From an uncultured Lachnospiraceae bacterium (GTDB taxonomy: Bacteria; Bacillota; Clostridia; Lachnospirales; Lachnospiraceae), in assembly GCA_947652735.1 (NCBI GenBank), contig CANTEG010000018.1:1-47918 (forward strand): a stretch of DNA of 47,918 nt, written 5' to 3'. Each line of letters begins with the position of its first letter. The stretch's first letter is position 1. Under the pieces are notes generated by a model. The model did no database searches and had not been told where the DNA came from. It saw only the letters and a list, made by a program, of their open reading frames with translations. This document shows, piece by piece, positions 1 through 47,918 of this stretch. The position numbers and the translations under genes are program-made.

Positions 1-1
1 T

Positions 2-748
2 AATACAAATTATTTCAGGGATTTTTATGATTGGTTTAAAACAGAAGAAGATATAGAACTTCGAGGTCTCAGAGAAAATATTAATTATAAAAATCCGAAA
101 TTAAACTGTGTCCGTACTGCTTTAGAACGAATGATTAAAGGTTACACAAATTTGAGGATTGAACTGGCTCCTTCCAGAATGATTCTGACAAATGCGGAGG
201 GGGTCGATCTACAGGTAGATCAATTGAGCGGTGGATATAAAGCGGTTTTGTCTGTGATGGCAGACATCGCAAAGAGAATGTCTATTGCAAATCCTGATTC
301 AGAAAATCCGCTGGAGGAGGAGGCAGTGATTCTGATTGATGAATTAGATTTACATCTTCATCCCAAATGGCAAAAAACAATAGTGGATGATTTGAAAAGA
401 ACGTTTCCAAATTGTCAGTTTATTATATCAACACATTCACCGTTTATTATTCAATCGTTAAATGCGGAAGAACTGTTTGATATTAGTACAATGCAATATG
501 CGGTAGAAAATGGTAGTTATAATGGATGGAGCATTGATGCGATTCAAGAGCAGAAAATGGGAGTATCACCCAAAACTTCTGTTTTTAATAAACAACTGGA
601 AGATTTTTCCCGTGCAATGGATCAAGAAAATTATGATGAGGCAAAGGCTTTATATAGCCAATTGAAAAAAATGGTAGATCCTACAAGCCATGAGAGCAAG
701 ATATTAGATCTGGATATGGAGATGATCGAAGCAGATGATAAAGATTGA
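2..748 (+). CDS. AAA family ATPase, C-terminal part (PtuA-like, Septu-type defence)
   Basis: The frame is open to the left edge, so the N-terminal Walker A part is outside the window. Visible are an ABC-type signature-like LSGGYKAVL, a Walker B stretch (AVILIDELDLHLHP) and an H-loop switch (ISTHSPF), the pattern of COG3950/AAA_21 ATPases related to OLD and SMC proteins. The stop overlaps the start of the following HNH nuclease gene by 14 bases, which implies translational coupling. In known Septu systems, and in retron Ec78, such an ATPase (PtuA) works with an HNH nuclease (PtuB) against phage. The defence role is inferred from this pairing. A retron reverse transcriptase could lie upstream but cannot be seen. 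Confidence 0.8.
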   Translation, partial: NTNYFRDFYDWFKTEEDIELRGLRENINYKNPKLNCVRTALERMIKGYTNLRIELAPSRMILTNAEGVDLQVDQLSGGYKAVLSVMADIAKRMSIANPDSENPLEEEAVILIDELDLHLHPKWQKTIVDDLKRTFPNCQFIISTHSPFIIQSLNAEELFDISTMQYAVENGSYNGWSIDAIQEQKMGVSPKTSVFNKQLEDFSRAMDQENYDEAKALYSQLKKMVDPTSHESKILDLDMEMIEADDKD

Positions 749-1481
749 GCGAGGGGAGCGCCCGAAAGCGTTGACATTGGAAGTTTGTGAGGAGTTGACG
801 AAAATATACTCTGAAAATCGTGATAGGGATGTTTGGAATTGTCCCAAGATAAAAAAGCCTTTAAAAGAAGCATTACTTAAAATGAGTCGAGGTAAATGCG
901 TATACTGTGAATGTATATTGAATATAGAGTCAAAAGATGTCACGATAGATCATTTTTTGCCAAAATCGACTCACGCGAATGAGGTGGTCAAGTGGGAGAA
1001 TTTATTGCCTGCTTGTTTGCGTTGCAACAGAGAGAAGGGAGATTATGAAGGTATAATCGTAAATCCTTGTGTGGACAGTCCAAAGGATTATATCGCATTA
1101 GATTCCAAAAGCAGATATCGTTTGAGAGGGATTGATGAGAAGGGCATAGGGAAAAACACAATCATTTCAGTCAAGCTAAATGATATTCAAAGGGTAATGG
1201 TTCCGAGAATGATTGAATGGGAAGTTATTCGTCAAAGATTGGTTAATATTTTAGAAGATCTGGAAGAAAGAGGATATCATAAGAAACATAAAAGCCGTTT
1301 GGAGGTTCTTATGAGCGAATGTATGCCTGATTGTTCTTATGCTGCAATAAAGGCTGCTAATATGCTGGATGATGATAATTATAAGAGAATAAAAGATATT
1401 TTAACGGTCGAGGGTAAATGGACTGATAAGTTAGAAATATATGAGGATACAATGAAGAATATTTGTTTGCAATTCGTCTAA
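735..1481 (+). CDS. HNH endonuclease, PtuB / TIGR02646-like
   Basis: This 248-residue protein has an HNH fold with zinc-knuckle cysteines: C55xxC58, the D72-H73 catalytic pair inside TIDHFLPKS, then a W-x-NLLPAC94xxC97N98 block. The downstream NPCVDSP and TIISVKLND segments also fit TIGR02646, the retron or Septu HNH partner family. It would cut DNA when licensed by the ATPase encoded just upstream, with which it overlaps. The gene is AT-rich, unlike the GC-richer genes after 1.6 kb, suggesting the pair arrived together. It is followed by a strong hairpin terminator. The family call is firm; the anti-phage function is inferred. Confidence 0.85.
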   Translation: MIKIERGERPKALTLEVCEELTKIYSENRDRDVWNCPKIKKPLKEALLKMSRGKCVYCECILNIESKDVTIDHFLPKSTHANEVVKWENLLPACLRCNREKGDYEGIIVNPCVDSPKDYIALDSKSRYRLRGIDEKGIGKNTIISVKLNDIQRVMVPRMIEWEVIRQRLVNILEDLEERGYHKKHKSRLEVLMSECMPDCSYAAIKAANMLDDDNYKRIKDILTVEGKWTDKLEIYEDTMKNICLQFV

Positions 1482-1528
1482 AGGGGCAAAAGTGTTTGTG
1501 GGCCAAATACTTTTGCCCCTTGTTTTCT
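1481..1528 (+). terminator. Terminator of the ATPase-HNH operon
   Basis: A 13-bp perfect inverted repeat, AAGGGGCAAAAGT (1481-1493) and ACTTTTGCCCCTT (1509-1521), is followed by GTTTTCTT. It starts at the last base of the HNH stop codon. It also shows that an in-frame ATG at 1492 is not a real gene start. Confidence 0.85.
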
Positions 1529-1683
1529 TGCACAGGGGCGCCCAGATGAAATTGTTGCGCATGCAACGTGCGCCCCGTGCGGCGAGTAGGGGGGATAATC
1601 TTCCTTACTCGATTCTTACATTTCGATGGTCATATCACATGTTAAAATTGCATAGACATGATAGTGGAAGGGGGGGTGAACGG

Positions 1684-2151
1684 TTGCTTGTCATTCATGG
1701 AAAACGCATAGAGGAGGTCGACGATCCCGTTTTGTGCAGGGCATTTGGATACAGCTATCAGAGAAATGAAGTGATCGCGCAGATTATTGACTGGTGTTTG
1801 GGAAACGGAATGCATCGATTTCCCTCGATCGACAAATTTAAACGATTTGTATTGGACGAAGGAAGCGATATGAAAGTCCTCACGATCTTATGTACACATC
1901 CAATATATCCGGGGCCGTATACCATACATATGCAGGGAAACAGAGCGGACGACTTTGACGAGGCAAACCGCAGGGCGGGTTTATGGCAGACACCGGAAGG
2001 ATATACATGGCATCATAAGGAGGGGATCGTAAAAAGCGGAAAAGAATATCTATGCGATATGTATCTGATTGCTTCGGCTTATCATGGCAGTCGCCGGCAC
2101 AGGGGCGGCGTTTATGAGTACGAACACCTGACGGGCAGGACATACGGATAA
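1684..2151 (+). CDS. WHH-type HNH/Endo VII nuclease domain protein
   Basis: I place the start at TTG 1684, which follows a strong purine-rich site (GGAAGGGGGGG). The longer frame from 1492 begins inside a terminator; ATG 1639 is an alternative. The resulting 155-residue protein ends in a WHH nuclease module: GYTWHH (W109, H110, H111), then H134 and H139 in an AYHGSRRHRGG block. This matches the HNH/Endo VII superfamily with conserved WHH, best known as the toxin tip of polymorphic toxins. Here the module sits behind a short N-terminal region of about 95 residues with no signal peptide. No immunity gene is recognised, although the 74-residue protein downstream is a candidate. The nuclease fold is well supported; toxin role is inference. 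Confidence 0.7.
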   Translation: MLVIHGKRIEEVDDPVLCRAFGYSYQRNEVIAQIIDWCLGNGMHRFPSIDKFKRFVLDEGSDMKVLTILCTHPIYPGPYTIHMQGNRADDFDEANRRAGLWQTPEGYTWHHKEGIVKSGKEYLCDMYLIASAYHGSRRHRGGVYEYEHLTGRTYG

Positions 2152-2197
2152 TGTAAGCTTTTGGGGAGAAAATAAATGCGATTTGGAGCGCCGTTGG

Positions 2198-2354
2198 GCA
2201 GTGAAAGAATGATGCGGTGAAACGGTACCGTCGAGCAGTGAAAGAATGATGCGGTGAAACGGCGCCGTCGGGCAGTGAAAGAGTGATACGGTGAAACGGC
2301 GCCGTCGGGCAGTGAAAGAGTGATGCGGTGAAACGGCCCCTTTAAGCAACGAAA
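2198..2354. repeat. 37-bp tandem repeat, four copies plus a partial fifth
   Basis: Units begin at 2198, 2235, 2272 and 2309, with a broken fifth at 2346. Each opens with GCAGTGAAAGA and carries a second GTGAAAC about 17 bases later. Copies differ by a few bases. There are no spacers, so it is not a CRISPR. The unit is not a multiple of three, which argues against coding. It separates the WHH nuclease gene from the DUF2589 genes. Confidence 0.9.
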
Positions 2355-2392
2355 AATATTAGCGGTTTAGGCCAGAAGGGAAACGGAGCAAT

Positions 2393-2617
2393 ATGGTAAA
2401 ATGGACGGAATTAATGAACGGAAAAGCCTTTATCACGGATCTCGGGGAAAATCAGACGGCGATCATCGATGACGAAGAGACGGCTGTGGGCCGGTATGCG
2501 GTCTGGTCGCCGGTCAAAAACAGCAGCGGACATCAGGTGGTGGAAGTGAGTGACAGGCTTGAAATGTTGATGGAAAAATATAAAATACCCGACGAGCGCG
2601 TCTGTTACCTGTCATAA
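2393..2617 (+). CDS. Hypothetical 74-residue protein
   Basis: I do not recognise a family. The protein is small, soluble and acidic-leaning, with no signal or membrane segment; the C-terminal half reads like one amphipathic helix (DRLEMLMEKYKI). The ATG follows a GGAG site with good spacing, and the stop lies 14 bases before the next gene, so it appears to be the first gene of a short operon with the two DUF2589 genes. Codon use is GC-rich like its neighbours. Given its size and position after a WHH nuclease it could be an immunity or accessory protein, but nothing in the sequence proves this. Confidence 0.6.
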   Translation: MVKWTELMNGKAFITDLGENQTAIIDDEETAVGRYAVWSPVKNSSGHQVVEVSDRLEMLMEKYKIPDERVCYLS

Positions 2618-2631
2618 GAAAGGATGGAAAT

Positions 2632-3120
2632 GTGAAGCTTGGCATTAACGAGTTAATAGAATCGATCGGCAAGGCTGTATCGGAGGCACAGCAGAATATC
2701 GAGTTACATTCCCTGTACCGTTTTTTCAATTACTTTGAGGAGGAGGCGGAAGACGGGGAGCGTGATGAGGGAGGCCAGGTATTGTCTCCGAAGACGGCCA
2801 AAATGGCTGTACCAAAGAGCGATGATATTACCGGCACGGTGGTAACGGAGATACCGCTGCTCTCGCTGGTTCCTCATAATCAGGTTTCGCTGCAACAGGT
2901 TTCGGTAAAAATGAAAGTCTGTCTGTATACGGATGACACAGATGAAATCATGGCGGACATGAATGTGCCGGCGAGAAATGTGTCCGCTTCGCCCGACGCG
3001 GCGGGCGAAGTGTGCAGCGGCGCCACGACGCAGATGCACGAGGTGGAGCTTGTATATAATGTATCCGAAAAATCGGAAGGTTTGTCGAGAGTGGTAGAGA
3101 ATATAACCAAAACAATATAA
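2632..3120 (+). CDS. DUF2589 family protein, first copy
   Basis: GTG start after an AAAGGATGG site. The 162-residue protein starts with a helical segment and contains TEIPLLSLVPHNQVSLQQVSV, the diagnostic pattern also found in the second copy (EAPILSLVPVPAFTMDEATV). The central residues 40 to 60 are acidic and probably disordered. No membrane segment is visible. DUF2589 has no function known to me. The two genes are 16 bases apart and surely co-transcribed. The shared ILSLVP core followed by predicted beta strands suggests the two proteins may form a hetero-oligomer, which is inference. Confidence 0.75.
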   Translation: MKLGINELIESIGKAVSEAQQNIELHSLYRFFNYFEEEAEDGERDEGGQVLSPKTAKMAVPKSDDITGTVVTEIPLLSLVPHNQVSLQQVSVKMKVCLYTDDTDEIMADMNVPARNVSASPDAAGEVCSGATTQMHEVELVYNVSEKSEGLSRVVENITKTI

Positions 3121-3136
3121 ATAGGGAGGGTTTTAT

Positions 3137-3691
3137 ATGGCTGATTTAGGGAAAAGTTTTGCATCGCTGCCGATCGGACAGCTGATCTGTTCACCGATTC
3201 TCGCCGTTGCGCAGGGGCAGGCGGAATTGTGCAGAGTGTATCTGGATTACTTATTTAAACTTGCATTTATCGAGGGAGATCCCGATAAGGGTGTGAACGT
3301 TGTGAAGTTTACGCTGAACAGACAGATCGTCGACGAGAACGGTGACAGCAAAATACAGCCGATTCAGGTGGAAGCGCCGATCTTGTCGTTAGTTCCGGTA
3401 CCGGCTTTTACTATGGACGAGGCGACGGTGCGTTTTACGATGGAGGTAAAGGAGGTAACTTCTCAAAAAGATATCAACAAATCCGAGAGTTCCTATGGTA
3501 CCGGCTTTTCCTACTGGGGTTACAGTGCCAATATCAGCGGAAAAGTCACCGCTTCTTCTGAAAATACGCGCACCAGCGACCAGTCCGCAAAATATGAGAT
3601 CTATGCGAGGGCGGCTCAGCAGCCGGCCGCAGAGGGTATGGCGAAGCTTACGAATGTCTTTGCATCGGTGATTGAGCCGATTGAAGTGTAG
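3137..3691 (+). CDS. DUF2589 family protein, second copy
   Basis: This 184-residue protein begins after a clear GGGAGGG site. It has an N-terminal helical part (SLPIGQLICSPILAVAQGQ), the ILSLVPVPAF core near residue 80, a beta-rich section, a Gly/Ser/Tyr-rich insert (SYGTGFSYWGYSANISG) near residues 115-135, and a C-terminal helix with alanines (YARAAQQPAAEG). This is the fuller DUF2589 form; the first copy is a diverged relative. It ends the cluster and is followed by a terminator. Function is unknown. The pairing with a WHH nuclease and tandem repeat is the only functional hint. Confidence 0.8.
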   Translation: MADLGKSFASLPIGQLICSPILAVAQGQAELCRVYLDYLFKLAFIEGDPDKGVNVVKFTLNRQIVDENGDSKIQPIQVEAPILSLVPVPAFTMDEATVRFTMEVKEVTSQKDINKSESSYGTGFSYWGYSANISGKVTASSENTRTSDQSAKYEIYARAAQQPAAEGMAKLTNVFASVIEPIEV

Positions 3692-3731
3692 ACGGATTGT
3701 GATGAAAATCAGTTATAGAGGGGTTAATAGG

Positions 3732-3771
3732 GGGCAGGGCCGAATATTCGGCGTCTGCCCTGCTTTTCTTT
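3732..3771 (+). terminator. Terminator of the DUF2589 operon, and the gap to 3997
   Basis: GGGCAG (3732-3737) pairs with CTGCCC (3755-3760), enclosing the inner palindrome GCCGAATATTCGGC, followed by TGCTTTTCTTTTC. The rest of the 306-base gap up to the next gene contains AT-rich sequence that probably carries the promoter of the reductase gene, but I cannot place its boxes with confidence. Confidence 0.8.
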
Positions 3772-3997
3772 TCAACTGGTAAATATATCCAAACAAAAGA
3801 GGCTTGTTTAATCCGGCAAAAAAACGGTAAAGAATAAATCAGAGCTTTTTCTATTGCTTTTCAATGGAAATAGTGATATGTATATTGTGTAGCGATCGGA
3901 ACGGACGATACTGTCGGGGACGATAGAAAGGCATGGATAAGTCAGAACCTTCACTATGCCCGGATCGCAGTAGACTGCACTGACATGGAGGATTCGT

Positions 3998-4891
3998 ATG
4001 GAGCGGGCAGAGATTGCAATTATAGGGACGGGACCGGCCGGGATTTCTGCGGCCATCACCGCGAAAGCCAGAAACAAAGATATTATTTTGCTCGGCAGCA
4101 ATAATCTGAGTGAGAAAGTCAGCAAGGCACATGAGATACTCAATTATCCGGGATTCCCGGAAATTTCAGGGGAGACGTTGGCTTTCAACCTGAAAAAGCA
4201 TTTGCAGCATATGGAGATTGCCATCACGGAAAAAAAGGTGACGGCGGTATATGCGATGGATCAATATTTCGGACTTCAGGCGGGCGGCGATATGGTGGAG
4301 GCCCAAACAGTAATCCTGGCTACCGGTGTGGTACAGGATAAAACTTTTCCCGGAGAAAACGAGTTTTTGGGGCGGGGCGTCAGTTATTGTGCTACCTGTG
4401 ATGCGCCGTTTTATAAGGGAAAGACTGTCGCGGTCGTCGGCTACGACGAAGAGTCCGAAAGAGAGGCAGATTATCTGGCGGAGGTGACGGGGAAAGTCTA
4501 TTATTTTCCCATGTACCAGCGGGAGCCTGAAGTGACGGATGCCGTGGAGGTGGTACGCCAAACGCCAAAGGAGATACTCGGCACGTTGAAAGCCGGTACA
4601 CTGCGCACCGATACGGAGGACTGGCAGGTGGACGGTATCTTTATTTTGCGCGATGCGGTTTCGCCGGGCCAGCTGGTGCCGGGGCTTACGATAGCCGATC
4701 GCCATGTGAATGTGAATGCCATGATGGAGACGGATATACCGGGCTTGTTTGCCTGCGGCGATATTGTAGGCAGACCGTATCAGTATGTCAAGTCGGCGGG
4801 GCAGGGCAATGTGGCTGCGCTCTCGGCAGTGACGTATCTAAGCCGGTTAAAGCAGGCACAGACGAAGGGCAAAAGCAGCACAAACAGCTGA
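3998..4891 (+). CDS. Thioredoxin reductase, probably ferredoxin-dependent (FFTR type)
   Basis: This 297-residue flavoprotein has the FAD-binding Rossmann motif GTGPAG (residues 10-15), the redox pair C131-A-T-C134 and a C-terminal FAD motif (GLFACGDIVGRPYQY). The place where NADPH-dependent enzymes have GGGDSA reads VVGYDEESE, and the HRRxxxR pattern is absent (PMYQREP). These changes, with DGIFILRDAVSPGQLVPGL, match the clostridial flavin thioredoxin reductases described as using ferredoxin instead of NADPH. It would reduce the thioredoxin encoded 180 bases downstream. Electron donor is inferred from the missing motifs. An ATG with GGAGG six bases upstream supports the start. Confidence 0.85.
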   Translation: MERAEIAIIGTGPAGISAAITAKARNKDIILLGSNNLSEKVSKAHEILNYPGFPEISGETLAFNLKKHLQHMEIAITEKKVTAVYAMDQYFGLQAGGDMVEAQTVILATGVVQDKTFPGENEFLGRGVSYCATCDAPFYKGKTVAVVGYDEESEREADYLAEVTGKVYYFPMYQREPEVTDAVEVVRQTPKEILGTLKAGTLRTDTEDWQVDGIFILRDAVSPGQLVPGLTIADRHVNVNAMMETDIPGLFACGDIVGRPYQYVKSAGQGNVAALSAVTYLSRLKQAQTKGKSSTNS

Positions 4892-4938
4892 ATTTCAGGC
4901 TTTTGTATAAAAGAAATCAGAATATGAGGAGAGGATAA

Positions 4939-5062
4939 GATTGAAAATTAAAATTTTCAATCGCGAGATTTGTGTCTGCGCGCTGCAAAGCCATTTATGG
5001 CTTACACAAACTCGATATGCGCAATAAAGCTAATGCGAACATAGTTCGCAATGCAGAAAAGG
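4939..5062. repeat. Palindromic sequence between reductase and thioredoxin genes
   Basis: A 10-bp perfect hairpin, GATTGAAAAT (4939-4948) with ATTTTCAATC (4953-4962), is followed by a larger imperfect hairpin (GAGATTTGTGT near 4964 with ACACAAACTCG near 5004) and AGCC-ATTTAT-GGCT. It shares CGCTGCAAAG with the repeats downstream of trxA. It lies in the leader of trxA and could be a mobile palindromic element or affect transcript processing. Confidence 0.6.
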
Positions 5063-5070
5063 AGAAAATT

Positions 5071-5382
5071 ATGGTAAAGAAGATTGAAAACAATAACATG
5101 GATGAGGCGTTAAAGAGTAAGGCAGCAGTCGTGGATTTTTCCGCAACCTGGTGCGGCCCTTGCAAGATGCTGGCGCCGGTTTTGGACGGTGTCGCAGAGG
5201 AGTACGCAGGCAAGGTAGATTTTTTTAATGCCGACACCGATGAAAATACTGCGCTCGCACAGCAGTACGGCATCACGAATATTCCGGCACTGATCTTTTT
5301 AAAAGACGGCAAACCGGTGTCGCAGAATGTCGGATTTGTGCCCAAGGATGCCTTAAAGGGGTGGATCGACGCGCAGTTGTAA
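5071..5382 (+). CDS. trxA: Thioredoxin
   Basis: A typical 103-residue thioredoxin with the active-site WC28GPC31, the buried Asp near residue 22 (VVDFSATW), and the cis-proline segment NIPAL. It is a small cytoplasmic disulfide reductase that receives electrons from the reductase encoded just upstream. I choose ATG 5071, preceded by AAAGGAG, over the longer frame from 4972, whose extra residues are translated palindromic repeat and unlike any thioredoxin. It is flanked on both sides by structured repeat DNA. Confidence 0.95.
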   Translation: MVKKIENNNMDEALKSKAAVVDFSATWCGPCKMLAPVLDGVAEEYAGKVDFFNADTDENTALAQQYGITNIPALIFLKDGKPVSQNVGFVPKDALKGWIDAQL

Positions 5383-5437
5383 CAGTTTGGCCTGCAACTG
5401 CGCATTTGCTGCGCAGTTAGCCGCCAGTAGTGCCCAA

Positions 5438-5529
5438 TAGCAGGGAATCCGCTCTTTTGCCGCAGGCAAACTTTAAATGGAATGGATTATGTAACAGTGA
5501 AGCCGCAGGCTGAAATGTTACGTGCAGTT
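5438..5529. repeat. Structured direct repeat, copy A
   Basis: About 90 bases paralogous to copy B at 5595-5683: both run GGAATCCG.CTCTTT...TTTAAATG...GTAAC...GAAGCCG.AGGCTGAA...GTTAC..GCAGTT. Copy A keeps the second stem (GTAACA with TGTTAC) but its first stem is eroded. An extra hairpin, AACTGCGCA-TTTGC-TGCGCAGTT, lies just before it at 5396-5418. Confidence 0.75.
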
Positions 5530-5594
5530 GGTAACAGTTCAGCTCAGATCTTTGCACTCGCTGCAAAGTCCGTAAGAACGCGTATATCTAGCCA

Positions 5595-5683
5595 AGCGGG
5601 AATCCGGCTCTTTGTCGAAGACAAATTTTAAATGAGCCGGATTCCGTAACTATGAAGCCGAAGGCTGAATAGTTACCGCAGTT
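5595..5683. repeat. Structured direct repeat, copy B; remainder of the 5383-5810 gap
   Basis: Two perfect stems are visible: GGAATCCGGCTC (5599-5610) with GAGCCGGATTCC (5634-5645), and GTAACTAT (5646-5653) with ATAGTTAC (5669-5676). The first encloses a small TTGTC-GAA-GACAA hairpin. TTTGCA-CTCGC-TGCAAA lies between the two copies. This is the look of a REP- or MITE-like family. The rest of the gap (5684-5810) is AT-rich and probably holds the promoter of the next gene. Confidence 0.75.
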
Positions 5684-5810
5684 AGCATAAGAGACGCGAA
5701 AATACTTGAAAATGTATGGGATGGAACGTATAATAGAGATTGTTTGGTATTTACAGACTTCTGTAAATTTGAGAAATGTGCAGAGTTCAGCACAGTAAGA
5801 TGAGGAATAA

Positions 5811-7298
5811 ATGGGGAATCCTATGAAAAAGAAATGTGCGGAATGTACATTGCTTCTCGTTATGTTTGCTTTTTGCATCTGTGTGGGCGGCGGCCACGCT
5901 GTAATGACTGTGGAAGCGGGTAACCATGAGGAGAGAGCAAAGGAAGATTTGACGCAGGTATATCGCATGATTTTAAACGGCGTCACCGGAGAGTTTTTGG
6001 CCGGACATGAAGTGGACGAGGCTTTTTTGTGCTGGTTCGAGGCAAAATACGGACAGGCTGCCGTCAAAAGCATTGCGGCGCATGTGCTCGACGGTGAGAT
6101 GGAGCCGCAGCTGTGGTATCAGCTGACCGGAAGTACGATGCATGTTCTGTGGCTTTCTTACTGTCAGGATACCGGTTTTCAACGCTATCAGCTCCGTGAT
6201 GTGCAGCAGCTTAACAGTCGTGACAGTGGAGAGACGGTGCTTAGTTTCACCGGCGATTTTAATCTTGCCGAAGGCTGGTGTACGACCGAGTATATGAAAG
6301 AACAGCCCGGCGGTATCAGGGACTGTTTTTCGCAGGATTTGCTGGCTTGCATGAACGAAGCCGACATTCTTATGATGAATAACGAATTTGTTTACAGTGA
6401 AGGCGGCGCGGCATTGCCGGGCAAGACCTATACGTTCCGTGCCCTGCCCGAGCGGGCAAAGCTGTTGCAGGAGTTTGGCACGGATATTGTGACGCTGGCG
6501 AATAATCATGTTTACGATTATGGGGATGAGGGGCTTTTGGATACGATATCTTATCTAAAAGAGCAAGGCATTACTTATTTTGGAGCCGGTGCTGATATTG
6601 AGGAGGCATCGCGGATTATTTATTATGTTGCCAACGGCAGAAAGATTGCGTTTGTCACAGCCACCGAGATTGAGCGCACGACGAAGTTTACGCGGGAAGC
6701 GGGGGAGGATAGCGCCGGCGTGATGAAGACGCTTGACCCGCAGCGATTTACAGAACTCATCGCAAAGGCCAAGAAAAACAGCGATTATTGCATTGCAGTG
6801 GTTCATTGGGGACCGGAGGGGGCACTGATGTATGACGGGGAACAGTATAAGCTCGCGGAGCGCTTTGTACTGGCGGGCGCCGATGCCGTCATCGGCGGAC
6901 ATCCGCACCGCCTGCAGGGAGCCGGCTTTATCCAGGGCGCGCCGGTAGCTTACAGCCTGGGCAATTTCTGGTTTTCAACGGGGACGCTGTACACGACTGT
7001 GGCACAGCTTACGATCGATGAAGCGGGCGACCTTACGCTCCGCTATGTGCCGTGTATACAGAGAGATCTTAAGACATCCATGATAACCGAGGAAGAGGAG
7101 TTGGAGCGGTATTATCAATACTTGGCGTCGGTTTCCGTCGGTGTGGGCATAGATTCGGACGGAAGGCTACATGACAAGTCGGCGGACGACTATGATGCCG
7201 GCAGCGTGCGGTATGATTCTGATCTCTGTGAGACGCAGGTGCTTGGGGCAAGAGATTTGGACGGACGTGTCATAGATATTGTTGGCAACCTCAAATAA
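5811..7298 (+). CDS. CapA-family phosphoesterase-like exported protein
   Basis: This 495-residue protein has an N-terminal signal peptide (KKK followed by a hydrophobic core to about residue 30). The CapA/PgsA metallophosphatase-like domain follows at about residue 135: LSFTGDFNLAEGW, MMNNEFVY, TLANNHVYDYG, VVHWGPEG and VIGGHPHRLQG, which supply the Asp, Asn and His ligands of the fold. CapA was named from poly-gamma-glutamate capsule synthesis, but most members have no proven role and no other capsule genes are nearby. ATG 5811 follows GAGGAAT; ATG 5823, after GGGGA and starting MKKK, is an equally good start. It is 41 bases from gpmI and could be co-transcribed with it. Confidence 0.85.
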   Translation: MGNPMKKKCAECTLLLVMFAFCICVGGGHAVMTVEAGNHEERAKEDLTQVYRMILNGVTGEFLAGHEVDEAFLCWFEAKYGQAAVKSIAAHVLDGEMEPQLWYQLTGSTMHVLWLSYCQDTGFQRYQLRDVQQLNSRDSGETVLSFTGDFNLAEGWCTTEYMKEQPGGIRDCFSQDLLACMNEADILMMNNEFVYSEGGAALPGKTYTFRALPERAKLLQEFGTDIVTLANNHVYDYGDEGLLDTISYLKEQGITYFGAGADIEEASRIIYYVANGRKIAFVTATEIERTTKFTREAGEDSAGVMKTLDPQRFTELIAKAKKNSDYCIAVVHWGPEGALMYDGEQYKLAERFVLAGADAVIGGHPHRLQGAGFIQGAPVAYSLGNFWFSTGTLYTTVAQLTIDEAGDLTLRYVPCIQRDLKTSMITEEEELERYYQYLASVSVGVGIDSDGRLHDKSADDYDAGSVRYDSDLCETQVLGARDLDGRVIDIVGNLK

Positions 7299-7339
7299 AT
7301 ATTACAATCACGTTAGAAAAGAAAAGAGAGGATAATAAG

Positions 7340-8881
7340 ATGAGCAAAAAACCTACCGTATTAATGATTTTGGACGGCTTCGGCTTAAACGAAAAAACAG
7401 AGGGCAACGCAGTGGCGCAGGCTAAAACGCCGGTCATTGACGGGCTGATGAGGGATTATCCCTATGTGAAGGGATACGCCAGCGGCCTTGCCGTGGGACT
7501 TCCCGACGGACAGATGGGGAACTCCGAGGTAGGGCATCTGAATATGGGAGCGGGAAGAATCGTTTACCAGGAGCTTACCCGTATCACCAAAGAGATTGAG
7601 GATGGTGACTTTTTCAAAAACGAGGCATTATTGAAAGGTATCGCGAATGTAAAAGCGAACCATTCCGATCTCCATTTGTACGGACTGCTCTCGGACGGCG
7701 GCGTACACAGCCATAACACACATTTATATGGCTTGTTGGAGCTGGCAAAGAGGGAGGGCGTACAAAATGTATATGTACACTGCTTCCTCGACGGGCGTGA
7801 CACTGCCCCGACCTCTGGAAAAGGGTTTGTGGAAGCGCTGGAAGCGAAAATGGCCGAGATCGGTGTGGGCAAGATCGCGTCCATTTCGGGCCGTTATTAT
7901 GTGATGGACAGGGATAATCGCTGGGATCGTGTGCAGAGGGCTTACGATGCGCTGACAAAAGGGGAAGGCGTACAGGCGGATTCGGCGGTAGCCGCCATGG
8001 AGGCGTCCTATGCTAAGGATGTGACGGACGAATTTTTCGAGCCGACAGTCATCATGGAAAACGGTGCGCCGCGCGCGACGATCAAAGACCAGGACACCGT
8101 AATATTCTTTAATTTCCGGCCGGACCGTGCAAGAGAGATAACGAGAGCGTTCTGTGCGGATGATTTTGACGGATTTGACCGAGGAAAAAGAAAAGACGTT
8201 ACTTATATTTGCTTTACCGAGTATGATGTCACGATTCCCAATAAGGAGATTGCATTCCATAAAGTAGAGTTGAAAAATACATTTGGCCAGTATCTTGCGG
8301 CGAACGGAAAGACGCAGGCGAGAATTGCCGAGACGGAGAAATATGCACATGTTACATTTTTCTTCAACGGCGGCGTGGAGGAGCCAAATGAGGGGGAGGA
8401 CAGAATCCTTGTGAAATCGCCGAAAGTGGCAACTTATGATTTGCAGCCGCAGATGAGCGCGCCGGAGGTGTGCGATAAGCTTTGCGAGGCGATACGCTCC
8501 GATCAATATGATGTGATTATTATCAATTTTGCAAATCCCGATATGGTAGGACACACAGGAATCATGGAGGCTGCCGTAAAGGCGGTGGAGACGGTTGACA
8601 CTTGCGTTGGAAAAGCGGTGGAGGCTTTAAAGGAAGCTGGCGGGCAGATGTTTCTGTGTGCCGACCATGGAAATGCGGAGCAGCTTGTGGATTATGAGAC
8701 AGGAGCGCCGTTTACCGCACATACGACGAATCCGGTGCCGTTTATCCTGATCAATGCCGACCCGGCATATACGCTGCGAGAAAACGGATGCCTGGCCGAT
8801 ATTATTCCTACCATGATCGAGCTGATGGGCATGAAGCAGCCCGAAGAGATGACGGGGAAATCCTTGCTGATCAAAAAATAA
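7340..8881 (+). CDS. gpmI: 2,3-bisphosphoglycerate-independent phosphoglycerate mutase
   Basis: The protein has the family's usual length (513 residues) and full-length motifs: MILDGFGLNE with the metal Asp, GNSEVGHLNMGAGR with the catalytic Ser near residue 61, HCFLDGRDT, NFRPDRARE, MVGHTGI, and CADHGNAE near the end, giving the two-manganese site. It interconverts 3- and 2-phosphoglycerate in glycolysis, in the cytoplasm. The start follows AGAGAGGATAAG. It is the last gene on its strand before a strong terminator. It is an intact core gene in the GC-richer left section. Confidence 0.98.
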   Translation: MSKKPTVLMILDGFGLNEKTEGNAVAQAKTPVIDGLMRDYPYVKGYASGLAVGLPDGQMGNSEVGHLNMGAGRIVYQELTRITKEIEDGDFFKNEALLKGIANVKANHSDLHLYGLLSDGGVHSHNTHLYGLLELAKREGVQNVYVHCFLDGRDTAPTSGKGFVEALEAKMAEIGVGKIASISGRYYVMDRDNRWDRVQRAYDALTKGEGVQADSAVAAMEASYAKDVTDEFFEPTVIMENGAPRATIKDQDTVIFFNFRPDRAREITRAFCADDFDGFDRGKRKDVTYICFTEYDVTIPNKEIAFHKVELKNTFGQYLAANGKTQARIAETEKYAHVTFFFNGGVEEPNEGEDRILVKSPKVATYDLQPQMSAPEVCDKLCEAIRSDQYDVIIINFANPDMVGHTGIMEAAVKAVETVDTCVGKAVEALKEAGGQMFLCADHGNAEQLVDYETGAPFTAHTTNPVPFILINADPAYTLRENGCLADIIPTMIELMGMKQPEEMTGKSLLIKK

Positions 8882-8918
8882 AGGCGAACCATAAATGCAA
8901 CAGTGAAATTTGCGAAAA

Positions 8919-8948
8919 AACGACGGCCTTTTCGGCCGCCGTTTTTTT
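8919..8948. terminator. Bidirectional terminator after gpmI
   Basis: CGACGGCC and GGCCGCCG flank a short T-rich loop, with A6 on the left and T7 on the right. It can therefore end gpmI on the plus strand and the coiled-coil gene on the minus strand, whose stop codon abuts it. Confidence 0.88.
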
Positions 8949-8949
8949 G

Positions 8950-9252
8950 CTATGCTGTTTTCTTTTTTAATTCGGCGACTTCCTGTTCGAGCGTCTGCAC
9001 TTTTTCAATCAGGTAATTCACCTTTACCTCATAGGCAAGGTTCTTGTCTGCGACGGGAATGGCCTGATTCAGTTTCTTTGTCAATTCAATAAAGTTTTCT
9101 GCGATTAATTGAATATTTTTGTCTGTACCGTTTTCAATATGTAATTCCAAATTTGTGATACGCCGTTTCATATCCGATATATCGGCTTTCATGTTCGATA
9201 TATCAGCTTTCATATCTGACATATCAGCTTTCATGCTCTGCATTTCTGCCAA
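8950..9252 (-). CDS. Small coiled-coil protein, probably frameshifted at its start
   Basis: The readable frame gives 100 residues: tandem heptad-like units (MKADMSD, MKADISN, MKADISD) followed by a conserved-looking C-terminal coiled coil ending EQEVAELKKK. It resembles the longer coiled-coil protein at 22.2 kb. The only in-frame start is TTG 9252 with no ribosome site. A good site (AAGGAG) with ATG 9271 lies one base out of frame; removing one T from the T4 run (plus strand A at 9251-9254) would join them as MKDGLSLAEMQ. So it is either a young pseudogene or a sequencing error. Function unknown. Confidence 0.6.
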   Translation of the reverse strand: MAEMQSMKADMSDMKADISNMKADISDMKRRITNLELHIENGTDKNIQLIAENFIELTKKLNQAIPVADKNLAYEVKVNYLIEKVQTLEQEVAELKKKTA

Positions 9253-9300
9253 AAGAGAGTCCGTCTTTCATATTATGTATTCTCCTTGTAGTTTCCGTTT

Positions 9301-9543
9301 TTATTTAAACCAAATTATATTGTCCAAAATATCAAGCAGCATATCAATTGCACTATCCCGAAACGAGCCGCTTAGTTTACATAATCTAATCACGCTTCCG
9401 AGTATCAAATAGACCCCGACCAAACATACTAAAAAGCCCAAAAAGCCATCAGGAGCTTCAAAAACAAATGCCTGCAAAATAATTATCAACAGACCAGTTA
9501 TAAGCAATGCCATATATAAGATAACTTTATTTTTCTTTTTCAT
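9301..9543 (-). CDS. Small membrane protein, 80 residues
   Basis: Unrecognised. Positively charged start (MKKKNK), then two clear hydrophobic helices (about residues 8-27 and 33-52), then a short amphipathic tail. The ATG follows GGGGGAT with suitable spacing. It lies just upstream of the coiled-coil gene on the same strand, with 48 bases between them, so the two may be co-transcribed. The translated shape is typical of a real small membrane protein, but no function can be assigned. Confidence 0.6.
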   Translation of the reverse strand: MKKKNKVILYMALLITGLLIIILQAFVFEAPDGFLGFLVCLVGVYLILGSVIRLCKLSGSFRDSAIDMLLDILDNIIWFK

Positions 9544-9567
9544 AGGCTATCCCCCGCTTTTGAACAT

Positions 9568-9636
9568 CACCGCTTCCTGATTTTGCTTCGCAAAAGCGGT
9601 GACGCTGCATGTCAAGTTTTCATAGATAACTTGACA
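9568..9636. repeat. Two adjacent palindromes in a 270-base gap
   Basis: CACCGCTT (9568-9575) pairs with AAGCGGTG (9594-9601) around an inner TTTTGC-TTC-GCAAAA hairpin. TGTCAAGTT (9610-9618) pairs with AACTTGACA (9628-9636). No T-run suggests a classical terminator. The gap lies at the junction between the GC-richer left section and the AT-richer remainder. Confidence 0.6.
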
Positions 9637-9816
9637 CTGTCTTTCATAAATATAATTGAAGTTTTTTATTCTGTGGAAATTGTATTGACTATTTTCACCC
9701 TAGAATAAGAAGGAAGTCAATACATAGCCACAGTTTAATTGGTGCAGGAAATCATAAATTCTAATCAATCAGTTAGTCAGAAGGAAGAATTTATATAGCC
9801 TGCTAATTTATAGTAA

Positions 9817-11934
9817 TTACAGGTATTCACCCATAAAAACCTCTGTATCAAACGGCGTAATTCCTGCGTCAATATCAAAGACAACATCTGCATCTTCTTT
9901 ATTTTCTACCCGTAAGCCCCTTGCTTTTATATGAAGTTCAATCAAATCATATAAATTAGGTTTGCTCATATTAACCATGCTGTAACAGGTTGCAGCAACA
10001 CCGAATAAATTGCTTTCAACATTATTACCACCGTAGTTACTGTGACAACCATTTAATGACAAATGCATATCACACCATATTACTTCTCTTTTTACACAGT
10101 CAAAGATAACCGGAATACAAACTGTGCTTTGTGATGTCAAATCCATTTTCTGTTCAACAGTTTTGGGTTCATAAATCTCTCCTGATTTAACATTTCTTCT
10201 GCTCATCCACCCAAACATTGAGTGTGACATATCTGAAAACTTTTGTCCGGTATAGCTGTATACCTGATAAACAACATATCTCGCACCATACTCAACTACA
10301 GAATCAATATCTATATCTACAAACTCGCTTACACCATCACCACTTACAGGACCACCGTTTACAATATCGCCAGAATGACAGGCTTTATATCTGGCAGATT
10401 TCAAATTGGTATACGATACATGTTCCATGTAATTCCAATTCTCATCAAAAATTGCCGCTGATAAATCAATGTCTACTGTTTTACTATAACCATTTTTGTC
10501 TTTATCCATGTTTGTCCACCAAATAAAAGCCCGCATAGCTGTCGTGTTAGCGTCTATCGGCAATTTGGAACCTCTTACTATCGTTTTTAATGCTTTACCT
10601 GCACTTCTCTGACTGAATGGAACGATGTACCTTTTAAATTCTTCTGACAAATACACGTTTCCAAGAAAATTCTTGCTCTTATAATTTTCAATCAGGGAAT
10701 CTTCGCAAATTTTTACAATAGCATTACAATACTTTTCGTCAATAGGCGATAAGGTATTTTCAATACAATGACATTTTGCCAGATTGCCTTTTGGAAAGAA
10801 TACTCTTGATTCCAGTTTTTCATTTCTATGTGCAAAATGCTCTTTTACCTGTAACAACACAGGTGTTGAAACTTCAGTTGCCACATCTTTAAATGTATTG
10901 ATAACTAAGTTCTTATCATTTGCGTTTCGCAGAAGATAATCAAGTTTTCTCGCAAGTTCCCCAGGTCTTTTCTTTAATAGAATAAGAGCTGATTTATAAT
11001 CTTCTGTTTCAATAGCTTTAACAACCTTTCCTGCAAATGTTTCTATCTTAATTCCATTACGAAGCTTATGAAAAGCAGTAATCACCTTGCCAAACTGTGC
11101 CTCGCTGTACTCAGACGGATGAAGCCTTTCCCCAACACGAATCCATCTATTTTTATATCTTGACATATCTTCTTCGATTGTGCCACAGCCCTGTAAAAGC
11201 TCCAATAATAGTCTTCTCTCTTTGCGTCTGAAGCTTCTGAATTTTGTATTGGCAGCCAGGCTAATATCTCCATCCGACATAGCAGTAATCAACCGTAAAA
11301 CATCTGTTGCAGTTTTAAAATATTTTTGAATATCTCCTGCTGTTGCTAATGGATAGTTTTCTAAATACAACTTTCCAATCAGTGCCGCATTTTCTTTTAA
11401 CGGCACTTCATCAGGAAATTTAACCTGCATATTTTTGAAAATCCATTCTATATCTTCTTTATCCGTCTGTGAAATAGACGTCTTTGACTGACACAACTTG
11501 TTGAAAATATCCTGCAAATCATCAGTGGAGCCTAAATCAATAACCTTTATTTTTGTCACATCAAATAATGGAAGTCTTTCTTCTCTCTTTTCATTTGGAT
11601 ACAATATACCACTAGACCAATAATGCACAATGGCATTAATAAACAGCTCAATATAATCCGCTTCCATAACTGACACAGGAAAATTAGGGTACATAGGCTT
11701 ATAAACCACATCTGCTCCGACCAGTTTCTTTAGCATTGGTATTAGTTCCAAATAGAATTTCTGCAATTCTTCCTTGCTTAATGTCTGAAGAACTTCAAAT
11801 AGCTCCTTAGAAAATGTATATCCTAATGCCTCAACATTTTTCATAATTGTAGCGATATACTGATTGTTCGGATTTGTTTCATGCCCGCTTTTAACAATTA
11901 CTTTATTTTTTCTTCGTAATAAAATTTCATTCAT
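9817..11934 (-). CDS. Large protein with TerD-like C-terminal domain
   Basis: 705 residues, no signal peptide or membrane segment. The last 250 residues show the TerD pattern: VDIDLSAAIFDENW, YTNLKS, then HSGDIVNGGP....GVSEFVDIDIDSV, as in the calcium-binding TerD/CABP domains of tellurite-resistance operons. The first 400 or so residues are helical and unrecognised; similar N-terminal extensions occur in the MXAN_6230/SCO0854 type of stress proteins. No other ter gene is nearby, so it acts alone or with distant partners. The start has no obvious strong ribosome site. The ABC-F gene lies 124 bases upstream. TerD identification is by motif only; function unknown. Confidence 0.7.
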   Translation of the reverse strand: MNEILLRRKNKVIVKSGHETNPNNQYIATIMKNVEALGYTFSKELFEVLQTLSKEELQKFYLELIPMLKKLVGADVVYKPMYPNFPVSVMEADYIELFINAIVHYWSSGILYPNEKREERLPLFDVTKIKVIDLGSTDDLQDIFNKLCQSKTSISQTDKEDIEWIFKNMQVKFPDEVPLKENAALIGKLYLENYPLATAGDIQKYFKTATDVLRLITAMSDGDISLAANTKFRSFRRKERRLLLELLQGCGTIEEDMSRYKNRWIRVGERLHPSEYSEAQFGKVITAFHKLRNGIKIETFAGKVVKAIETEDYKSALILLKKRPGELARKLDYLLRNANDKNLVINTFKDVATEVSTPVLLQVKEHFAHRNEKLESRVFFPKGNLAKCHCIENTLSPIDEKYCNAIVKICEDSLIENYKSKNFLGNVYLSEEFKRYIVPFSQRSAGKALKTIVRGSKLPIDANTTAMRAFIWWTNMDKDKNGYSKTVDIDLSAAIFDENWNYMEHVSYTNLKSARYKACHSGDIVNGGPVSGDGVSEFVDIDIDSVVEYGARYVVYQVYSYTGQKFSDMSHSMFGWMSRRNVKSGEIYEPKTVEQKMDLTSQSTVCIPVIFDCVKREVIWCDMHLSLNGCHSNYGGNNVESNLFGVAATCYSMVNMSKPNLYDLIELHIKARGLRVENKEDADVVFDIDAGITPFDTEVFMGEYL

Positions 11935-12058
11935 AATCTTTTTTTCCTTAACTGTCAGTTTCAGGGCTACTTTGTTTTATTCATTACTTCATTTTATATT
12001 ATTTCCCCTGTGATTACAAGTGCTGATAAGGGAATTTTTGAGAGAAAAAGCCCTGCCT

Positions 12059-13585
12059 CTACAAATTCACCACCTTTGTTGCTATCTTGTCACAAAACCT
12101 TATGTCATGCTCCACAAACAGCATTGTCGGCTCATATTCCAAAATTAATTTCTCAATCTGCATTCTGGAAAATACATCGATATAGTTTAAAGGCTCATCC
12201 CAAATATAAAGATGTGCAGGCGTAAGTAAGGATGCCGCCAGCAGTACTTTCTTTTTCTGTCCCTCTGAATACTGTCCCATGTCCTTTGCAAATTGTTCCC
12301 TTTCAAAATCAAGCTGTCTGAGTACGGAACAAAACAGGCTTTTCTCTAAGCTATTCTGCTCGCAAAATGCCTTGATACCACCTTTTAAATATGATGTATC
12401 CTGTGGAATGTACGAAACGATAAGTCCTGATGCCGTTTCACATATCCCCTCTTCTGAATATGACATATCAGCATCACTTATGCCTGTCATCTGAATCAGT
12501 TTGCTTAAAAGGGTTGACTTTCCACTTCCGTTTTTTCCACAAAGGGCGATGCGGTCACCTTGGTTCAATGTAAACGATACCTTGTCCAAAACTAGCTTTT
12601 TTGCATCTGCGTATGACAGACTGTAATCCTTCACATGAACAAGTGTATGCTTGTGATGCACAAGCTTTGTCAATTTCAAATCTGCAACATGCTCCAAGTC
12701 CTGAAGCAGCCCCTCTTTTTCTTCTATTTCCCGTTCCAGCCTGTGATTCATTTGCTTTACCCTGCTCTGCATTTTCTTCGTTTTTGCACCGATATATGCC
12801 CTTGCACTTATACTTCTATCATGCTCCTTTGTGGGGTCAAAGCCAATTTTGGTATTCTCATTTTTATCTGCCCACGACAAGCTGCGCTGTGCTGCCTCTT
12901 TCAGCTTTTTTATCTCCTTTTGGTGCTTTTCATTTTCCGCAATTGCAAATTTATCATTTCGCTGTTTATTTTCCCACCAACTGCTGAAATTACCATTTTG
13001 TACTTCAATCGTCTGTCTGTTCAGCACTAATACATGGTCAACACACTCATCCAGCAAATCCCTGTCATGGGAGACAAGAATAAACCCTTTTTTGGCAGCC
13101 AGATACAGCTTCACTTTCTCCCTTGCGTCATAATCCAAGTGATTTGTCGGCTCGTCTATCAGTAAAAATTCATTTTCCCCTGAAAATAAAACTGCAAGCA
13201 GAATTTTCGTGCGTTCCCCATAGCTTAAGGTATGATATGGTCTGTAAAGAATTTCCGCATTTTCTCCTAGTTCAGAAAGCTCACAAATCACCCGCCAAGC
13301 CTCACAGCCTGTCTTTAGTTCCTCCATAAAATCAGCGGCAGGTAATTGTTGCTGACGCTCTGTAACCAGATATGGAAAATAGTCAAATTTCACAGTTGTA
13401 TCTATGGATCCTGTATACAAATACTGTTTCTGTAACAGCCTTAAAAAGGTTGTTTTGCCCTTTCCGTTTCGTCCGATAAACCCCAGCTTCCAATTGGTGT
13501 CAATGGCAAAAGATACATTTTCAAATACAGTATCAAAGCTTCCCTCATAACAAAATGTAAGATTATTTACGCTTATTTGTGCCAT
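12059..13585 (-). CDS. ABC-F ribosomal protection protein, Lsa-like
   Basis: 508 residues with two nucleotide-binding domains and no membrane segments. First domain: Walker A GRNGKGKTT, signature LSYGERTK, Walker B LLIDEPTNHLD. Second: GKNGSGKST, YSEGQKKK, YIWDEPLNYID, H-loop EHD. A charged linker of about 80 residues (roughly 190-290) lies between them. The WKLGFIGRNGKGKTTFLRLLQ opening and WDEPLNYIDV ending resemble Lsa proteins, which dislodge lincosamides, streptogramins A and pleuromutilins from the ribosome. Resistance is inferred. The long leader with hairpins and mini-ORFs upstream supports drug-induced control. ATG follows GGGAAAGGGGG. Confidence 0.85.
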   Translation of the reverse strand: MAQISVNNLTFCYEGSFDTVFENVSFAIDTNWKLGFIGRNGKGKTTFLRLLQKQYLYTGSIDTTVKFDYFPYLVTERQQQLPAADFMEELKTGCEAWRVICELSELGENAEILYRPYHTLSYGERTKILLAVLFSGENEFLLIDEPTNHLDYDAREKVKLYLAAKKGFILVSHDRDLLDECVDHVLVLNRQTIEVQNGNFSSWWENKQRNDKFAIAENEKHQKEIKKLKEAAQRSLSWADKNENTKIGFDPTKEHDRSISARAYIGAKTKKMQSRVKQMNHRLEREIEEKEGLLQDLEHVADLKLTKLVHHKHTLVHVKDYSLSYADAKKLVLDKVSFTLNQGDRIALCGKNGSGKSTLLSKLIQMTGISDADMSYSEEGICETASGLIVSYIPQDTSYLKGGIKAFCEQNSLEKSLFCSVLRQLDFEREQFAKDMGQYSEGQKKKVLLAASLLTPAHLYIWDEPLNYIDVFSRMQIEKLILEYEPTMLFVEHDIRFCDKIATKVVNL

Positions 13586-13612
13586 GCAAAATCCCCCTTT
13601 CCCGGTTCCTTT

Positions 13613-13657
13613 CTAAATAAAAAAGGAACCATTTGCTGCCAAACAGTTCCTTATCAT
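13613..13657 (-). CDS. Candidate 14-residue leader peptide
   Basis: ATG 13657 is preceded by GAGG at a seven-base distance and encodes MIRNCLAANGSFFI before a stop. Its codons run through the terminator hairpin, so a ribosome translating or stalling here would change whether the hairpin forms. This is the organisation of leader peptides before ABC-F and erm genes; no homology is claimed. Two other mini-ORFs lie upstream: MRM (13828-13817) with a strong AGGGGTGG site, and a 16-codon one at 13777-13727 with a weak site. Confidence 0.5.
   Translation of the reverse strand: MIRNCLAANGSFFI
13615..13652 (-). terminator. Attenuator hairpin before the ABC-F gene
   Basis: On the minus strand AAGGAAC and GTTCCTT form a stem with an inner TTTG/CAAA pairing, followed by a T-run. 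It sits between the promoter and the start codon of the ABC-F gene, so it must be read through for expression. Confidence 0.75.
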
Positions 13658-13900
13658 TCTATAACCTCATACTTGGAGGGATGACATCGTAATCATCACT
13701 TGCACTAAATTAAAACAAAAGAGAGGTTATGAGAACATAATCCACCTTTGGCAACATGATAAGCAGTATGGCATCATTGCCTATACTGCATAAAACCTCA
13801 TGCAATCAAAAGTAAATTACATTCTCATTTTTCCACCCCTCTCGTTAAACATCAGCTCATAAATTATATAAATATTAGCATTTTAACTTTATTATGTCAA
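13658..13900 (-). promoter_or_regulatory. Promoter and antiterminator leader of the ABC-F gene
   Basis: Promoter: -35 TTGACA (13895-13900), 17-base spacer, -10 TAATAT (13872-13877), just past the htpG stop. The leader of about 280 bases holds a strong hairpin (GCAGTAT...ATACTGC, 13763-13789). Two segments can pair nested with the terminator region: ATAACCTC (13723-13730) with GAGGTTAT (13661-13668), and TTGCCAAA (13747-13754) with TTTGGCA (13637-13643). That would form an antiterminator by capturing the loop of the terminator. This 330-base gap holds no larger gene. Confidence 0.7.
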
Positions 13901-13914
13901 CGTTATATTTGTTT

Positions 13915-15885
13915 TTACAGAAGCATATTCAGTATCTTGTTGCTTCTTGCGACAAATGCTGTCATCGCCTCTGCCTCAAGCGGCTTATTTGCAATCACTG
14001 CAAGGTCATATAACTGACAGCATATCATGTCAGTATTTTCTCCCTCAGGATTCTCAAGCACATACTTCACAAGCTTATTGTTTGCGTTTAACACAAGCGT
14101 TTCACCATCACCACCGAACATTGACGGGTCCATGCCACTGCCCATGCTGTATGCACGCATCATTTCTTTCATTCTTCTGGCATCCTCTGACAAGGTTATC
14201 ATGGATGATACATCATCATTTTTAAGATTTTCAACCTTAATATTCAGCTTGTCATTTCCGACTGCTTTCTTAAATATTTCAGAAAGTTTGTCTGTATATT
14301 CCTTTTCCTGCTCCTCGCTTAAGGCCTCACCCTTAAAGTTCTCTGACAAATCAGCATCGATACGGAGGAACTTAACATTTTCATTCTTACCCTCCAAATG
14401 CGTGATATAAGGGTTGTCGATGTTATGCACAAGATAGACAGCATTCATGCCCTCCTCCTTGAACATTTTGATATACTGTGACTGTGCCTGCTCGTCAGAT
14501 ACATAAAATACCTTGTTCTCGTATTTTTCCTTGCCTTGCTCCAAATACTCAGGCAGGGTTAAATACTTTCCATCCAAATCCTTAAACAGCATATAATCTG
14601 TCATTTTCTCACAGAACTTCTCATCCCTGATACATCCGAACTTGATAAACGGACTGATATCATCCCAGTATTTCTCGTAAGCTTCCTTGTCTGTCTTGCA
14701 CATTCCGCTCAGCTTGTCAGCTACTTTCTTTGTAATGTAATCTGATATCTTCTTTACAAAGCCGTCATTTTGAAGTGCACTTCTTGATACGTTGAGCGGC
14801 AAATCCGGGCAGTCAATCACTCCCTTTAACAGTAACAGGAATTCAGGTATAACCTCCTTGATATTATCTGCGATAAATACCTGATTGTTATAAAGCTTTA
14901 TGGTGCCCTCAAGCTGGTCATACTGGGTGTTAATTTTAGGGAAATATAAAATACCCTTTAAGTTGAACGGATAATCCATGTTAAGGTGTATCCAGAACAA
15001 TGGCTTCTTGAAATCAAGGAATACCTTCTGGTAAAAATCAATGTACTCCTCCTCTGTACAATCTTTCGGGTTTTTCAGCCACAACGGATTTGTATCATTA
15101 AGCGGAGGATTTACCTTTTTCTCTTCCTCGTCAGATGTCTCCTTGTCACTTTCGCCATCCTCAGCCTTTGTCTCTCCGCCTACAAGCTCGTCTTCCTCAT
15201 CAACCTCAATAATCTTGTCTTTTTCCTTTTCTTTTGCCTCTTCCTCCTCCATCTTATCTTCATTGATAAAATAGATATTATATGGCATAAATGCACAGTA
15301 TTTCTGGATAACCTCTCTTACACGGTACTCATTGGCAAACTCATAGCTTTCCTCATTCAGATAAAGGGTAATCGCTGTACCTCTTGTATCATCATCACTC
15401 TCGGTCATTGTAAACTCCGTACCACCGTCACATTCCCAGAATACAGGCTTTGCTTCTTTTTGGTAGGAACAAGTTTCTATTGTAACCTTATCTGCAACCA
15501 TAAATGCCGAGTAAAAGCCCAAACCAAAATGTCCGATTATCTGGTCCTCTCCTGCTTTATCCTTATATTTATTTATAAAGTCAGTAGCACCTGAAAAAGC
15601 AATCTGATTGATATACTTGTCAAGCTCCTCCTCTGTCATACCAAGACCATTGTCAACAAAAGTAAGTGTTTTATCCTTTGCCGACGCATACACCTCTATC
15701 TTGTATTCCTCTCCGTCTACCTCCTGATAATCACCCATAACAGAAAGCTTTTTCAGCTTTGTTATTGCATCACATCCGTTTGAAATAAGCTCCCTGATGA
15801 ATATATCGTGGTCAGAATATAACCACTTTTTTATAATCGGGAAAATATTATCACTATTAATTGAAAGACTTCCCTTTTTTTCCAT
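13915..15885 (-). CDS. htpG: Molecular chaperone HtpG (bacterial Hsp90)
   Basis: 656 residues. The N-terminal GHKL ATPase domain shows E32 and N36 (RELISNGCDA), DNGLGM and GHFGLGFYSAFMV. The middle domain starts near residue 265 (NPLWLKNP) and the C-terminal dimerisation part ends at NKILNMLL. Unusually, residues about 209-258 form a highly charged acidic linker between N and M domains, as in eukaryotic Hsp90; E. coli HtpG is shorter and lacks it. It remodels client proteins under stress in the cytoplasm. Transcription is governed by a promoter with a CIRCE operator directly upstream. The ATG follows AGGAGGT. Confidence 0.97.
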   Translation of the reverse strand: MEKKGSLSINSDNIFPIIKKWLYSDHDIFIRELISNGCDAITKLKKLSVMGDYQEVDGEEYKIEVYASAKDKTLTFVDNGLGMTEEELDKYINQIAFSGATDFINKYKDKAGEDQIIGHFGLGFYSAFMVADKVTIETCSYQKEAKPVFWECDGGTEFTMTESDDDTRGTAITLYLNEESYEFANEYRVREVIQKYCAFMPYNIYFINEDKMEEEEAKEKEKDKIIEVDEEDELVGGETKAEDGESDKETSDEEEKKVNPPLNDTNPLWLKNPKDCTEEEYIDFYQKVFLDFKKPLFWIHLNMDYPFNLKGILYFPKINTQYDQLEGTIKLYNNQVFIADNIKEVIPEFLLLLKGVIDCPDLPLNVSRSALQNDGFVKKISDYITKKVADKLSGMCKTDKEAYEKYWDDISPFIKFGCIRDEKFCEKMTDYMLFKDLDGKYLTLPEYLEQGKEKYENKVFYVSDEQAQSQYIKMFKEEGMNAVYLVHNIDNPYITHLEGKNENVKFLRIDADLSENFKGEALSEEQEKEYTDKLSEIFKKAVGNDKLNIKVENLKNDDVSSMITLSEDARRMKEMMRAYSMGSGMDPSMFGGDGETLVLNANNKLVKYVLENPEGENTDMICCQLYDLAVIANKPLEAEAMTAFVARSNKILNMLL

Positions 15886-15951
15886 TGTTGTTATACCTCC
15901 TTTGAACCTTTCTGCGTTGTCATTTATTGGCTGTTAAAACCATCTGCGAAT

Positions 15952-15980
15952 ACTATAATACATGAAATCAGCAATGTCAA
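15952..15980 (-). promoter_or_regulatory. htpG promoter
   Basis: On the minus strand TTGACA (15975-15980), a 17-base spacer and TATAGT (15952-15957) form a near-consensus vegetative promoter about 65 bases before the htpG start. Confidence 0.75.
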
Positions 15981-15987
15981 TAAAAAA

Positions 15988-16014
15988 TTAGCACTCATTT
16001 TAAAAGAGTGCTAA
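15988..16014. promoter_or_regulatory. CIRCE operator (HrcA site) that also resembles a terminator
   Basis: An exact consensus CIRCE: TTAGCACTC, nine bases, GAGTGCTAA. It lies seven bases upstream of the htpG -35 box, so HrcA binding would repress htpG until heat stress. Read on the minus strand, the same 9-bp stem is followed directly by TTTTTT, so the RNA would also form an intrinsic terminator for the gene ending at 16041. Confidence 0.9.
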
Positions 16015-16040
16015 TAATCATTTTTATTTTAAACAAGTTG

Positions 16041-16511
16041 CTATACATAATACCGTTCCGCCGTACTATCCCATACATGGTCGATTGACTTATCCAAGGA
16101 AAATGACTTTAATGATGTGCCCGTCGTCACCGTAAGCTCCCCCTTTTCATAGTAAATGTTTAAAAACAACGCACTTATGTCGTCTGAGCTAAGAGGCAGG
16201 TTGTTCATTTCAACAAGCCTTACTATGTTGTCACGGTTAAACATAAGAACAAGCTTGACGCTTAATGGGAGATTTTCACCTTTTATCAGGTCATACACCG
16301 TTGATTTTATATGTTTCCAACAAATGTATTCCTCCAAGGCGGTCTCCTCTAACTCCTCCTTGTCATAAAACTCCTTATTGTTTTTGCCGTTTATATGGTA
16401 ATCAATCCCTGTTTTTATAGCTGCTTCCATCATATAAAAGCTGTCGTACTTTTCACCTGAAAACAATTCATGCATGAATATTTTACTGTCTTCTATCTCA
16501 AATTTTTTCAT
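16041..16511 (-). CDS. DUF5721-like protein
   Basis: 156 residues, cytoplasmic, with the DUF5721 pattern as I remember it: a start about SKIFMHELFSGEKYDSFYMMEA, then GIDYHINGKNNKEFYD, a WKHIKSTVYDLIKGENLPLSVKLVLMF block and LFLNIYYEKGELTVTTGTSLKSFSLDKS at the end. This family is confined largely to Lachnospiraceae and has no known function. It follows the transglutaminase gene by seven bases on the same strand, so they form an operon that ends at the hairpin overlapping CIRCE. Confidence 0.65.
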   Translation of the reverse strand: MKKFEIEDSKIFMHELFSGEKYDSFYMMEAAIKTGIDYHINGKNNKEFYDKEELEETALEEYICWKHIKSTVYDLIKGENLPLSVKLVLMFNRDNIVRLVEMNNLPLSSDDISALFLNIYYEKGELTVTTGTSLKSFSLDKSIDHVWDSTAERYYV

Positions 16512-16518
16512 CCCATAC

Positions 16519-17601
16519 CTAATCCTTTTGATTTAAATACACTGTGACTACATGATGGTCGCCATAAGGGTCAACACTGTACTGACAATACTGGACACCC
16601 GGAACATTTTCCAGAAACTGCATGTCATACATACTCTCACTGTAATCTGTGACCACAACCTCAACCGTACCTGTTATATTTCTGGATGCTTCCTTGGTTA
16701 CCGCATTTTTGAAATTCTGGTAATCCAGTATATAATTATTTTTTTGAAAATAATTGTATGCCATGCTGTCACACACATCAAAGCTGTCCATATCCCAAAT
16801 GTGGCTGTCATCCATAATATCATCCGTAACATTAAAAAATTCATGTCCCACAAATGAACCCCTGTCAGGGAGCGGGTCATCCCATGTGGCATCCACCTGA
16901 TACCACTCGCCGTCAAGCTTAACCCTGTTCCATGCATGCAGCTCTCCGTCAGCCGTGCCCGTCATAAATTCATTTTCAACACCGACGCATTCCAGCATAA
17001 GCGCCATCGCCTCTGCATAACCGTTACATACTGCCGTCCCCTGAACGAGAACACCATATGCCCTGTATGCATATTCCTTAGAATAATCAACATATCCATA
17101 CGCACAATGGGATACTATGTAATCATGGATTGCAAGCTCCTTTTCGTAGTCACTCATTGTCGGGGTTATAATGGATGAAAGCACCTTATCCAGCTCATCA
17201 TAAAGCTTTACTGCCGACGGTCTGTCCGCAGGAATTTCAACTCCATTTTTGTATTTTTGGTACACATAGTAATTATCCGATATTTCATACTTGAGCATGA
17301 CCTTCATACGGTCACTCTTTCTTTCAAGAATTGAATACTGGGCTACATTTCCATTTAATCCACAAATATACTCATTAATGCATCTTATATCTTCCTCTGT
17401 TATCCCTTTCACATAAAAGACACTGCTGTCTGCACCTGTATCAATCTGCTCATTGACCTTTGCCGTAAGCTCAACCATACTGTACGCAGTCTTATCGGGA
17501 TTCATTTTTGCACCGATATCCCAGCCCCAGAAATATGCCACTGCAATTACAATCAAAACAAGTATAGGAACAGCTTTAAATACCCTTCCTGAATTTTCCA
17601 T
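16519..17601 (-). CDS. Membrane-anchored transglutaminase-like protein
   Basis: 360 residues. One N-terminal hydrophobic helix (about residues 10-26) anchors it, with the body outside the cell. The transglutaminase-like core near residues 185-245 has the catalytic triad pattern: AVCNGYAEAM (Cys), ELHAWNRVKLDGEWYQVDATWDDP (His, then Asp). Such proteins act as proteases or crosslinking enzymes on cell-wall or surface peptides, usually uncharacterised. ATG lies after a weak GAGGAG site. It forms an operon with the DUF5721 gene downstream, and possibly with the small anchor-like gene upstream (24-base gap). Confidence 0.85.
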   Translation of the reverse strand: MENSGRVFKAVPILVLIVIAVAYFWGWDIGAKMNPDKTAYSMVELTAKVNEQIDTGADSSVFYVKGITEEDIRCINEYICGLNGNVAQYSILERKSDRMKVMLKYEISDNYYVYQKYKNGVEIPADRPSAVKLYDELDKVLSSIITPTMSDYEKELAIHDYIVSHCAYGYVDYSKEYAYRAYGVLVQGTAVCNGYAEAMALMLECVGVENEFMTGTADGELHAWNRVKLDGEWYQVDATWDDPLPDRGSFVGHEFFNVTDDIMDDSHIWDMDSFDVCDSMAYNYFQKNNYILDYQNFKNAVTKEASRNITGTVEVVVTDYSESMYDMQFLENVPGVQYCQYSVDPYGDHHVVTVYLNQKD

Positions 17602-17625
17602 ATTTTATTCTCCTCATTTTATCTT

Positions 17626-17790
17626 CTACTCATCATCCTCATCATCATCTTTTTTTGATGACTTTCCCGTAATTATCAGCACAACCATAAGCACAATGGA
17701 AACAATCAGACAAATTGCAATCAGCACGGGTCTGCTGCTGTCCCCTGTCACAGGCATAAGAAGTGTATATAATAATTCATTATAATTCAT
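17626..17790 (-). CDS. 54-residue protein made of a sortase-type anchor
   Basis: I start it at ATG 17790, directly after GGAGGAAGCT; the longer frame from 17847 has no such site. After only about 11 residues comes MPVTGD, close to LPxTG, then a hydrophobic helix of about 20 residues, then KSSKK and an acidic tail. This is the layout of a sortase sorting signal, but without any passenger domain or classical signal peptide. It may instead be just a small membrane protein. It stands directly upstream of the extracellular transglutaminase-like gene on the same strand. Confidence 0.65.
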   Translation of the reverse strand: MNYNELLYTLLMPVTGDSSRPVLIAICLIVSIVLMVVLIITGKSSKKDDDEDDE

Positions 17791-17885
17791 AGCTTCCTCC
17801 AAAAAATTTACTATGTCTATTTTATGATAATCTCTTTGTAAAGGCAACTATTTTCACTTAAAAACTTACCTCAACTAATTTATTC

Positions 17886-17914
17886 TTGAAGCCTCACTCC
17901 CTTTGTTGTAAAAT
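17886..17914 (+). promoter_or_regulatory. Probable argH promoter
   Basis: TTGAAG (17886-17891), 17 bases, TAAAAT (17909-17914), 38 bases before the argH start codon. Confidence 0.5.
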
Positions 17915-17951
17915 GTCTAGTTAGAAATACAACGGAAGGCAGGAAAAAATT

Positions 17952-19334
17952 ATGGCACAACTTTGGGGCGGTCGCTTCACAAAGGAAACGGATAAGCTTG
18001 TTTACAATTTCAACGCTTCCATTTCATTTGACCAAAAATTTTATAAACAGGATATCAGAGGAAGCAAGGCTCATGTTGCAATGCTTGCATCAGTGGGTAT
18101 ACTGACAGAGGAAGAACGAATTAAAATATCAGAGGGCTTGGACGGCATCCTTGCAGACGTTGAAGCAGGCAGGCTTGAAATTACCGATGAATACGAGGAT
18201 ATACACAGCTTTGTGGAGGCAAACCTGATTGACAGAGTTGGGGATGTGGGCAAAAAGCTCCACACAGGACGTTCCAGAAACGATCAGGTAGCCCTTGACA
18301 TGAGGCTTTATGTCAGGGATGAGCTGACCGAGGTAAAGGAACTGATAATCGCGTTGCTGAAGCAGCTCCATAAGCTCATGAAAGAAAACACCGACACATA
18401 TATGCCAGGCTTTACCCATCTTCAGAAAGCACAGCCTGTCACATTTGCCCATCATATCGGTGCATACATGGAAATGTTTAAGCGTGACTTGTCACGTATC
18501 AATGATATATATGAGCGAATGAATTACTGCCCTCTTGGAGCAGGTGCCCTTGCAGGTACAACCTATCCCCTTGACAGAGAGCTTACGGCATCACTTCTCA
18601 ACTTTAAAGGTCCTACCTTAAACAGTATGGATTCTGTATCTGACAGGGATTATGTGATTGAAATGCTGTCCGCTTTTTCTACCATTATGATGCACTTGTC
18701 ACGATTTTCAGAGGAAATTATCATATGGAATTCTAACGAATACCAATTTGTAGAGCTGGATGACTCATACAGCACTGGCAGTTCCATTATGCCGCAAAAG
18801 AAAAATCCTGACATTGCGGAGCTTGTGCGCGGCAAAACAGGACGTGTCTATGGTGCCCTTACATCCATTCTCACAACTATGAAAGGAATTCCTCTCGCCT
18901 ATAACAAGGACATGCAGGAGGACAAGGAGCTTACCTTTGATGCAATTGACACGGTAAAGGGATGCCTTGCACTCTTCACAGGCATGATTGCCACCATGAA
19001 GCTGAATAAGCCTGCAATGGAAGCCAGTGCAAAAAACGGATTTACAAATGCTACCGACGCTGCTGATTACCTTGTCAATCATGGTGTACCGTTCAGGGAT
19101 GCCCACGGCATAGTTGGTCAGCTTGTCCTTTACTGTATCGATAAGGGAATCTCATTAGATGATATGAGTATTGAAGAATATAAGGCAATCAGCCCTGTAT
19201 TTGATGATGACATCTATCAAGCTATCAGCCTTACAGAATGTGTAAATAAGCGGAACACCATCGGTGCCCCAGGCGTTGAAGCGATTGACCATGTGATTCA
19301 AATAAATGAAGCATTTTTAGAAAGTTTAAATTAG
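17952..19334 (+). CDS. argH: Argininosuccinate lyase
   Basis: 460 residues, the usual length. It shows the fumarase/aspartase superfamily signature GSSIMPQKKNPD near residue 280 with the catalytic Ser loop, HTGRSRNDQVALD near residue 105, and TRxHLQ-type GFTHLQKAQPVTFAHH near residue 155. It splits argininosuccinate into arginine and fumarate, the last step of arginine synthesis, in the cytoplasm. argG is not adjacent here. ATG lies after GGAAGGCAGG. A small gene follows after a 13-base gap and appears co-transcribed. Confidence 0.97.
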   Translation: MAQLWGGRFTKETDKLVYNFNASISFDQKFYKQDIRGSKAHVAMLASVGILTEEERIKISEGLDGILADVEAGRLEITDEYEDIHSFVEANLIDRVGDVGKKLHTGRSRNDQVALDMRLYVRDELTEVKELIIALLKQLHKLMKENTDTYMPGFTHLQKAQPVTFAHHIGAYMEMFKRDLSRINDIYERMNYCPLGAGALAGTTYPLDRELTASLLNFKGPTLNSMDSVSDRDYVIEMLSAFSTIMMHLSRFSEEIIIWNSNEYQFVELDDSYSTGSSIMPQKKNPDIAELVRGKTGRVYGALTSILTTMKGIPLAYNKDMQEDKELTFDAIDTVKGCLALFTGMIATMKLNKPAMEASAKNGFTNATDAADYLVNHGVPFRDAHGIVGQLVLYCIDKGISLDDMSIEEYKAISPVFDDDIYQAISLTECVNKRNTIGAPGVEAIDHVIQINEAFLESLN

Positions 19335-19347
19335 GAGGTAACTGGCA

Positions 19348-19590
19348 TTGAACAATACAACGAAGCAAAAATACGAGCTTGCAAAAAGAATGTTAAAGGG
19401 CAAAATTGAGATAGACGAGGTTGCTCTTATGACAGGTCTGTCTGAGGATGTACTAAAGGAGCTAAAAGAGGAGGTTGCACCTGCAAACCATGATGTTGAG
19501 ATACTGAAAAATCTGGATACAGTGGATTTGGATATTGGACAAATTCTCTATGATGATTTCCCTGATGAGGAAATTGATTCAGAGGAGTGA
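19348..19590 (+). CDS. Small protein of 80 residues after argH
   Basis: TTG start after a strong AGGAGGT site. The N-terminal half reads like a helix-turn-helix (KIEIDEVALMTGLSEDVLKELKEEV), similar to the PD-(D/E)XK-associated or resolvase tail HTH seen in many clostridial small proteins; the C-terminal half is very acidic (DFPDEEIDSEE). It is unrecognised as a family. It follows argH by 13 bases and ends before a terminator, so it is probably expressed with argH. Confidence 0.65.
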   Translation: MNNTTKQKYELAKRMLKGKIEIDEVALMTGLSEDVLKELKEEVAPANHDVEILKNLDTVDLDIGQILYDDFPDEEIDSEE

Positions 19591-19600
19591 ATTTTCAGCG

Positions 19601-19636
19601 AAGCTGTCTGGGCTCGAGATCAGGCAGCTTTCTTTA
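19601..19636 (+). terminator. Terminator after the argH operon
   Basis: AAGCTGTCTG (19601-19610) pairs with CAGGCAGCTT (19621-19630), one wobble pair, followed by TCTTT. It slightly overlaps the end of the opposing MGMT-like gene. Confidence 0.75.
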
Positions 19637-19942
19637 TGTCTTCCACTTATGCTTTTGCAAATCAACACACGCTTCATTTTTAAATGAGATTCCCTCATGC
19701 TCTAACAATTTCTTTTGCTCCGTAAAATATGGTGCTACTTTTCCATTACAGTTTACAACCCTATGGCAGGGATATTTTCCATAAAAATCTGACAAACTAA
19801 GTATTTTGCCAATTAAACGGGAGTTTTTCGGTTTTCCTGCTAAATATGCAATTTGCCCATAAGTTGCAACTGTCCCCTCTGGTATTTCTTCAACAATGGA
19901 AAGCACCAAATAAATCAAATCATCATTTAATACCTTATTCAT
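19634..19942 (-). CDS. MGMT-family DNA-binding protein
   Basis: From ATG 19942 the protein has 102 residues: only the C-terminal MGMT domain, with the helix-turn-helix (GTVATYGQIAYLAG), the Arg-finger region (NSRLIGKIL) and PCHRVV. The active-site Cys is kept, unlike alkyltransferase-like proteins that have Trp there, so direct repair of O6-alkylguanine is possible, but the usual N-terminal domain is missing. An upstream ATG at 19975 would add a poorly conserved stretch. It is convergent with the argH operon. Confidence 0.8.
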   Translation of the reverse strand: MNKVLNDDLIYLVLSIVEEIPEGTVATYGQIAYLAGKPKNSRLIGKILSLSDFYGKYPCHRVVNCNGKVAPYFTEQKKLLEHEGISFKNEACVDLQKHKWKT

Positions 19943-20033
19943 TATGTAGCTGTTCCTTTCGTTGGTACATATCAATTACTAATGTCAGTTATGTTTCGGT
20001 TTATATTTTATTTCTGAAAATAAAAGAATATTT

Positions 20034-20942
20034 TTAGTCACAAACTATAACATCATCCATTGCGTCTAAAGAAGTTCCAAATGCAAAATTAATCGAATTA
20101 GTCAAGTTAAATGAAAGTTCATAAAAAGCAATGTAACCATCATACGCAGTCTTGAATATGATGCTATTTCCTGTATAGCCATATACATCAAGATCAGAAA
20201 TAATATCACCGCCAGTTGCCCAAACAGTCCAATTACTTCCTTCAACACCATATGCACACGTTTCTGTCCTTTCAATAGCAACACATGCACCACGCGCCTC
20301 ATCAAATATCCACTGTCCTTCAAATTTCTCAAAAACGTCATTTAAGCTTGGATCTGCCAAATCTATGCTTTCTTGAACTTCAGATGGAATAGTAAATGAT
20401 TCATTTCTGACATCTGCTAAATATCCAGCAAGTATGTATGCTCTTGCCCGTGTCATTTCTTTGGCTGTTAAATTTTCTAATTGCGGTTGGAGGCTTCCAC
20501 CAAAAGCCATCGCACCAGAACCTTTTACATTTTCTTCTTTTCTTTTAATCCATGCTCGTTGTTCATCAAGCATTTTTGCTTTCGTTTCAGCATTCAATTC
20601 ATAACTTAATCTACTACATAAAGAATTGAGTTCATCATCCCAAAGCTGATACCATTGTGCGGTAAGCTGATTCATTTCCTGTTGCCCCATGCTACTCCAA
20701 TCAGCATTTTCATATTCACAAGACTTGACCTCTACTTTTGCAATCTCATCTTGAATACTTTCATCTTCACTTTTTTCTTCTATATCATTCACATCCTCTG
20801 TATTCCTATTCTCTGCTGATTGACGTTGCTCATCAGATATAGAAAATTGCATTTTTTTCATTTTGGCACCGCAAACAATGCAAGATACAATAAACATAAT
20901 ACACAATAATATAGCTATTCTTTTTCTTTTCATAAATTTCAT
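20034..20942 (-). CDS. LprI-like lipoprotein or secreted protein
   Basis: 302 residues. A basic start (MKFMKRKR) and hydrophobic helix to about residue 22 contain VSCIVCG, so either a lipobox or a plain signal peptide. A charged, low-complexity stretch follows (residues 35-65). Residues about 85-165 fit the LprI/DUF1311 pattern (LNSLCSRLSYEL...LDEQRAWIKRKEE), named for lysozyme inhibition. The remaining 130 residues are beta-rich and unrecognised (DEARGACVAIERTETC). Substrate unknown; extracytoplasmic location is well supported. Confidence 0.7.
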   Translation of the reverse strand: MKFMKRKRIAILLCIMFIVSCIVCGAKMKKMQFSISDEQRQSAENRNTEDVNDIEEKSEDESIQDEIAKVEVKSCEYENADWSSMGQQEMNQLTAQWYQLWDDELNSLCSRLSYELNAETKAKMLDEQRAWIKRKEENVKGSGAMAFGGSLQPQLENLTAKEMTRARAYILAGYLADVRNESFTIPSEVQESIDLADPSLNDVFEKFEGQWIFDEARGACVAIERTETCAYGVEGSNWTVWATGGDIISDLDVYGYTGNSIIFKTAYDGYIAFYELSFNLTNSINFAFGTSLDAMDDVIVCD

Positions 20943-20994
20943 CCTCGTTCTTTTATATCTTGTTTAAACAATACTAAAATTTAACACTAAAATA

Positions 20995-21186
20995 TTAATA
21001 TTCTTCTGCTTCTTCACAACTTTCTAAATATTCAAATAGTAAAGAGAAAGCTGGGTTTAAACATAATGCTCTGTTATATTCTGAACAATTGGGTGGTGTT
21101 ATTTCTACATTAATAACTACATTTTCTCGGTCTTCTTTACTAAATTCCACCTTGGTATAGCCAATGATATTGTAGCACACAACCAC
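20995..21186 (-). CDS. Small hypothetical protein
   Basis: 63 residues from a GTG start without a clear ribosome site. It is acidic with no membrane segment, and I do not recognise it. The composition looks protein-like (IIGYTKVEFSKEDRENVV; PNCSEYNRAL), so it may be real or the remnant of a larger gene. Confidence 0.35.
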   Translation of the reverse strand: MVVCYNIIGYTKVEFSKEDRENVVINVEITPPNCSEYNRALCLNPAFSLLFEYLESCEEAEEY

Positions 21187-21371
21187 CTGGTAAACAACTA
21201 TGAATCTTTTCCTTTTAATTTCTCTACTCTATGGATGGTATTGCTTATTTATTACATTGCTTTAACATTAACTTCACGTTAAGGTAAAAAATGCCATACT
21301 AAAAAATGAATAGAAACTACCTCAAATGTAAATCCTTTACAGTATAAAAATTACTGTAGGAGGAATACAAG

Positions 21372-22151
21372 ATGGCACTTAACAAGGTAATTATCTGTGG
21401 GGTGAATACATCAAAGCTTCCCTTACTAAGCAACGAAGAAAAGGAAGCTTTATTTGAGCGGATAGACCAGGGAGATATGGAAGCAAGAGAACAATTTATA
21501 AGAGGAAATTTAAGGCTTGTTCTCAGTGTAATACAAAGGTTTGTGGGCAATAACAATGAGAGTGCTGATGATTTATTTCAGGTTGGCTGTGTGGGACTTA
21601 TTAAAGCAATTGATAACTTTGACAGATCGCTCGATGTAAAATTTTCAACATACGCAGTGCCTATGATAATTGGAGAGTGCAGGCGCTATTTAAGGGACAA
21701 CAACAGTATAAGGGTTTCGCGTTCCTTAAGAGATATGGCATATAAGGCTATATATGCAAGGGAAATGCTTACAAAGAAATTTGACAGGGAGCCAACCATA
21801 GAAGAAATAGCAAAAGAAATTGATATTCCAAAGGAACACGTTGTAATTGCCATGGATGCCATCGCAACTCCTATGTCGTTAAATGAACCTGTATATCAGG
21901 AGGGACAGGATGTTCTCTATCTGATGGACCAGGTAAGCGATAAGAAAAACAAAGAAGAAAACTGGATTGAAAATATTTCACTAAGAGAAGCTATGAAAAA
22001 ACTGGATGACAGAGAATACAACATAATAAAGCTTAGATTTTTTGAGGGAAAAACGCAGACTGAGGTGGCTGATGAAATTTCCATATCTCAGGCACAGGTC
22101 AGCCGACTGGAAAAAAATGCTTTAAAATCAATGCGGAATTATTTGAAATAG
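21372..22151 (+). CDS. sigG: Forespore sigma factor SigG
   Basis: 259 residues in the sigma-70 order: the SigG-type opening NKVIICGVNTSKLP, region 2 with DDLFQVGCVGLIKAIDNFD and KFSTYAVPMIIGECRRYLRD, region 3 (REPTIEEIAKEI) and region 4 with the HTH GKTQTEVADEISISQAQVSRLEK. SigG drives late forespore genes, so the organism can probably sporulate. ATG follows GGAGGAAT. It stands alone here, without spoIIGA or sigE. The upstream CATACTA at 21295-21301 resembles a SigF/SigG -10 box, but no matching -35 is clear. Confidence 0.96.
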   Translation: MALNKVIICGVNTSKLPLLSNEEKEALFERIDQGDMEAREQFIRGNLRLVLSVIQRFVGNNNESADDLFQVGCVGLIKAIDNFDRSLDVKFSTYAVPMIIGECRRYLRDNNSIRVSRSLRDMAYKAIYAREMLTKKFDREPTIEEIAKEIDIPKEHVVIAMDAIATPMSLNEPVYQEGQDVLYLMDQVSDKKNKEENWIENISLREAMKKLDDREYNIIKLRFFEGKTQTEVADEISISQAQVSRLEKNALKSMRNYLK

Positions 22152-22170
22152 ACTATAGAGGTTAATTAAA

Positions 22171-22212
22171 AATAAAAGTGTAGAGCCCAAGGACTTTACA
22201 CTTTTATTTTTG
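22171..22212. terminator. Bidirectional terminator after sigG
   Basis: AATAAAAGTGTA (22171-22182) and TACACTTTTATT (22197-22208) form a 12-bp stem with A-rich and T-rich sides, between sigG and the convergent coiled-coil gene. Confidence 0.85.
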
Positions 22213-22229
22213 TGAATTATGTAATTTTG

Positions 22230-22742
22230 TTATGCAGAATGTGCTTTTATATGATTTTCTAATATAGCATGCACACGTTCCACTTCATCAAGAATAAATG
22301 AATCATCACGATGTAGAATTTTTAAGTCTGCTTTAACATTTACCATATCCTGTTTTAAATCTGACACATCCTGCTTAACGTACACCATATCTTGTTTCAG
22401 CTCTGACACATCCTGCTTCAGACCTGACACATCCTGTTTCAAACCTGACACGTCCTGTTTCAGACCTGACACATCCTGTTTCAAACCTGACACGTCCTGT
22501 TTCAGACCTGACACATCCTGCTTAACTTCTATCATGTCCTGTTTCAGACCTGACACATCCTGCTTAACTTCTATCATGTCCTGTTTCAGACCTGACACAT
22601 CCTGCTTAACTTCTATCATGTCCTGTTTCAAACCTGACACATCCTGTTTAACTTCTACTATATCTTTTTTCACACCTGTCATATCTTGTTCGAGACAGGT
22701 TACTTTTTCAAGTAATAAATCAAGTTTTTTGCTGTCTGTCAT
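22230..22742 (-). CDS. Heptad-repeat coiled-coil protein
   Basis: ATG 22742 follows AAGGCGGTG; the longer frame from 22799 lacks a site. The 170-residue protein opens MTDSKKLDLLLEKV, then carries about 14 consecutive heptads of the types DVSGLKQ, DMIEVKQ and DMVYVKQ, and ends in a distinct 35-residue helix (DDSFILDEVERVHAILENHIKAH). It must be a long parallel coiled coil. It resembles the short coiled-coil protein at 9.0 kb. No partner is visible. The heptads are encoded by nearly identical 21-bp units, so length variation is expected. Function unknown. Confidence 0.75.
   Translation of the reverse strand: MTDSKKLDLLLEKVTCLEQDMTGVKKDIVEVKQDVSGLKQDMIEVKQDVSGLKQDMIEVKQDVSGLKQDMIEVKQDVSGLKQDVSGLKQDVSGLKQDVSGLKQDVSGLKQDVSELKQDMVYVKQDVSDLKQDMVNVKADLKILHRDDSFILDEVERVHAILENHIKAHSA
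22335..22665. repeat. 21-bp / 42-bp coding tandem repeat
   Basis: Units of TCCTGTTTCAGACCTGACAC and close variants recur every 21 bases on the plus strand, with a 42-bp higher-order unit containing TGCTTAACTTCTATCATG in the 22510-22665 part. All units keep the reading frame of the coiled-coil gene. Confidence 0.9.
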
Positions 22743-22943
22743 AAGTATCACCGCCTTTATTGTGGATGCTGATGGTTGGTGCATATGAGTATAGCACAAC
22801 TAAAATACAAAGTCCATTGAATTATCAGTATAATTTGCATCCCAATAGCAATAAATACATTTTCCAATCTTAAATGTATGGTTATAATTTAGATATCCGT
22901 ACAATGCACGAGAACATTCAGGGCAGAAATGTGCCATAAGGTG

Positions 22944-24386
22944 TTACTCCACACTCTCCAGCATACTTTCCTTAACCTCATAAAGTCTCTTAGACAAATC
23001 AATATAATGGGTGTGTGGATTTTCGTATCTCTGTTCTTCCTCCCATACAAGGTTATCAAGCTGGTATGCGACAAAATCTTTTATTTCTTCCAGTGATGGC
23101 TTATTGTAGACAAGTGCTCCGTCCTTGAATATCGGTACATGAAGCTCCTTAACGTCAACGTTTTCAAACTTCATTTTTTTCCACGGTTTGATTGGGTCGA
23201 CGTAAGCATATGGCTTTGTCACATCAACCTCTTCGTCATAAAATGTGAGCAAATCAGCAAGCCCGTAGCCTGTCTCTCTGCTGTATATTCTCCAAAGCTT
23301 CTTTCTGCCGGGATTTGTTATTTTATCGACATTTTCGGATATTTTAATTTTGGGAACAAATTCTCCCTTGTCATTTTGCACTGCTGCCAGCTTATATACA
23401 CCACCAAATACAGGGTCTGACTTGGATGTAATCATACGCTCACCCACACCGTAGGAGTCAATTTTCGCCCCCTGCTTTTGAAGTGATTTTATGAGAAATT
23501 CATCTATACTGTTGGACACAACAATTTTGCAGTCCTGCATATGTTCCGCGTCAAGCTTTTTTCTGAGCTTTTTTGAAAAATACGCCAAGTCACCACTGTC
23601 AATCCTTACGCCCTTGAGCCGCTTTCCCATTGGTTCAAGCACTTCATGTGCAACCCTAATTGCATTTTCCACTCCGCTCTTTAATATGTCGTAAGTATCT
23701 ATGAGAAGAACACAATTGTCGGGGTAAACCTCGGCATATGCTTTAAATGCCTCATACTCTGAATCAAAAAACTGAATCCAGCTGTGTGCCATTGTTCCTA
23801 TGGCAGGTATTTTAAACATTTCGTCTGCAATGACGGTTGCCGTTGCATCCGCTCCGCCAATGTACGCTGCCCTTGAGCCATAAATGGCAGCATCTCCTCC
23901 GTGTGCTCTCCTTGCACCGAATTCCATTACGATGGAGCCTGCATCATTTGCCGCCCTGCATATTCTTGATGCCTTGGTTGCTATTAATGACTGGAAATTG
24001 ATTGTTAAAAGCAGCATAGTCTCAATAAGCTGTGCCTCAATTACAGGAGCGGTTACCGTCACAATAGGCGTGTTCGGGTAACATATTGTTCCTTCAGGAA
24101 CTGCATCTATACTTCCCGTAAATTTGAAATTTGAAAGGTATTCCAAAAAGCCCTCTGAAAACTCTCCTTTATTCCTAAGGTAGGTTATGTCTTCATCTGT
24201 AAATTTCATATTCTGAATATAGTCAATAAACTGTTCCAGTCCTGCTGTCACAACAAAGCCGCCATCATCAGGATTTTTCCTGTAAAACATATCAAAGACT
24301 ACGACCTTATCCTGAAAACCATGAATAAAATAACCGTTGGACATGGTAAGCTCATAATAATCCATCAGCATTGTCAAATTTCTCAT
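22944..24386 (-). CDS. pncB: Nicotinate phosphoribosyltransferase
   Basis: 480 residues from ATG 24386, which has GGAGG at ten bases; ATG 24395 abuts the same site and is less likely. Motifs of the family are present: LMDYYELTMSNGYF at the start, MEFGARRAHGGDAA near residue 155, VRIDSGDLAYFSKK near residue 260 and SNSIDEFLIKSL. It turns nicotinate and PRPP into nicotinate mononucleotide in NAD salvage, using ATP. The start overlaps the end of the HAD gene, so the two are translationally coupled in one operon with typA. Confidence 0.95.
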   Translation of the reverse strand: MRNLTMLMDYYELTMSNGYFIHGFQDKVVVFDMFYRKNPDDGGFVVTAGLEQFIDYIQNMKFTDEDITYLRNKGEFSEGFLEYLSNFKFTGSIDAVPEGTICYPNTPIVTVTAPVIEAQLIETMLLLTINFQSLIATKASRICRAANDAGSIVMEFGARRAHGGDAAIYGSRAAYIGGADATATVIADEMFKIPAIGTMAHSWIQFFDSEYEAFKAYAEVYPDNCVLLIDTYDILKSGVENAIRVAHEVLEPMGKRLKGVRIDSGDLAYFSKKLRKKLDAEHMQDCKIVVSNSIDEFLIKSLQKQGAKIDSYGVGERMITSKSDPVFGGVYKLAAVQNDKGEFVPKIKISENVDKITNPGRKKLWRIYSRETGYGLADLLTFYDEEVDVTKPYAYVDPIKPWKKMKFENVDVKELHVPIFKDGALVYNKPSLEEIKDFVAYQLDNLVWEEEQRYENPHTHYIDLSKRLYEVKESMLESVE

Positions 24387-25036
24387 AATCCGCATACCTC
24401 CTTCAATATGTCCTCAGGTGTCTCGGCAAAGCATGTGGCACCCTGTGCCTCAAGAAAATCCCTGTCACGAAAGCCCCACAAAACAGTGATACAGTTTACT
24501 CCCGTATTTTGGGCTGTTGCCATATCCACCTCTGAGTCACCTATATAAACTGCATCAGCTTTTTCGACCCCAAGCCTTTTTAATGCAATCTCACATGAAT
24601 CAGGTGCCGGTTTTCTGTTACGTCCCGGTTCGTCTCCTATAGCAATCTCGGCAAGGCCATCAAAATATTTTTCCCAAAGCATGGCAACTGCACTGCTGAC
24701 TTTATTTGAGACAATCGCCATTTTTATGCCATGCTGCTTAAGCTTTTTCATAAGCTCTATGATACCATCATAAGGCTTTGTCAAGTCTTGGTTGTGCTTA
24801 TCATAATGCTCCTTAAACAGCCTAAATGCCATGTCAAAATCCTTGGCACTTACTCCCTTTGGAGATGAAAGCTCCATAAGTCTCTTTATCCCATTCCCCA
24901 GAAAACGCCTTACCTCCTGTTTATCCCTTAACGGCCAGTTCATTTTGCCCATTGCATAATTGACACTTGCCGTAAGGTCATCTAATGTATCTAACAGGGT
25001 TCCGTCTAAATCAAATAATACAGCCTTGTATCCCAT
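24383..25036 (-). CDS. HAD-family phosphatase, phosphoglycolate phosphatase-like
   Basis: ATG 25036 lies after AGGAGGC; the longer frame from 25093 enters typA. The 217-residue protein shows all HAD motifs: FDLDGTLLDT (nucleophile Asp 9, acid Asp 11), MAIVSNK (motif II Ser), KP around residue 140 (NRKPAPDSC) and YIGDSEVDM. A helical cap sits after motif I, as in Gph/PgmB enzymes. Substrate cannot be told from sequence; possibilities are phosphoglycolate or a nucleotide. The position between typA and pncB suggests metabolite clean-up or NAD salvage. Confidence 0.88.
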   Translation of the reverse strand: MGYKAVLFDLDGTLLDTLDDLTASVNYAMGKMNWPLRDKQEVRRFLGNGIKRLMELSSPKGVSAKDFDMAFRLFKEHYDKHNQDLTKPYDGIIELMKKLKQHGIKMAIVSNKVSSAVAMLWEKYFDGLAEIAIGDEPGRNRKPAPDSCEIALKRLGVEKADAVYIGDSEVDMATAQNTGVNCITVLWGFRDRDFLEAQGATCFAETPEDILKEVCGL

Positions 25037-25046
25037 TTTCTGCCTC

Positions 25047-26882
25047 CTAGCTTTGCATCGCCCTCTTAGCACGCATACGCTGTGTCGGATCAAGTATCTT
25101 CTTTCTGATTCGTATAGACTTTGGTGTTATTTCCAACAACTCGTCCGTATCTATGAAATCAAGTGCCTGCTCTAAGCTTAATATTTTAGGCGGTGTAAGC
25201 TTTAATGCCTCATCGGAGCCTGAAGCTCTTGTATTTGTGAGTTGCTTCTTTTTACATACATTTACCTCTATGTCCTCTGACTTTCCACACTGGCCTACTA
25301 CCATTCCACCGTAAACCTGCTCACCTGGTCCGATGAATAAGGTTCCTCTCTCCTGTGCGTTAAACAGACCATACGTGATTGACTCCCCTGACTCATATGC
25401 TATGAGCGAGCCTTGGCTCCTGTAGCTCATATCACCCTTATATATTTCGTATCCGTCAAATATAGTGTTTATGATTCCATTTCCCTTGGTTGCAGTCATA
25501 AAATCGCCCCGAAAGCCGATTAGTCCACGTGACGGAATGGAAAACTCCAGCCTTGTCGTGCCGTTTCCTGTAGGTGCCATGCCCTGAAGTTCTCCCTTAC
25601 GGTTGTTGAGCATATTGATAACCGTACCTGCAAACTCATCAGGCACATCAATAACGGCTATCTCAAAAGGCTCAAGCTTCTTTCCTTTCTCGTCCTCCTT
25701 ATATATAACCTCTGCCTTACTTACCGCAAACTCATATCCCTCTCTCCTCATATTTTCTATGAGTACGGAAAGATGAAGTTCTCCACGTCCTGATACCTTA
25801 AAGCTTTCCGTGGTATCCGTCTCCTCAACCCGTAGGGAAACATCCGTATTAAGCTCCCTGAACAATCTATCCCTGATGTGCCTTGATGTTACAAACTTTC
25901 CTTCCTTTCCTGCAAGGGGAGAATCATTTACCATAAAATGCATTGCGATTGTAGGCTCTGATATTTTCTGGAACGGTATCGCCTCAGGATTTTCAGGGGA
26001 GCATATCGTATCACCGATATGTAGCTCTGATATACCTGAAATAGCAACTATCGAACCGACAGATGCTTCATTTACCTCAACCTTGTTAAGTCCCTCGAAC
26101 TCATAAAGCTTTCCTATCTTAACCTTCACTTTTTTATCAGGTTCATGTGCATTTACAATGACTGCCTCCTGATTAAGCTTAAGGTTTCCGTTATCCACTT
26201 TTCCGACACCGATACGTCCGACATACTCATTGTAATCGATTGTGCTTATCAGCACCTGCGTGCCTGCATCAGGGTCACCGCAAGGTGCAGGAATATAATT
26301 TATAATTGTCTCAAAAAGAGGTTTCATATCTGTTCCCGGCTCATCCGCTGAAAATGATGCAACTCCTGATTTTGCAGACGCATATACAAATGGGCAGTCA
26401 AGCTGCTTTTCATTTGCATCCAGCTCAAGAAGAAGTTCAAGTACCTCCTCCTCTACCTCATCAGGTCTTGCCTCAGGACGGTCTATTTTATTGATGCAGA
26501 CGATTACATTTAAGTCGAGCTCCAATGCCTTCTTCAGCACAAACTTTGTCTGTGGCATTGCTCCCTCAAATGCATCCACAACAAGTATTACTCCGTTTAC
26601 CATCTTTAATACACGTTCAACCTCACCGCCAAAATCCGCATGTCCCGGAGTGTCTATAATATTTATTTTCACATCTCCATAAGTGACCGCCGTATTTTTG
26701 GAAAGAATTGTGATTCCACGCTCCCGTTCTATGTCATTGGAGTCCATAACCCTCTCTGCCACTTCCTGATTTTCACGGAACACACCGCTCTGTTTCAGAA
26801 GCTCATCAACCAGTGTTGTTTTACCGTGGTCAACGTGTGCTATAATCGCTACATTTCTTACGTCATCTCTAGTTACTTTCAT
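25047..26882 (-). CDS. typA: GTPase TypA/BipA
   Basis: 611 residues, full length. G domain: AHVDHGKTT (P-loop), RGITILSKNT, DTPGHADFGGE, NKIDRPEARP. Then the EF-G-like beta barrel, the ribosome-contacting domains, and the BipA-specific C-terminal part (TPPKILSLEQALDFIDTDELLEITPKSIRIRK). It binds ribosomes and supports large-subunit assembly, cold growth and stress survival. The gap to the HAD gene is ten bases, so an operon is likely. ATG lies after AGAGGTAAAAG. Confidence 0.97.
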   Translation of the reverse strand: MKVTRDDVRNVAIIAHVDHGKTTLVDELLKQSGVFRENQEVAERVMDSNDIERERGITILSKNTAVTYGDVKINIIDTPGHADFGGEVERVLKMVNGVILVVDAFEGAMPQTKFVLKKALELDLNVIVCINKIDRPEARPDEVEEEVLELLLELDANEKQLDCPFVYASAKSGVASFSADEPGTDMKPLFETIINYIPAPCGDPDAGTQVLISTIDYNEYVGRIGVGKVDNGNLKLNQEAVIVNAHEPDKKVKVKIGKLYEFEGLNKVEVNEASVGSIVAISGISELHIGDTICSPENPEAIPFQKISEPTIAMHFMVNDSPLAGKEGKFVTSRHIRDRLFRELNTDVSLRVEETDTTESFKVSGRGELHLSVLIENMRREGYEFAVSKAEVIYKEDEKGKKLEPFEIAVIDVPDEFAGTVINMLNNRKGELQGMAPTGNGTTRLEFSIPSRGLIGFRGDFMTATKGNGIINTIFDGYEIYKGDMSYRSQGSLIAYESGESITYGLFNAQERGTLFIGPGEQVYGGMVVGQCGKSEDIEVNVCKKKQLTNTRASGSDEALKLTPPKILSLEQALDFIDTDELLEITPKSIRIRKKILDPTQRMRAKRAMQS

Positions 26883-26956
26883 AATGTCTTTTACCTCTTT
26901 CTGATTTGAACATCAGCACATTCATTCGCAATTTTTTGCAAAATAAATGGGCTGGT

Positions 26957-27826
26957 TTAACTAAATAAACCCATAATTTCCGATACTGCATCTTTCTTTC
27001 CTGCCTTTGAACCTGTGCGGCCTGCTGACGCGTTCTCGGTTAAATCTGTTTTTCCTGCTCCTGCTCTCATTGTAGTAACAGGTGCCATCCAAATTTTTCC
27101 TGTTCCTCGATAAACATTTACGAGACCCTCTCCTGAAACTGCGGAACCAAGAAGACTCTTTCCTGATTTTTCCACCGTAAACTCAAGACTGCCCGACCAT
27201 GCGATTGCCATATTTCCATCAATCTTCATAACATCGTTTTGAAGATTAATTTCAATCAGTTCCTCCATAGGCACAATACTTTCCAGTGCCGCATATCCTG
27301 CCCCCTGAAGTGAAAGGTTAAATAAGCCCTCTCCGCCAAGAACGGCAGATGATACATTGCTTCTTGCAACTACCTTTTGTCCTACCGTATTGTCACATGC
27401 GAGAAACAGTCCGTCATCAAGAACAACGCCCCCGTTCCACTGCGAAACGTCTATCAACAGGATATGCCTGTATGTAGGCTCAAGCATTAGCTGTCCCTCT
27501 CCCACATACACAGGCTTAATTGTTGTTTCCCCCGTCACCTTTGACGAAACAAACTTGCCGAGAAAATCTCCCACACCCTTAACACCTGTAGTCATTTGGA
27601 CATTTCCGCTCATCCACTGCATGGCTCCTGCCTGTATAGTATAACCATTTCCGTTTAAATTAAGAAGCAACTGTTTTTTGTTAACATTCATCTGGGAACA
27701 GTAATATTCCATTTTAGATGTGATCATAGAAACACTCATGTCTCTGGCATATTGCAAAACCTGCATACCGCCAAGGCTGCTTGTCACAACCACATTCTGG
27801 TTATTTAAATAACTTTGATATACCAT
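26957..27826 (-). CDS. AIM24 family protein, copy 1
   Basis: 289 residues in the AIM24 beta-rich fold: GNGYTIQAGAMQWMSGNVQM, repeats around KPVYVGEGQLMLEPTYRHILLIDV, EGLFNLSLQGAGYAALESIVP and MAIAWSGSLEFTVEKSG. About 40 C-terminal residues are extra (TDLTENASAGRTGSK), low-complexity and not shared with copy 2. Named after a yeast mitochondrial protein, the bacterial family is uncharacterised. It is 18 bases downstream of copy 2, which shows an operon and a tandem duplication. Confidence 0.85.
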   Translation of the reverse strand: MVYQSYLNNQNVVVTSSLGGMQVLQYARDMSVSMITSKMEYYCSQMNVNKKQLLLNLNGNGYTIQAGAMQWMSGNVQMTTGVKGVGDFLGKFVSSKVTGETTIKPVYVGEGQLMLEPTYRHILLIDVSQWNGGVVLDDGLFLACDNTVGQKVVARSNVSSAVLGGEGLFNLSLQGAGYAALESIVPMEELIEINLQNDVMKIDGNMAIAWSGSLEFTVEKSGKSLLGSAVSGEGLVNVYRGTGKIWMAPVTTMRAGAGKTDLTENASAGRTGSKAGKKDAVSEIMGLFS

Positions 27827-27844
27827 GTTTGTCCCCCTTTTGAA

Positions 27845-28603
27845 CTATGCCGTAGGTGCCATCAGTATTGTACCTGTACCTCGGTATACATTTACAAGCC
27901 CTTCACCAGATGCAGCCGACCCAATCAGACTCTTTCCTGACTTTTCTACCGTAAAGTCAAGTGATGATGACCACGCAACCGCCATATTTCCATCAATTTT
28001 AACAACATCATTCTGAAGATTAAACTGTATCAGCTCCTCCTGTGGAACCGGGCTTTCCAATACTGCTATTCCCTGACCGTTGAGGCTTAAATTGAACAGA
28101 CCCTCTCCGCCCAAAACAGCAGACGAAAGATTTTTTCTTGATACAACCTTGTGCTGAAGTGAGCTGTCGCTTGCAAGGAACAGTCCATCATCAAGAACGA
28201 TGCTTCCGCCCCAGCTTCCAACATCAAGAAGAATAATATGCTTATACGTTGGCTCAAGCATCAGCAGTCCCTGTCCGCCATACTCAGGCTTCACACCCGA
28301 CTCGCCTGTAACTGCTCCGCCGACCATCTTGCCAATGAAGTTCCCTACTCCTTTAATTCCACTGGACATCTGTACATTTCCAAGCATCCACTGCATGGCT
28401 CCTGCCTGCACCGTACATCCTGTATTGTTTAACTCAACTAATACCTGTCTCTTTCTTACATTCATTGTTGCTGCAAAATATGCCATCTCTGCTCTCTGAG
28501 GAGAAACCGACAAATCTCTCGCATGCTCAAAAACCTTATACTGACCTAATTGTGCAATACATGTCATATTTTGATTATCATAGAAATTATTTAACTGAAA
28601 CAT
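27845..28603 (-). CDS. AIM24 family protein, copy 2
   Basis: 252 residues, clearly paralogous to copy 1 along its whole length (for example NTGCTVQAGAMQWMLGNVQM, LLMLEPTYKHIILLDVGSWGG, EGLFNLSLNGQG, AVAWSSSLDFTVEKSGKSL). It lacks the C-terminal extension. ATG follows GGGAGGAT. No signal peptide or transmembrane helix. The pair may form a mixed oligomer; function unknown. Confidence 0.85.
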   Translation of the reverse strand: MFQLNNFYDNQNMTCIAQLGQYKVFEHARDLSVSPQRAEMAYFAATMNVRKRQVLVELNNTGCTVQAGAMQWMLGNVQMSSGIKGVGNFIGKMVGGAVTGESGVKPEYGGQGLLMLEPTYKHIILLDVGSWGGSIVLDDGLFLASDSSLQHKVVSRKNLSSAVLGGEGLFNLSLNGQGIAVLESPVPQEELIQFNLQNDVVKIDGNMAVAWSSSLDFTVEKSGKSLIGSAASGEGLVNVYRGTGTILMAPTA

Positions 28604-28628
28604 TGAAAATCCTCCCTACATATTTGTC

Positions 28629-28667
28629 CAAAAAGCTGTTTTTCCTCATATTTTCAGATAAACAGCC
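28629..28667 (-). terminator. Terminator of mnmG
   Basis: On the minus strand GCTGTTT and AAACAGC flank an 18-base loop and are followed by TTTTTGG. It lies downstream of the mnmG stop and before the AIM24 genes. Confidence 0.65.
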
Positions 28668-28703
28668 GCACCACATTATATCACCACAGACCTTATTTGT
28701 CAG

Positions 28704-30602
28704 CTATCTGCTATGAAGATATATTAAAAGAACTGAAACATCCGCAGGTGACACTCCCGATATACGTGAGGCCTGTCCGATTGACACCGGTCTTACCTCA
28801 CTTAACTTCTGCCTTGCCTCCTTTCTAAGATTTGATACGTCCTCATAATTTATATCCTTTGGAATCAACTTCCTCTCAAGCTTTTTAAACTGTTCTACCT
28901 GCTGTTTCTGTCTCGTTATATATCCCTCATATTTGATGGCAATATTAATTTGTTCCACAATATCACCGTCCAGCGGAACAGATACATCCCTGTCTTTATC
29001 CAGCTCCCTTACAAGCTCATAATTAAGCTCCGGTCTTCGTATAAGTTCGCCCAGCGAAACCGCTGTTTTCAGCGGTGCACTGTTATGGCTTTCCAAAAAT
29101 TCCTGCGTCTTGCTTCCCGCACCTATCATCACTGAATTGACACGCTCAATTTCATCATGAATAAGCTTTCTTTTTCTTGTAAATTTCTTATACCGTTCCT
29201 CATCGATAAGCCCGATTTCATAGCCGATATCCGTAAGCCGCAAGTCTGCATTATCCTGTCTTAAAAGCAGCCTGTACTCAGCTCTCGATGTCATCATTCG
29301 GTACGGCTCATGTGTTTCCTTTGTCACAAGGTCATCAATCAAGACACCAATATATGCCTGTGAGCGGTCAAGGCATATTGCTTCTTTGCCCTGCAACATT
29401 CTCGCCGCATTGATGCCTGCCATAAGCCCTTGGGCTGCTGCCTCCTCATAGCCTGAACTTCCGTTTATCTGACCTGCCGCAAACAGTCCGCCTATCTCCT
29501 TAAATTCTAAATTATTATTTAGATTAATGGCATTAATGCAATCGTACTCAATGGCATATGCATTTCTAATTATCTTTACATGTTCCAGCCCCGTCACCGT
29601 CCGTATCATTGCGTACTGCACATCCTCCGGCAACGAGGAGGACATTCCGCCCATATACATCTCATTTGTAAATTCTCCCTCAGGCTCAATAAAGATCTGA
29701 TGCCTGTCCTTATCAGGGAATTTCATAACCTTATCTTCAATGGATGGGCAGTACCGTGGTCCCGTACCCTCAATAAATCCCGAAAAAAGTGGTGAGCGTT
29801 CTATATTGTCCTTAATGATTTTATGCGTTTCCTCATTGGTGTAAGTCAGCCAGCATGATATCTGCTCACGCTCTATATCAGAAGCCTTGTTCGTAAAGGA
29901 AAACGGAACGATATTCTCATCTCCCTTTTGCTCCTCCATCTTGGAAAAATCAATCGTTTTCTTATCCAGCCTTGCAGGAGTTCCCGTCTTAAATCTTCTA
30001 AGACCGATTCCTGCTTCTGTCATGGAATCTGACAACCCATTCGCCGCCATCAGTCCATTTGGTCCTGTATGATTCACCACGTCACCATAAATACACCTTG
30101 CTTTAAGATATGTTCCCGTGGCGAGTATCACTGCCTTACAGTGGTAAACTGCACCTGAAAATGTTTTCACACCGCAAATCTGTTTTGTATTGTCCTTATT
30201 TTCATATAAAAGCTCCGTAACCTCAGCCTGTCTAAGTGTCAAACGCTCCGTACGCTGCAAGGTCAATCTCATATGCTTTGTATATTCAACCTTATCCGCC
30301 TGTGCACGTAAGGAATGAACCGCTGGGCCCTTAGAAACATTTAACATCTTTGACTGTATATAAGTTTTATCGATATTTTTGCCCATCTCTCCGCCAAGGG
30401 CATCAATTTCCCTGACCAAATGTCCCTTTGAGCTTCCGCCAATATTGGGATTACATGGCATCATTGCAATACTGTCCATACTGATTGTAAATAAAATGGT
30501 TTCAAGCCCCATCCTTGCTGCCGCAAGTGCCGCCTCACAACCTGCATGTCCTGCACCTACAACGGCAATGTCGTAATCCTCTTCAATGTATGTATTACCC
30601 AT
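28704..30602 (-). CDS. mnmG: tRNA uridine-5-carboxymethylaminomethyl modification enzyme MnmG
   Basis: 632 residues, full length. FAD-binding start [22 protein letters not shown], then [55 protein letters not shown] and a C-terminal helical domain ending [19 protein letters not shown]. With MnmE it modifies the wobble uridine of several tRNAs (cmnm5U). mnmE is divergently encoded 186 bases away. In many Firmicutes the two are in one operon; the divergent arrangement is slightly unusual. Confidence 0.97.
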
Positions 30603-30715
30603 CCTCTATATTACCTTTCTGATTTTCACCTTGTACATTATATAGCGTAAGTCTAAAACAATCAAGAAAAAGGGATTATTAAATTAGTTGCAAAATCCAG
30701 TCATTAAATAAGATA

Positions 30716-30742
30716 TTCAAATATAAATTTTTGTGGTATACT
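30716..30742 (+). promoter_or_regulatory. mnmE promoter with extended -10
   Basis: TATACT at 30737-30742 preceded by TG at 30734, the extended -10 pattern; a weak -35 candidate TATTCA lies 17 bases upstream. It is 46 bases before the mnmE start. Confidence 0.5.
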
Positions 30743-30787
30743 CCGTTTAGATTATTTTGGACTGATGTTCAAGACAGGAGGCAGATT

Positions 30788-32161
30788 ATGTCAGATACAA
30801 TAGCAGCGATTGCCACGGGAATGGGCAGCTCCGGAATCGGAATTATAAGAATAAGCGGTCCATGTGCACTTTCCATAGCAGATAAGATTTTTAACCCATC
30901 CGTTACAAAGAGAAAACCCTCCAAAATGATATCCTACACTGCTGCGCTCGGACACATCATTTATGACGGACGATTGTATGATGAGTCCATCTGCCTTGTT
31001 ATGAAAGCACCACACTCATACACAACAGAAGATATTGTTGAGTTTGATTGTCATGGTGGTATCGTTGTCCTAAAAGAAATCCTTGACCTGATAATACAAA
31101 TGGGTGCACGTCCGGCAGAACCGGGAGAATTTACAAAACGGGCATTTTTAAACGGACGTATTGACATGTCACAGGCAGAATCCGTCATGGACCTAATACA
31201 TTCCAAAAATGAAATGGCTGCTGCCGCATCAATTAAGCAGGTTACAGGTGAGCTTCGTGATATCATCACCACAATGAGAACTGAAATTTTATACAACATT
31301 GCATATATAGAATCTGTCCTTGACGACCCTGAAAACTATACGTTCGACAATTTTATACCAGAGCTAAAAAGCACTGTTGATAAGTTGTTGACAACTGTAA
31401 ATAAGCTGATAGAATCAAGCACTTCAGGACGTATCATCACGGAGGGTATACGCACTGTCATCTTAGGTCGTCCTAACGCTGGCAAGTCATCTGTACTCAA
31501 CATGCTTTTAGGCGTAGAGCGTGCCATTGTCACTGACATTGCAGGTACTACGAGAGATACGCTTGAGGAGTCGGTTAACATTGACGGAATCACGCTAAAC
31601 ATCGTGGATACAGCGGGTATACGGGATACTGAGGATGTGGTGGAACGCATTGGTGTAGACCGTGCAATTGCCAATATTTCTGATGCAGATCTAATATTAT
31701 TTGTGGTAGACGGCTCAACGACCTTAGACGCAAACGACCACAAAATAATTGATGCAATAAAGGGCAAAAAGGTCATTACTTTAGTCAATAAAAAGGACTT
31801 GGGAATCATTGTTGATAACATGTTGATAAGTTCTGAAATTAAAACTGAAATCATTGAAATATCAGCAAAAAACGGCATTGGAAAAGACAAACTCCATAAC
31901 CTTTTAAAGGATATGTTTTATAATAACAGCTTAAATTATAACGACCAGATTTATATAACAAATATGAGACACAAGGCGTTACTTTACAAGACTTCCGCAA
32001 GTCTTACAGCGGTTTGCGAAAGTATAGACAATCATATGAGTGAGGATTTATTTACAATAGACCTCATGGCAGCATACGAAAGTCTGGGAAAAATAATCGG
32101 TGAGGAGCTTGAGGATGACCTTGTAAATAAAATATTTGCAGAATTTTGTATGGGAAAATAA
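30788..32161 (+). CDS. mnmE: tRNA modification GTPase MnmE
   Basis: ATG 30788 follows ACAGGAGGC; the longer frame from 30731 is rejected. 457 residues: N-terminal folate-binding domain (SDTIAAIATG...GIIRISG), helical domain, and inserted G domain with GRPNAGKSS (P-loop), DIAGTTRDT, DTAGIRDTEDVVE and NKKD. It ends in the conserved C-terminal FCMGK, whose Cys is important for activity. Works with MnmG on tRNA wobble uridines; GTP hydrolysis is potassium-dependent in the family. Potential autoregulation is not visible. Confidence 0.97.
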   Translation: MSDTIAAIATGMGSSGIGIIRISGPCALSIADKIFNPSVTKRKPSKMISYTAALGHIIYDGRLYDESICLVMKAPHSYTTEDIVEFDCHGGIVVLKEILDLIIQMGARPAEPGEFTKRAFLNGRIDMSQAESVMDLIHSKNEMAAAASIKQVTGELRDIITTMRTEILYNIAYIESVLDDPENYTFDNFIPELKSTVDKLLTTVNKLIESSTSGRIITEGIRTVILGRPNAGKSSVLNMLLGVERAIVTDIAGTTRDTLEESVNIDGITLNIVDTAGIRDTEDVVERIGVDRAIANISDADLILFVVDGSTTLDANDHKIIDAIKGKKVITLVNKKDLGIIVDNMLISSEIKTEIIEISAKNGIGKDKLHNLLKDMFYNNSLNYNDQIYITNMRHKALLYKTSASLTAVCESIDNHMSEDLFTIDLMAAYESLGKIIGEELEDDLVNKIFAEFCMGK

Positions 32162-32212
32162 GCGGAAGCTCCCGCATAAACCGCTAAGGCTTTTCATTAA
32201 GCTTCCGCCCTT
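32162..32212. terminator. Possible terminator after mnmE
   Basis: GCGGAAGCT (32162-32170) pairs with AGCTTCCGC (32200-32208) around a 29-base loop that contains further pairing. The T-run is poor (CCTTG), so termination may be weak. Confidence 0.5.
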
Positions 32213-32252
32213 GTATATATAACAGTCAGAATGATTTATTTATATAAAAATC

Positions 32253-33035
32253 TTATTTAGGCCAAGCTCCCTTAGCCTCTGCACTAACAGACATGATTCT
32301 GTTCTTAAAGTTTTTATCAAGCTTAATGCTATGCTCAAACTTCCCATTAGGTCTGTTTGGCATTGCAGACCTTTTCACAGGTGTACCGCAAAGATAATCA
32401 TATATTCTCCTTGCATTTTGTAATTCTTCAAGCAACTGTTCATCCTTGAACTTACATCTTACAAGCTGTGCATTGTAGGCACTTAAAAAGCTGTTAAAGT
32501 CCAGCTTTTCCAAATCCACACTGGATTTCACTGCCGTACATACAAGACTCTTTTCTGCATATTTCGTAATTCCTGATGCCGATATATGTCTGGACCAGTA
32601 CATCAAATCCAGTCTTACAATTGACATACCATCCGTGGCTATGTAATAGGCATGCTCCATGCGCTCCTCGCCCTCTCCTGCTCCTAAAATCGCAGTTAAG
32701 CCTGTGTTAATTAAATCTGTCAAACCGCCTATGACATTATCCTTTGTTCCTGTCAATATACTTTTTAAGGCACCACCAACCCCTTTCATAATATCGTCGT
32801 TGGGCGTCTTTTGTGTTGTTACACGTATTTCCTGATGGCTCGCCAATTTAAATTTCGTAGGCACCGTCTGATTTTCAACCGTCCCTGCAGTCCTCAACGA
32901 GGTGAGGATTTCATTTTCAAAAGCATCTGCCTTTTGTTTTGATAATTCATAAAGCAAATTCAGGGTTTCCTTTATCTCCGCTGTCATGCCCGGTGTTGAA
33001 TCTGCTTTTGAAATAATATCTCTTACAACTGACAT
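32253..33035 (-). CDS. Hypothetical protein, 260 residues
   Basis: Unrecognised. It is cytoplasmic with an N-terminal helix (MTAEIKETLNLLYELSKQKADAFENEIL), a middle with a glycine-rich amphipathic section (IMKGVGGALKSILTGTKDNVIGGLTDLINTG, split here only by reading) near residues 85-120, and a beta/helix part (YIATDGMSIVRLDLMYWSRHIS). The middle resembles membrane-active or pore-associated amphipathic segments, but that is only an impression. The ATG follows AAAGGAGTG. It lies 99 bases downstream of the split XRE-like gene and may be in its operon. Confidence 0.65.
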   Translation of the reverse strand: MSVVRDIISKADSTPGMTAEIKETLNLLYELSKQKADAFENEILTSLRTAGTVENQTVPTKFKLASHQEIRVTTQKTPNDDIMKGVGGALKSILTGTKDNVIGGLTDLINTGLTAILGAGEGEERMEHAYYIATDGMSIVRLDLMYWSRHISASGITKYAEKSLVCTAVKSSVDLEKLDFNSFLSAYNAQLVRCKFKDEQLLEELQNARRIYDYLCGTPVKRSAMPNRPNGKFEHSIKLDKNFKNRIMSVSAEAKGAWPK

Positions 33036-33134
33036 ATATTCACACTCCTTTCAATTTGTTTATTTTCAACCATCTGACTGTACCGTCATTTTATCATGTA
33101 TGAAAAAAAAATAAACGAAATAAAGTGTAACTCT

Positions 33135-33784
33135 TTACTGTCTTGTCATCAGCATAGGCAGCTCCAAATCACCAAGAATTTCATTTACTTTATATAAAAA
33201 AAAGCCGTCTCTCGGCAGCTTCCTTAATGCCCATAACACGACCGCATCATTGGGCAGACTTGCAGACAAACAAAAACCGTTGTCATGCAACAGTCCTTTT
33301 ATTTCATCTTCCGTATATTCCAGTGCAATTGCCACAGCAAGTATTGCCTGCTTTGTTGGTGCTTTTCCGTTTCTGTAATATTGCAGCATCCTCTCACTAA
33401 TCTGACTTTTTGCTATCAGTACACGGATGCTTCCTTTATATGCGGCAATTGCGGCACCTATATTGCCATCTCCTTGTTCCAGTGTTAGCCCTGCCCTGTT
33501 TATCAGACGCTCCGCTTCATTTCTTTTCAGCCCAAGTAAATCCATCATTTTCTTTACAGTCTTTTGCTTTTTCTTATAAACGGACACATGTGTGCTGCAT
33601 GGATTTGTCTCCCATCGCGACACATCGGTTTTATTGCATCCAAGCATCATGTACGCCTCGTCCAAGCGACTTAAGCCATATTTTTTTTAACCTCCTGTGC
33701 ATATTCTTTAAATGCGTCGACAAACCCCTGTTCCAGAATAATGTCATGTTCGCAAAGCCAACAGTTTACTTCCTTGTAATTCAT
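33135..33784 (-). pseudogene. XRE-like helix-turn-helix gene split by a frameshift at an A8 run
   Basis: ATG 33784, with GGGAG eight bases upstream, opens a frame of 37 residues (MNYKEVNCWLCEHD...AQEVKKNMA) ending at 33671. The second frame, readable from 33683, gives KKYGLSRLDEAYMMLGCNKTDVSRWE and goes on to 33135 as a two-part HTH protein (second HTH SQISERMLQYYRNGKAPTKQAI). They are one base apart at AAAAAAAAT (33681-33689 region, minus strand), with AGGAGG two bases before the A-run. A minus-one slip would fuse them into about 215 residues. The second frame has no good start of its own. Either programmed or phase-variable frameshift, mutation, or sequencing error. Confidence 0.65.
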
Positions 33785-33944
33785 TTTCATTTCTCCCTTC
33801 GTATGTATGAAACTCCTTTATAAATGCCATCTTTCAAGGCATCAACAAAGTTTAACATACCAAGGGGAGCTTTTTACGTTTCTGTCCTAAACGTATGTTT
33901 TTTCGTCCTGAATTGCGTTTACCTGTATCATAGGAATGCTCCTT

Positions 33945-34073
33945 TCATATTTCGTTATATCGTTTACCCACCACAACAGTCAAAATCACCAACACAATAT
34001 TTATTACCGCAAAATATAAATACGAATTAAAAAGTGGAAAAATAGGCTTACTTTGATACTCTTGCCTGCCCAA
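33945..34073 (-). CDS. Possible small membrane ORF; contents of the 33785-34109 gap
   Basis: A 42-codon frame from TTG 34073 ends with a clear membrane helix (YFAVINIVLVILTVVVGKR). It lacks a strong ribosome site. Four bases on, an AAAGGAG site starts a 14-codon ORF (MIQVNAIQDEKTYV, ATG 33931), and a 23-codon ORF (MLNFVDALKDG) from about 33857 overlaps the start region of the XRE-like gene. Together they look like a decayed run of small regulatory or phage-type genes rather than one intact gene. Confidence 0.3.
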   Translation of the reverse strand: MGRQEYQSKPIFPLFNSYLYFAVINIVLVILTVVVGKRYNEI

Positions 34074-34109
34074 TCTACTTTTCTAAACCAACGCAGCTAT
34101 AAAAATAGT

Positions 34110-35228
34110 TTATAAATTCATATAGCTATTTAAAATATTAGGACGGTCTTGATCCGCATCTGCTTTAAAAAATACCATTTCATTATCAGCAGCAACTGTC
34201 TTGTATGCATAATCCAAGTCTACATTGCCTTTAAAAAAAGGTTCGAAATAATTAGGAACAATCATATCCGAATAGTCTTTTCGCCTTATAAATCCCGCTT
34301 TTAGTAATTGTTCATCTTCTAAACCTGCTTCAACAAAATCAACATATTCATACATATTGGTTTTCAATACAGCCAATAGTTGATTTATGACACCCGAAAG
34401 TGCTTTAATATCTCCTATAAAGTCAACAATTCGCAGACATTTACCGTATTGCGTTCCACAAACACGAGTAAACATTACAGCTGTTATTTCACCATTGTCT
34501 ATAATTTTATAGCATTTATACCTATATACAGGGTGCATGTAAAAACGGTTAATATAATAATACTTCGACTTATATGGACTCATTTTTTCAAACAGTTTTT
34601 CATTGTCGGATATTTTTTCAAACTGTTCACAACTGCATTCCTGAAGTGTAAAACAATCTTTAAACTTAGAATAATCTATATTATGTAATTCCTCAAACCC
34701 TGATGATAAGACCGCATCTTGGGCGAGGTTAGGCAAAAAATACTGCACAATCTTACCTGTTTTAAAATTCCAATGTTTATATATGCTAAGAGCAATTTCA
34801 CTTATGCCTAATATAGCTATTGTTTCAATTGGCAAAGTATCTTTCAAATAATAATAAAGTGATACGCCCAGTCCTTTACGTTTAATATCATCCCGGGATT
34901 GCCAAATACATGGCCACACCATCACCCTTTTAATATTCTTGTCATAATGGCTTGTTGGAACAAATCCAAGAATAGAATGAATTTCTTTGCTGATTCTATT
35001 TTTTGCTATAACAAAGTTATATCTATGGTTATCTCTATCCAGATGCTGAAAATCTAATACAGTTTTTGAAAGTACAAAAATGTGATCGTCTCTCCAATAC
35101 CGTTTTAAAAAATCAACTAATTCCGTATATTCATCTTCTTTACAAAACCTTATTTCATAATCTTCAAATATCGACTTCATATAGTCTTTTCCATTTAATT
35201 CTGGCAATATATCTTTCATAATACCCAC
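34110..35228 (-). CDS. GNAT-like acyltransferase
   Basis: 372 residues. The first 180 fit a GNAT fold: YEIRFCKEDEYTELVDFLKRYW, then FVIAKNRISKEIHSILGFVP, then a motif-A-like RKGLGVSLYYYLKD with the acetyl-CoA pyrophosphate loop and SIYKHWNFKTG. The second half is probably a diverged second GNAT domain (MHPVYRYKCYKIIDNGEITAVMFTRV). The deacetylase stop at 35216 lies within its first codons, so the genes overlap by 13 bases; ATG 35219 is an alternative start. Likely acylates amino groups on a glycan exposed by the deacetylase. Substrate is inference from the pairing. Confidence 0.7.
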   Translation of the reverse strand: MGIMKDILPELNGKDYMKSIFEDYEIRFCKEDEYTELVDFLKRYWRDDHIFVLSKTVLDFQHLDRDNHRYNFVIAKNRISKEIHSILGFVPTSHYDKNIKRVMVWPCIWQSRDDIKRKGLGVSLYYYLKDTLPIETIAILGISEIALSIYKHWNFKTGKIVQYFLPNLAQDAVLSSGFEELHNIDYSKFKDCFTLQECSCEQFEKISDNEKLFEKMSPYKSKYYYINRFYMHPVYRYKCYKIIDNGEITAVMFTRVCGTQYGKCLRIVDFIGDIKALSGVINQLLAVLKTNMYEYVDFVEAGLEDEQLLKAGFIRRKDYSDMIVPNYFEPFFKGNVDLDYAYKTVAADNEMVFFKADADQDRPNILNSYMNL

Positions 35229-36178
35229 TCCTTTTTATAATTTTCACTTTTAGGCGGAAAGTCATTACAATCTAATCGTGGTAATTTTAAGTGCTCATGT
35301 TTTGTCAAATCAGCCACTGCCACCTCTGTTGTCAGTCCAATACAAGCTCCCTGTTCAGCAATATACTGCACTACATCTTCATTAAAACTTCCATATGGAT
35401 AATTCATAACCCAACGTTTATTATCAATAAATTCATCCATTACTTTCAATGCATTTGATATATCTGTTTTCATTTGTCCTATAGACAAATTCCCCAGCCA
35501 ATAATGGTCATATCCATGAATACCAATAAACATTCCGTGTTGTTTCAATACTTTTATTTGTTCTCTCGTCATATATAATTCGTGTGCTAACTGTTCCTCC
35601 GTAACACCAACATATTTTTGAAAAAGACTACTACAAATGCAGTTTCTCAACTTCTCAGGTAGCACATCCTGCAATATTCTTTTTAAAAAAATAATTTCTT
35701 TGGTATCAAACCTGCTTGTTTCCGCATAAATTGAGAACAAGTCTTCATTTAAAGGATAATCAAATTCAACTCCACGATAATAATTTAATTGTTCAAAAAC
35801 ATCTATGAGCAAGTCATTTACATTTGCACTTGCCAAAATATAATGAATTTTATTAACATCAAGCAATTGTCGTGTTGTAAAAGTTTTAGCAGGAACAAAG
35901 AATGAGCCTTGTACATTTGCCTCCTCTAGAATTGGAAATGCATATGTATAATTGTCAATATAGCCATCATCAAAGGTAAGCAACACAGCATCAGGAGGAA
36001 GCTTATTTTTTCTTTCAGCAGCATCAATTACTTCCTCCATTGTAACTACTGTGAATTTTTCCTTTAAAAAATAAATCTGCTTTCTAAACAATTCCACATC
36101 TAGTCCTTTAATTTTAGGATATCTGCTATGTTTTAAATCTCTCGTGTAGTGATACATAACTATACTTAACTTCGACAT
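35216..36178 (-). CDS. Polysaccharide deacetylase (NodB homology, CE4)
   Basis: 320 residues. NodB motifs are visible: TFDDGY near residue 67 (catalytic and metal Asp), the metal-binding IHGYDH (HxxxH) near residue 220, RWVMNYPYGSFNED near residue 255, and a late GLTTE. A long insert lies between motif 1 and motif 2. No signal peptide is seen, unusual for a peptidoglycan deacetylase; it may act on intracellular sugar precursors. ATG has no canonical AGGAGG (TGGAGTGAT lies upstream). It is the first gene after the putative invertible promoter, with 22 bases from its start codon to the left GTATAC core. Confidence 0.85.
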   Translation of the reverse strand: MSKLSIVMYHYTRDLKHSRYPKIKGLDVELFRKQIYFLKEKFTVVTMEEVIDAAERKNKLPPDAVLLTFDDGYIDNYTYAFPILEEANVQGSFFVPAKTFTTRQLLDVNKIHYILASANVNDLLIDVFEQLNYYRGVEFDYPLNEDLFSIYAETSRFDTKEIIFLKRILQDVLPEKLRNCICSSLFQKYVGVTEEQLAHELYMTREQIKVLKQHGMFIGIHGYDHYWLGNLSIGQMKTDISNALKVMDEFIDNKRWVMNYPYGSFNEDVVQYIAEQGACIGLTTEVAVADLTKHEHLKLPRLDCNDFPPKSENYKKEWVL

Positions 36179-36190
36179 TTAAATCACTCC

Positions 36191-36340
36191 AATCAAAAAT
36201 GTATACCTTTTCGATTGCAGTTTTTTTACAAAAAAATATAAATATTGAAACATTTACATTGCAAATTTAACGCTATATAGTATAATAATTATGTATTTGA
36301 TGAAATTTGTTGAAATCCGAAAAGGTATACTCTTTCGGAT
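36191..36340. promoter_or_regulatory. Putative invertible promoter segment between two recombinase sites
   Basis: Left site 36191-36216 and right site 36315-36340 are each 26-bp near-palindromes (22 of 26 positions) centred on GTATAC. They are inverted relative to each other: GTATACCTTTTCG (36201-36213) and CGAAAAGGTATAC (36318-36330). Inside, TTTACA (36253-36258), 17 bases, TATAGT (36276-36281) point right, away from the deacetylase operon; a weaker TTGCAA/TATATT pair points left. The serine recombinase gene ends 20 bases beyond the right site. This is the layout of a phase-variable promoter, drawn here in what may be the OFF orientation. Confidence 0.65.
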
Positions 36341-36359
36341 AAATAACATTACTTGGAAA

Positions 36360-36965
36360 TTAGGTTTTTTCAAATTTCCTTGCTTTATCATAAAATGTAC
36401 TTTCCGCTAAATGACAAGCTTTCGCGGCTTGTTTCAAGGTCAGTTTTCTTTCTCGCCACTGCTGTTGTACCCCATAAAAATTATCTGGAAGCGGTACTGG
36501 TGGTCTTCCAAATTTCACTCCCCTTGCTTTCGCTGCAACAATGCCTTCTGCTTGTCTCTGTCTGATATTGATACGTTCATTTTCTGCCACATAACTTAAA
36601 AGTGCAAGCACTATATCGCTTATAAATGTCCCCATCAAATTCTTTTCTTTTCTCGTGTCCAGAATTGGCATGTCAATCACCACAATATCTGCACCTTTTT
36701 CTTTTGTAATAACACGCCACTGTTCGTTTAAATCCATATAATTTCTGCCAAGTCTGTCAATAGACTTAACGAACAAAACAGAGTTATTATCCAATTTCCG
36801 CAATAACTTTTTATACTGTGGACGTTCAAAATCTTTTCCTGATTGTTTATCCACATAAATCTGTCTTTCCGCAACACCAATTTCCTTTAACGCAATCATC
36901 TGTCTAACCTCATTTTGATCCCGACTGCTGCACCTCACATATCCATATATTTTTTTCCTATCCAT
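36360..36965 (-). CDS. Serine recombinase (resolvase/invertase family)
   Basis: I start at ATG 36965 after GGAGGG; the longer frame from 36992 adds nine residues. 201 residues in the classical small-recombinase order: catalytic domain with YGYVRCSS (nucleophile Ser 13), KSIDRLGRNY with active-site arginines near residue 70, the long E helix (DIVLALLSYVAENERINIRQRQAEGI), and a C-terminal HTH (LTLKQAAKACHLAESTFYDKA). Such proteins invert or resolve DNA at short dyad sites. Its 3-prime end abuts a pair of inverted GTATAC-centred sites, so local inversion is its likely job. No transposase is nearby. Confidence 0.92.
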   Translation of the reverse strand: MDRKKIYGYVRCSSRDQNEVRQMIALKEIGVAERQIYVDKQSGKDFERPQYKKLLRKLDNNSVLFVKSIDRLGRNYMDLNEQWRVITKEKGADIVVIDMPILDTRKEKNLMGTFISDIVLALLSYVAENERINIRQRQAEGIVAAKARGVKFGRPPVPLPDNFYGVQQQWRERKLTLKQAAKACHLAESTFYDKARKFEKT

Positions 36966-37185
36966 TTTTCCCTCCATAAAACTTCCCATCATAAATAGTA
37001 TGGTAATTTAATACCTATAGCAATTATAATAAGCACATACTTATTATGTCTCATTATTAATAGAGTATATCAATTTTTTATTAATGTTGACGGTTTCATA
37101 AACGATTTATTCAATGATAATGTTCACAAAAAACAATACAGCAGTTAAGTCCATAAGAAATAATGAGAAATGGAGGCTTGATTAT

Positions 37186-37254
37186 ATGACATTAGAGATG
37201 CATTATCAGCAAAAATTTAAAGAGGGTGTGGAACAAGGCAGAACAAATAAATAA
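37186..37254 (+). pseudogene. Remnant, 22 codons; contents of the 36966-37299 gap
   Basis: ATG 37186 with a TGGAGG site opens a 22-codon frame (MTLEMHYQQKFKEGVEQGR...) that resembles the C-terminal tail of Rpn/PD-(D/E)XK recombination-promoting nuclease proteins, cut off by a stop. The rest of the gap is very AT-rich and should contain the recombinase promoter on the minus strand, but no confident boxes can be named. Confidence 0.35.
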
Positions 37255-37293
37255 CAGGCGGTTGAATTTCAACAACCACCTGCCTGTTTTACA
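37253..37293. terminator. Hairpin terminator between remnant genes
   Basis: AACAGGC (37253-37259) with GCCTGTT (37282-37288) and GGTTG with CAACC form a two-part stem followed by TTTA. Confidence 0.65.
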
Positions 37294-37299
37294 TTTCAA

Positions 37300-37566
37300 T
37301 TAACAAACGCTACGGCAGTACTCATTTTTACTGAGCACCGTCATGGCAGCATAGTGCAATACCTCAAATTTGTCGGGAGCAATTCTGTCAAGTAGTGCAA
37401 CGTGCTCCTGTTCCCACAATTCAAGCTCACTTTGGGAAAGGGACGCCCCGACTCCCCTGCACGCTTTCATCCGTCCATGCCAGCTTTCTTTTGTAAATGG
37501 AACATACAAATCATATTCCTCATGGAAATCCACGTTGAAATATTCATGTGCAATATCAGGAATCCA
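37300..37566 (-). pseudogene. C-terminal remnant of a class I SAM-dependent methyltransferase
   Basis: The frame (WIPDIAHEYFNVDFHEEYD, then ESWHGRMKACRGVGASLS, then a tail including LLDRIAPDKFEVLHYAAMTVL) is the usual last third of a class I methyltransferase; the SAM-binding part is missing. It is read in the same frame as the ABC transporter gene upstream, directly after its stop codon, and has no start codon with a ribosome site. A deletion probably removed the 5-prime part, with the breakpoint at the ABC gene end. Readthrough could create a fusion tail, but the ABC protein itself looks complete. Confidence 0.7.
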
Positions 37567-39339
37567 TCAATGAGCAAACTGTGCATGATACAAATTACTG
37601 TAAAATCCATTCATTGCAAGCAGCTCCTTGTGTGAGCCTTTCTCGATTATGTTACCGTCCTTCATTACGAGGATAATATCTGCTTCCCGTATCGTGGAAA
37701 GTCTGTGGGCTACGATAAAGCTTGTTCTGCCCTCCATCATTTTATTGAATGCCTTTTGTATTCTGATTTCCGTTCTTGTATCTATAGAAGATGTTGCCTC
37801 ATCAAGTATCAGCATCGGCGGCATAAGCAGCATAACCCTTGTGATACAAAGAAGCTGTTTCTGACCCTGGGACAGATTTCCTCCATCCTCTGTGATTACC
37901 GTATCATAACCGTTCGGAAGTCTCTTGATAAAGCTATGTGCATGAGCCTTTTTGGCTGCTTCTATTATTTCCTCATCCGTTGCATCTGGCTTTCCATAGG
38001 CTATATTTTCTTTGATAGTACCTGATTTGAGCCATGTTTCCTGAAGCACCATGCCATAACCGTCACGCAATGACTCCCTTGTTATGTGCTTAATATTTGT
38101 TCCGTCCACCGCTATGGTTCCACTATCCACATCATAAAATCTCATGAGCAGATTGATCAGTGTGCTTTTTCCACATCCCGTCGGACCGACAATTGCCACT
38201 CTCATGCCTGGCTTTACGTCAAGACTTAAGTCTGTAATCAGCTTCTTGTCAGGCACATAGGAAAATGCAACATTTTCTATCTTGATTGCTCCTGATGGTT
38301 TCTCTATTACAACTGCATCCCCATCATCAGGAATCTCCCGCTGCTGGTCTATCAGCTCAAACACTCTTGCTGCACAGGCAATGGCATTTTGAAGCTCCGT
38401 TATAACATTTGATATTTCATTAAACGGCTTTGTGTACTGGTTTGCGTAGCTAAGAAAGCATGTGAGCTGTCCTATAGATAGTCTGCCTGTGATTGCGATT
38501 AACGCACCGATAATGCCTACCGCAGTATACACCAGACTATTTACAAATCTCGTGGCAGGATTCGTTATAGATGAATAAAATGTAGCATTCATGCTGTCCT
38601 TTTCCAGCTTGTCATTGATAACCTCAAAACGCTCTAATGCATCATCCTCATAACCAAATGCCTGTACAATTTTTTGCTGTCCCACCATCTCATCAATCAG
38701 CGATGTAATTTCTCCTCTTGTTTCCGACTGGTCCCTGAACAGCCTGTAAGTCCTCTTTGCGATAAACGCTGCCACAAACAGCGATACAGGAGTCAGCACC
38801 ACAACCACAAGAGCGATAGGTACATTAATAAGCATCATAAATATAAGGGTTCCTGCTATCGTTACGATACCTGTAAAAAGCTGGGTAAAACCCATAAGCA
38901 GTCCGTCCGCAAACTGGTCGATATCAGAAATGATTCTGCTGACAATATCACCGTGCTTGTGGGAATCAATATAGGCAAGGGGCAGCTCCTGCAAATGGCA
39001 GAATGCCTCGTTCCTCACATCCCTGACCACGTTGTAGGTAATATGATTATTTATAATATTCATCAGCCACTGGGCTACAACCGTCACGGCAATCACAATA
39101 ATAAATGTTTTGATAATTTCTTTTATACCATCAAAATCCACATTGCCCAGACCAATGATAAGATCGATTGCATTACCTGTTAATATTGGTGCATATAGTG
39201 TTGCTGCCACCGATATTGCCGCACAGATAAATGACAGCACAACAAGAAAGCCATACCGCTTTATGTGCTTAAGTATTCTTCCTAAAACAGCCTTATTTCC
39301 GTAATTTCCCTTATCGTCACCTTTTTTATTTCCAGCCAT
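37567..39339 (-). CDS. ABC exporter subunit, ATPase-permease half (canonical ATP site)
   Basis: 590 residues: six transmembrane helices in the first 320, then a nucleotide-binding domain with Walker A GPTGCGKST, Q-loop, Walker B LILDEATSSID (catalytic Glu present) and H-loop AHRLS. Its signature is LSQGQ, altered from LSGGQ. It pairs with the next gene, whose Walker B and H-loop are degenerate, which is typical of heterodimeric multidrug or lipid exporters such as BmrCD. The start overlaps the partner stop (TAATG). Substrate unknown. Confidence 0.92.
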   Translation of the reverse strand: MAGNKKGDDKGNYGNKAVLGRILKHIKRYGFLVVLSFICAAISVAATLYAPILTGNAIDLIIGLGNVDFDGIKEIIKTFIIVIAVTVVAQWLMNIINNHITYNVVRDVRNEAFCHLQELPLAYIDSHKHGDIVSRIISDIDQFADGLLMGFTQLFTGIVTIAGTLIFMMLINVPIALVVVVLTPVSLFVAAFIAKRTYRLFRDQSETRGEITSLIDEMVGQQKIVQAFGYEDDALERFEVINDKLEKDSMNATFYSSITNPATRFVNSLVYTAVGIIGALIAITGRLSIGQLTCFLSYANQYTKPFNEISNVITELQNAIACAARVFELIDQQREIPDDGDAVVIEKPSGAIKIENVAFSYVPDKKLITDLSLDVKPGMRVAIVGPTGCGKSTLINLLMRFYDVDSGTIAVDGTNIKHITRESLRDGYGMVLQETWLKSGTIKENIAYGKPDATDEEIIEAAKKAHAHSFIKRLPNGYDTVITEDGGNLSQGQKQLLCITRVMLLMPPMLILDEATSSIDTRTEIRIQKAFNKMMEGRTSFIVAHRLSTIREADIILVMKDGNIIEKGSHKELLAMNGFYSNLYHAQFAH

Positions 39340-41156
39340 TATGCCATCACCCCACCTTCTACCGTGGTATTTACTGATTGTTCTTTATCGTTTTCTTCCT
39401 TCGCCTTATTTTGTGAGGAACAGATTTCCTGATAAACCTCACAGGACCTAAGCAATTCCTCATGGGTGCCTATCCCCACAACACATCCGTCATCGAGGAC
39501 AACGATTTTGTCAGCATACATAATGGATGATGACCGCTGTGAGACAATAAACACCGTCATATTGTCAGTTTTTTCTTTTATGGACATACGGAGAGCCGCA
39601 TCCGTTGCATAATCAAGTGCGGACGAGCTGTCGTCAAGTATTAGTATTTCAGGCTTCTTTACCAGTGCCCTCGCTATGGTAAGACGCTGCTTTTGACCTC
39701 CTGAAAGATTTTTTGCCCCCTGATTCAGCATGAACTTTATTCCGCCCTCTTTTTCCTGCACAAAATCCTTTGCCTGGGCAATATCAAGTGCAAAGTTGAT
39801 TTCCTCGTCACTTGCGTCTGCCTTTCCCCATCTCATGTTATCCTCAATGGTTCCGGAGAACAGCACTGCCTTTTGGGGTACGATTCCTATTTTATCAATA
39901 AGCTTCTCCTTGGGATATTCCTTTACATCTACTCCGTCTATCAGAACCTGCCCCTCCGTGCAGTCGTAAAATCTTGGTATCAGATTTACAAATGTACTTT
40001 TACCCGAACCTGTACCTCCTATAATACCGATGGTATCTCCCTTTTTCACATCAAGATTAACGCCCTCTATGGACGGCTCCTTTGCATTCTTGTAGGTAAG
40101 CCCTGCATTGACAAACCGAACCTTGACATCGCCGTCTGCATGCTTCCCGCTTTTGCTGCCTGTCCTATCAGCCCCAACCGCATCAGGGTATATCTGCGAA
40201 CTGTTTGTGAGAAGCACCTGACTGACACGGTTTGCACTTGCTACCGCCTTTGTCTCCGTCACAATAAGATTTGCCAGCTTCACAAGCTCCACAAGTATCT
40301 GTGACATATAATTTACAAGTGCATAAACAGAGCCCTGTAAAATAAAGCCGTCAGCTACACGTCCGGAACCGCTCCATATAATTGCCACAATAGAAAGATT
40401 AATGACTGCATACGTAAGAGGATTCAAAAAAGATGAAATTTTTCCTACAAAAATCTGCTCCTTTGTAAGCCCCTCTGTCCGCTCACAAAAAAACGTCTTT
40501 TCATTTTCCTCTTGGTTAAAAGCCCTTATAACCCTGACACCTGAGAGATTTTCCCTTGTTGATAACAAAACCTTATCAAGTCTTGCCTGAACCTTTCTGT
40601 ATAACGGAATTGTAATCATCATAATTCCAAACACAATTACAATCAGTACAGGCAGGGTAACCAAAAATACCTTTGCAACGTGGGAATCAACCGTAAATGC
40701 CATAATCGTGGCGCCAAATACAATAAACGGAGACCGCATAAACAGTCTGAGAAACATATTAACGCCTGTCTGTATCTGGTTTACATCACTTGTCATTCTC
40801 GTTATAAGCGTAGATGAGCCAATCTCATCAATCTCCGTATAGGACAAGGTCTCTATATGCTTAAATAAATCACGTCTTAGCTCCTTTCCGAAGCCCATTG
40901 CAGTCTTTGCCGAAAAATACTGGGCGGTAATCGAGCAGGCAAGCCCGATAAGTCCAAGCCCAATCATAAGCAATGCCATTTTGTAAATGTACGGCTTATC
41001 TCCGTTCTTGATACCAATATCAATAATATTTGCCATAACGAGAGGCACCAAAAGCTCAAAGCTTGCCTCAAGCATTTTAAAAAGAGGTGCAAGCACTGCC
41101 TTAACCTTATAGTTTTTAAAATACTTCATAATTTGCTTCATGTCTGAAATCTCCAT
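39339..41156 (-). CDS. ABC exporter subunit, ATPase-permease half (degenerate ATP site)
   Basis: 605 residues, same topology as its partner. Walker A GGTGSGKST and signature LSGGQ are good, but Walker B reads LILDDSSSALD with Asp in place of the catalytic Glu, and the switch is SQRSS with Gln instead of His. Together with the partner LSQGQ signature this forms one inactive site, the usual asymmetric pattern of heterodimeric exporters. The gene is first in the operon, with a likely promoter at 41198-41225. Many residues between the transmembrane part and the ATPase (TGSKSGKHADGD) are linker. Confidence 0.92.
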   Translation of the reverse strand: MEISDMKQIMKYFKNYKVKAVLAPLFKMLEASFELLVPLVMANIIDIGIKNGDKPYIYKMALLMIGLGLIGLACSITAQYFSAKTAMGFGKELRRDLFKHIETLSYTEIDEIGSSTLITRMTSDVNQIQTGVNMFLRLFMRSPFIVFGATIMAFTVDSHVAKVFLVTLPVLIVIVFGIMMITIPLYRKVQARLDKVLLSTRENLSGVRVIRAFNQEENEKTFFCERTEGLTKEQIFVGKISSFLNPLTYAVINLSIVAIIWSGSGRVADGFILQGSVYALVNYMSQILVELVKLANLIVTETKAVASANRVSQVLLTNSSQIYPDAVGADRTGSKSGKHADGDVKVRFVNAGLTYKNAKEPSIEGVNLDVKKGDTIGIIGGTGSGKSTFVNLIPRFYDCTEGQVLIDGVDVKEYPKEKLIDKIGIVPQKAVLFSGTIEDNMRWGKADASDEEINFALDIAQAKDFVQEKEGGIKFMLNQGAKNLSGGQKQRLTIARALVKKPEILILDDSSSALDYATDAALRMSIKEKTDNMTVFIVSQRSSSIMYADKIVVLDDGCVVGIGTHEELLRSCEVYQEICSSQNKAKEENDKEQSVNTTVEGGVMA

Positions 41157-41197
41157 TTTTTATTTTATTCGGATGTTTATTTTTCTTCAAAGTTGAC

Positions 41198-41225
41198 ATT
41201 ATACAAAACATCACTTAAACTGTAA
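41198..41225 (-). promoter_or_regulatory. Probable promoter of the ABC exporter operon
   Basis: On the minus strand TTACAG (41220-41225), a 16-base spacer and TATAAT (41198-41203), about 40 bases before the start codon. A TTGACA on the plus strand overlaps it and could serve the DUF1292 gene. Confidence 0.5.
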
Positions 41226-41330
41226 TTATACACTATTTAACATTTTATGGAAAGTCTCATATATGCACATACCATATAATATTTTACTGTATCAATACTT
41301 ATTATGAATATTCTAAGAAAGGATTATGTA

Positions 41331-41633
41331 ATGGAAAATAATAACGAAGAATTAGAAGAACTGACAGTTACCATGACGTTGGAAGATGGAACTTGCCTTG
41401 AATGTGATGTAATTGCCAAGTTTCCTGTTGAGGACAAGGACTATATTGCACTTCTTCCCCAAACACCTGTTGCAGGCTACAGTGAAGATGAGGTATTTTT
41501 GTATCGTTTAACGGAACTTGACGGTGACAATATTGAACTCACGCCAATTGATGACGATGACGAATATGAGGCAGCAGCAGATGCCTTTGACGAACTGTTA
41601 GACGAAGCAGAATTTAACGAATTGGAGAGTTAA
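41331..41633 (+). CDS. DUF1292 family protein
   Basis: ATG 41331 follows AAAGGATT; the frame from 41304 is longer but lacks that site. 100 residues with the DUF1292 pattern: LTVTMTLEDGTCLECDVIAKFPVEDKDYIALLP (one beta sheet) and VFLYRLTELDGDNIELTPIDDDDEY, then an acidic helical tail. Related B. subtilis YrzB is uncharacterised. It is monocistronic and ends at a good terminator. Function unknown. Confidence 0.9.
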   Translation: MENNNEELEELTVTMTLEDGTCLECDVIAKFPVEDKDYIALLPQTPVAGYSEDEVFLYRLTELDGDNIELTPIDDDDEYEAAADAFDELLDEAEFNELES

Positions 41634-41654
41634 AACTAAAGTTCCCTATAAAAC

Positions 41655-41686
41655 AAAAGGCTGTCCAAGAAGCAGACAGCCTTTTT
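41655..41686. terminator. Terminator between DUF1292 and ddh
   Basis: AAAAGGCTGTC (41655-41665) and GACAGCCTTTTT (41674-41685) form a near-perfect 11-bp stem with U-tract on both sides, serving the convergent genes. Confidence 0.88.
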
Positions 41687-41690
41687 CATT

Positions 41691-42677
41691 CTATAACAGA
41701 TGCTTTATCAGTTCTTCACTGCTTTGTGGTGATAAATATGCAGGTGCAATGTCAAATGCAGTCTTGCAGCCTGTCACACCCTCACAGCTTAATCTGTATG
41801 CTGCTCTGGCGTATGCAACGATGACCGATGCCGTAAATTCAGGATTTGAATCCAGCTTAATGCTATACTCTATCACGTGTGAATTTTCTTCATTCCAACC
41901 TGTCTTTCCGCTTCTTATAACAAAACCACCATGTGGAATACCGCTGTGGTTTTGCTTAAGCTCCTCCTCAGTAATAAAATGAACGGTTGTGTCATAGTCT
42001 GCAAAATAGTTTGGCATATTTTTTATATCAGCCTCAATTCTTGCCTTGTCAGCTCCCTCCTCGGCAACAACAAAACATTCCCTTGTATGCTTTTGTCTTG
42101 TTGTAAGCTCAGGATTGGAACCGCTCCTTACCATCTCAAGTGCTTCAGGGACTGGAACCGTATACTGCTTTCCGTCCAAAACACCCTCTACACGTCTTAT
42201 GGCATCTGAATGTCCCTGACTGACACCCTTACCCCAAAATGTATAATCCTTTCCACTCGGAAGAATTGCATTTGCATACAACCTGTTTAAAGAAAACATT
42301 CCTGGGTCCCAGCCAACGGAAATGATTCCAAGCTTTCCTGACTGCTTTGCCGCCTCATTTACATTTGCAAAATGCTCAGGTATATTTGCATGTGTGTCAA
42401 AGCTGTCAATCACATTAAAATATTTTGCATATTCCTTCGTCTGCTTTGGCAAATCAGTTGCACTTCCTCCACAAAGAATCAGTACGTCAATTTCATCCTT
42501 GTGACTGACTGCATCGTCAGCAGAATATACAGGCACTCCCTCGGTAAGAACAGAAAGTGTCTCAGGCTGTCGTCTTGTAAAGACTGCCACAAGCTCCATG
42601 TCATCATTTTGTTTGATGGCACATTCAATTCCCTTTCCAAGATTTCCATAACCCATAATACCAATTCTAATACTCAT
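41691..42677 (-). CDS. ddh: meso-Diaminopimelate D-dehydrogenase
   Basis: 328 residues, full length. The NADPH-binding start IGIMGYGNLGKGIE, CGGSATDLPKQ, IDSFDTHANIPEHF and ISVGWDPGMFSLNR, plus GKGVSQGHSDAIRRVEGV and PHGGFVIRSG, are hallmarks. It makes meso-diaminopimelate directly from tetrahydrodipicolinate and ammonia, the one-step branch to peptidoglycan and lysine, or runs in reverse. It begins four bases after the histidine kinase stop, so it is probably the last gene of the two-component and ABC set, an interesting link between cell-wall precursor supply and that set. Confidence 0.95.
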   Translation of the reverse strand: MSIRIGIMGYGNLGKGIECAIKQNDDMELVAVFTRRQPETLSVLTEGVPVYSADDAVSHKDEIDVLILCGGSATDLPKQTKEYAKYFNVIDSFDTHANIPEHFANVNEAAKQSGKLGIISVGWDPGMFSLNRLYANAILPSGKDYTFWGKGVSQGHSDAIRRVEGVLDGKQYTVPVPEALEMVRSGSNPELTTRQKHTRECFVVAEEGADKARIEADIKNMPNYFADYDTTVHFITEEELKQNHSGIPHGGFVIRSGKTGWNEENSHVIEYSIKLDSNPEFTASVIVAYARAAYRLSCEGVTGCKTAFDIAPAYLSPQSSEELIKHLL

Positions 42678-42681
42678 TTTT

Positions 42682-43602
42682 TCATGTCCTTTCTTTTTGG
42701 TCTTGGAATTCTACAACTATATTCAAATCGTCATTTTCCGTTGTTGCATATACGGTTCCGCCAAGGCGCATAACAAACTGTTTTACAATGGCAAGTCCAA
42801 GACCTGTGTTGCCCTTTTGCCTTGATATATCATATGTGTAGAATTCGTCAAAAATATGGTCCATGTCAAGATTAGAACATATTAGTTTATTTGTAAATAC
42901 AATCTTTAAAATTTCTTCATTTTTTACCGTAATTTCCAAATTTCCGTTGCTGTGCTTATGTGCATTTCCTATTACATTATCGAATATTCGAAACAACATA
43001 TCCCTATTTGATACAAGCATATGCTTTTTTACATGACAGGTAAATACAATCTCCCTGCTTTCCTTGTTAAAATCGTCAAAATAACGTGCAATGCTCTCCT
43101 CCAAAACATCGACGATATTAAGCCGTTCCAGTTCCAGCGGAGCACGCATCAACTCTGTCTTTGTAAATTCAAAAAATGAATTTATCAGATTCTCCAGCCG
43201 TTCCAACCGCTCCTTTATTATTTCTAAATCCTTTATCTGCTCCGTATCCGTCACAGACGACAACATAATATCAACATAGCCCATCGCTGATGTCAGCGGC
43301 GTCCTAAGGTCATGGGAAATATTGGTTATCATTTTCTTAAACTGCCCATTTTTATTCTCATAATCGCTTTTTGCAGCTCTTGCTTCACTGATTATGTTAT
43401 TAATCTCCTCTATCAGCCTGTCAAGCTCTTTTATTGAAACCTCAGAATGGACAAGGTTGTTGCTGTTACTGTCCCTGATTTGTCTTATATTTTTTAAAAC
43501 CCGTGCAAGCTCCCTCTTCATAAGGAACAAAAAAGCCAAAAGTATAATCACCAAACAACTGAGAAAAACACAAGCCACCCACATAGAAAATCCCCACTTC
43601 AT
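42682..43602 (-). CDS. Sensor histidine kinase
   Basis: 306 residues. One N-terminal membrane helix (about 8-28), no extracellular domain, so it probably senses from within or at the membrane, like BceS and related antimicrobial-peptide sensors. A coiled region follows, then HisKA with phospho-accepting H97 (NISHDLRTPL), N box (NVIGNAHKHS) and G boxes (GNTGLGLAIVKQF). It lies downstream of the ABC genes and before ddh on the same strand. An 18-bp motif shared with the ABC operon lies 35 bases before its start. Confidence 0.93.
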   Translation of the reverse strand: MKWGFSMWVACVFLSCLVIILLAFLFLMKRELARVLKNIRQIRDSNSNNLVHSEVSIKELDRLIEEINNIISEARAAKSDYENKNGQFKKMITNISHDLRTPLTSAMGYVDIMLSSVTDTEQIKDLEIIKERLERLENLINSFFEFTKTELMRAPLELERLNIVDVLEESIARYFDDFNKESREIVFTCHVKKHMLVSNRDMLFRIFDNVIGNAHKHSNGNLEITVKNEEILKIVFTNKLICSNLDMDHIFDEFYTYDISRQKGNTGLGLAIVKQFVMRLGGTVYATTENDDLNIVVEFQDQKERT

Positions 43603-43636
43603 TCTTACCTGATAAAATTGTGAAACTCTGTTTTTT

Positions 43637-43654
43637 CAAACTTACGTTGTACAA
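43637..43654. promoter_or_regulatory. Candidate response-regulator site before the kinase gene
   Basis: CAAACTTACGTTGTACAA matches the site before the ABC ATPase gene at 16 of 18 positions, at a similar distance from the start codon. Confidence 0.5.
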
Positions 43655-43713
43655 TATAGACAAATCAGCACAGGCACGTTTGCACTGCTTATGTTTTGTC
43701 TATATTATACAAC
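43646..43713. repeat. 19-bp inverted repeat upstream of the kinase
   Basis: GTTGTACAATATAGACAAA (43646-43664) and TTTGTCTATATTATACAAC (43695-43713) pair with a single mismatch around a 30-base loop rich in GTGC/GCAC. The left arm overlaps the candidate response-regulator site. No T-run follows, so an operator or a long leader structure is more likely than a terminator. Confidence 0.7.
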
Positions 43714-43751
43714 TGCTTTTCAATACTATGACGTTTCGCAATTGACTGTTC

Positions 43752-44594
43752 TTACTTAATTTCTGCCTGTTTAAATGAATAATAGCCGATTAAATTAAAT
43801 ATGACAATATAAATAATTCCAAGCAGGGTACATTTTATGACATACTCACTTGCAGGGTTTCTCGCAAGCATACTGAGTGCCGTCTGGTATTCATATTGTA
43901 TCAATGAAGATTTTACCCTCAAAAGCTTGATTGCAGCAATAAATAAAAGCTGACATACTAAAAGCAGCGGTATTGAATAACCATTAAATGCAGCATTCTT
44001 CCTCACAACAGCACTGATGCAAACCAACAGACTTATAATACCGTACATCAGTGGGAGCTGATACAAGGTTACCTTTGTCATTGCTCCCAGGCTGGAGCTA
44101 AAGCTTTTGCCATTCACCAGTATGTTGATAAAATATACCCCATAATTATTGATAAGTATCACTGCTGTACAGACAAGCAGACAGCAGATAAGCTTTGAAA
44201 AGTAATATTTCCTTCTGCTTACGGCAGATGATATCGTGTTCTTAACCGTGCTTTTGGAAAGGTCTGTAGAAATAATAATTGCCACTACCACAATAAAGAA
44301 ATAATATAAATTGGCATTTGACGCTGCAATTCCCTTGTCCAATGCATATGGGTATGCCTTTAATTTTTTTCTCGTCTCCGAAATAGAATCCATCTGCACT
44401 GTCGCCGCATCACCTTCCGGATTTTCACTTTCAAAATATGTTTCATCCTGCAAAAAATTACCGCTTACTCCGATGTACCCCGGTGCCAATTCATACAGAC
44501 TTGCACCAAGCATTATTGCTAAAAAGAGCATGGCGATATAAATTGCCTTTCCTTTGAATAACCTGTATATATCCGACTTTATAATATTAAACAT
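43752..44594 (-). CDS. ABC-2 type permease
   Basis: 280 residues with about six membrane helices: one near residue 20 (IAMLFLAIMLGASLYELA), an extracellular loop of some 60 residues, then five more in the C-terminal two thirds ending in a cytosolic KQAEIK. This is the permease half matching the BcrA-like ATPase encoded upstream (84 bases away, with a GTTCC-TTTC-GGAAC hairpin between). Such transporters give immunity to bacitracin or lantibiotics. Substrate inferred from the adjacent sensor kinase only. Confidence 0.85.
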   Translation of the reverse strand: MFNIIKSDIYRLFKGKAIYIAMLFLAIMLGASLYELAPGYIGVSGNFLQDETYFESENPEGDAATVQMDSISETRKKLKAYPYALDKGIAASNANLYYFFIVVVAIIISTDLSKSTVKNTISSAVSRRKYYFSKLICCLLVCTAVILINNYGVYFINILVNGKSFSSSLGAMTKVTLYQLPLMYGIISLLVCISAVVRKNAAFNGYSIPLLLVCQLLFIAAIKLLRVKSSLIQYEYQTALSMLARNPASEYVIKCTLLGIIYIVIFNLIGYYSFKQAEIK

Positions 44595-44677
44595 AACTAT
44601 TTTACCTCCTTAATTCGAATGTCAGTCCATTCCTTAGCAAGTTCCTTTCGGAACGTACCTATAGGAAAATTTGCTTC

Positions 44678-45583
44678 TTATTTAATTACTGTCTTGAAAT
44701 AATCTTCAAGTGATATTCCGTTTTCTGTAATGCCGATTACATTGATATCATTTTTTGCAAGTGCCTTATTTACTTTCCCCGTCTGCTCCAAGTAATCATA
44801 AAGTCTGATTTCTCCGTCATCAACTACCGTGTAATTGGTGGTCTTAAGCTCCTGCTCCAAAATAACAGCCGCATTTTTTACATCATCGGTTTTGATGGAA
44901 ATACACCTGCTGCATTCCATGTCAAGCTCTTCTTTTGTAAGCTCCTTTACCACCTGCCCCTTTTCCAGAATACAAAATTTTGTGGCTACATTATAAAGCT
45001 CAGATAATATATGACTAGATATTAAAATTGTAATTCCCTTTTCTTCATTTAACATCCTAAAAGTGTCCCTAAGCTCACTGATTCCTATAGGGTCCAACCC
45101 ATTTATCGGCTCATCCAAAATAATAAAATCAGGATTATCCATCAGTGCCAGTGCAATGCCAAGCCTCTGTTTCATTCCAAGTGAGAAATTTTTAAACTTT
45201 TTCTTCTTTGCACCTGTCAGGTCTACAAGCTCCAGTGCATCGTCAATCTGTTTCTTGTTGACGATTCCTTTTTGCATTGCATAATACTTTAAATTGTCAT
45301 ATGCACTCATATTTCCAAAAAAAGCTGCATTTTCAATCAGACAACCGATTCTCCTCTTCGTATCCGTCAGGTTGCTGTCCTTTTCAGAAAACAGCCAAAA
45401 CTCACCATCCGATTTATTCGTCAGAGTTGTAATTACCTTCATAAGCGTTGTTTTACCTGCCCCGTTTCTTCCGATAAGCCCGTATATATCCCCCTTTTCA
45501 ATTGTGATGTCTACATCATTCAAGGCTGCAAAATCCTTATATCGTTTCGTCAGTCCTTTTGTTTTTAAAACTATTTCTTTCAT
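44678..45583 (-). CDS. ABC transporter ATP-binding protein, BcrA-like
   Basis: 301 residues: Walker A GRNGAGKTT, Q-loop, signature FSLGMKQRL, Walker B FIILDEPINGLDP, H-loop SSHILSE, and a C-terminal regulatory extension of about 90 residues typical of the BcrA/LanF group. It energises the ABC-2 permease encoded next. It is the first gene of the transporter operon, preceded by the 18-bp motif shared with the kinase gene. ATG follows AGGAGGAT. Confidence 0.93.
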   Translation of the reverse strand: MKEIVLKTKGLTKRYKDFAALNDVDITIEKGDIYGLIGRNGAGKTTLMKVITTLTNKSDGEFWLFSEKDSNLTDTKRRIGCLIENAAFFGNMSAYDNLKYYAMQKGIVNKKQIDDALELVDLTGAKKKKFKNFSLGMKQRLGIALALMDNPDFIILDEPINGLDPIGISELRDTFRMLNEEKGITILISSHILSELYNVATKFCILEKGQVVKELTKEELDMECSRCISIKTDDVKNAAVILEQELKTTNYTVVDDGEIRLYDYLEQTGKVNKALAKNDINVIGITENGISLEDYFKTVIK

Positions 45584-45630
45584 AATATCCTCCTGCCTTA
45601 TGAATATGGATGAAAAAAACTCTACTTTTA

Positions 45631-45648
45631 CAAACGTCCGTTGTACAA
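45631..45648. promoter_or_regulatory. Candidate response-regulator site before the ABC operon
   Basis: CAAACGTCCGTTGTACAA, 48 bases before the start of the ATPase gene; near-identical to the site before the kinase gene. GTTGTACAAC inside it is itself a 10-bp palindrome. Confidence 0.5.
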
Positions 45649-45694
45649 CTACATTTTAAAAATAGAACATTTTTCTCATTTCTAATCATAATAA

Positions 45695-45726
45695 AAAAAG
45701 AGTGTTAAAAAAACCTTAACACACTT
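45695..45726 (-). terminator. Terminator of the response regulator gene
   Basis: On the minus strand GTGTTAA and TTAACAC form a stem with a T-rich loop, followed by CTCTTTTTTT. Confidence 0.75.
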
Positions 45727-45745
45727 CTTAAAAAAACATTAAATT

Positions 45746-46414
45746 TTACTTTGCCATGCGGTATCCGATACTCCAAACGGTTTCAATGTACTCCTCATTT
45801 GGATTACACTGCTTCAGCTTGTTTCTTATTTTGCTGACATGTACGTTCAGTGTGTTGTCATCAGCCGAATCCTCGTCTCCCCACACAAGGTCAAACAACA
45901 TACTTCTTGTAAAGACCTGTGTCGGATGTTCCATCAGTGCTGCTAACAGCTCAAATTCATGTTTTGTCAGTATAAGCTCCTGATTATTACATATAACCGT
46001 AAAATCCTTGGTATTCATCTCTATATCCTTATAGGTTAATGAGACAGCAATATTATCATCCCTACCTCTTAAATGTACCTTTATCCTCGCCAACAGCTCA
46101 TCATTGTGAAACGGTTTCGTTACATAATCAATGGCACCTAAGTTAAACAAATCAACCTTTTTGTCCACGTCACTGACTGCACTCATAACAATAACAGGAA
46201 CATTATTTTTCTCCTTTAAGTCCCTGATGATTTCCTCTCCGTTTTTTCCTGGCAACATCAAATCCATAAGAATTAAATCTACTGTGTCATCATGCACCAG
46301 CAACCCTTCCGTTCCCGAAAATGCCTGACGTATATTATAATTATGCTTTCCTAAAAGCTTTTTTAGCATGTCATTTATATTTTGGTCATCCTCAATTATC
46401 AATATGGTTTTCAT
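45746..46414 (-). CDS. OmpR-family response regulator
   Basis: I start at ATG 46414, giving MKTILIIEDDQN; the frame from 46453 adds 13 residues unlike receivers. 222 residues: receiver with acidic pocket D9-D10, phosphorylation site D51 (LILMDLMLP), K near residue 101 (TKPF), then a winged-helix DNA-binding domain (LTKHEFELLAALMEHPTQVFTRSMLFDLVWG ... NTLNVHVSKIRNKL, with the recognition helix). It is separated from the transporter operon by its own terminator but is the obvious partner of the downstream kinase, and likely binds the shared 18-bp sites. Confidence 0.94.
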   Translation of the reverse strand: MKTILIIEDDQNINDMLKKLLGKHNYNIRQAFSGTEGLLVHDDTVDLILMDLMLPGKNGEEIIRDLKEKNNVPVIVMSAVSDVDKKVDLFNLGAIDYVTKPFHNDELLARIKVHLRGRDDNIAVSLTYKDIEMNTKDFTVICNNQELILTKHEFELLAALMEHPTQVFTRSMLFDLVWGDEDSADDNTLNVHVSKIRNKLKQCNPNEEYIETVWSIGYRMAK

Positions 46415-46485
46415 TCTTGCTTCAATATTCCTTTCCAAATAAATATGATGCAAAATACATTTTCTGCCTTTTACAGCATATTACC

Positions 46486-46518
46486 ATAAAACCCCGCCTC
46501 ATTACACTGAAGCGGGGT
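46486..46518 (-). terminator. Terminator after tRNA-Leu
   Basis: On the minus strand ACCCCGC (46512-46518) and GCGGGGT (46491-46497) form a stem followed by TTTT. Confidence 0.75.
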
Positions 46519-46561
46519 ATCACTGAACCAAGCCTTTATGGCTCGGAGAATTTCTTTCTAG

Positions 46562-46643
46562 TGCGGATAACAGGAGTTGAACCTGCACGTCTGTTGACAC
46601 TAGAACCTAAATCTAGCGCGTCTGCCAATTCCGCCATATCCGC
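46562..46643 (-). tRNA. tRNA-Leu (anticodon TAG)
   Basis: Cloverleaf with a long variable arm as in leucine tRNAs: acceptor GCGGATA paired with TATCCGC, D arm with GGCAGACGC, anticodon stem CTAGA/TCTAG around TTTAGGT (anticodon TAG), T arm with GGTTCAACTCC. No CCA is encoded. Confidence 0.93.
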
Positions 46644-46791
46644 ATAAACAATAAGCAGTGCATAAGTGAGTAACAATACTTTTTGAACCCAGCCCACACA
46701 CTCTTAGTATAAAGCTTTGGGCTTTTATTGTAAAGTCTTTATTTTTGCAAATATTTTACTATCAAGTCAAAACCTGCATATAAAAACTCAT

Positions 46792-47178
46792 TTAAACAAT
46801 GTTCAGCTTTGTCATTAAAGCTTCCTGCAACACTTTCGATAAACTAATATTATTGGCTTCAGCTTCTTTGGCTAACCATGCAGGAATAGAGAGCATCTTT
46901 TTAACAGCTCTTGTATCACGATGATAATTGTCTACATCCACGGCAACATAAGTAGCCTGGCAATCCTTCGGCACAACAATATCAGAAATATCCGATGCAT
47001 CAGGCAGGGAAACATTGTCTTCAATTAAAGCATTCAGATACAAGCCCATTGCCTCCTGTGCCATTTTCATTAATACTTCTTTTGTTTTGCCATCAGTATA
47101 ACATCCTTCTAAATCAGGAAATTCCATCCAGTAACCATTATTCTCATAGTGAATGATAGCAGGATAAACTTTCAACAT
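46792..47178 (-). CDS. hicB: HicB-family antitoxin
   Basis: 128 residues from ATG 47178 (seven bases after GGAG; ATG 47184 is too close to it). N-terminal degenerate RNase H-like fold with YPAIIHYENNGYWMEFPDLEGCYTDGKTKEVLMKMAQEA, then a C-terminal ribbon-helix-helix (SIPAWLAKEAEANNISLSKVLQEAL) for DNA binding and autoregulation. It neutralises the HicA mRNA interferase encoded 28 bases upstream on the same strand. Confidence 0.9.
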   Translation of the reverse strand: MLKVYPAIIHYENNGYWMEFPDLEGCYTDGKTKEVLMKMAQEAMGLYLNALIEDNVSLPDASDISDIVVPKDCQATYVAVDVDNYHRDTRAVKKMLSIPAWLAKEAEANNISLSKVLQEALMTKLNIV

Positions 47179-47206
47179 AATCATTCTCCTTTATATATTG
47201 TCCCTT

Positions 47207-47383
47207 TCATTCAAGCCCCGTATCTTTCAATATTGCTTTGAGTAGCCCCTTGGGGACATCTGTATTGTGAACGGGTACAACCACTATCTTGCCGTCTTTT
47301 TTCATAACGTGATGGCTACCCTTTATTCTATCCAAAATCCATCCGTTTTTTTCTAGTTTTTTAACGAGCTCCTTGCCCTTCAA
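47207..47383 (-). CDS. hicA: HicA-family toxin (mRNA interferase)
   Basis: 58 residues from TTG 47383 after GGAGGAATAA. The YcfA/HicA pattern is complete: KGKELVKKLEKNGWILDRIKGSHHVM, with the catalytic His in GSHH, and VVVPVHNTDVPKGLLKAILKD. HicA cuts mRNA and slows growth until bound by HicB. Toxin first and antitoxin second is the normal hicAB order. The gene is short and has a non-ATG start, so it is easily missed. Confidence 0.9.
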   Translation of the reverse strand: MKGKELVKKLEKNGWILDRIKGSHHVMKKDGKIVVVPVHNTDVPKGLLKAILKDTGLE

Positions 47384-47604
47384 GTTATTCCTCCTTATAT
47401 AATATTATATAAATTATATAATGTCAATTTTTTTATATAAAATATATAATAAAACCAATTACAAAATAAAAATCTTGCCATTAAAATTTCCCACTGTAAA
47501 ATACTGCATTGTCAACATGCACAATTGCATTTTGATTTCCCTATTCTTATCATTAAATTTCTTGGATAAAAAGCTGAACAGCTACTCTTTGAAAAATAAA
47601 AAAG

Positions 47605-47677
47605 TGAGCCACGGGGGAATCGAACCCCCGACAACTTGATTAAAAGTCAAGTGCTCTACCGACTGAGCTAGTGGCCC
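47605..47677 (-). tRNA. tRNA-Lys (anticodon TTT)
   Basis: 73 bases: acceptor GGGCCAC/GTGGCTC, D loop AGCTCAGTCGGTAGAGC, anticodon stem CTTGA/TCAAG around the TTT anticodon, T arm GGGGGTTCGATTCCCCC. No encoded CCA. Confidence 0.95.
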
Positions 47678-47731
47678 ATATTATAAATTTAATTGTCATA
47701 CCATCCAAAACAGCTTATGGATAGTAGATAG

Positions 47732-47803
47732 CTGGGCTAGTTGGATTCGAACCAACGAGTGCAGGAGTCAAAGTCCTGTGCCTTACCGCTTGGCGATAGC
47801 CCA
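47732..47803 (-). tRNA. tRNA-Gln (anticodon TTG)
   Basis: 72 bases: acceptor TGGGCTA/TAGCCCA, the glutamine-type D arm CGCCAAGCGGTAAGGC, anticodon stem CAGGA/TCCTG around CTTTGAC (anticodon TTG), T arm TTGGTTCGAATCCAA. Confidence 0.95.
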
Positions 47804-47848
47804 ATAATATAACTCCATATTCCAAACAAAGCCCTAAAAGCGAATCAG

Positions 47849-47918
47849 GGTGGATAGAGGGATTCGAACCCTCGGCCTCCAGAGCCACAATCTGGCGCGC
47901 TAGCCAACTGCGCCATAC
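47849..47918 (-). tRNA. tRNA-His (anticodon GTG), 5-prime end outside window
   Basis: Visible D arm GCGCAGTTGGCTAGCGC, anticodon stem CCAGA/TCTGG around TTGTGGC (anticodon GTG), T arm GAGGGTTCGAATCCCTC, 3-prime acceptor TATCCAC with discriminator C, which is characteristic of histidine tRNA. The first few acceptor bases are cut off by the window edge. Confidence 0.9.

What the first reader, a model, noticed from the sequence alone, without database searches (positions are those of the whole stretch)
36191..36965. Recombinase-controlled invertible promoter in front of a glycan-modification operon
Two 26-bp near-palindromes centred on GTATAC lie in inverted orientation 124 bases apart, between the start of a polysaccharide deacetylase / GNAT operon and the 3-prime end of a serine recombinase gene. 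A good promoter (TTTACA, 17, TATAGT) lies between them and points away from the operon; inversion would point it at the deacetylase 22 bases beyond the site. Sequence shows sites, promoter-like boxes and recombinase; phase variation of surface glycan deacetylation/acylation is the inference. The core dinucleotide AT is self-complementary, so orientation control would need another feature.
Basis: partly seen in the sequence, partly recalled or inferred. Interest (0 to 1): 0.85.

Follow-up and report, generated by a model that had tools for sequence, protein, structure and literature searches.

The report
Recombinase-flipped promoter before glycan-modification genes
A gut bacterium probably switches a two-gene sugar-modification operon on and off by flipping a 124-bp promoter segment with a neighbouring recombinase, and across its relatives the length of such segments keeps close to whole turns of the DNA double helix.

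Summary
Two 26-bp dyads (36191-36216, 36315-36340; centres 124 bp apart) lie between an intact small serine recombinase gene and a deacetylase operon; the best promoter between them points away from the operon. The window's dyads are too symmetric to show inverted orientation themselves (19 vs 18 of 26). Relatives settle it: 109 of 189 scanned loci carry such a pair behind the recombinase (5' side 0 of 123), all 93 asymmetric-core pairs are inverted, and three pairs of related loci have the segment flipped between conserved flanks, one involving the window's self-complementary AT core. Site spacing is quantised: 95 of 106 lie within 2 bp of a multiple of 10.5 bp; the rule recurs in a second sample and after thinning. 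I infer synapsis through a short in-phase loop. Relatives of the operon sit in NeuB/NeuC loci or behind flagellin, so it probably modifies a nonulosonic acid. Inversion in this strain was not observed. About 120-bp inversions at csrA-tldR loci, the same kind of cassette, are in print (PMC13418256); ten open-access searches showed no account of the spacing rule.

The parts
36360..36992 (-). small serine recombinase (210 aa), putative invertase of the cassette
   Evidence: Pfam Resolvase PF00239 1.6e-27; nearest solved relative 2r0q (Tn552 bin3/Sin) 1.7e-23, then gamma-delta, Tn3, a DNA-invertase; one other weak match in its genome, 35% over 112 residues
36315..36340 (.). crossover site 1 (recombinase side), 26-bp dyad, core GTATAC, centred 32 bp after the recombinase stop
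   Evidence: 11/13 dyad symmetry; position as in relatives
36191..36216 (.). crossover site 2 (operon side), 26-bp dyad, core GTATAC; its outer arm adjoins the ribosome-binding site
   Evidence: 11/13 dyad symmetry; exact 13-mer GTATACCTTTTCG found only at these two sites in the genome
36204..36327 (.). putative invertible segment, 124 bp from core centre to core centre (12 helical turns less 2 bp)
   Evidence: family spacing rule
36259..36286 (+). promoter TTGCAA-16-TATAAT, now pointing at the recombinase 3' end (OFF for the operon)
   Evidence: score 17.8, -10 end 41 bp from site centre; family mode 39-41 bp
35216..36178 (-). polysaccharide deacetylase (320 aa), first gene of the controlled operon
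   Evidence: Pfam Polysacc_deac_1 6.1e-20; best NCBIfam model PgaB, 72.5 bits, below its cut-off 321.9; PDB PgaB/BpsB relatives
   Evidence: 30% identical homologue beside the deacetylase in another genome; pair found elsewhere
36179..36190 (-). ribosome-binding site region GGAGTGATTTAA before the deacetylase ATG
   Evidence: sequence read

Best explanation
A self-contained phase-variation cassette. The serine recombinase binds as a dimer to each 26-bp dyad. Two dimers meet by bending the ~124-bp segment into one short loop of about a whole number of helical turns, cut at the central dinucleotide, exchange and religate, and so invert the segment. In the assembled orientation the best promoter fires at the recombinase's 3' end and the operon is off or low. 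After inversion it would start about 60 nt before the deacetylase ATG (my arithmetic) and the operon is on. The deacetylase and its partner then remodel an N-acyl sugar, most likely a nonulosonic (legionaminic-like) acid on flagella or the surface. Shown: the parts, the family architecture, inverted sites, the spacing rule, flipped related loci. Inferred: inversion in this strain, dimer binding, cleavage and looping, the target sugar.
For: Pair behind the recombinase in 109 of 189 relatives, 0 of 123 on the 5' side. Central dinucleotide identical between the two sites in 109 of 109, as a 2-bp overlap requires. Orientation-blind search: second site inverted in 93 of 93 asymmetric-core loci. Flipped segments between 80-88% identical downstream flanks in L055/L051, L035/L032, L106/L105; in L055/L051 outer half-sites stay and inner halves swap. 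Promoter -10 at 37-43 bp from a site centre in 50 of 79 loci whose best promoter points at the recombinase and 8 of 27 pointing at the gene. Spacing period 10.50 bp (bootstrap 10.35-10.65), 95 of 106 within 2 bp of whole turns; second sample R=0.53 at 10.5. A co-directional reading frame of 60 aa or more begins within 100 bp of site 2 in 41 of 55 loci. Deacetylase or its partner in NeuB/NeuC loci or behind flagellin. Printed ~120-bp inversions behind 'hin' at csrA-tldR loci.
Against: No reads or second assembly of this species could be examined, so only one orientation is known. The window's own sites do not show inverted orientation and its ON/OFF call is undecided. Promoter-like hits pointing at the gene (30 at score 16 or more) are hardly above shuffled segments (25.3), unlike those pointing at the recombinase (88), so most single ON calls are weak. 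The nearest recombinase relative (L016) and eight others of 22 at >=70% identity have no pair by the strict rule. Eighty of 189 relatives fail it, though 11 of these have a looser partner. Both same-genus genomes with a deacetylase orthologue lack dyads of 11/13 upstream of it. Viral-contig relatives mostly lack the pair: 4 of 73 with matching cores.
Confidence: 0.87

Rival explanations
1. The dyads are a resolution (res-like) site of a Sin/Tn552-type resolvase left by a plasmid or transposon: one crossover site and one accessory site, acting by deletion or dimer resolution, with no promoter switch.
For: By sequence the nearest solved proteins are resolvases: Sin, gamma-delta, Tn3. Two of three plasmid relatives examined have a related dyad about 150 bp upstream of the gene, one of them with an HU gene close by. 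Window sites fit direct and inverted alignment almost equally.
Against: In relatives the pair lies 3', not 5' (0 of 123 core-matching pairs on the 5' side); 93 of 93 asymmetric cores are inverted; three pairs of related loci are flipped. I recognised no transposon gene by eye in the window's reading-frame lists; no search for one was made.
Confidence: 0.05
2. The locus is a locked relic: once an invertible promoter, now fixed OFF (or leaky) because site symmetry or recombinase expression has decayed.
For: Single known orientation; site 2's outer arm is less symmetric than site 1 across the family; the nearest relative lacks the pair; a same-genus orthologue keeps only a lone dyad-like GTATAC stretch, seen by eye, and its genome gave no recombinase match.
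Against: Recombinase reading frame open with catalytic motifs aligned to Sin; both window sites keep 11/13 symmetry and an identical core; spacing and promoter position fit the family.
Confidence: 0.15
3. The dyads are operators for a DNA-binding repressor or transcription terminators, and the nearby recombinase gene is incidental.
For: Dyad sites next to a stop codon and a ribosome-binding site could act as hairpins or operators (inference).
Against: Co-occurrence with this recombinase in 109 of 189 loci with varied downstream genes, identical central dinucleotides and flipped segments with the change-over inside the dyads.
Confidence: 0.03

Closest known systems
hin-associated ~120-bp inversions at csrA-tldR loci of Oscillibacter/Flavonifractor (PMC13418256; passages read)
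   Same: Recombinase gene immediately upstream, short inversion just behind it, promoter inside. My seven 115-bp loci L031, L032, L033, L035, L040, L057, L070 look like it: sigma-28-like boxes by regular expression in six of seven (not L033; also in three other loci), flagellin motif in six of seven (not L057, short flank), TnpB-like by Pfam in L031, L033, L040, L057, CsrA by Pfam in L033 and L040.
   Different: Window has a sigma-A type promoter, an AT core and a deacetylase operon instead of tldR/csrA/fliC; the passages read mention no helical spacing and no wider family.
Hin/Gin/Cin DNA invertases (Salmonella fljB switch; recalled, plus abstracts in listings)
   Same: Serine recombinase, 26-bp dyad sites in inverted orientation, promoter inversion.
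   Different: About 124 bp instead of about 1 kb (recalled) between sites; protein nearer to Sin and gamma-delta than to the solved DNA-invertase 4m6f; a Fis-type enhancer was not looked for; AT core here.
Mpi and other gut invertons (PMC11892184; passages and section 6 read)
   Same: Short invertible promoters controlling surface genes in gut bacteria.
   Different: The NCBIfam Mpi model scores 41.8 bits against a cut-off of 272. Mpi acts at many sites in trans (recalled); here the exact 13-mer occurs only at this pair.
Sin / Tn552 resolvases and plasmid relatives
   Same: Best sequence match among solved structures; two plasmid relatives share a GTNNAC-centred dyad.
   Different: In those two the dyad lies upstream of the gene; here two inverted sites lie downstream and flank a promoter.

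Membership tests
Recombinase-dependent invertible promoter (inverton) | Two crossover sites in inverted orientation flanking a promoter | tested here: met
   Met for the family: 93 of 93 asymmetric-core loci inverted, promoter at a preferred place. In the window alone orientation is undecidable (19 vs 18 of 26).
Recombinase-dependent invertible promoter (inverton) | Both orientations occur | tested here: inconclusive
   Met in relatives: three flipped pairs; 14 ON, 64 OFF, 28 undecided of 106 segments. Not testable for the window strain.
Hin/Gin DNA invertase subclass | Serine recombinase catalytic domain with C-terminal HTH | tested here: met
   PF00239 over residues 15-159; R20, S22 and SIDRLGRN align with 2r0q; C-terminus aligned to gamma-delta up to residue 202, no separate HTH Pfam hit.
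Hin/Gin DNA invertase subclass | Fis-bound recombinational enhancer | not tested
   No enhancer search was made.
Hin/Gin DNA invertase subclass | Closest to Hin/Gin rather than resolvases | tested here: not met
   Sin 2r0q 86.4 bits, gamma-delta 66.7, 'DNA-invertase' 4m6f 50.5; that 4m6f is of the Gin/Hin kind is recalled.
Mpi family (NCBIfam NF009949) | Score over the curated cut-off | tested here: not met
   41.8 bits against 272.
Sin-type resolvase with res site | Crossover and accessory sites upstream, acting on directly repeated copies | tested here: not met
   0 of 123 core-matching pairs on the 5' side; inverted cores 93 of 93.
csrA-tldR hin inverton (PMC13418256) | Recombinase immediately upstream of a ~120-bp invertible promoter | tested here: met
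   Geometry met in the window and in homologous 115-bp loci with TnpB-like genes; invertibility in the window itself not shown.
csrA-tldR hin inverton (PMC13418256) | FliA promoter with tldR, csrA and fliC downstream | tested here: not met
   Window has sigma-A type boxes, was not among the sigma-28-like matches and has a deacetylase operon.

The most novel reading that the evidence does not exclude
In this family of compact serine-recombinase switches the rule that selects inversion is mechanical. The two sites are held about a whole number of helical turns apart (8 to 20 turns, period 10.50 bp), so that two dimers can meet only in one geometry across a short loop, with no enhancer and, in AT-core members such as the window, with no directional information in the core. 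Segment length evolves in ~10.5-bp jumps under selection.
Probability: 0.45. Interest if true: 0.82.

Novelty: new variant of a known kind. Interest (0 to 1): 0.64.

Why it matters
It turns one suspected switch into a member of a widespread cassette that different lineages have attached to glycan genes, surface proteins, a flagellin, and methylase and helicase genes. The spacing rule is a physical constraint read from comparative genomics, and it makes directly testable how a serine recombinase with a self-complementary core chooses inversion over deletion. For the host biology, a surface or flagellar sialic-acid-like sugar would be modified in only part of the population, which could bear on immune and phage recognition of gut commensals.

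Full report
What is in the window. A 210-aa serine recombinase gene (36360-36992, minus) is followed by a 26-bp dyad (36315-36340) centred 32 bp after its stop, and a second dyad (36191-36216), 124 bp from the first centre to centre, that ends 12 bases before the ATG of a polysaccharide deacetylase (35216-36178, minus). The deacetylase's reading frame overlaps that of a 372-aa partner gene (34110-35228, minus). Only five 26-bp dyads with 11 of 13 complementary pairs occur in the window; two are these. The pair scores 30.0 against a shuffle maximum of 26.0. The exact 13-mer GTATACCTTTTCG occurs only at these two places in the 2.77-Mb genome. The best promoter between them, TTGCAA-16-TATAAT, points at the recombinase; a slightly weaker one (16.6 against 17.8) points at the operon.

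What the window cannot show. The sites are near-palindromes with central dinucleotide AT, so they match inverted in 19 and direct in 18 of 26 positions. Orientation therefore had to come from relatives.

Relatives. Of 197 loci, 8 had too little 3' flank; I scanned 189: 89 from the first two searches (the window included) and 100 from the third, a few of them near-duplicates of the first set. A core-agnostic search for an inverted pair behind the stop codon was positive in 61 of 89 and 62 of 100 against 40 dinucleotide shuffles each. Of these 123, 109 have GTNNAC-like cores in both sites, and the central dinucleotide is identical between the two sites in all 109 although one search did not require it. 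The same search on the 5' side gave 7 of 123 positives and 0 of 123 with matching cores. Cores are GT 67, AT 16, AG 14, CT 6, AC 6. An orientation-blind search with the core masked found the second site inverted in 93 of 93 asymmetric-core loci. Negatives: 80 of 189; 15 of these have one good dyad and 11 of the 15 a looser partner. Among the 22 relatives at 70% identity or more, 13 have the strict pair and 9 do not, the nearest (L016) among the latter.

Inversion between relatives. Pairwise alignment of 106 segments found three pairs that score 50 or more flipped and not as they lie: L055/L051 (123 against 18), L035/L032 (90 against 16), L106/L105 (70 against 18); the maximum of 3000 shuffled comparisons was 34. 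Seventeen pairs, several of them overlapping, score 50 or more in the same orientation. The flanks are conserved without flipping: 88% over 1487 bp, 88% over 971 and 84% over 274 bp, and 80% over 1083 bp downstream. In L055/L051 the outer half-sites stay with the flanks and the inner halves swap, which places the exchange in the core. L105 has an AT core and a recombinase 78% identical to the window's; its partner L106 has a GT core. Both control a membrane acyltransferase (PF01757).

Promoter. The best promoter's -10 box ends 37-43 bp from the nearer site centre in 50 of 79 loci where it points at the recombinase and 8 of 27 where it points at the gene. The window's lies at 41 bp. With a position filter 64 segments are OFF, 14 ON and 28 undecided, the window among the undecided. 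Hits of score 16 or more number 88 towards the recombinase and 30 towards the gene, against 25.3 per pass in shuffled segments, so single ON calls are mostly weak evidence.

What the cassettes control. In 41 of 55 loci a co-directional reading frame of 60 aa or more begins within 100 bp of the second site; frames were picked mechanically. Pfam for 40 downstream proteins chosen from these loci: surface proteins (Big_2, BspA LRR, VWA, fn3, one flagellin), glycan genes (GT2, Wzy_C, PMT_2, hexapeptide), methylases and helicases (Eco57I, C5 methylase, SNF2, HA), zinc-ribbon and SPFH proteins, TnpB-like proteins and others; 9 of 40 had no match.

The operon here. The deacetylase matches PgaB-type deacetylases below NCBIfam cut-offs. 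Two same-genus genomes have deacetylase orthologues (61%, 64%), both in clusters with NeuB- and NeuC-like genes. In the first the neighbours are NeuB, Epimerase_2, DegT aminotransferase, CBS-nucleotidyltransferase and cytidylyltransferase by Pfam, and a homologue of the partner follows (30% identical); the second cluster was named by eye. The partner occurs in 7 of 200 family genomes, the window's own included. I looked at the surroundings of four loci in three of the others: NeuB-NeuC-deacetylase-partner, deacetylase-partner, flagellin-deacetylase-partner, and one partner with no deacetylase among the frames listed. The window's genome has two NeuB genes on another contig. The pathway name legionaminic is recalled; the nonulosonic-acid link is inferred from these neighbourhoods.

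What is known. Ten searches of an open-access library were made. [quoted passage not shown] My 115-bp loci with TnpB-like genes, CsrA and flagellin look like that system. [quoted passage not shown] its supplements could not be read, so some of these cassettes may be in it. Neither the passages read nor the search listings show a helical spacing rule for inverton sites. Most subscription papers are not in that library.

Verdict. The strain itself remains untested, and the novelty lies in the family-wide spacing rule and in the AT-core question rather than in the existence of an invertible promoter.

Noticed in passing
L033:5765-9573; also L031, L040, L057, L070, L032, L035: 115-bp cassettes with sigma-28-like boxes (motif recalled; six of these seven by regular expression, not L033) beside TnpB-like genes (Pfam in L031, L033, L040, L057; by eye in L070; not shown in L032, L035), CsrA and flagellin; the TnpB-like proteins seem to lack RuvC residues by eye. 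Looks like the csrA-tldR system of PMC13418256.
   Followed up: partly
L305:1050-1075 and L306:1037-1062: Two of three plasmid relatives examined (47% identical) carry a GTNNAC-centred dyad about 150 bp upstream of the recombinase, one with an HU gene close by: a resolvase-like layout from which the 3' inverted pair may have evolved.
   Followed up: partly
L290:8900-8935: A lone dyad-like GTATAC stretch (by eye, below my 11/13 threshold) just upstream of the deacetylase orthologue in a same-genus genome without a recombinase match: possible relic of a lost cassette.
   Followed up: no
106 segments of the family: Promoter-to-site distances outside the main 37-43 bp peak also cluster, at about 30, 50 and 60 bp (period 10, R 0.53, n=48), unexplained.
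   Followed up: no
L055:5796-8966, L066, L077, L080, L084, L089: Several cassettes precede methylase or helicase/nuclease-like genes, suggesting phase-variable restriction or defence.
   Followed up: no
window 22230-22799, minus: Reading frame made of tandem VSGLKQD/MIEVKQD-like repeats, a coiled-coil-like protein by eye.
   Followed up: no
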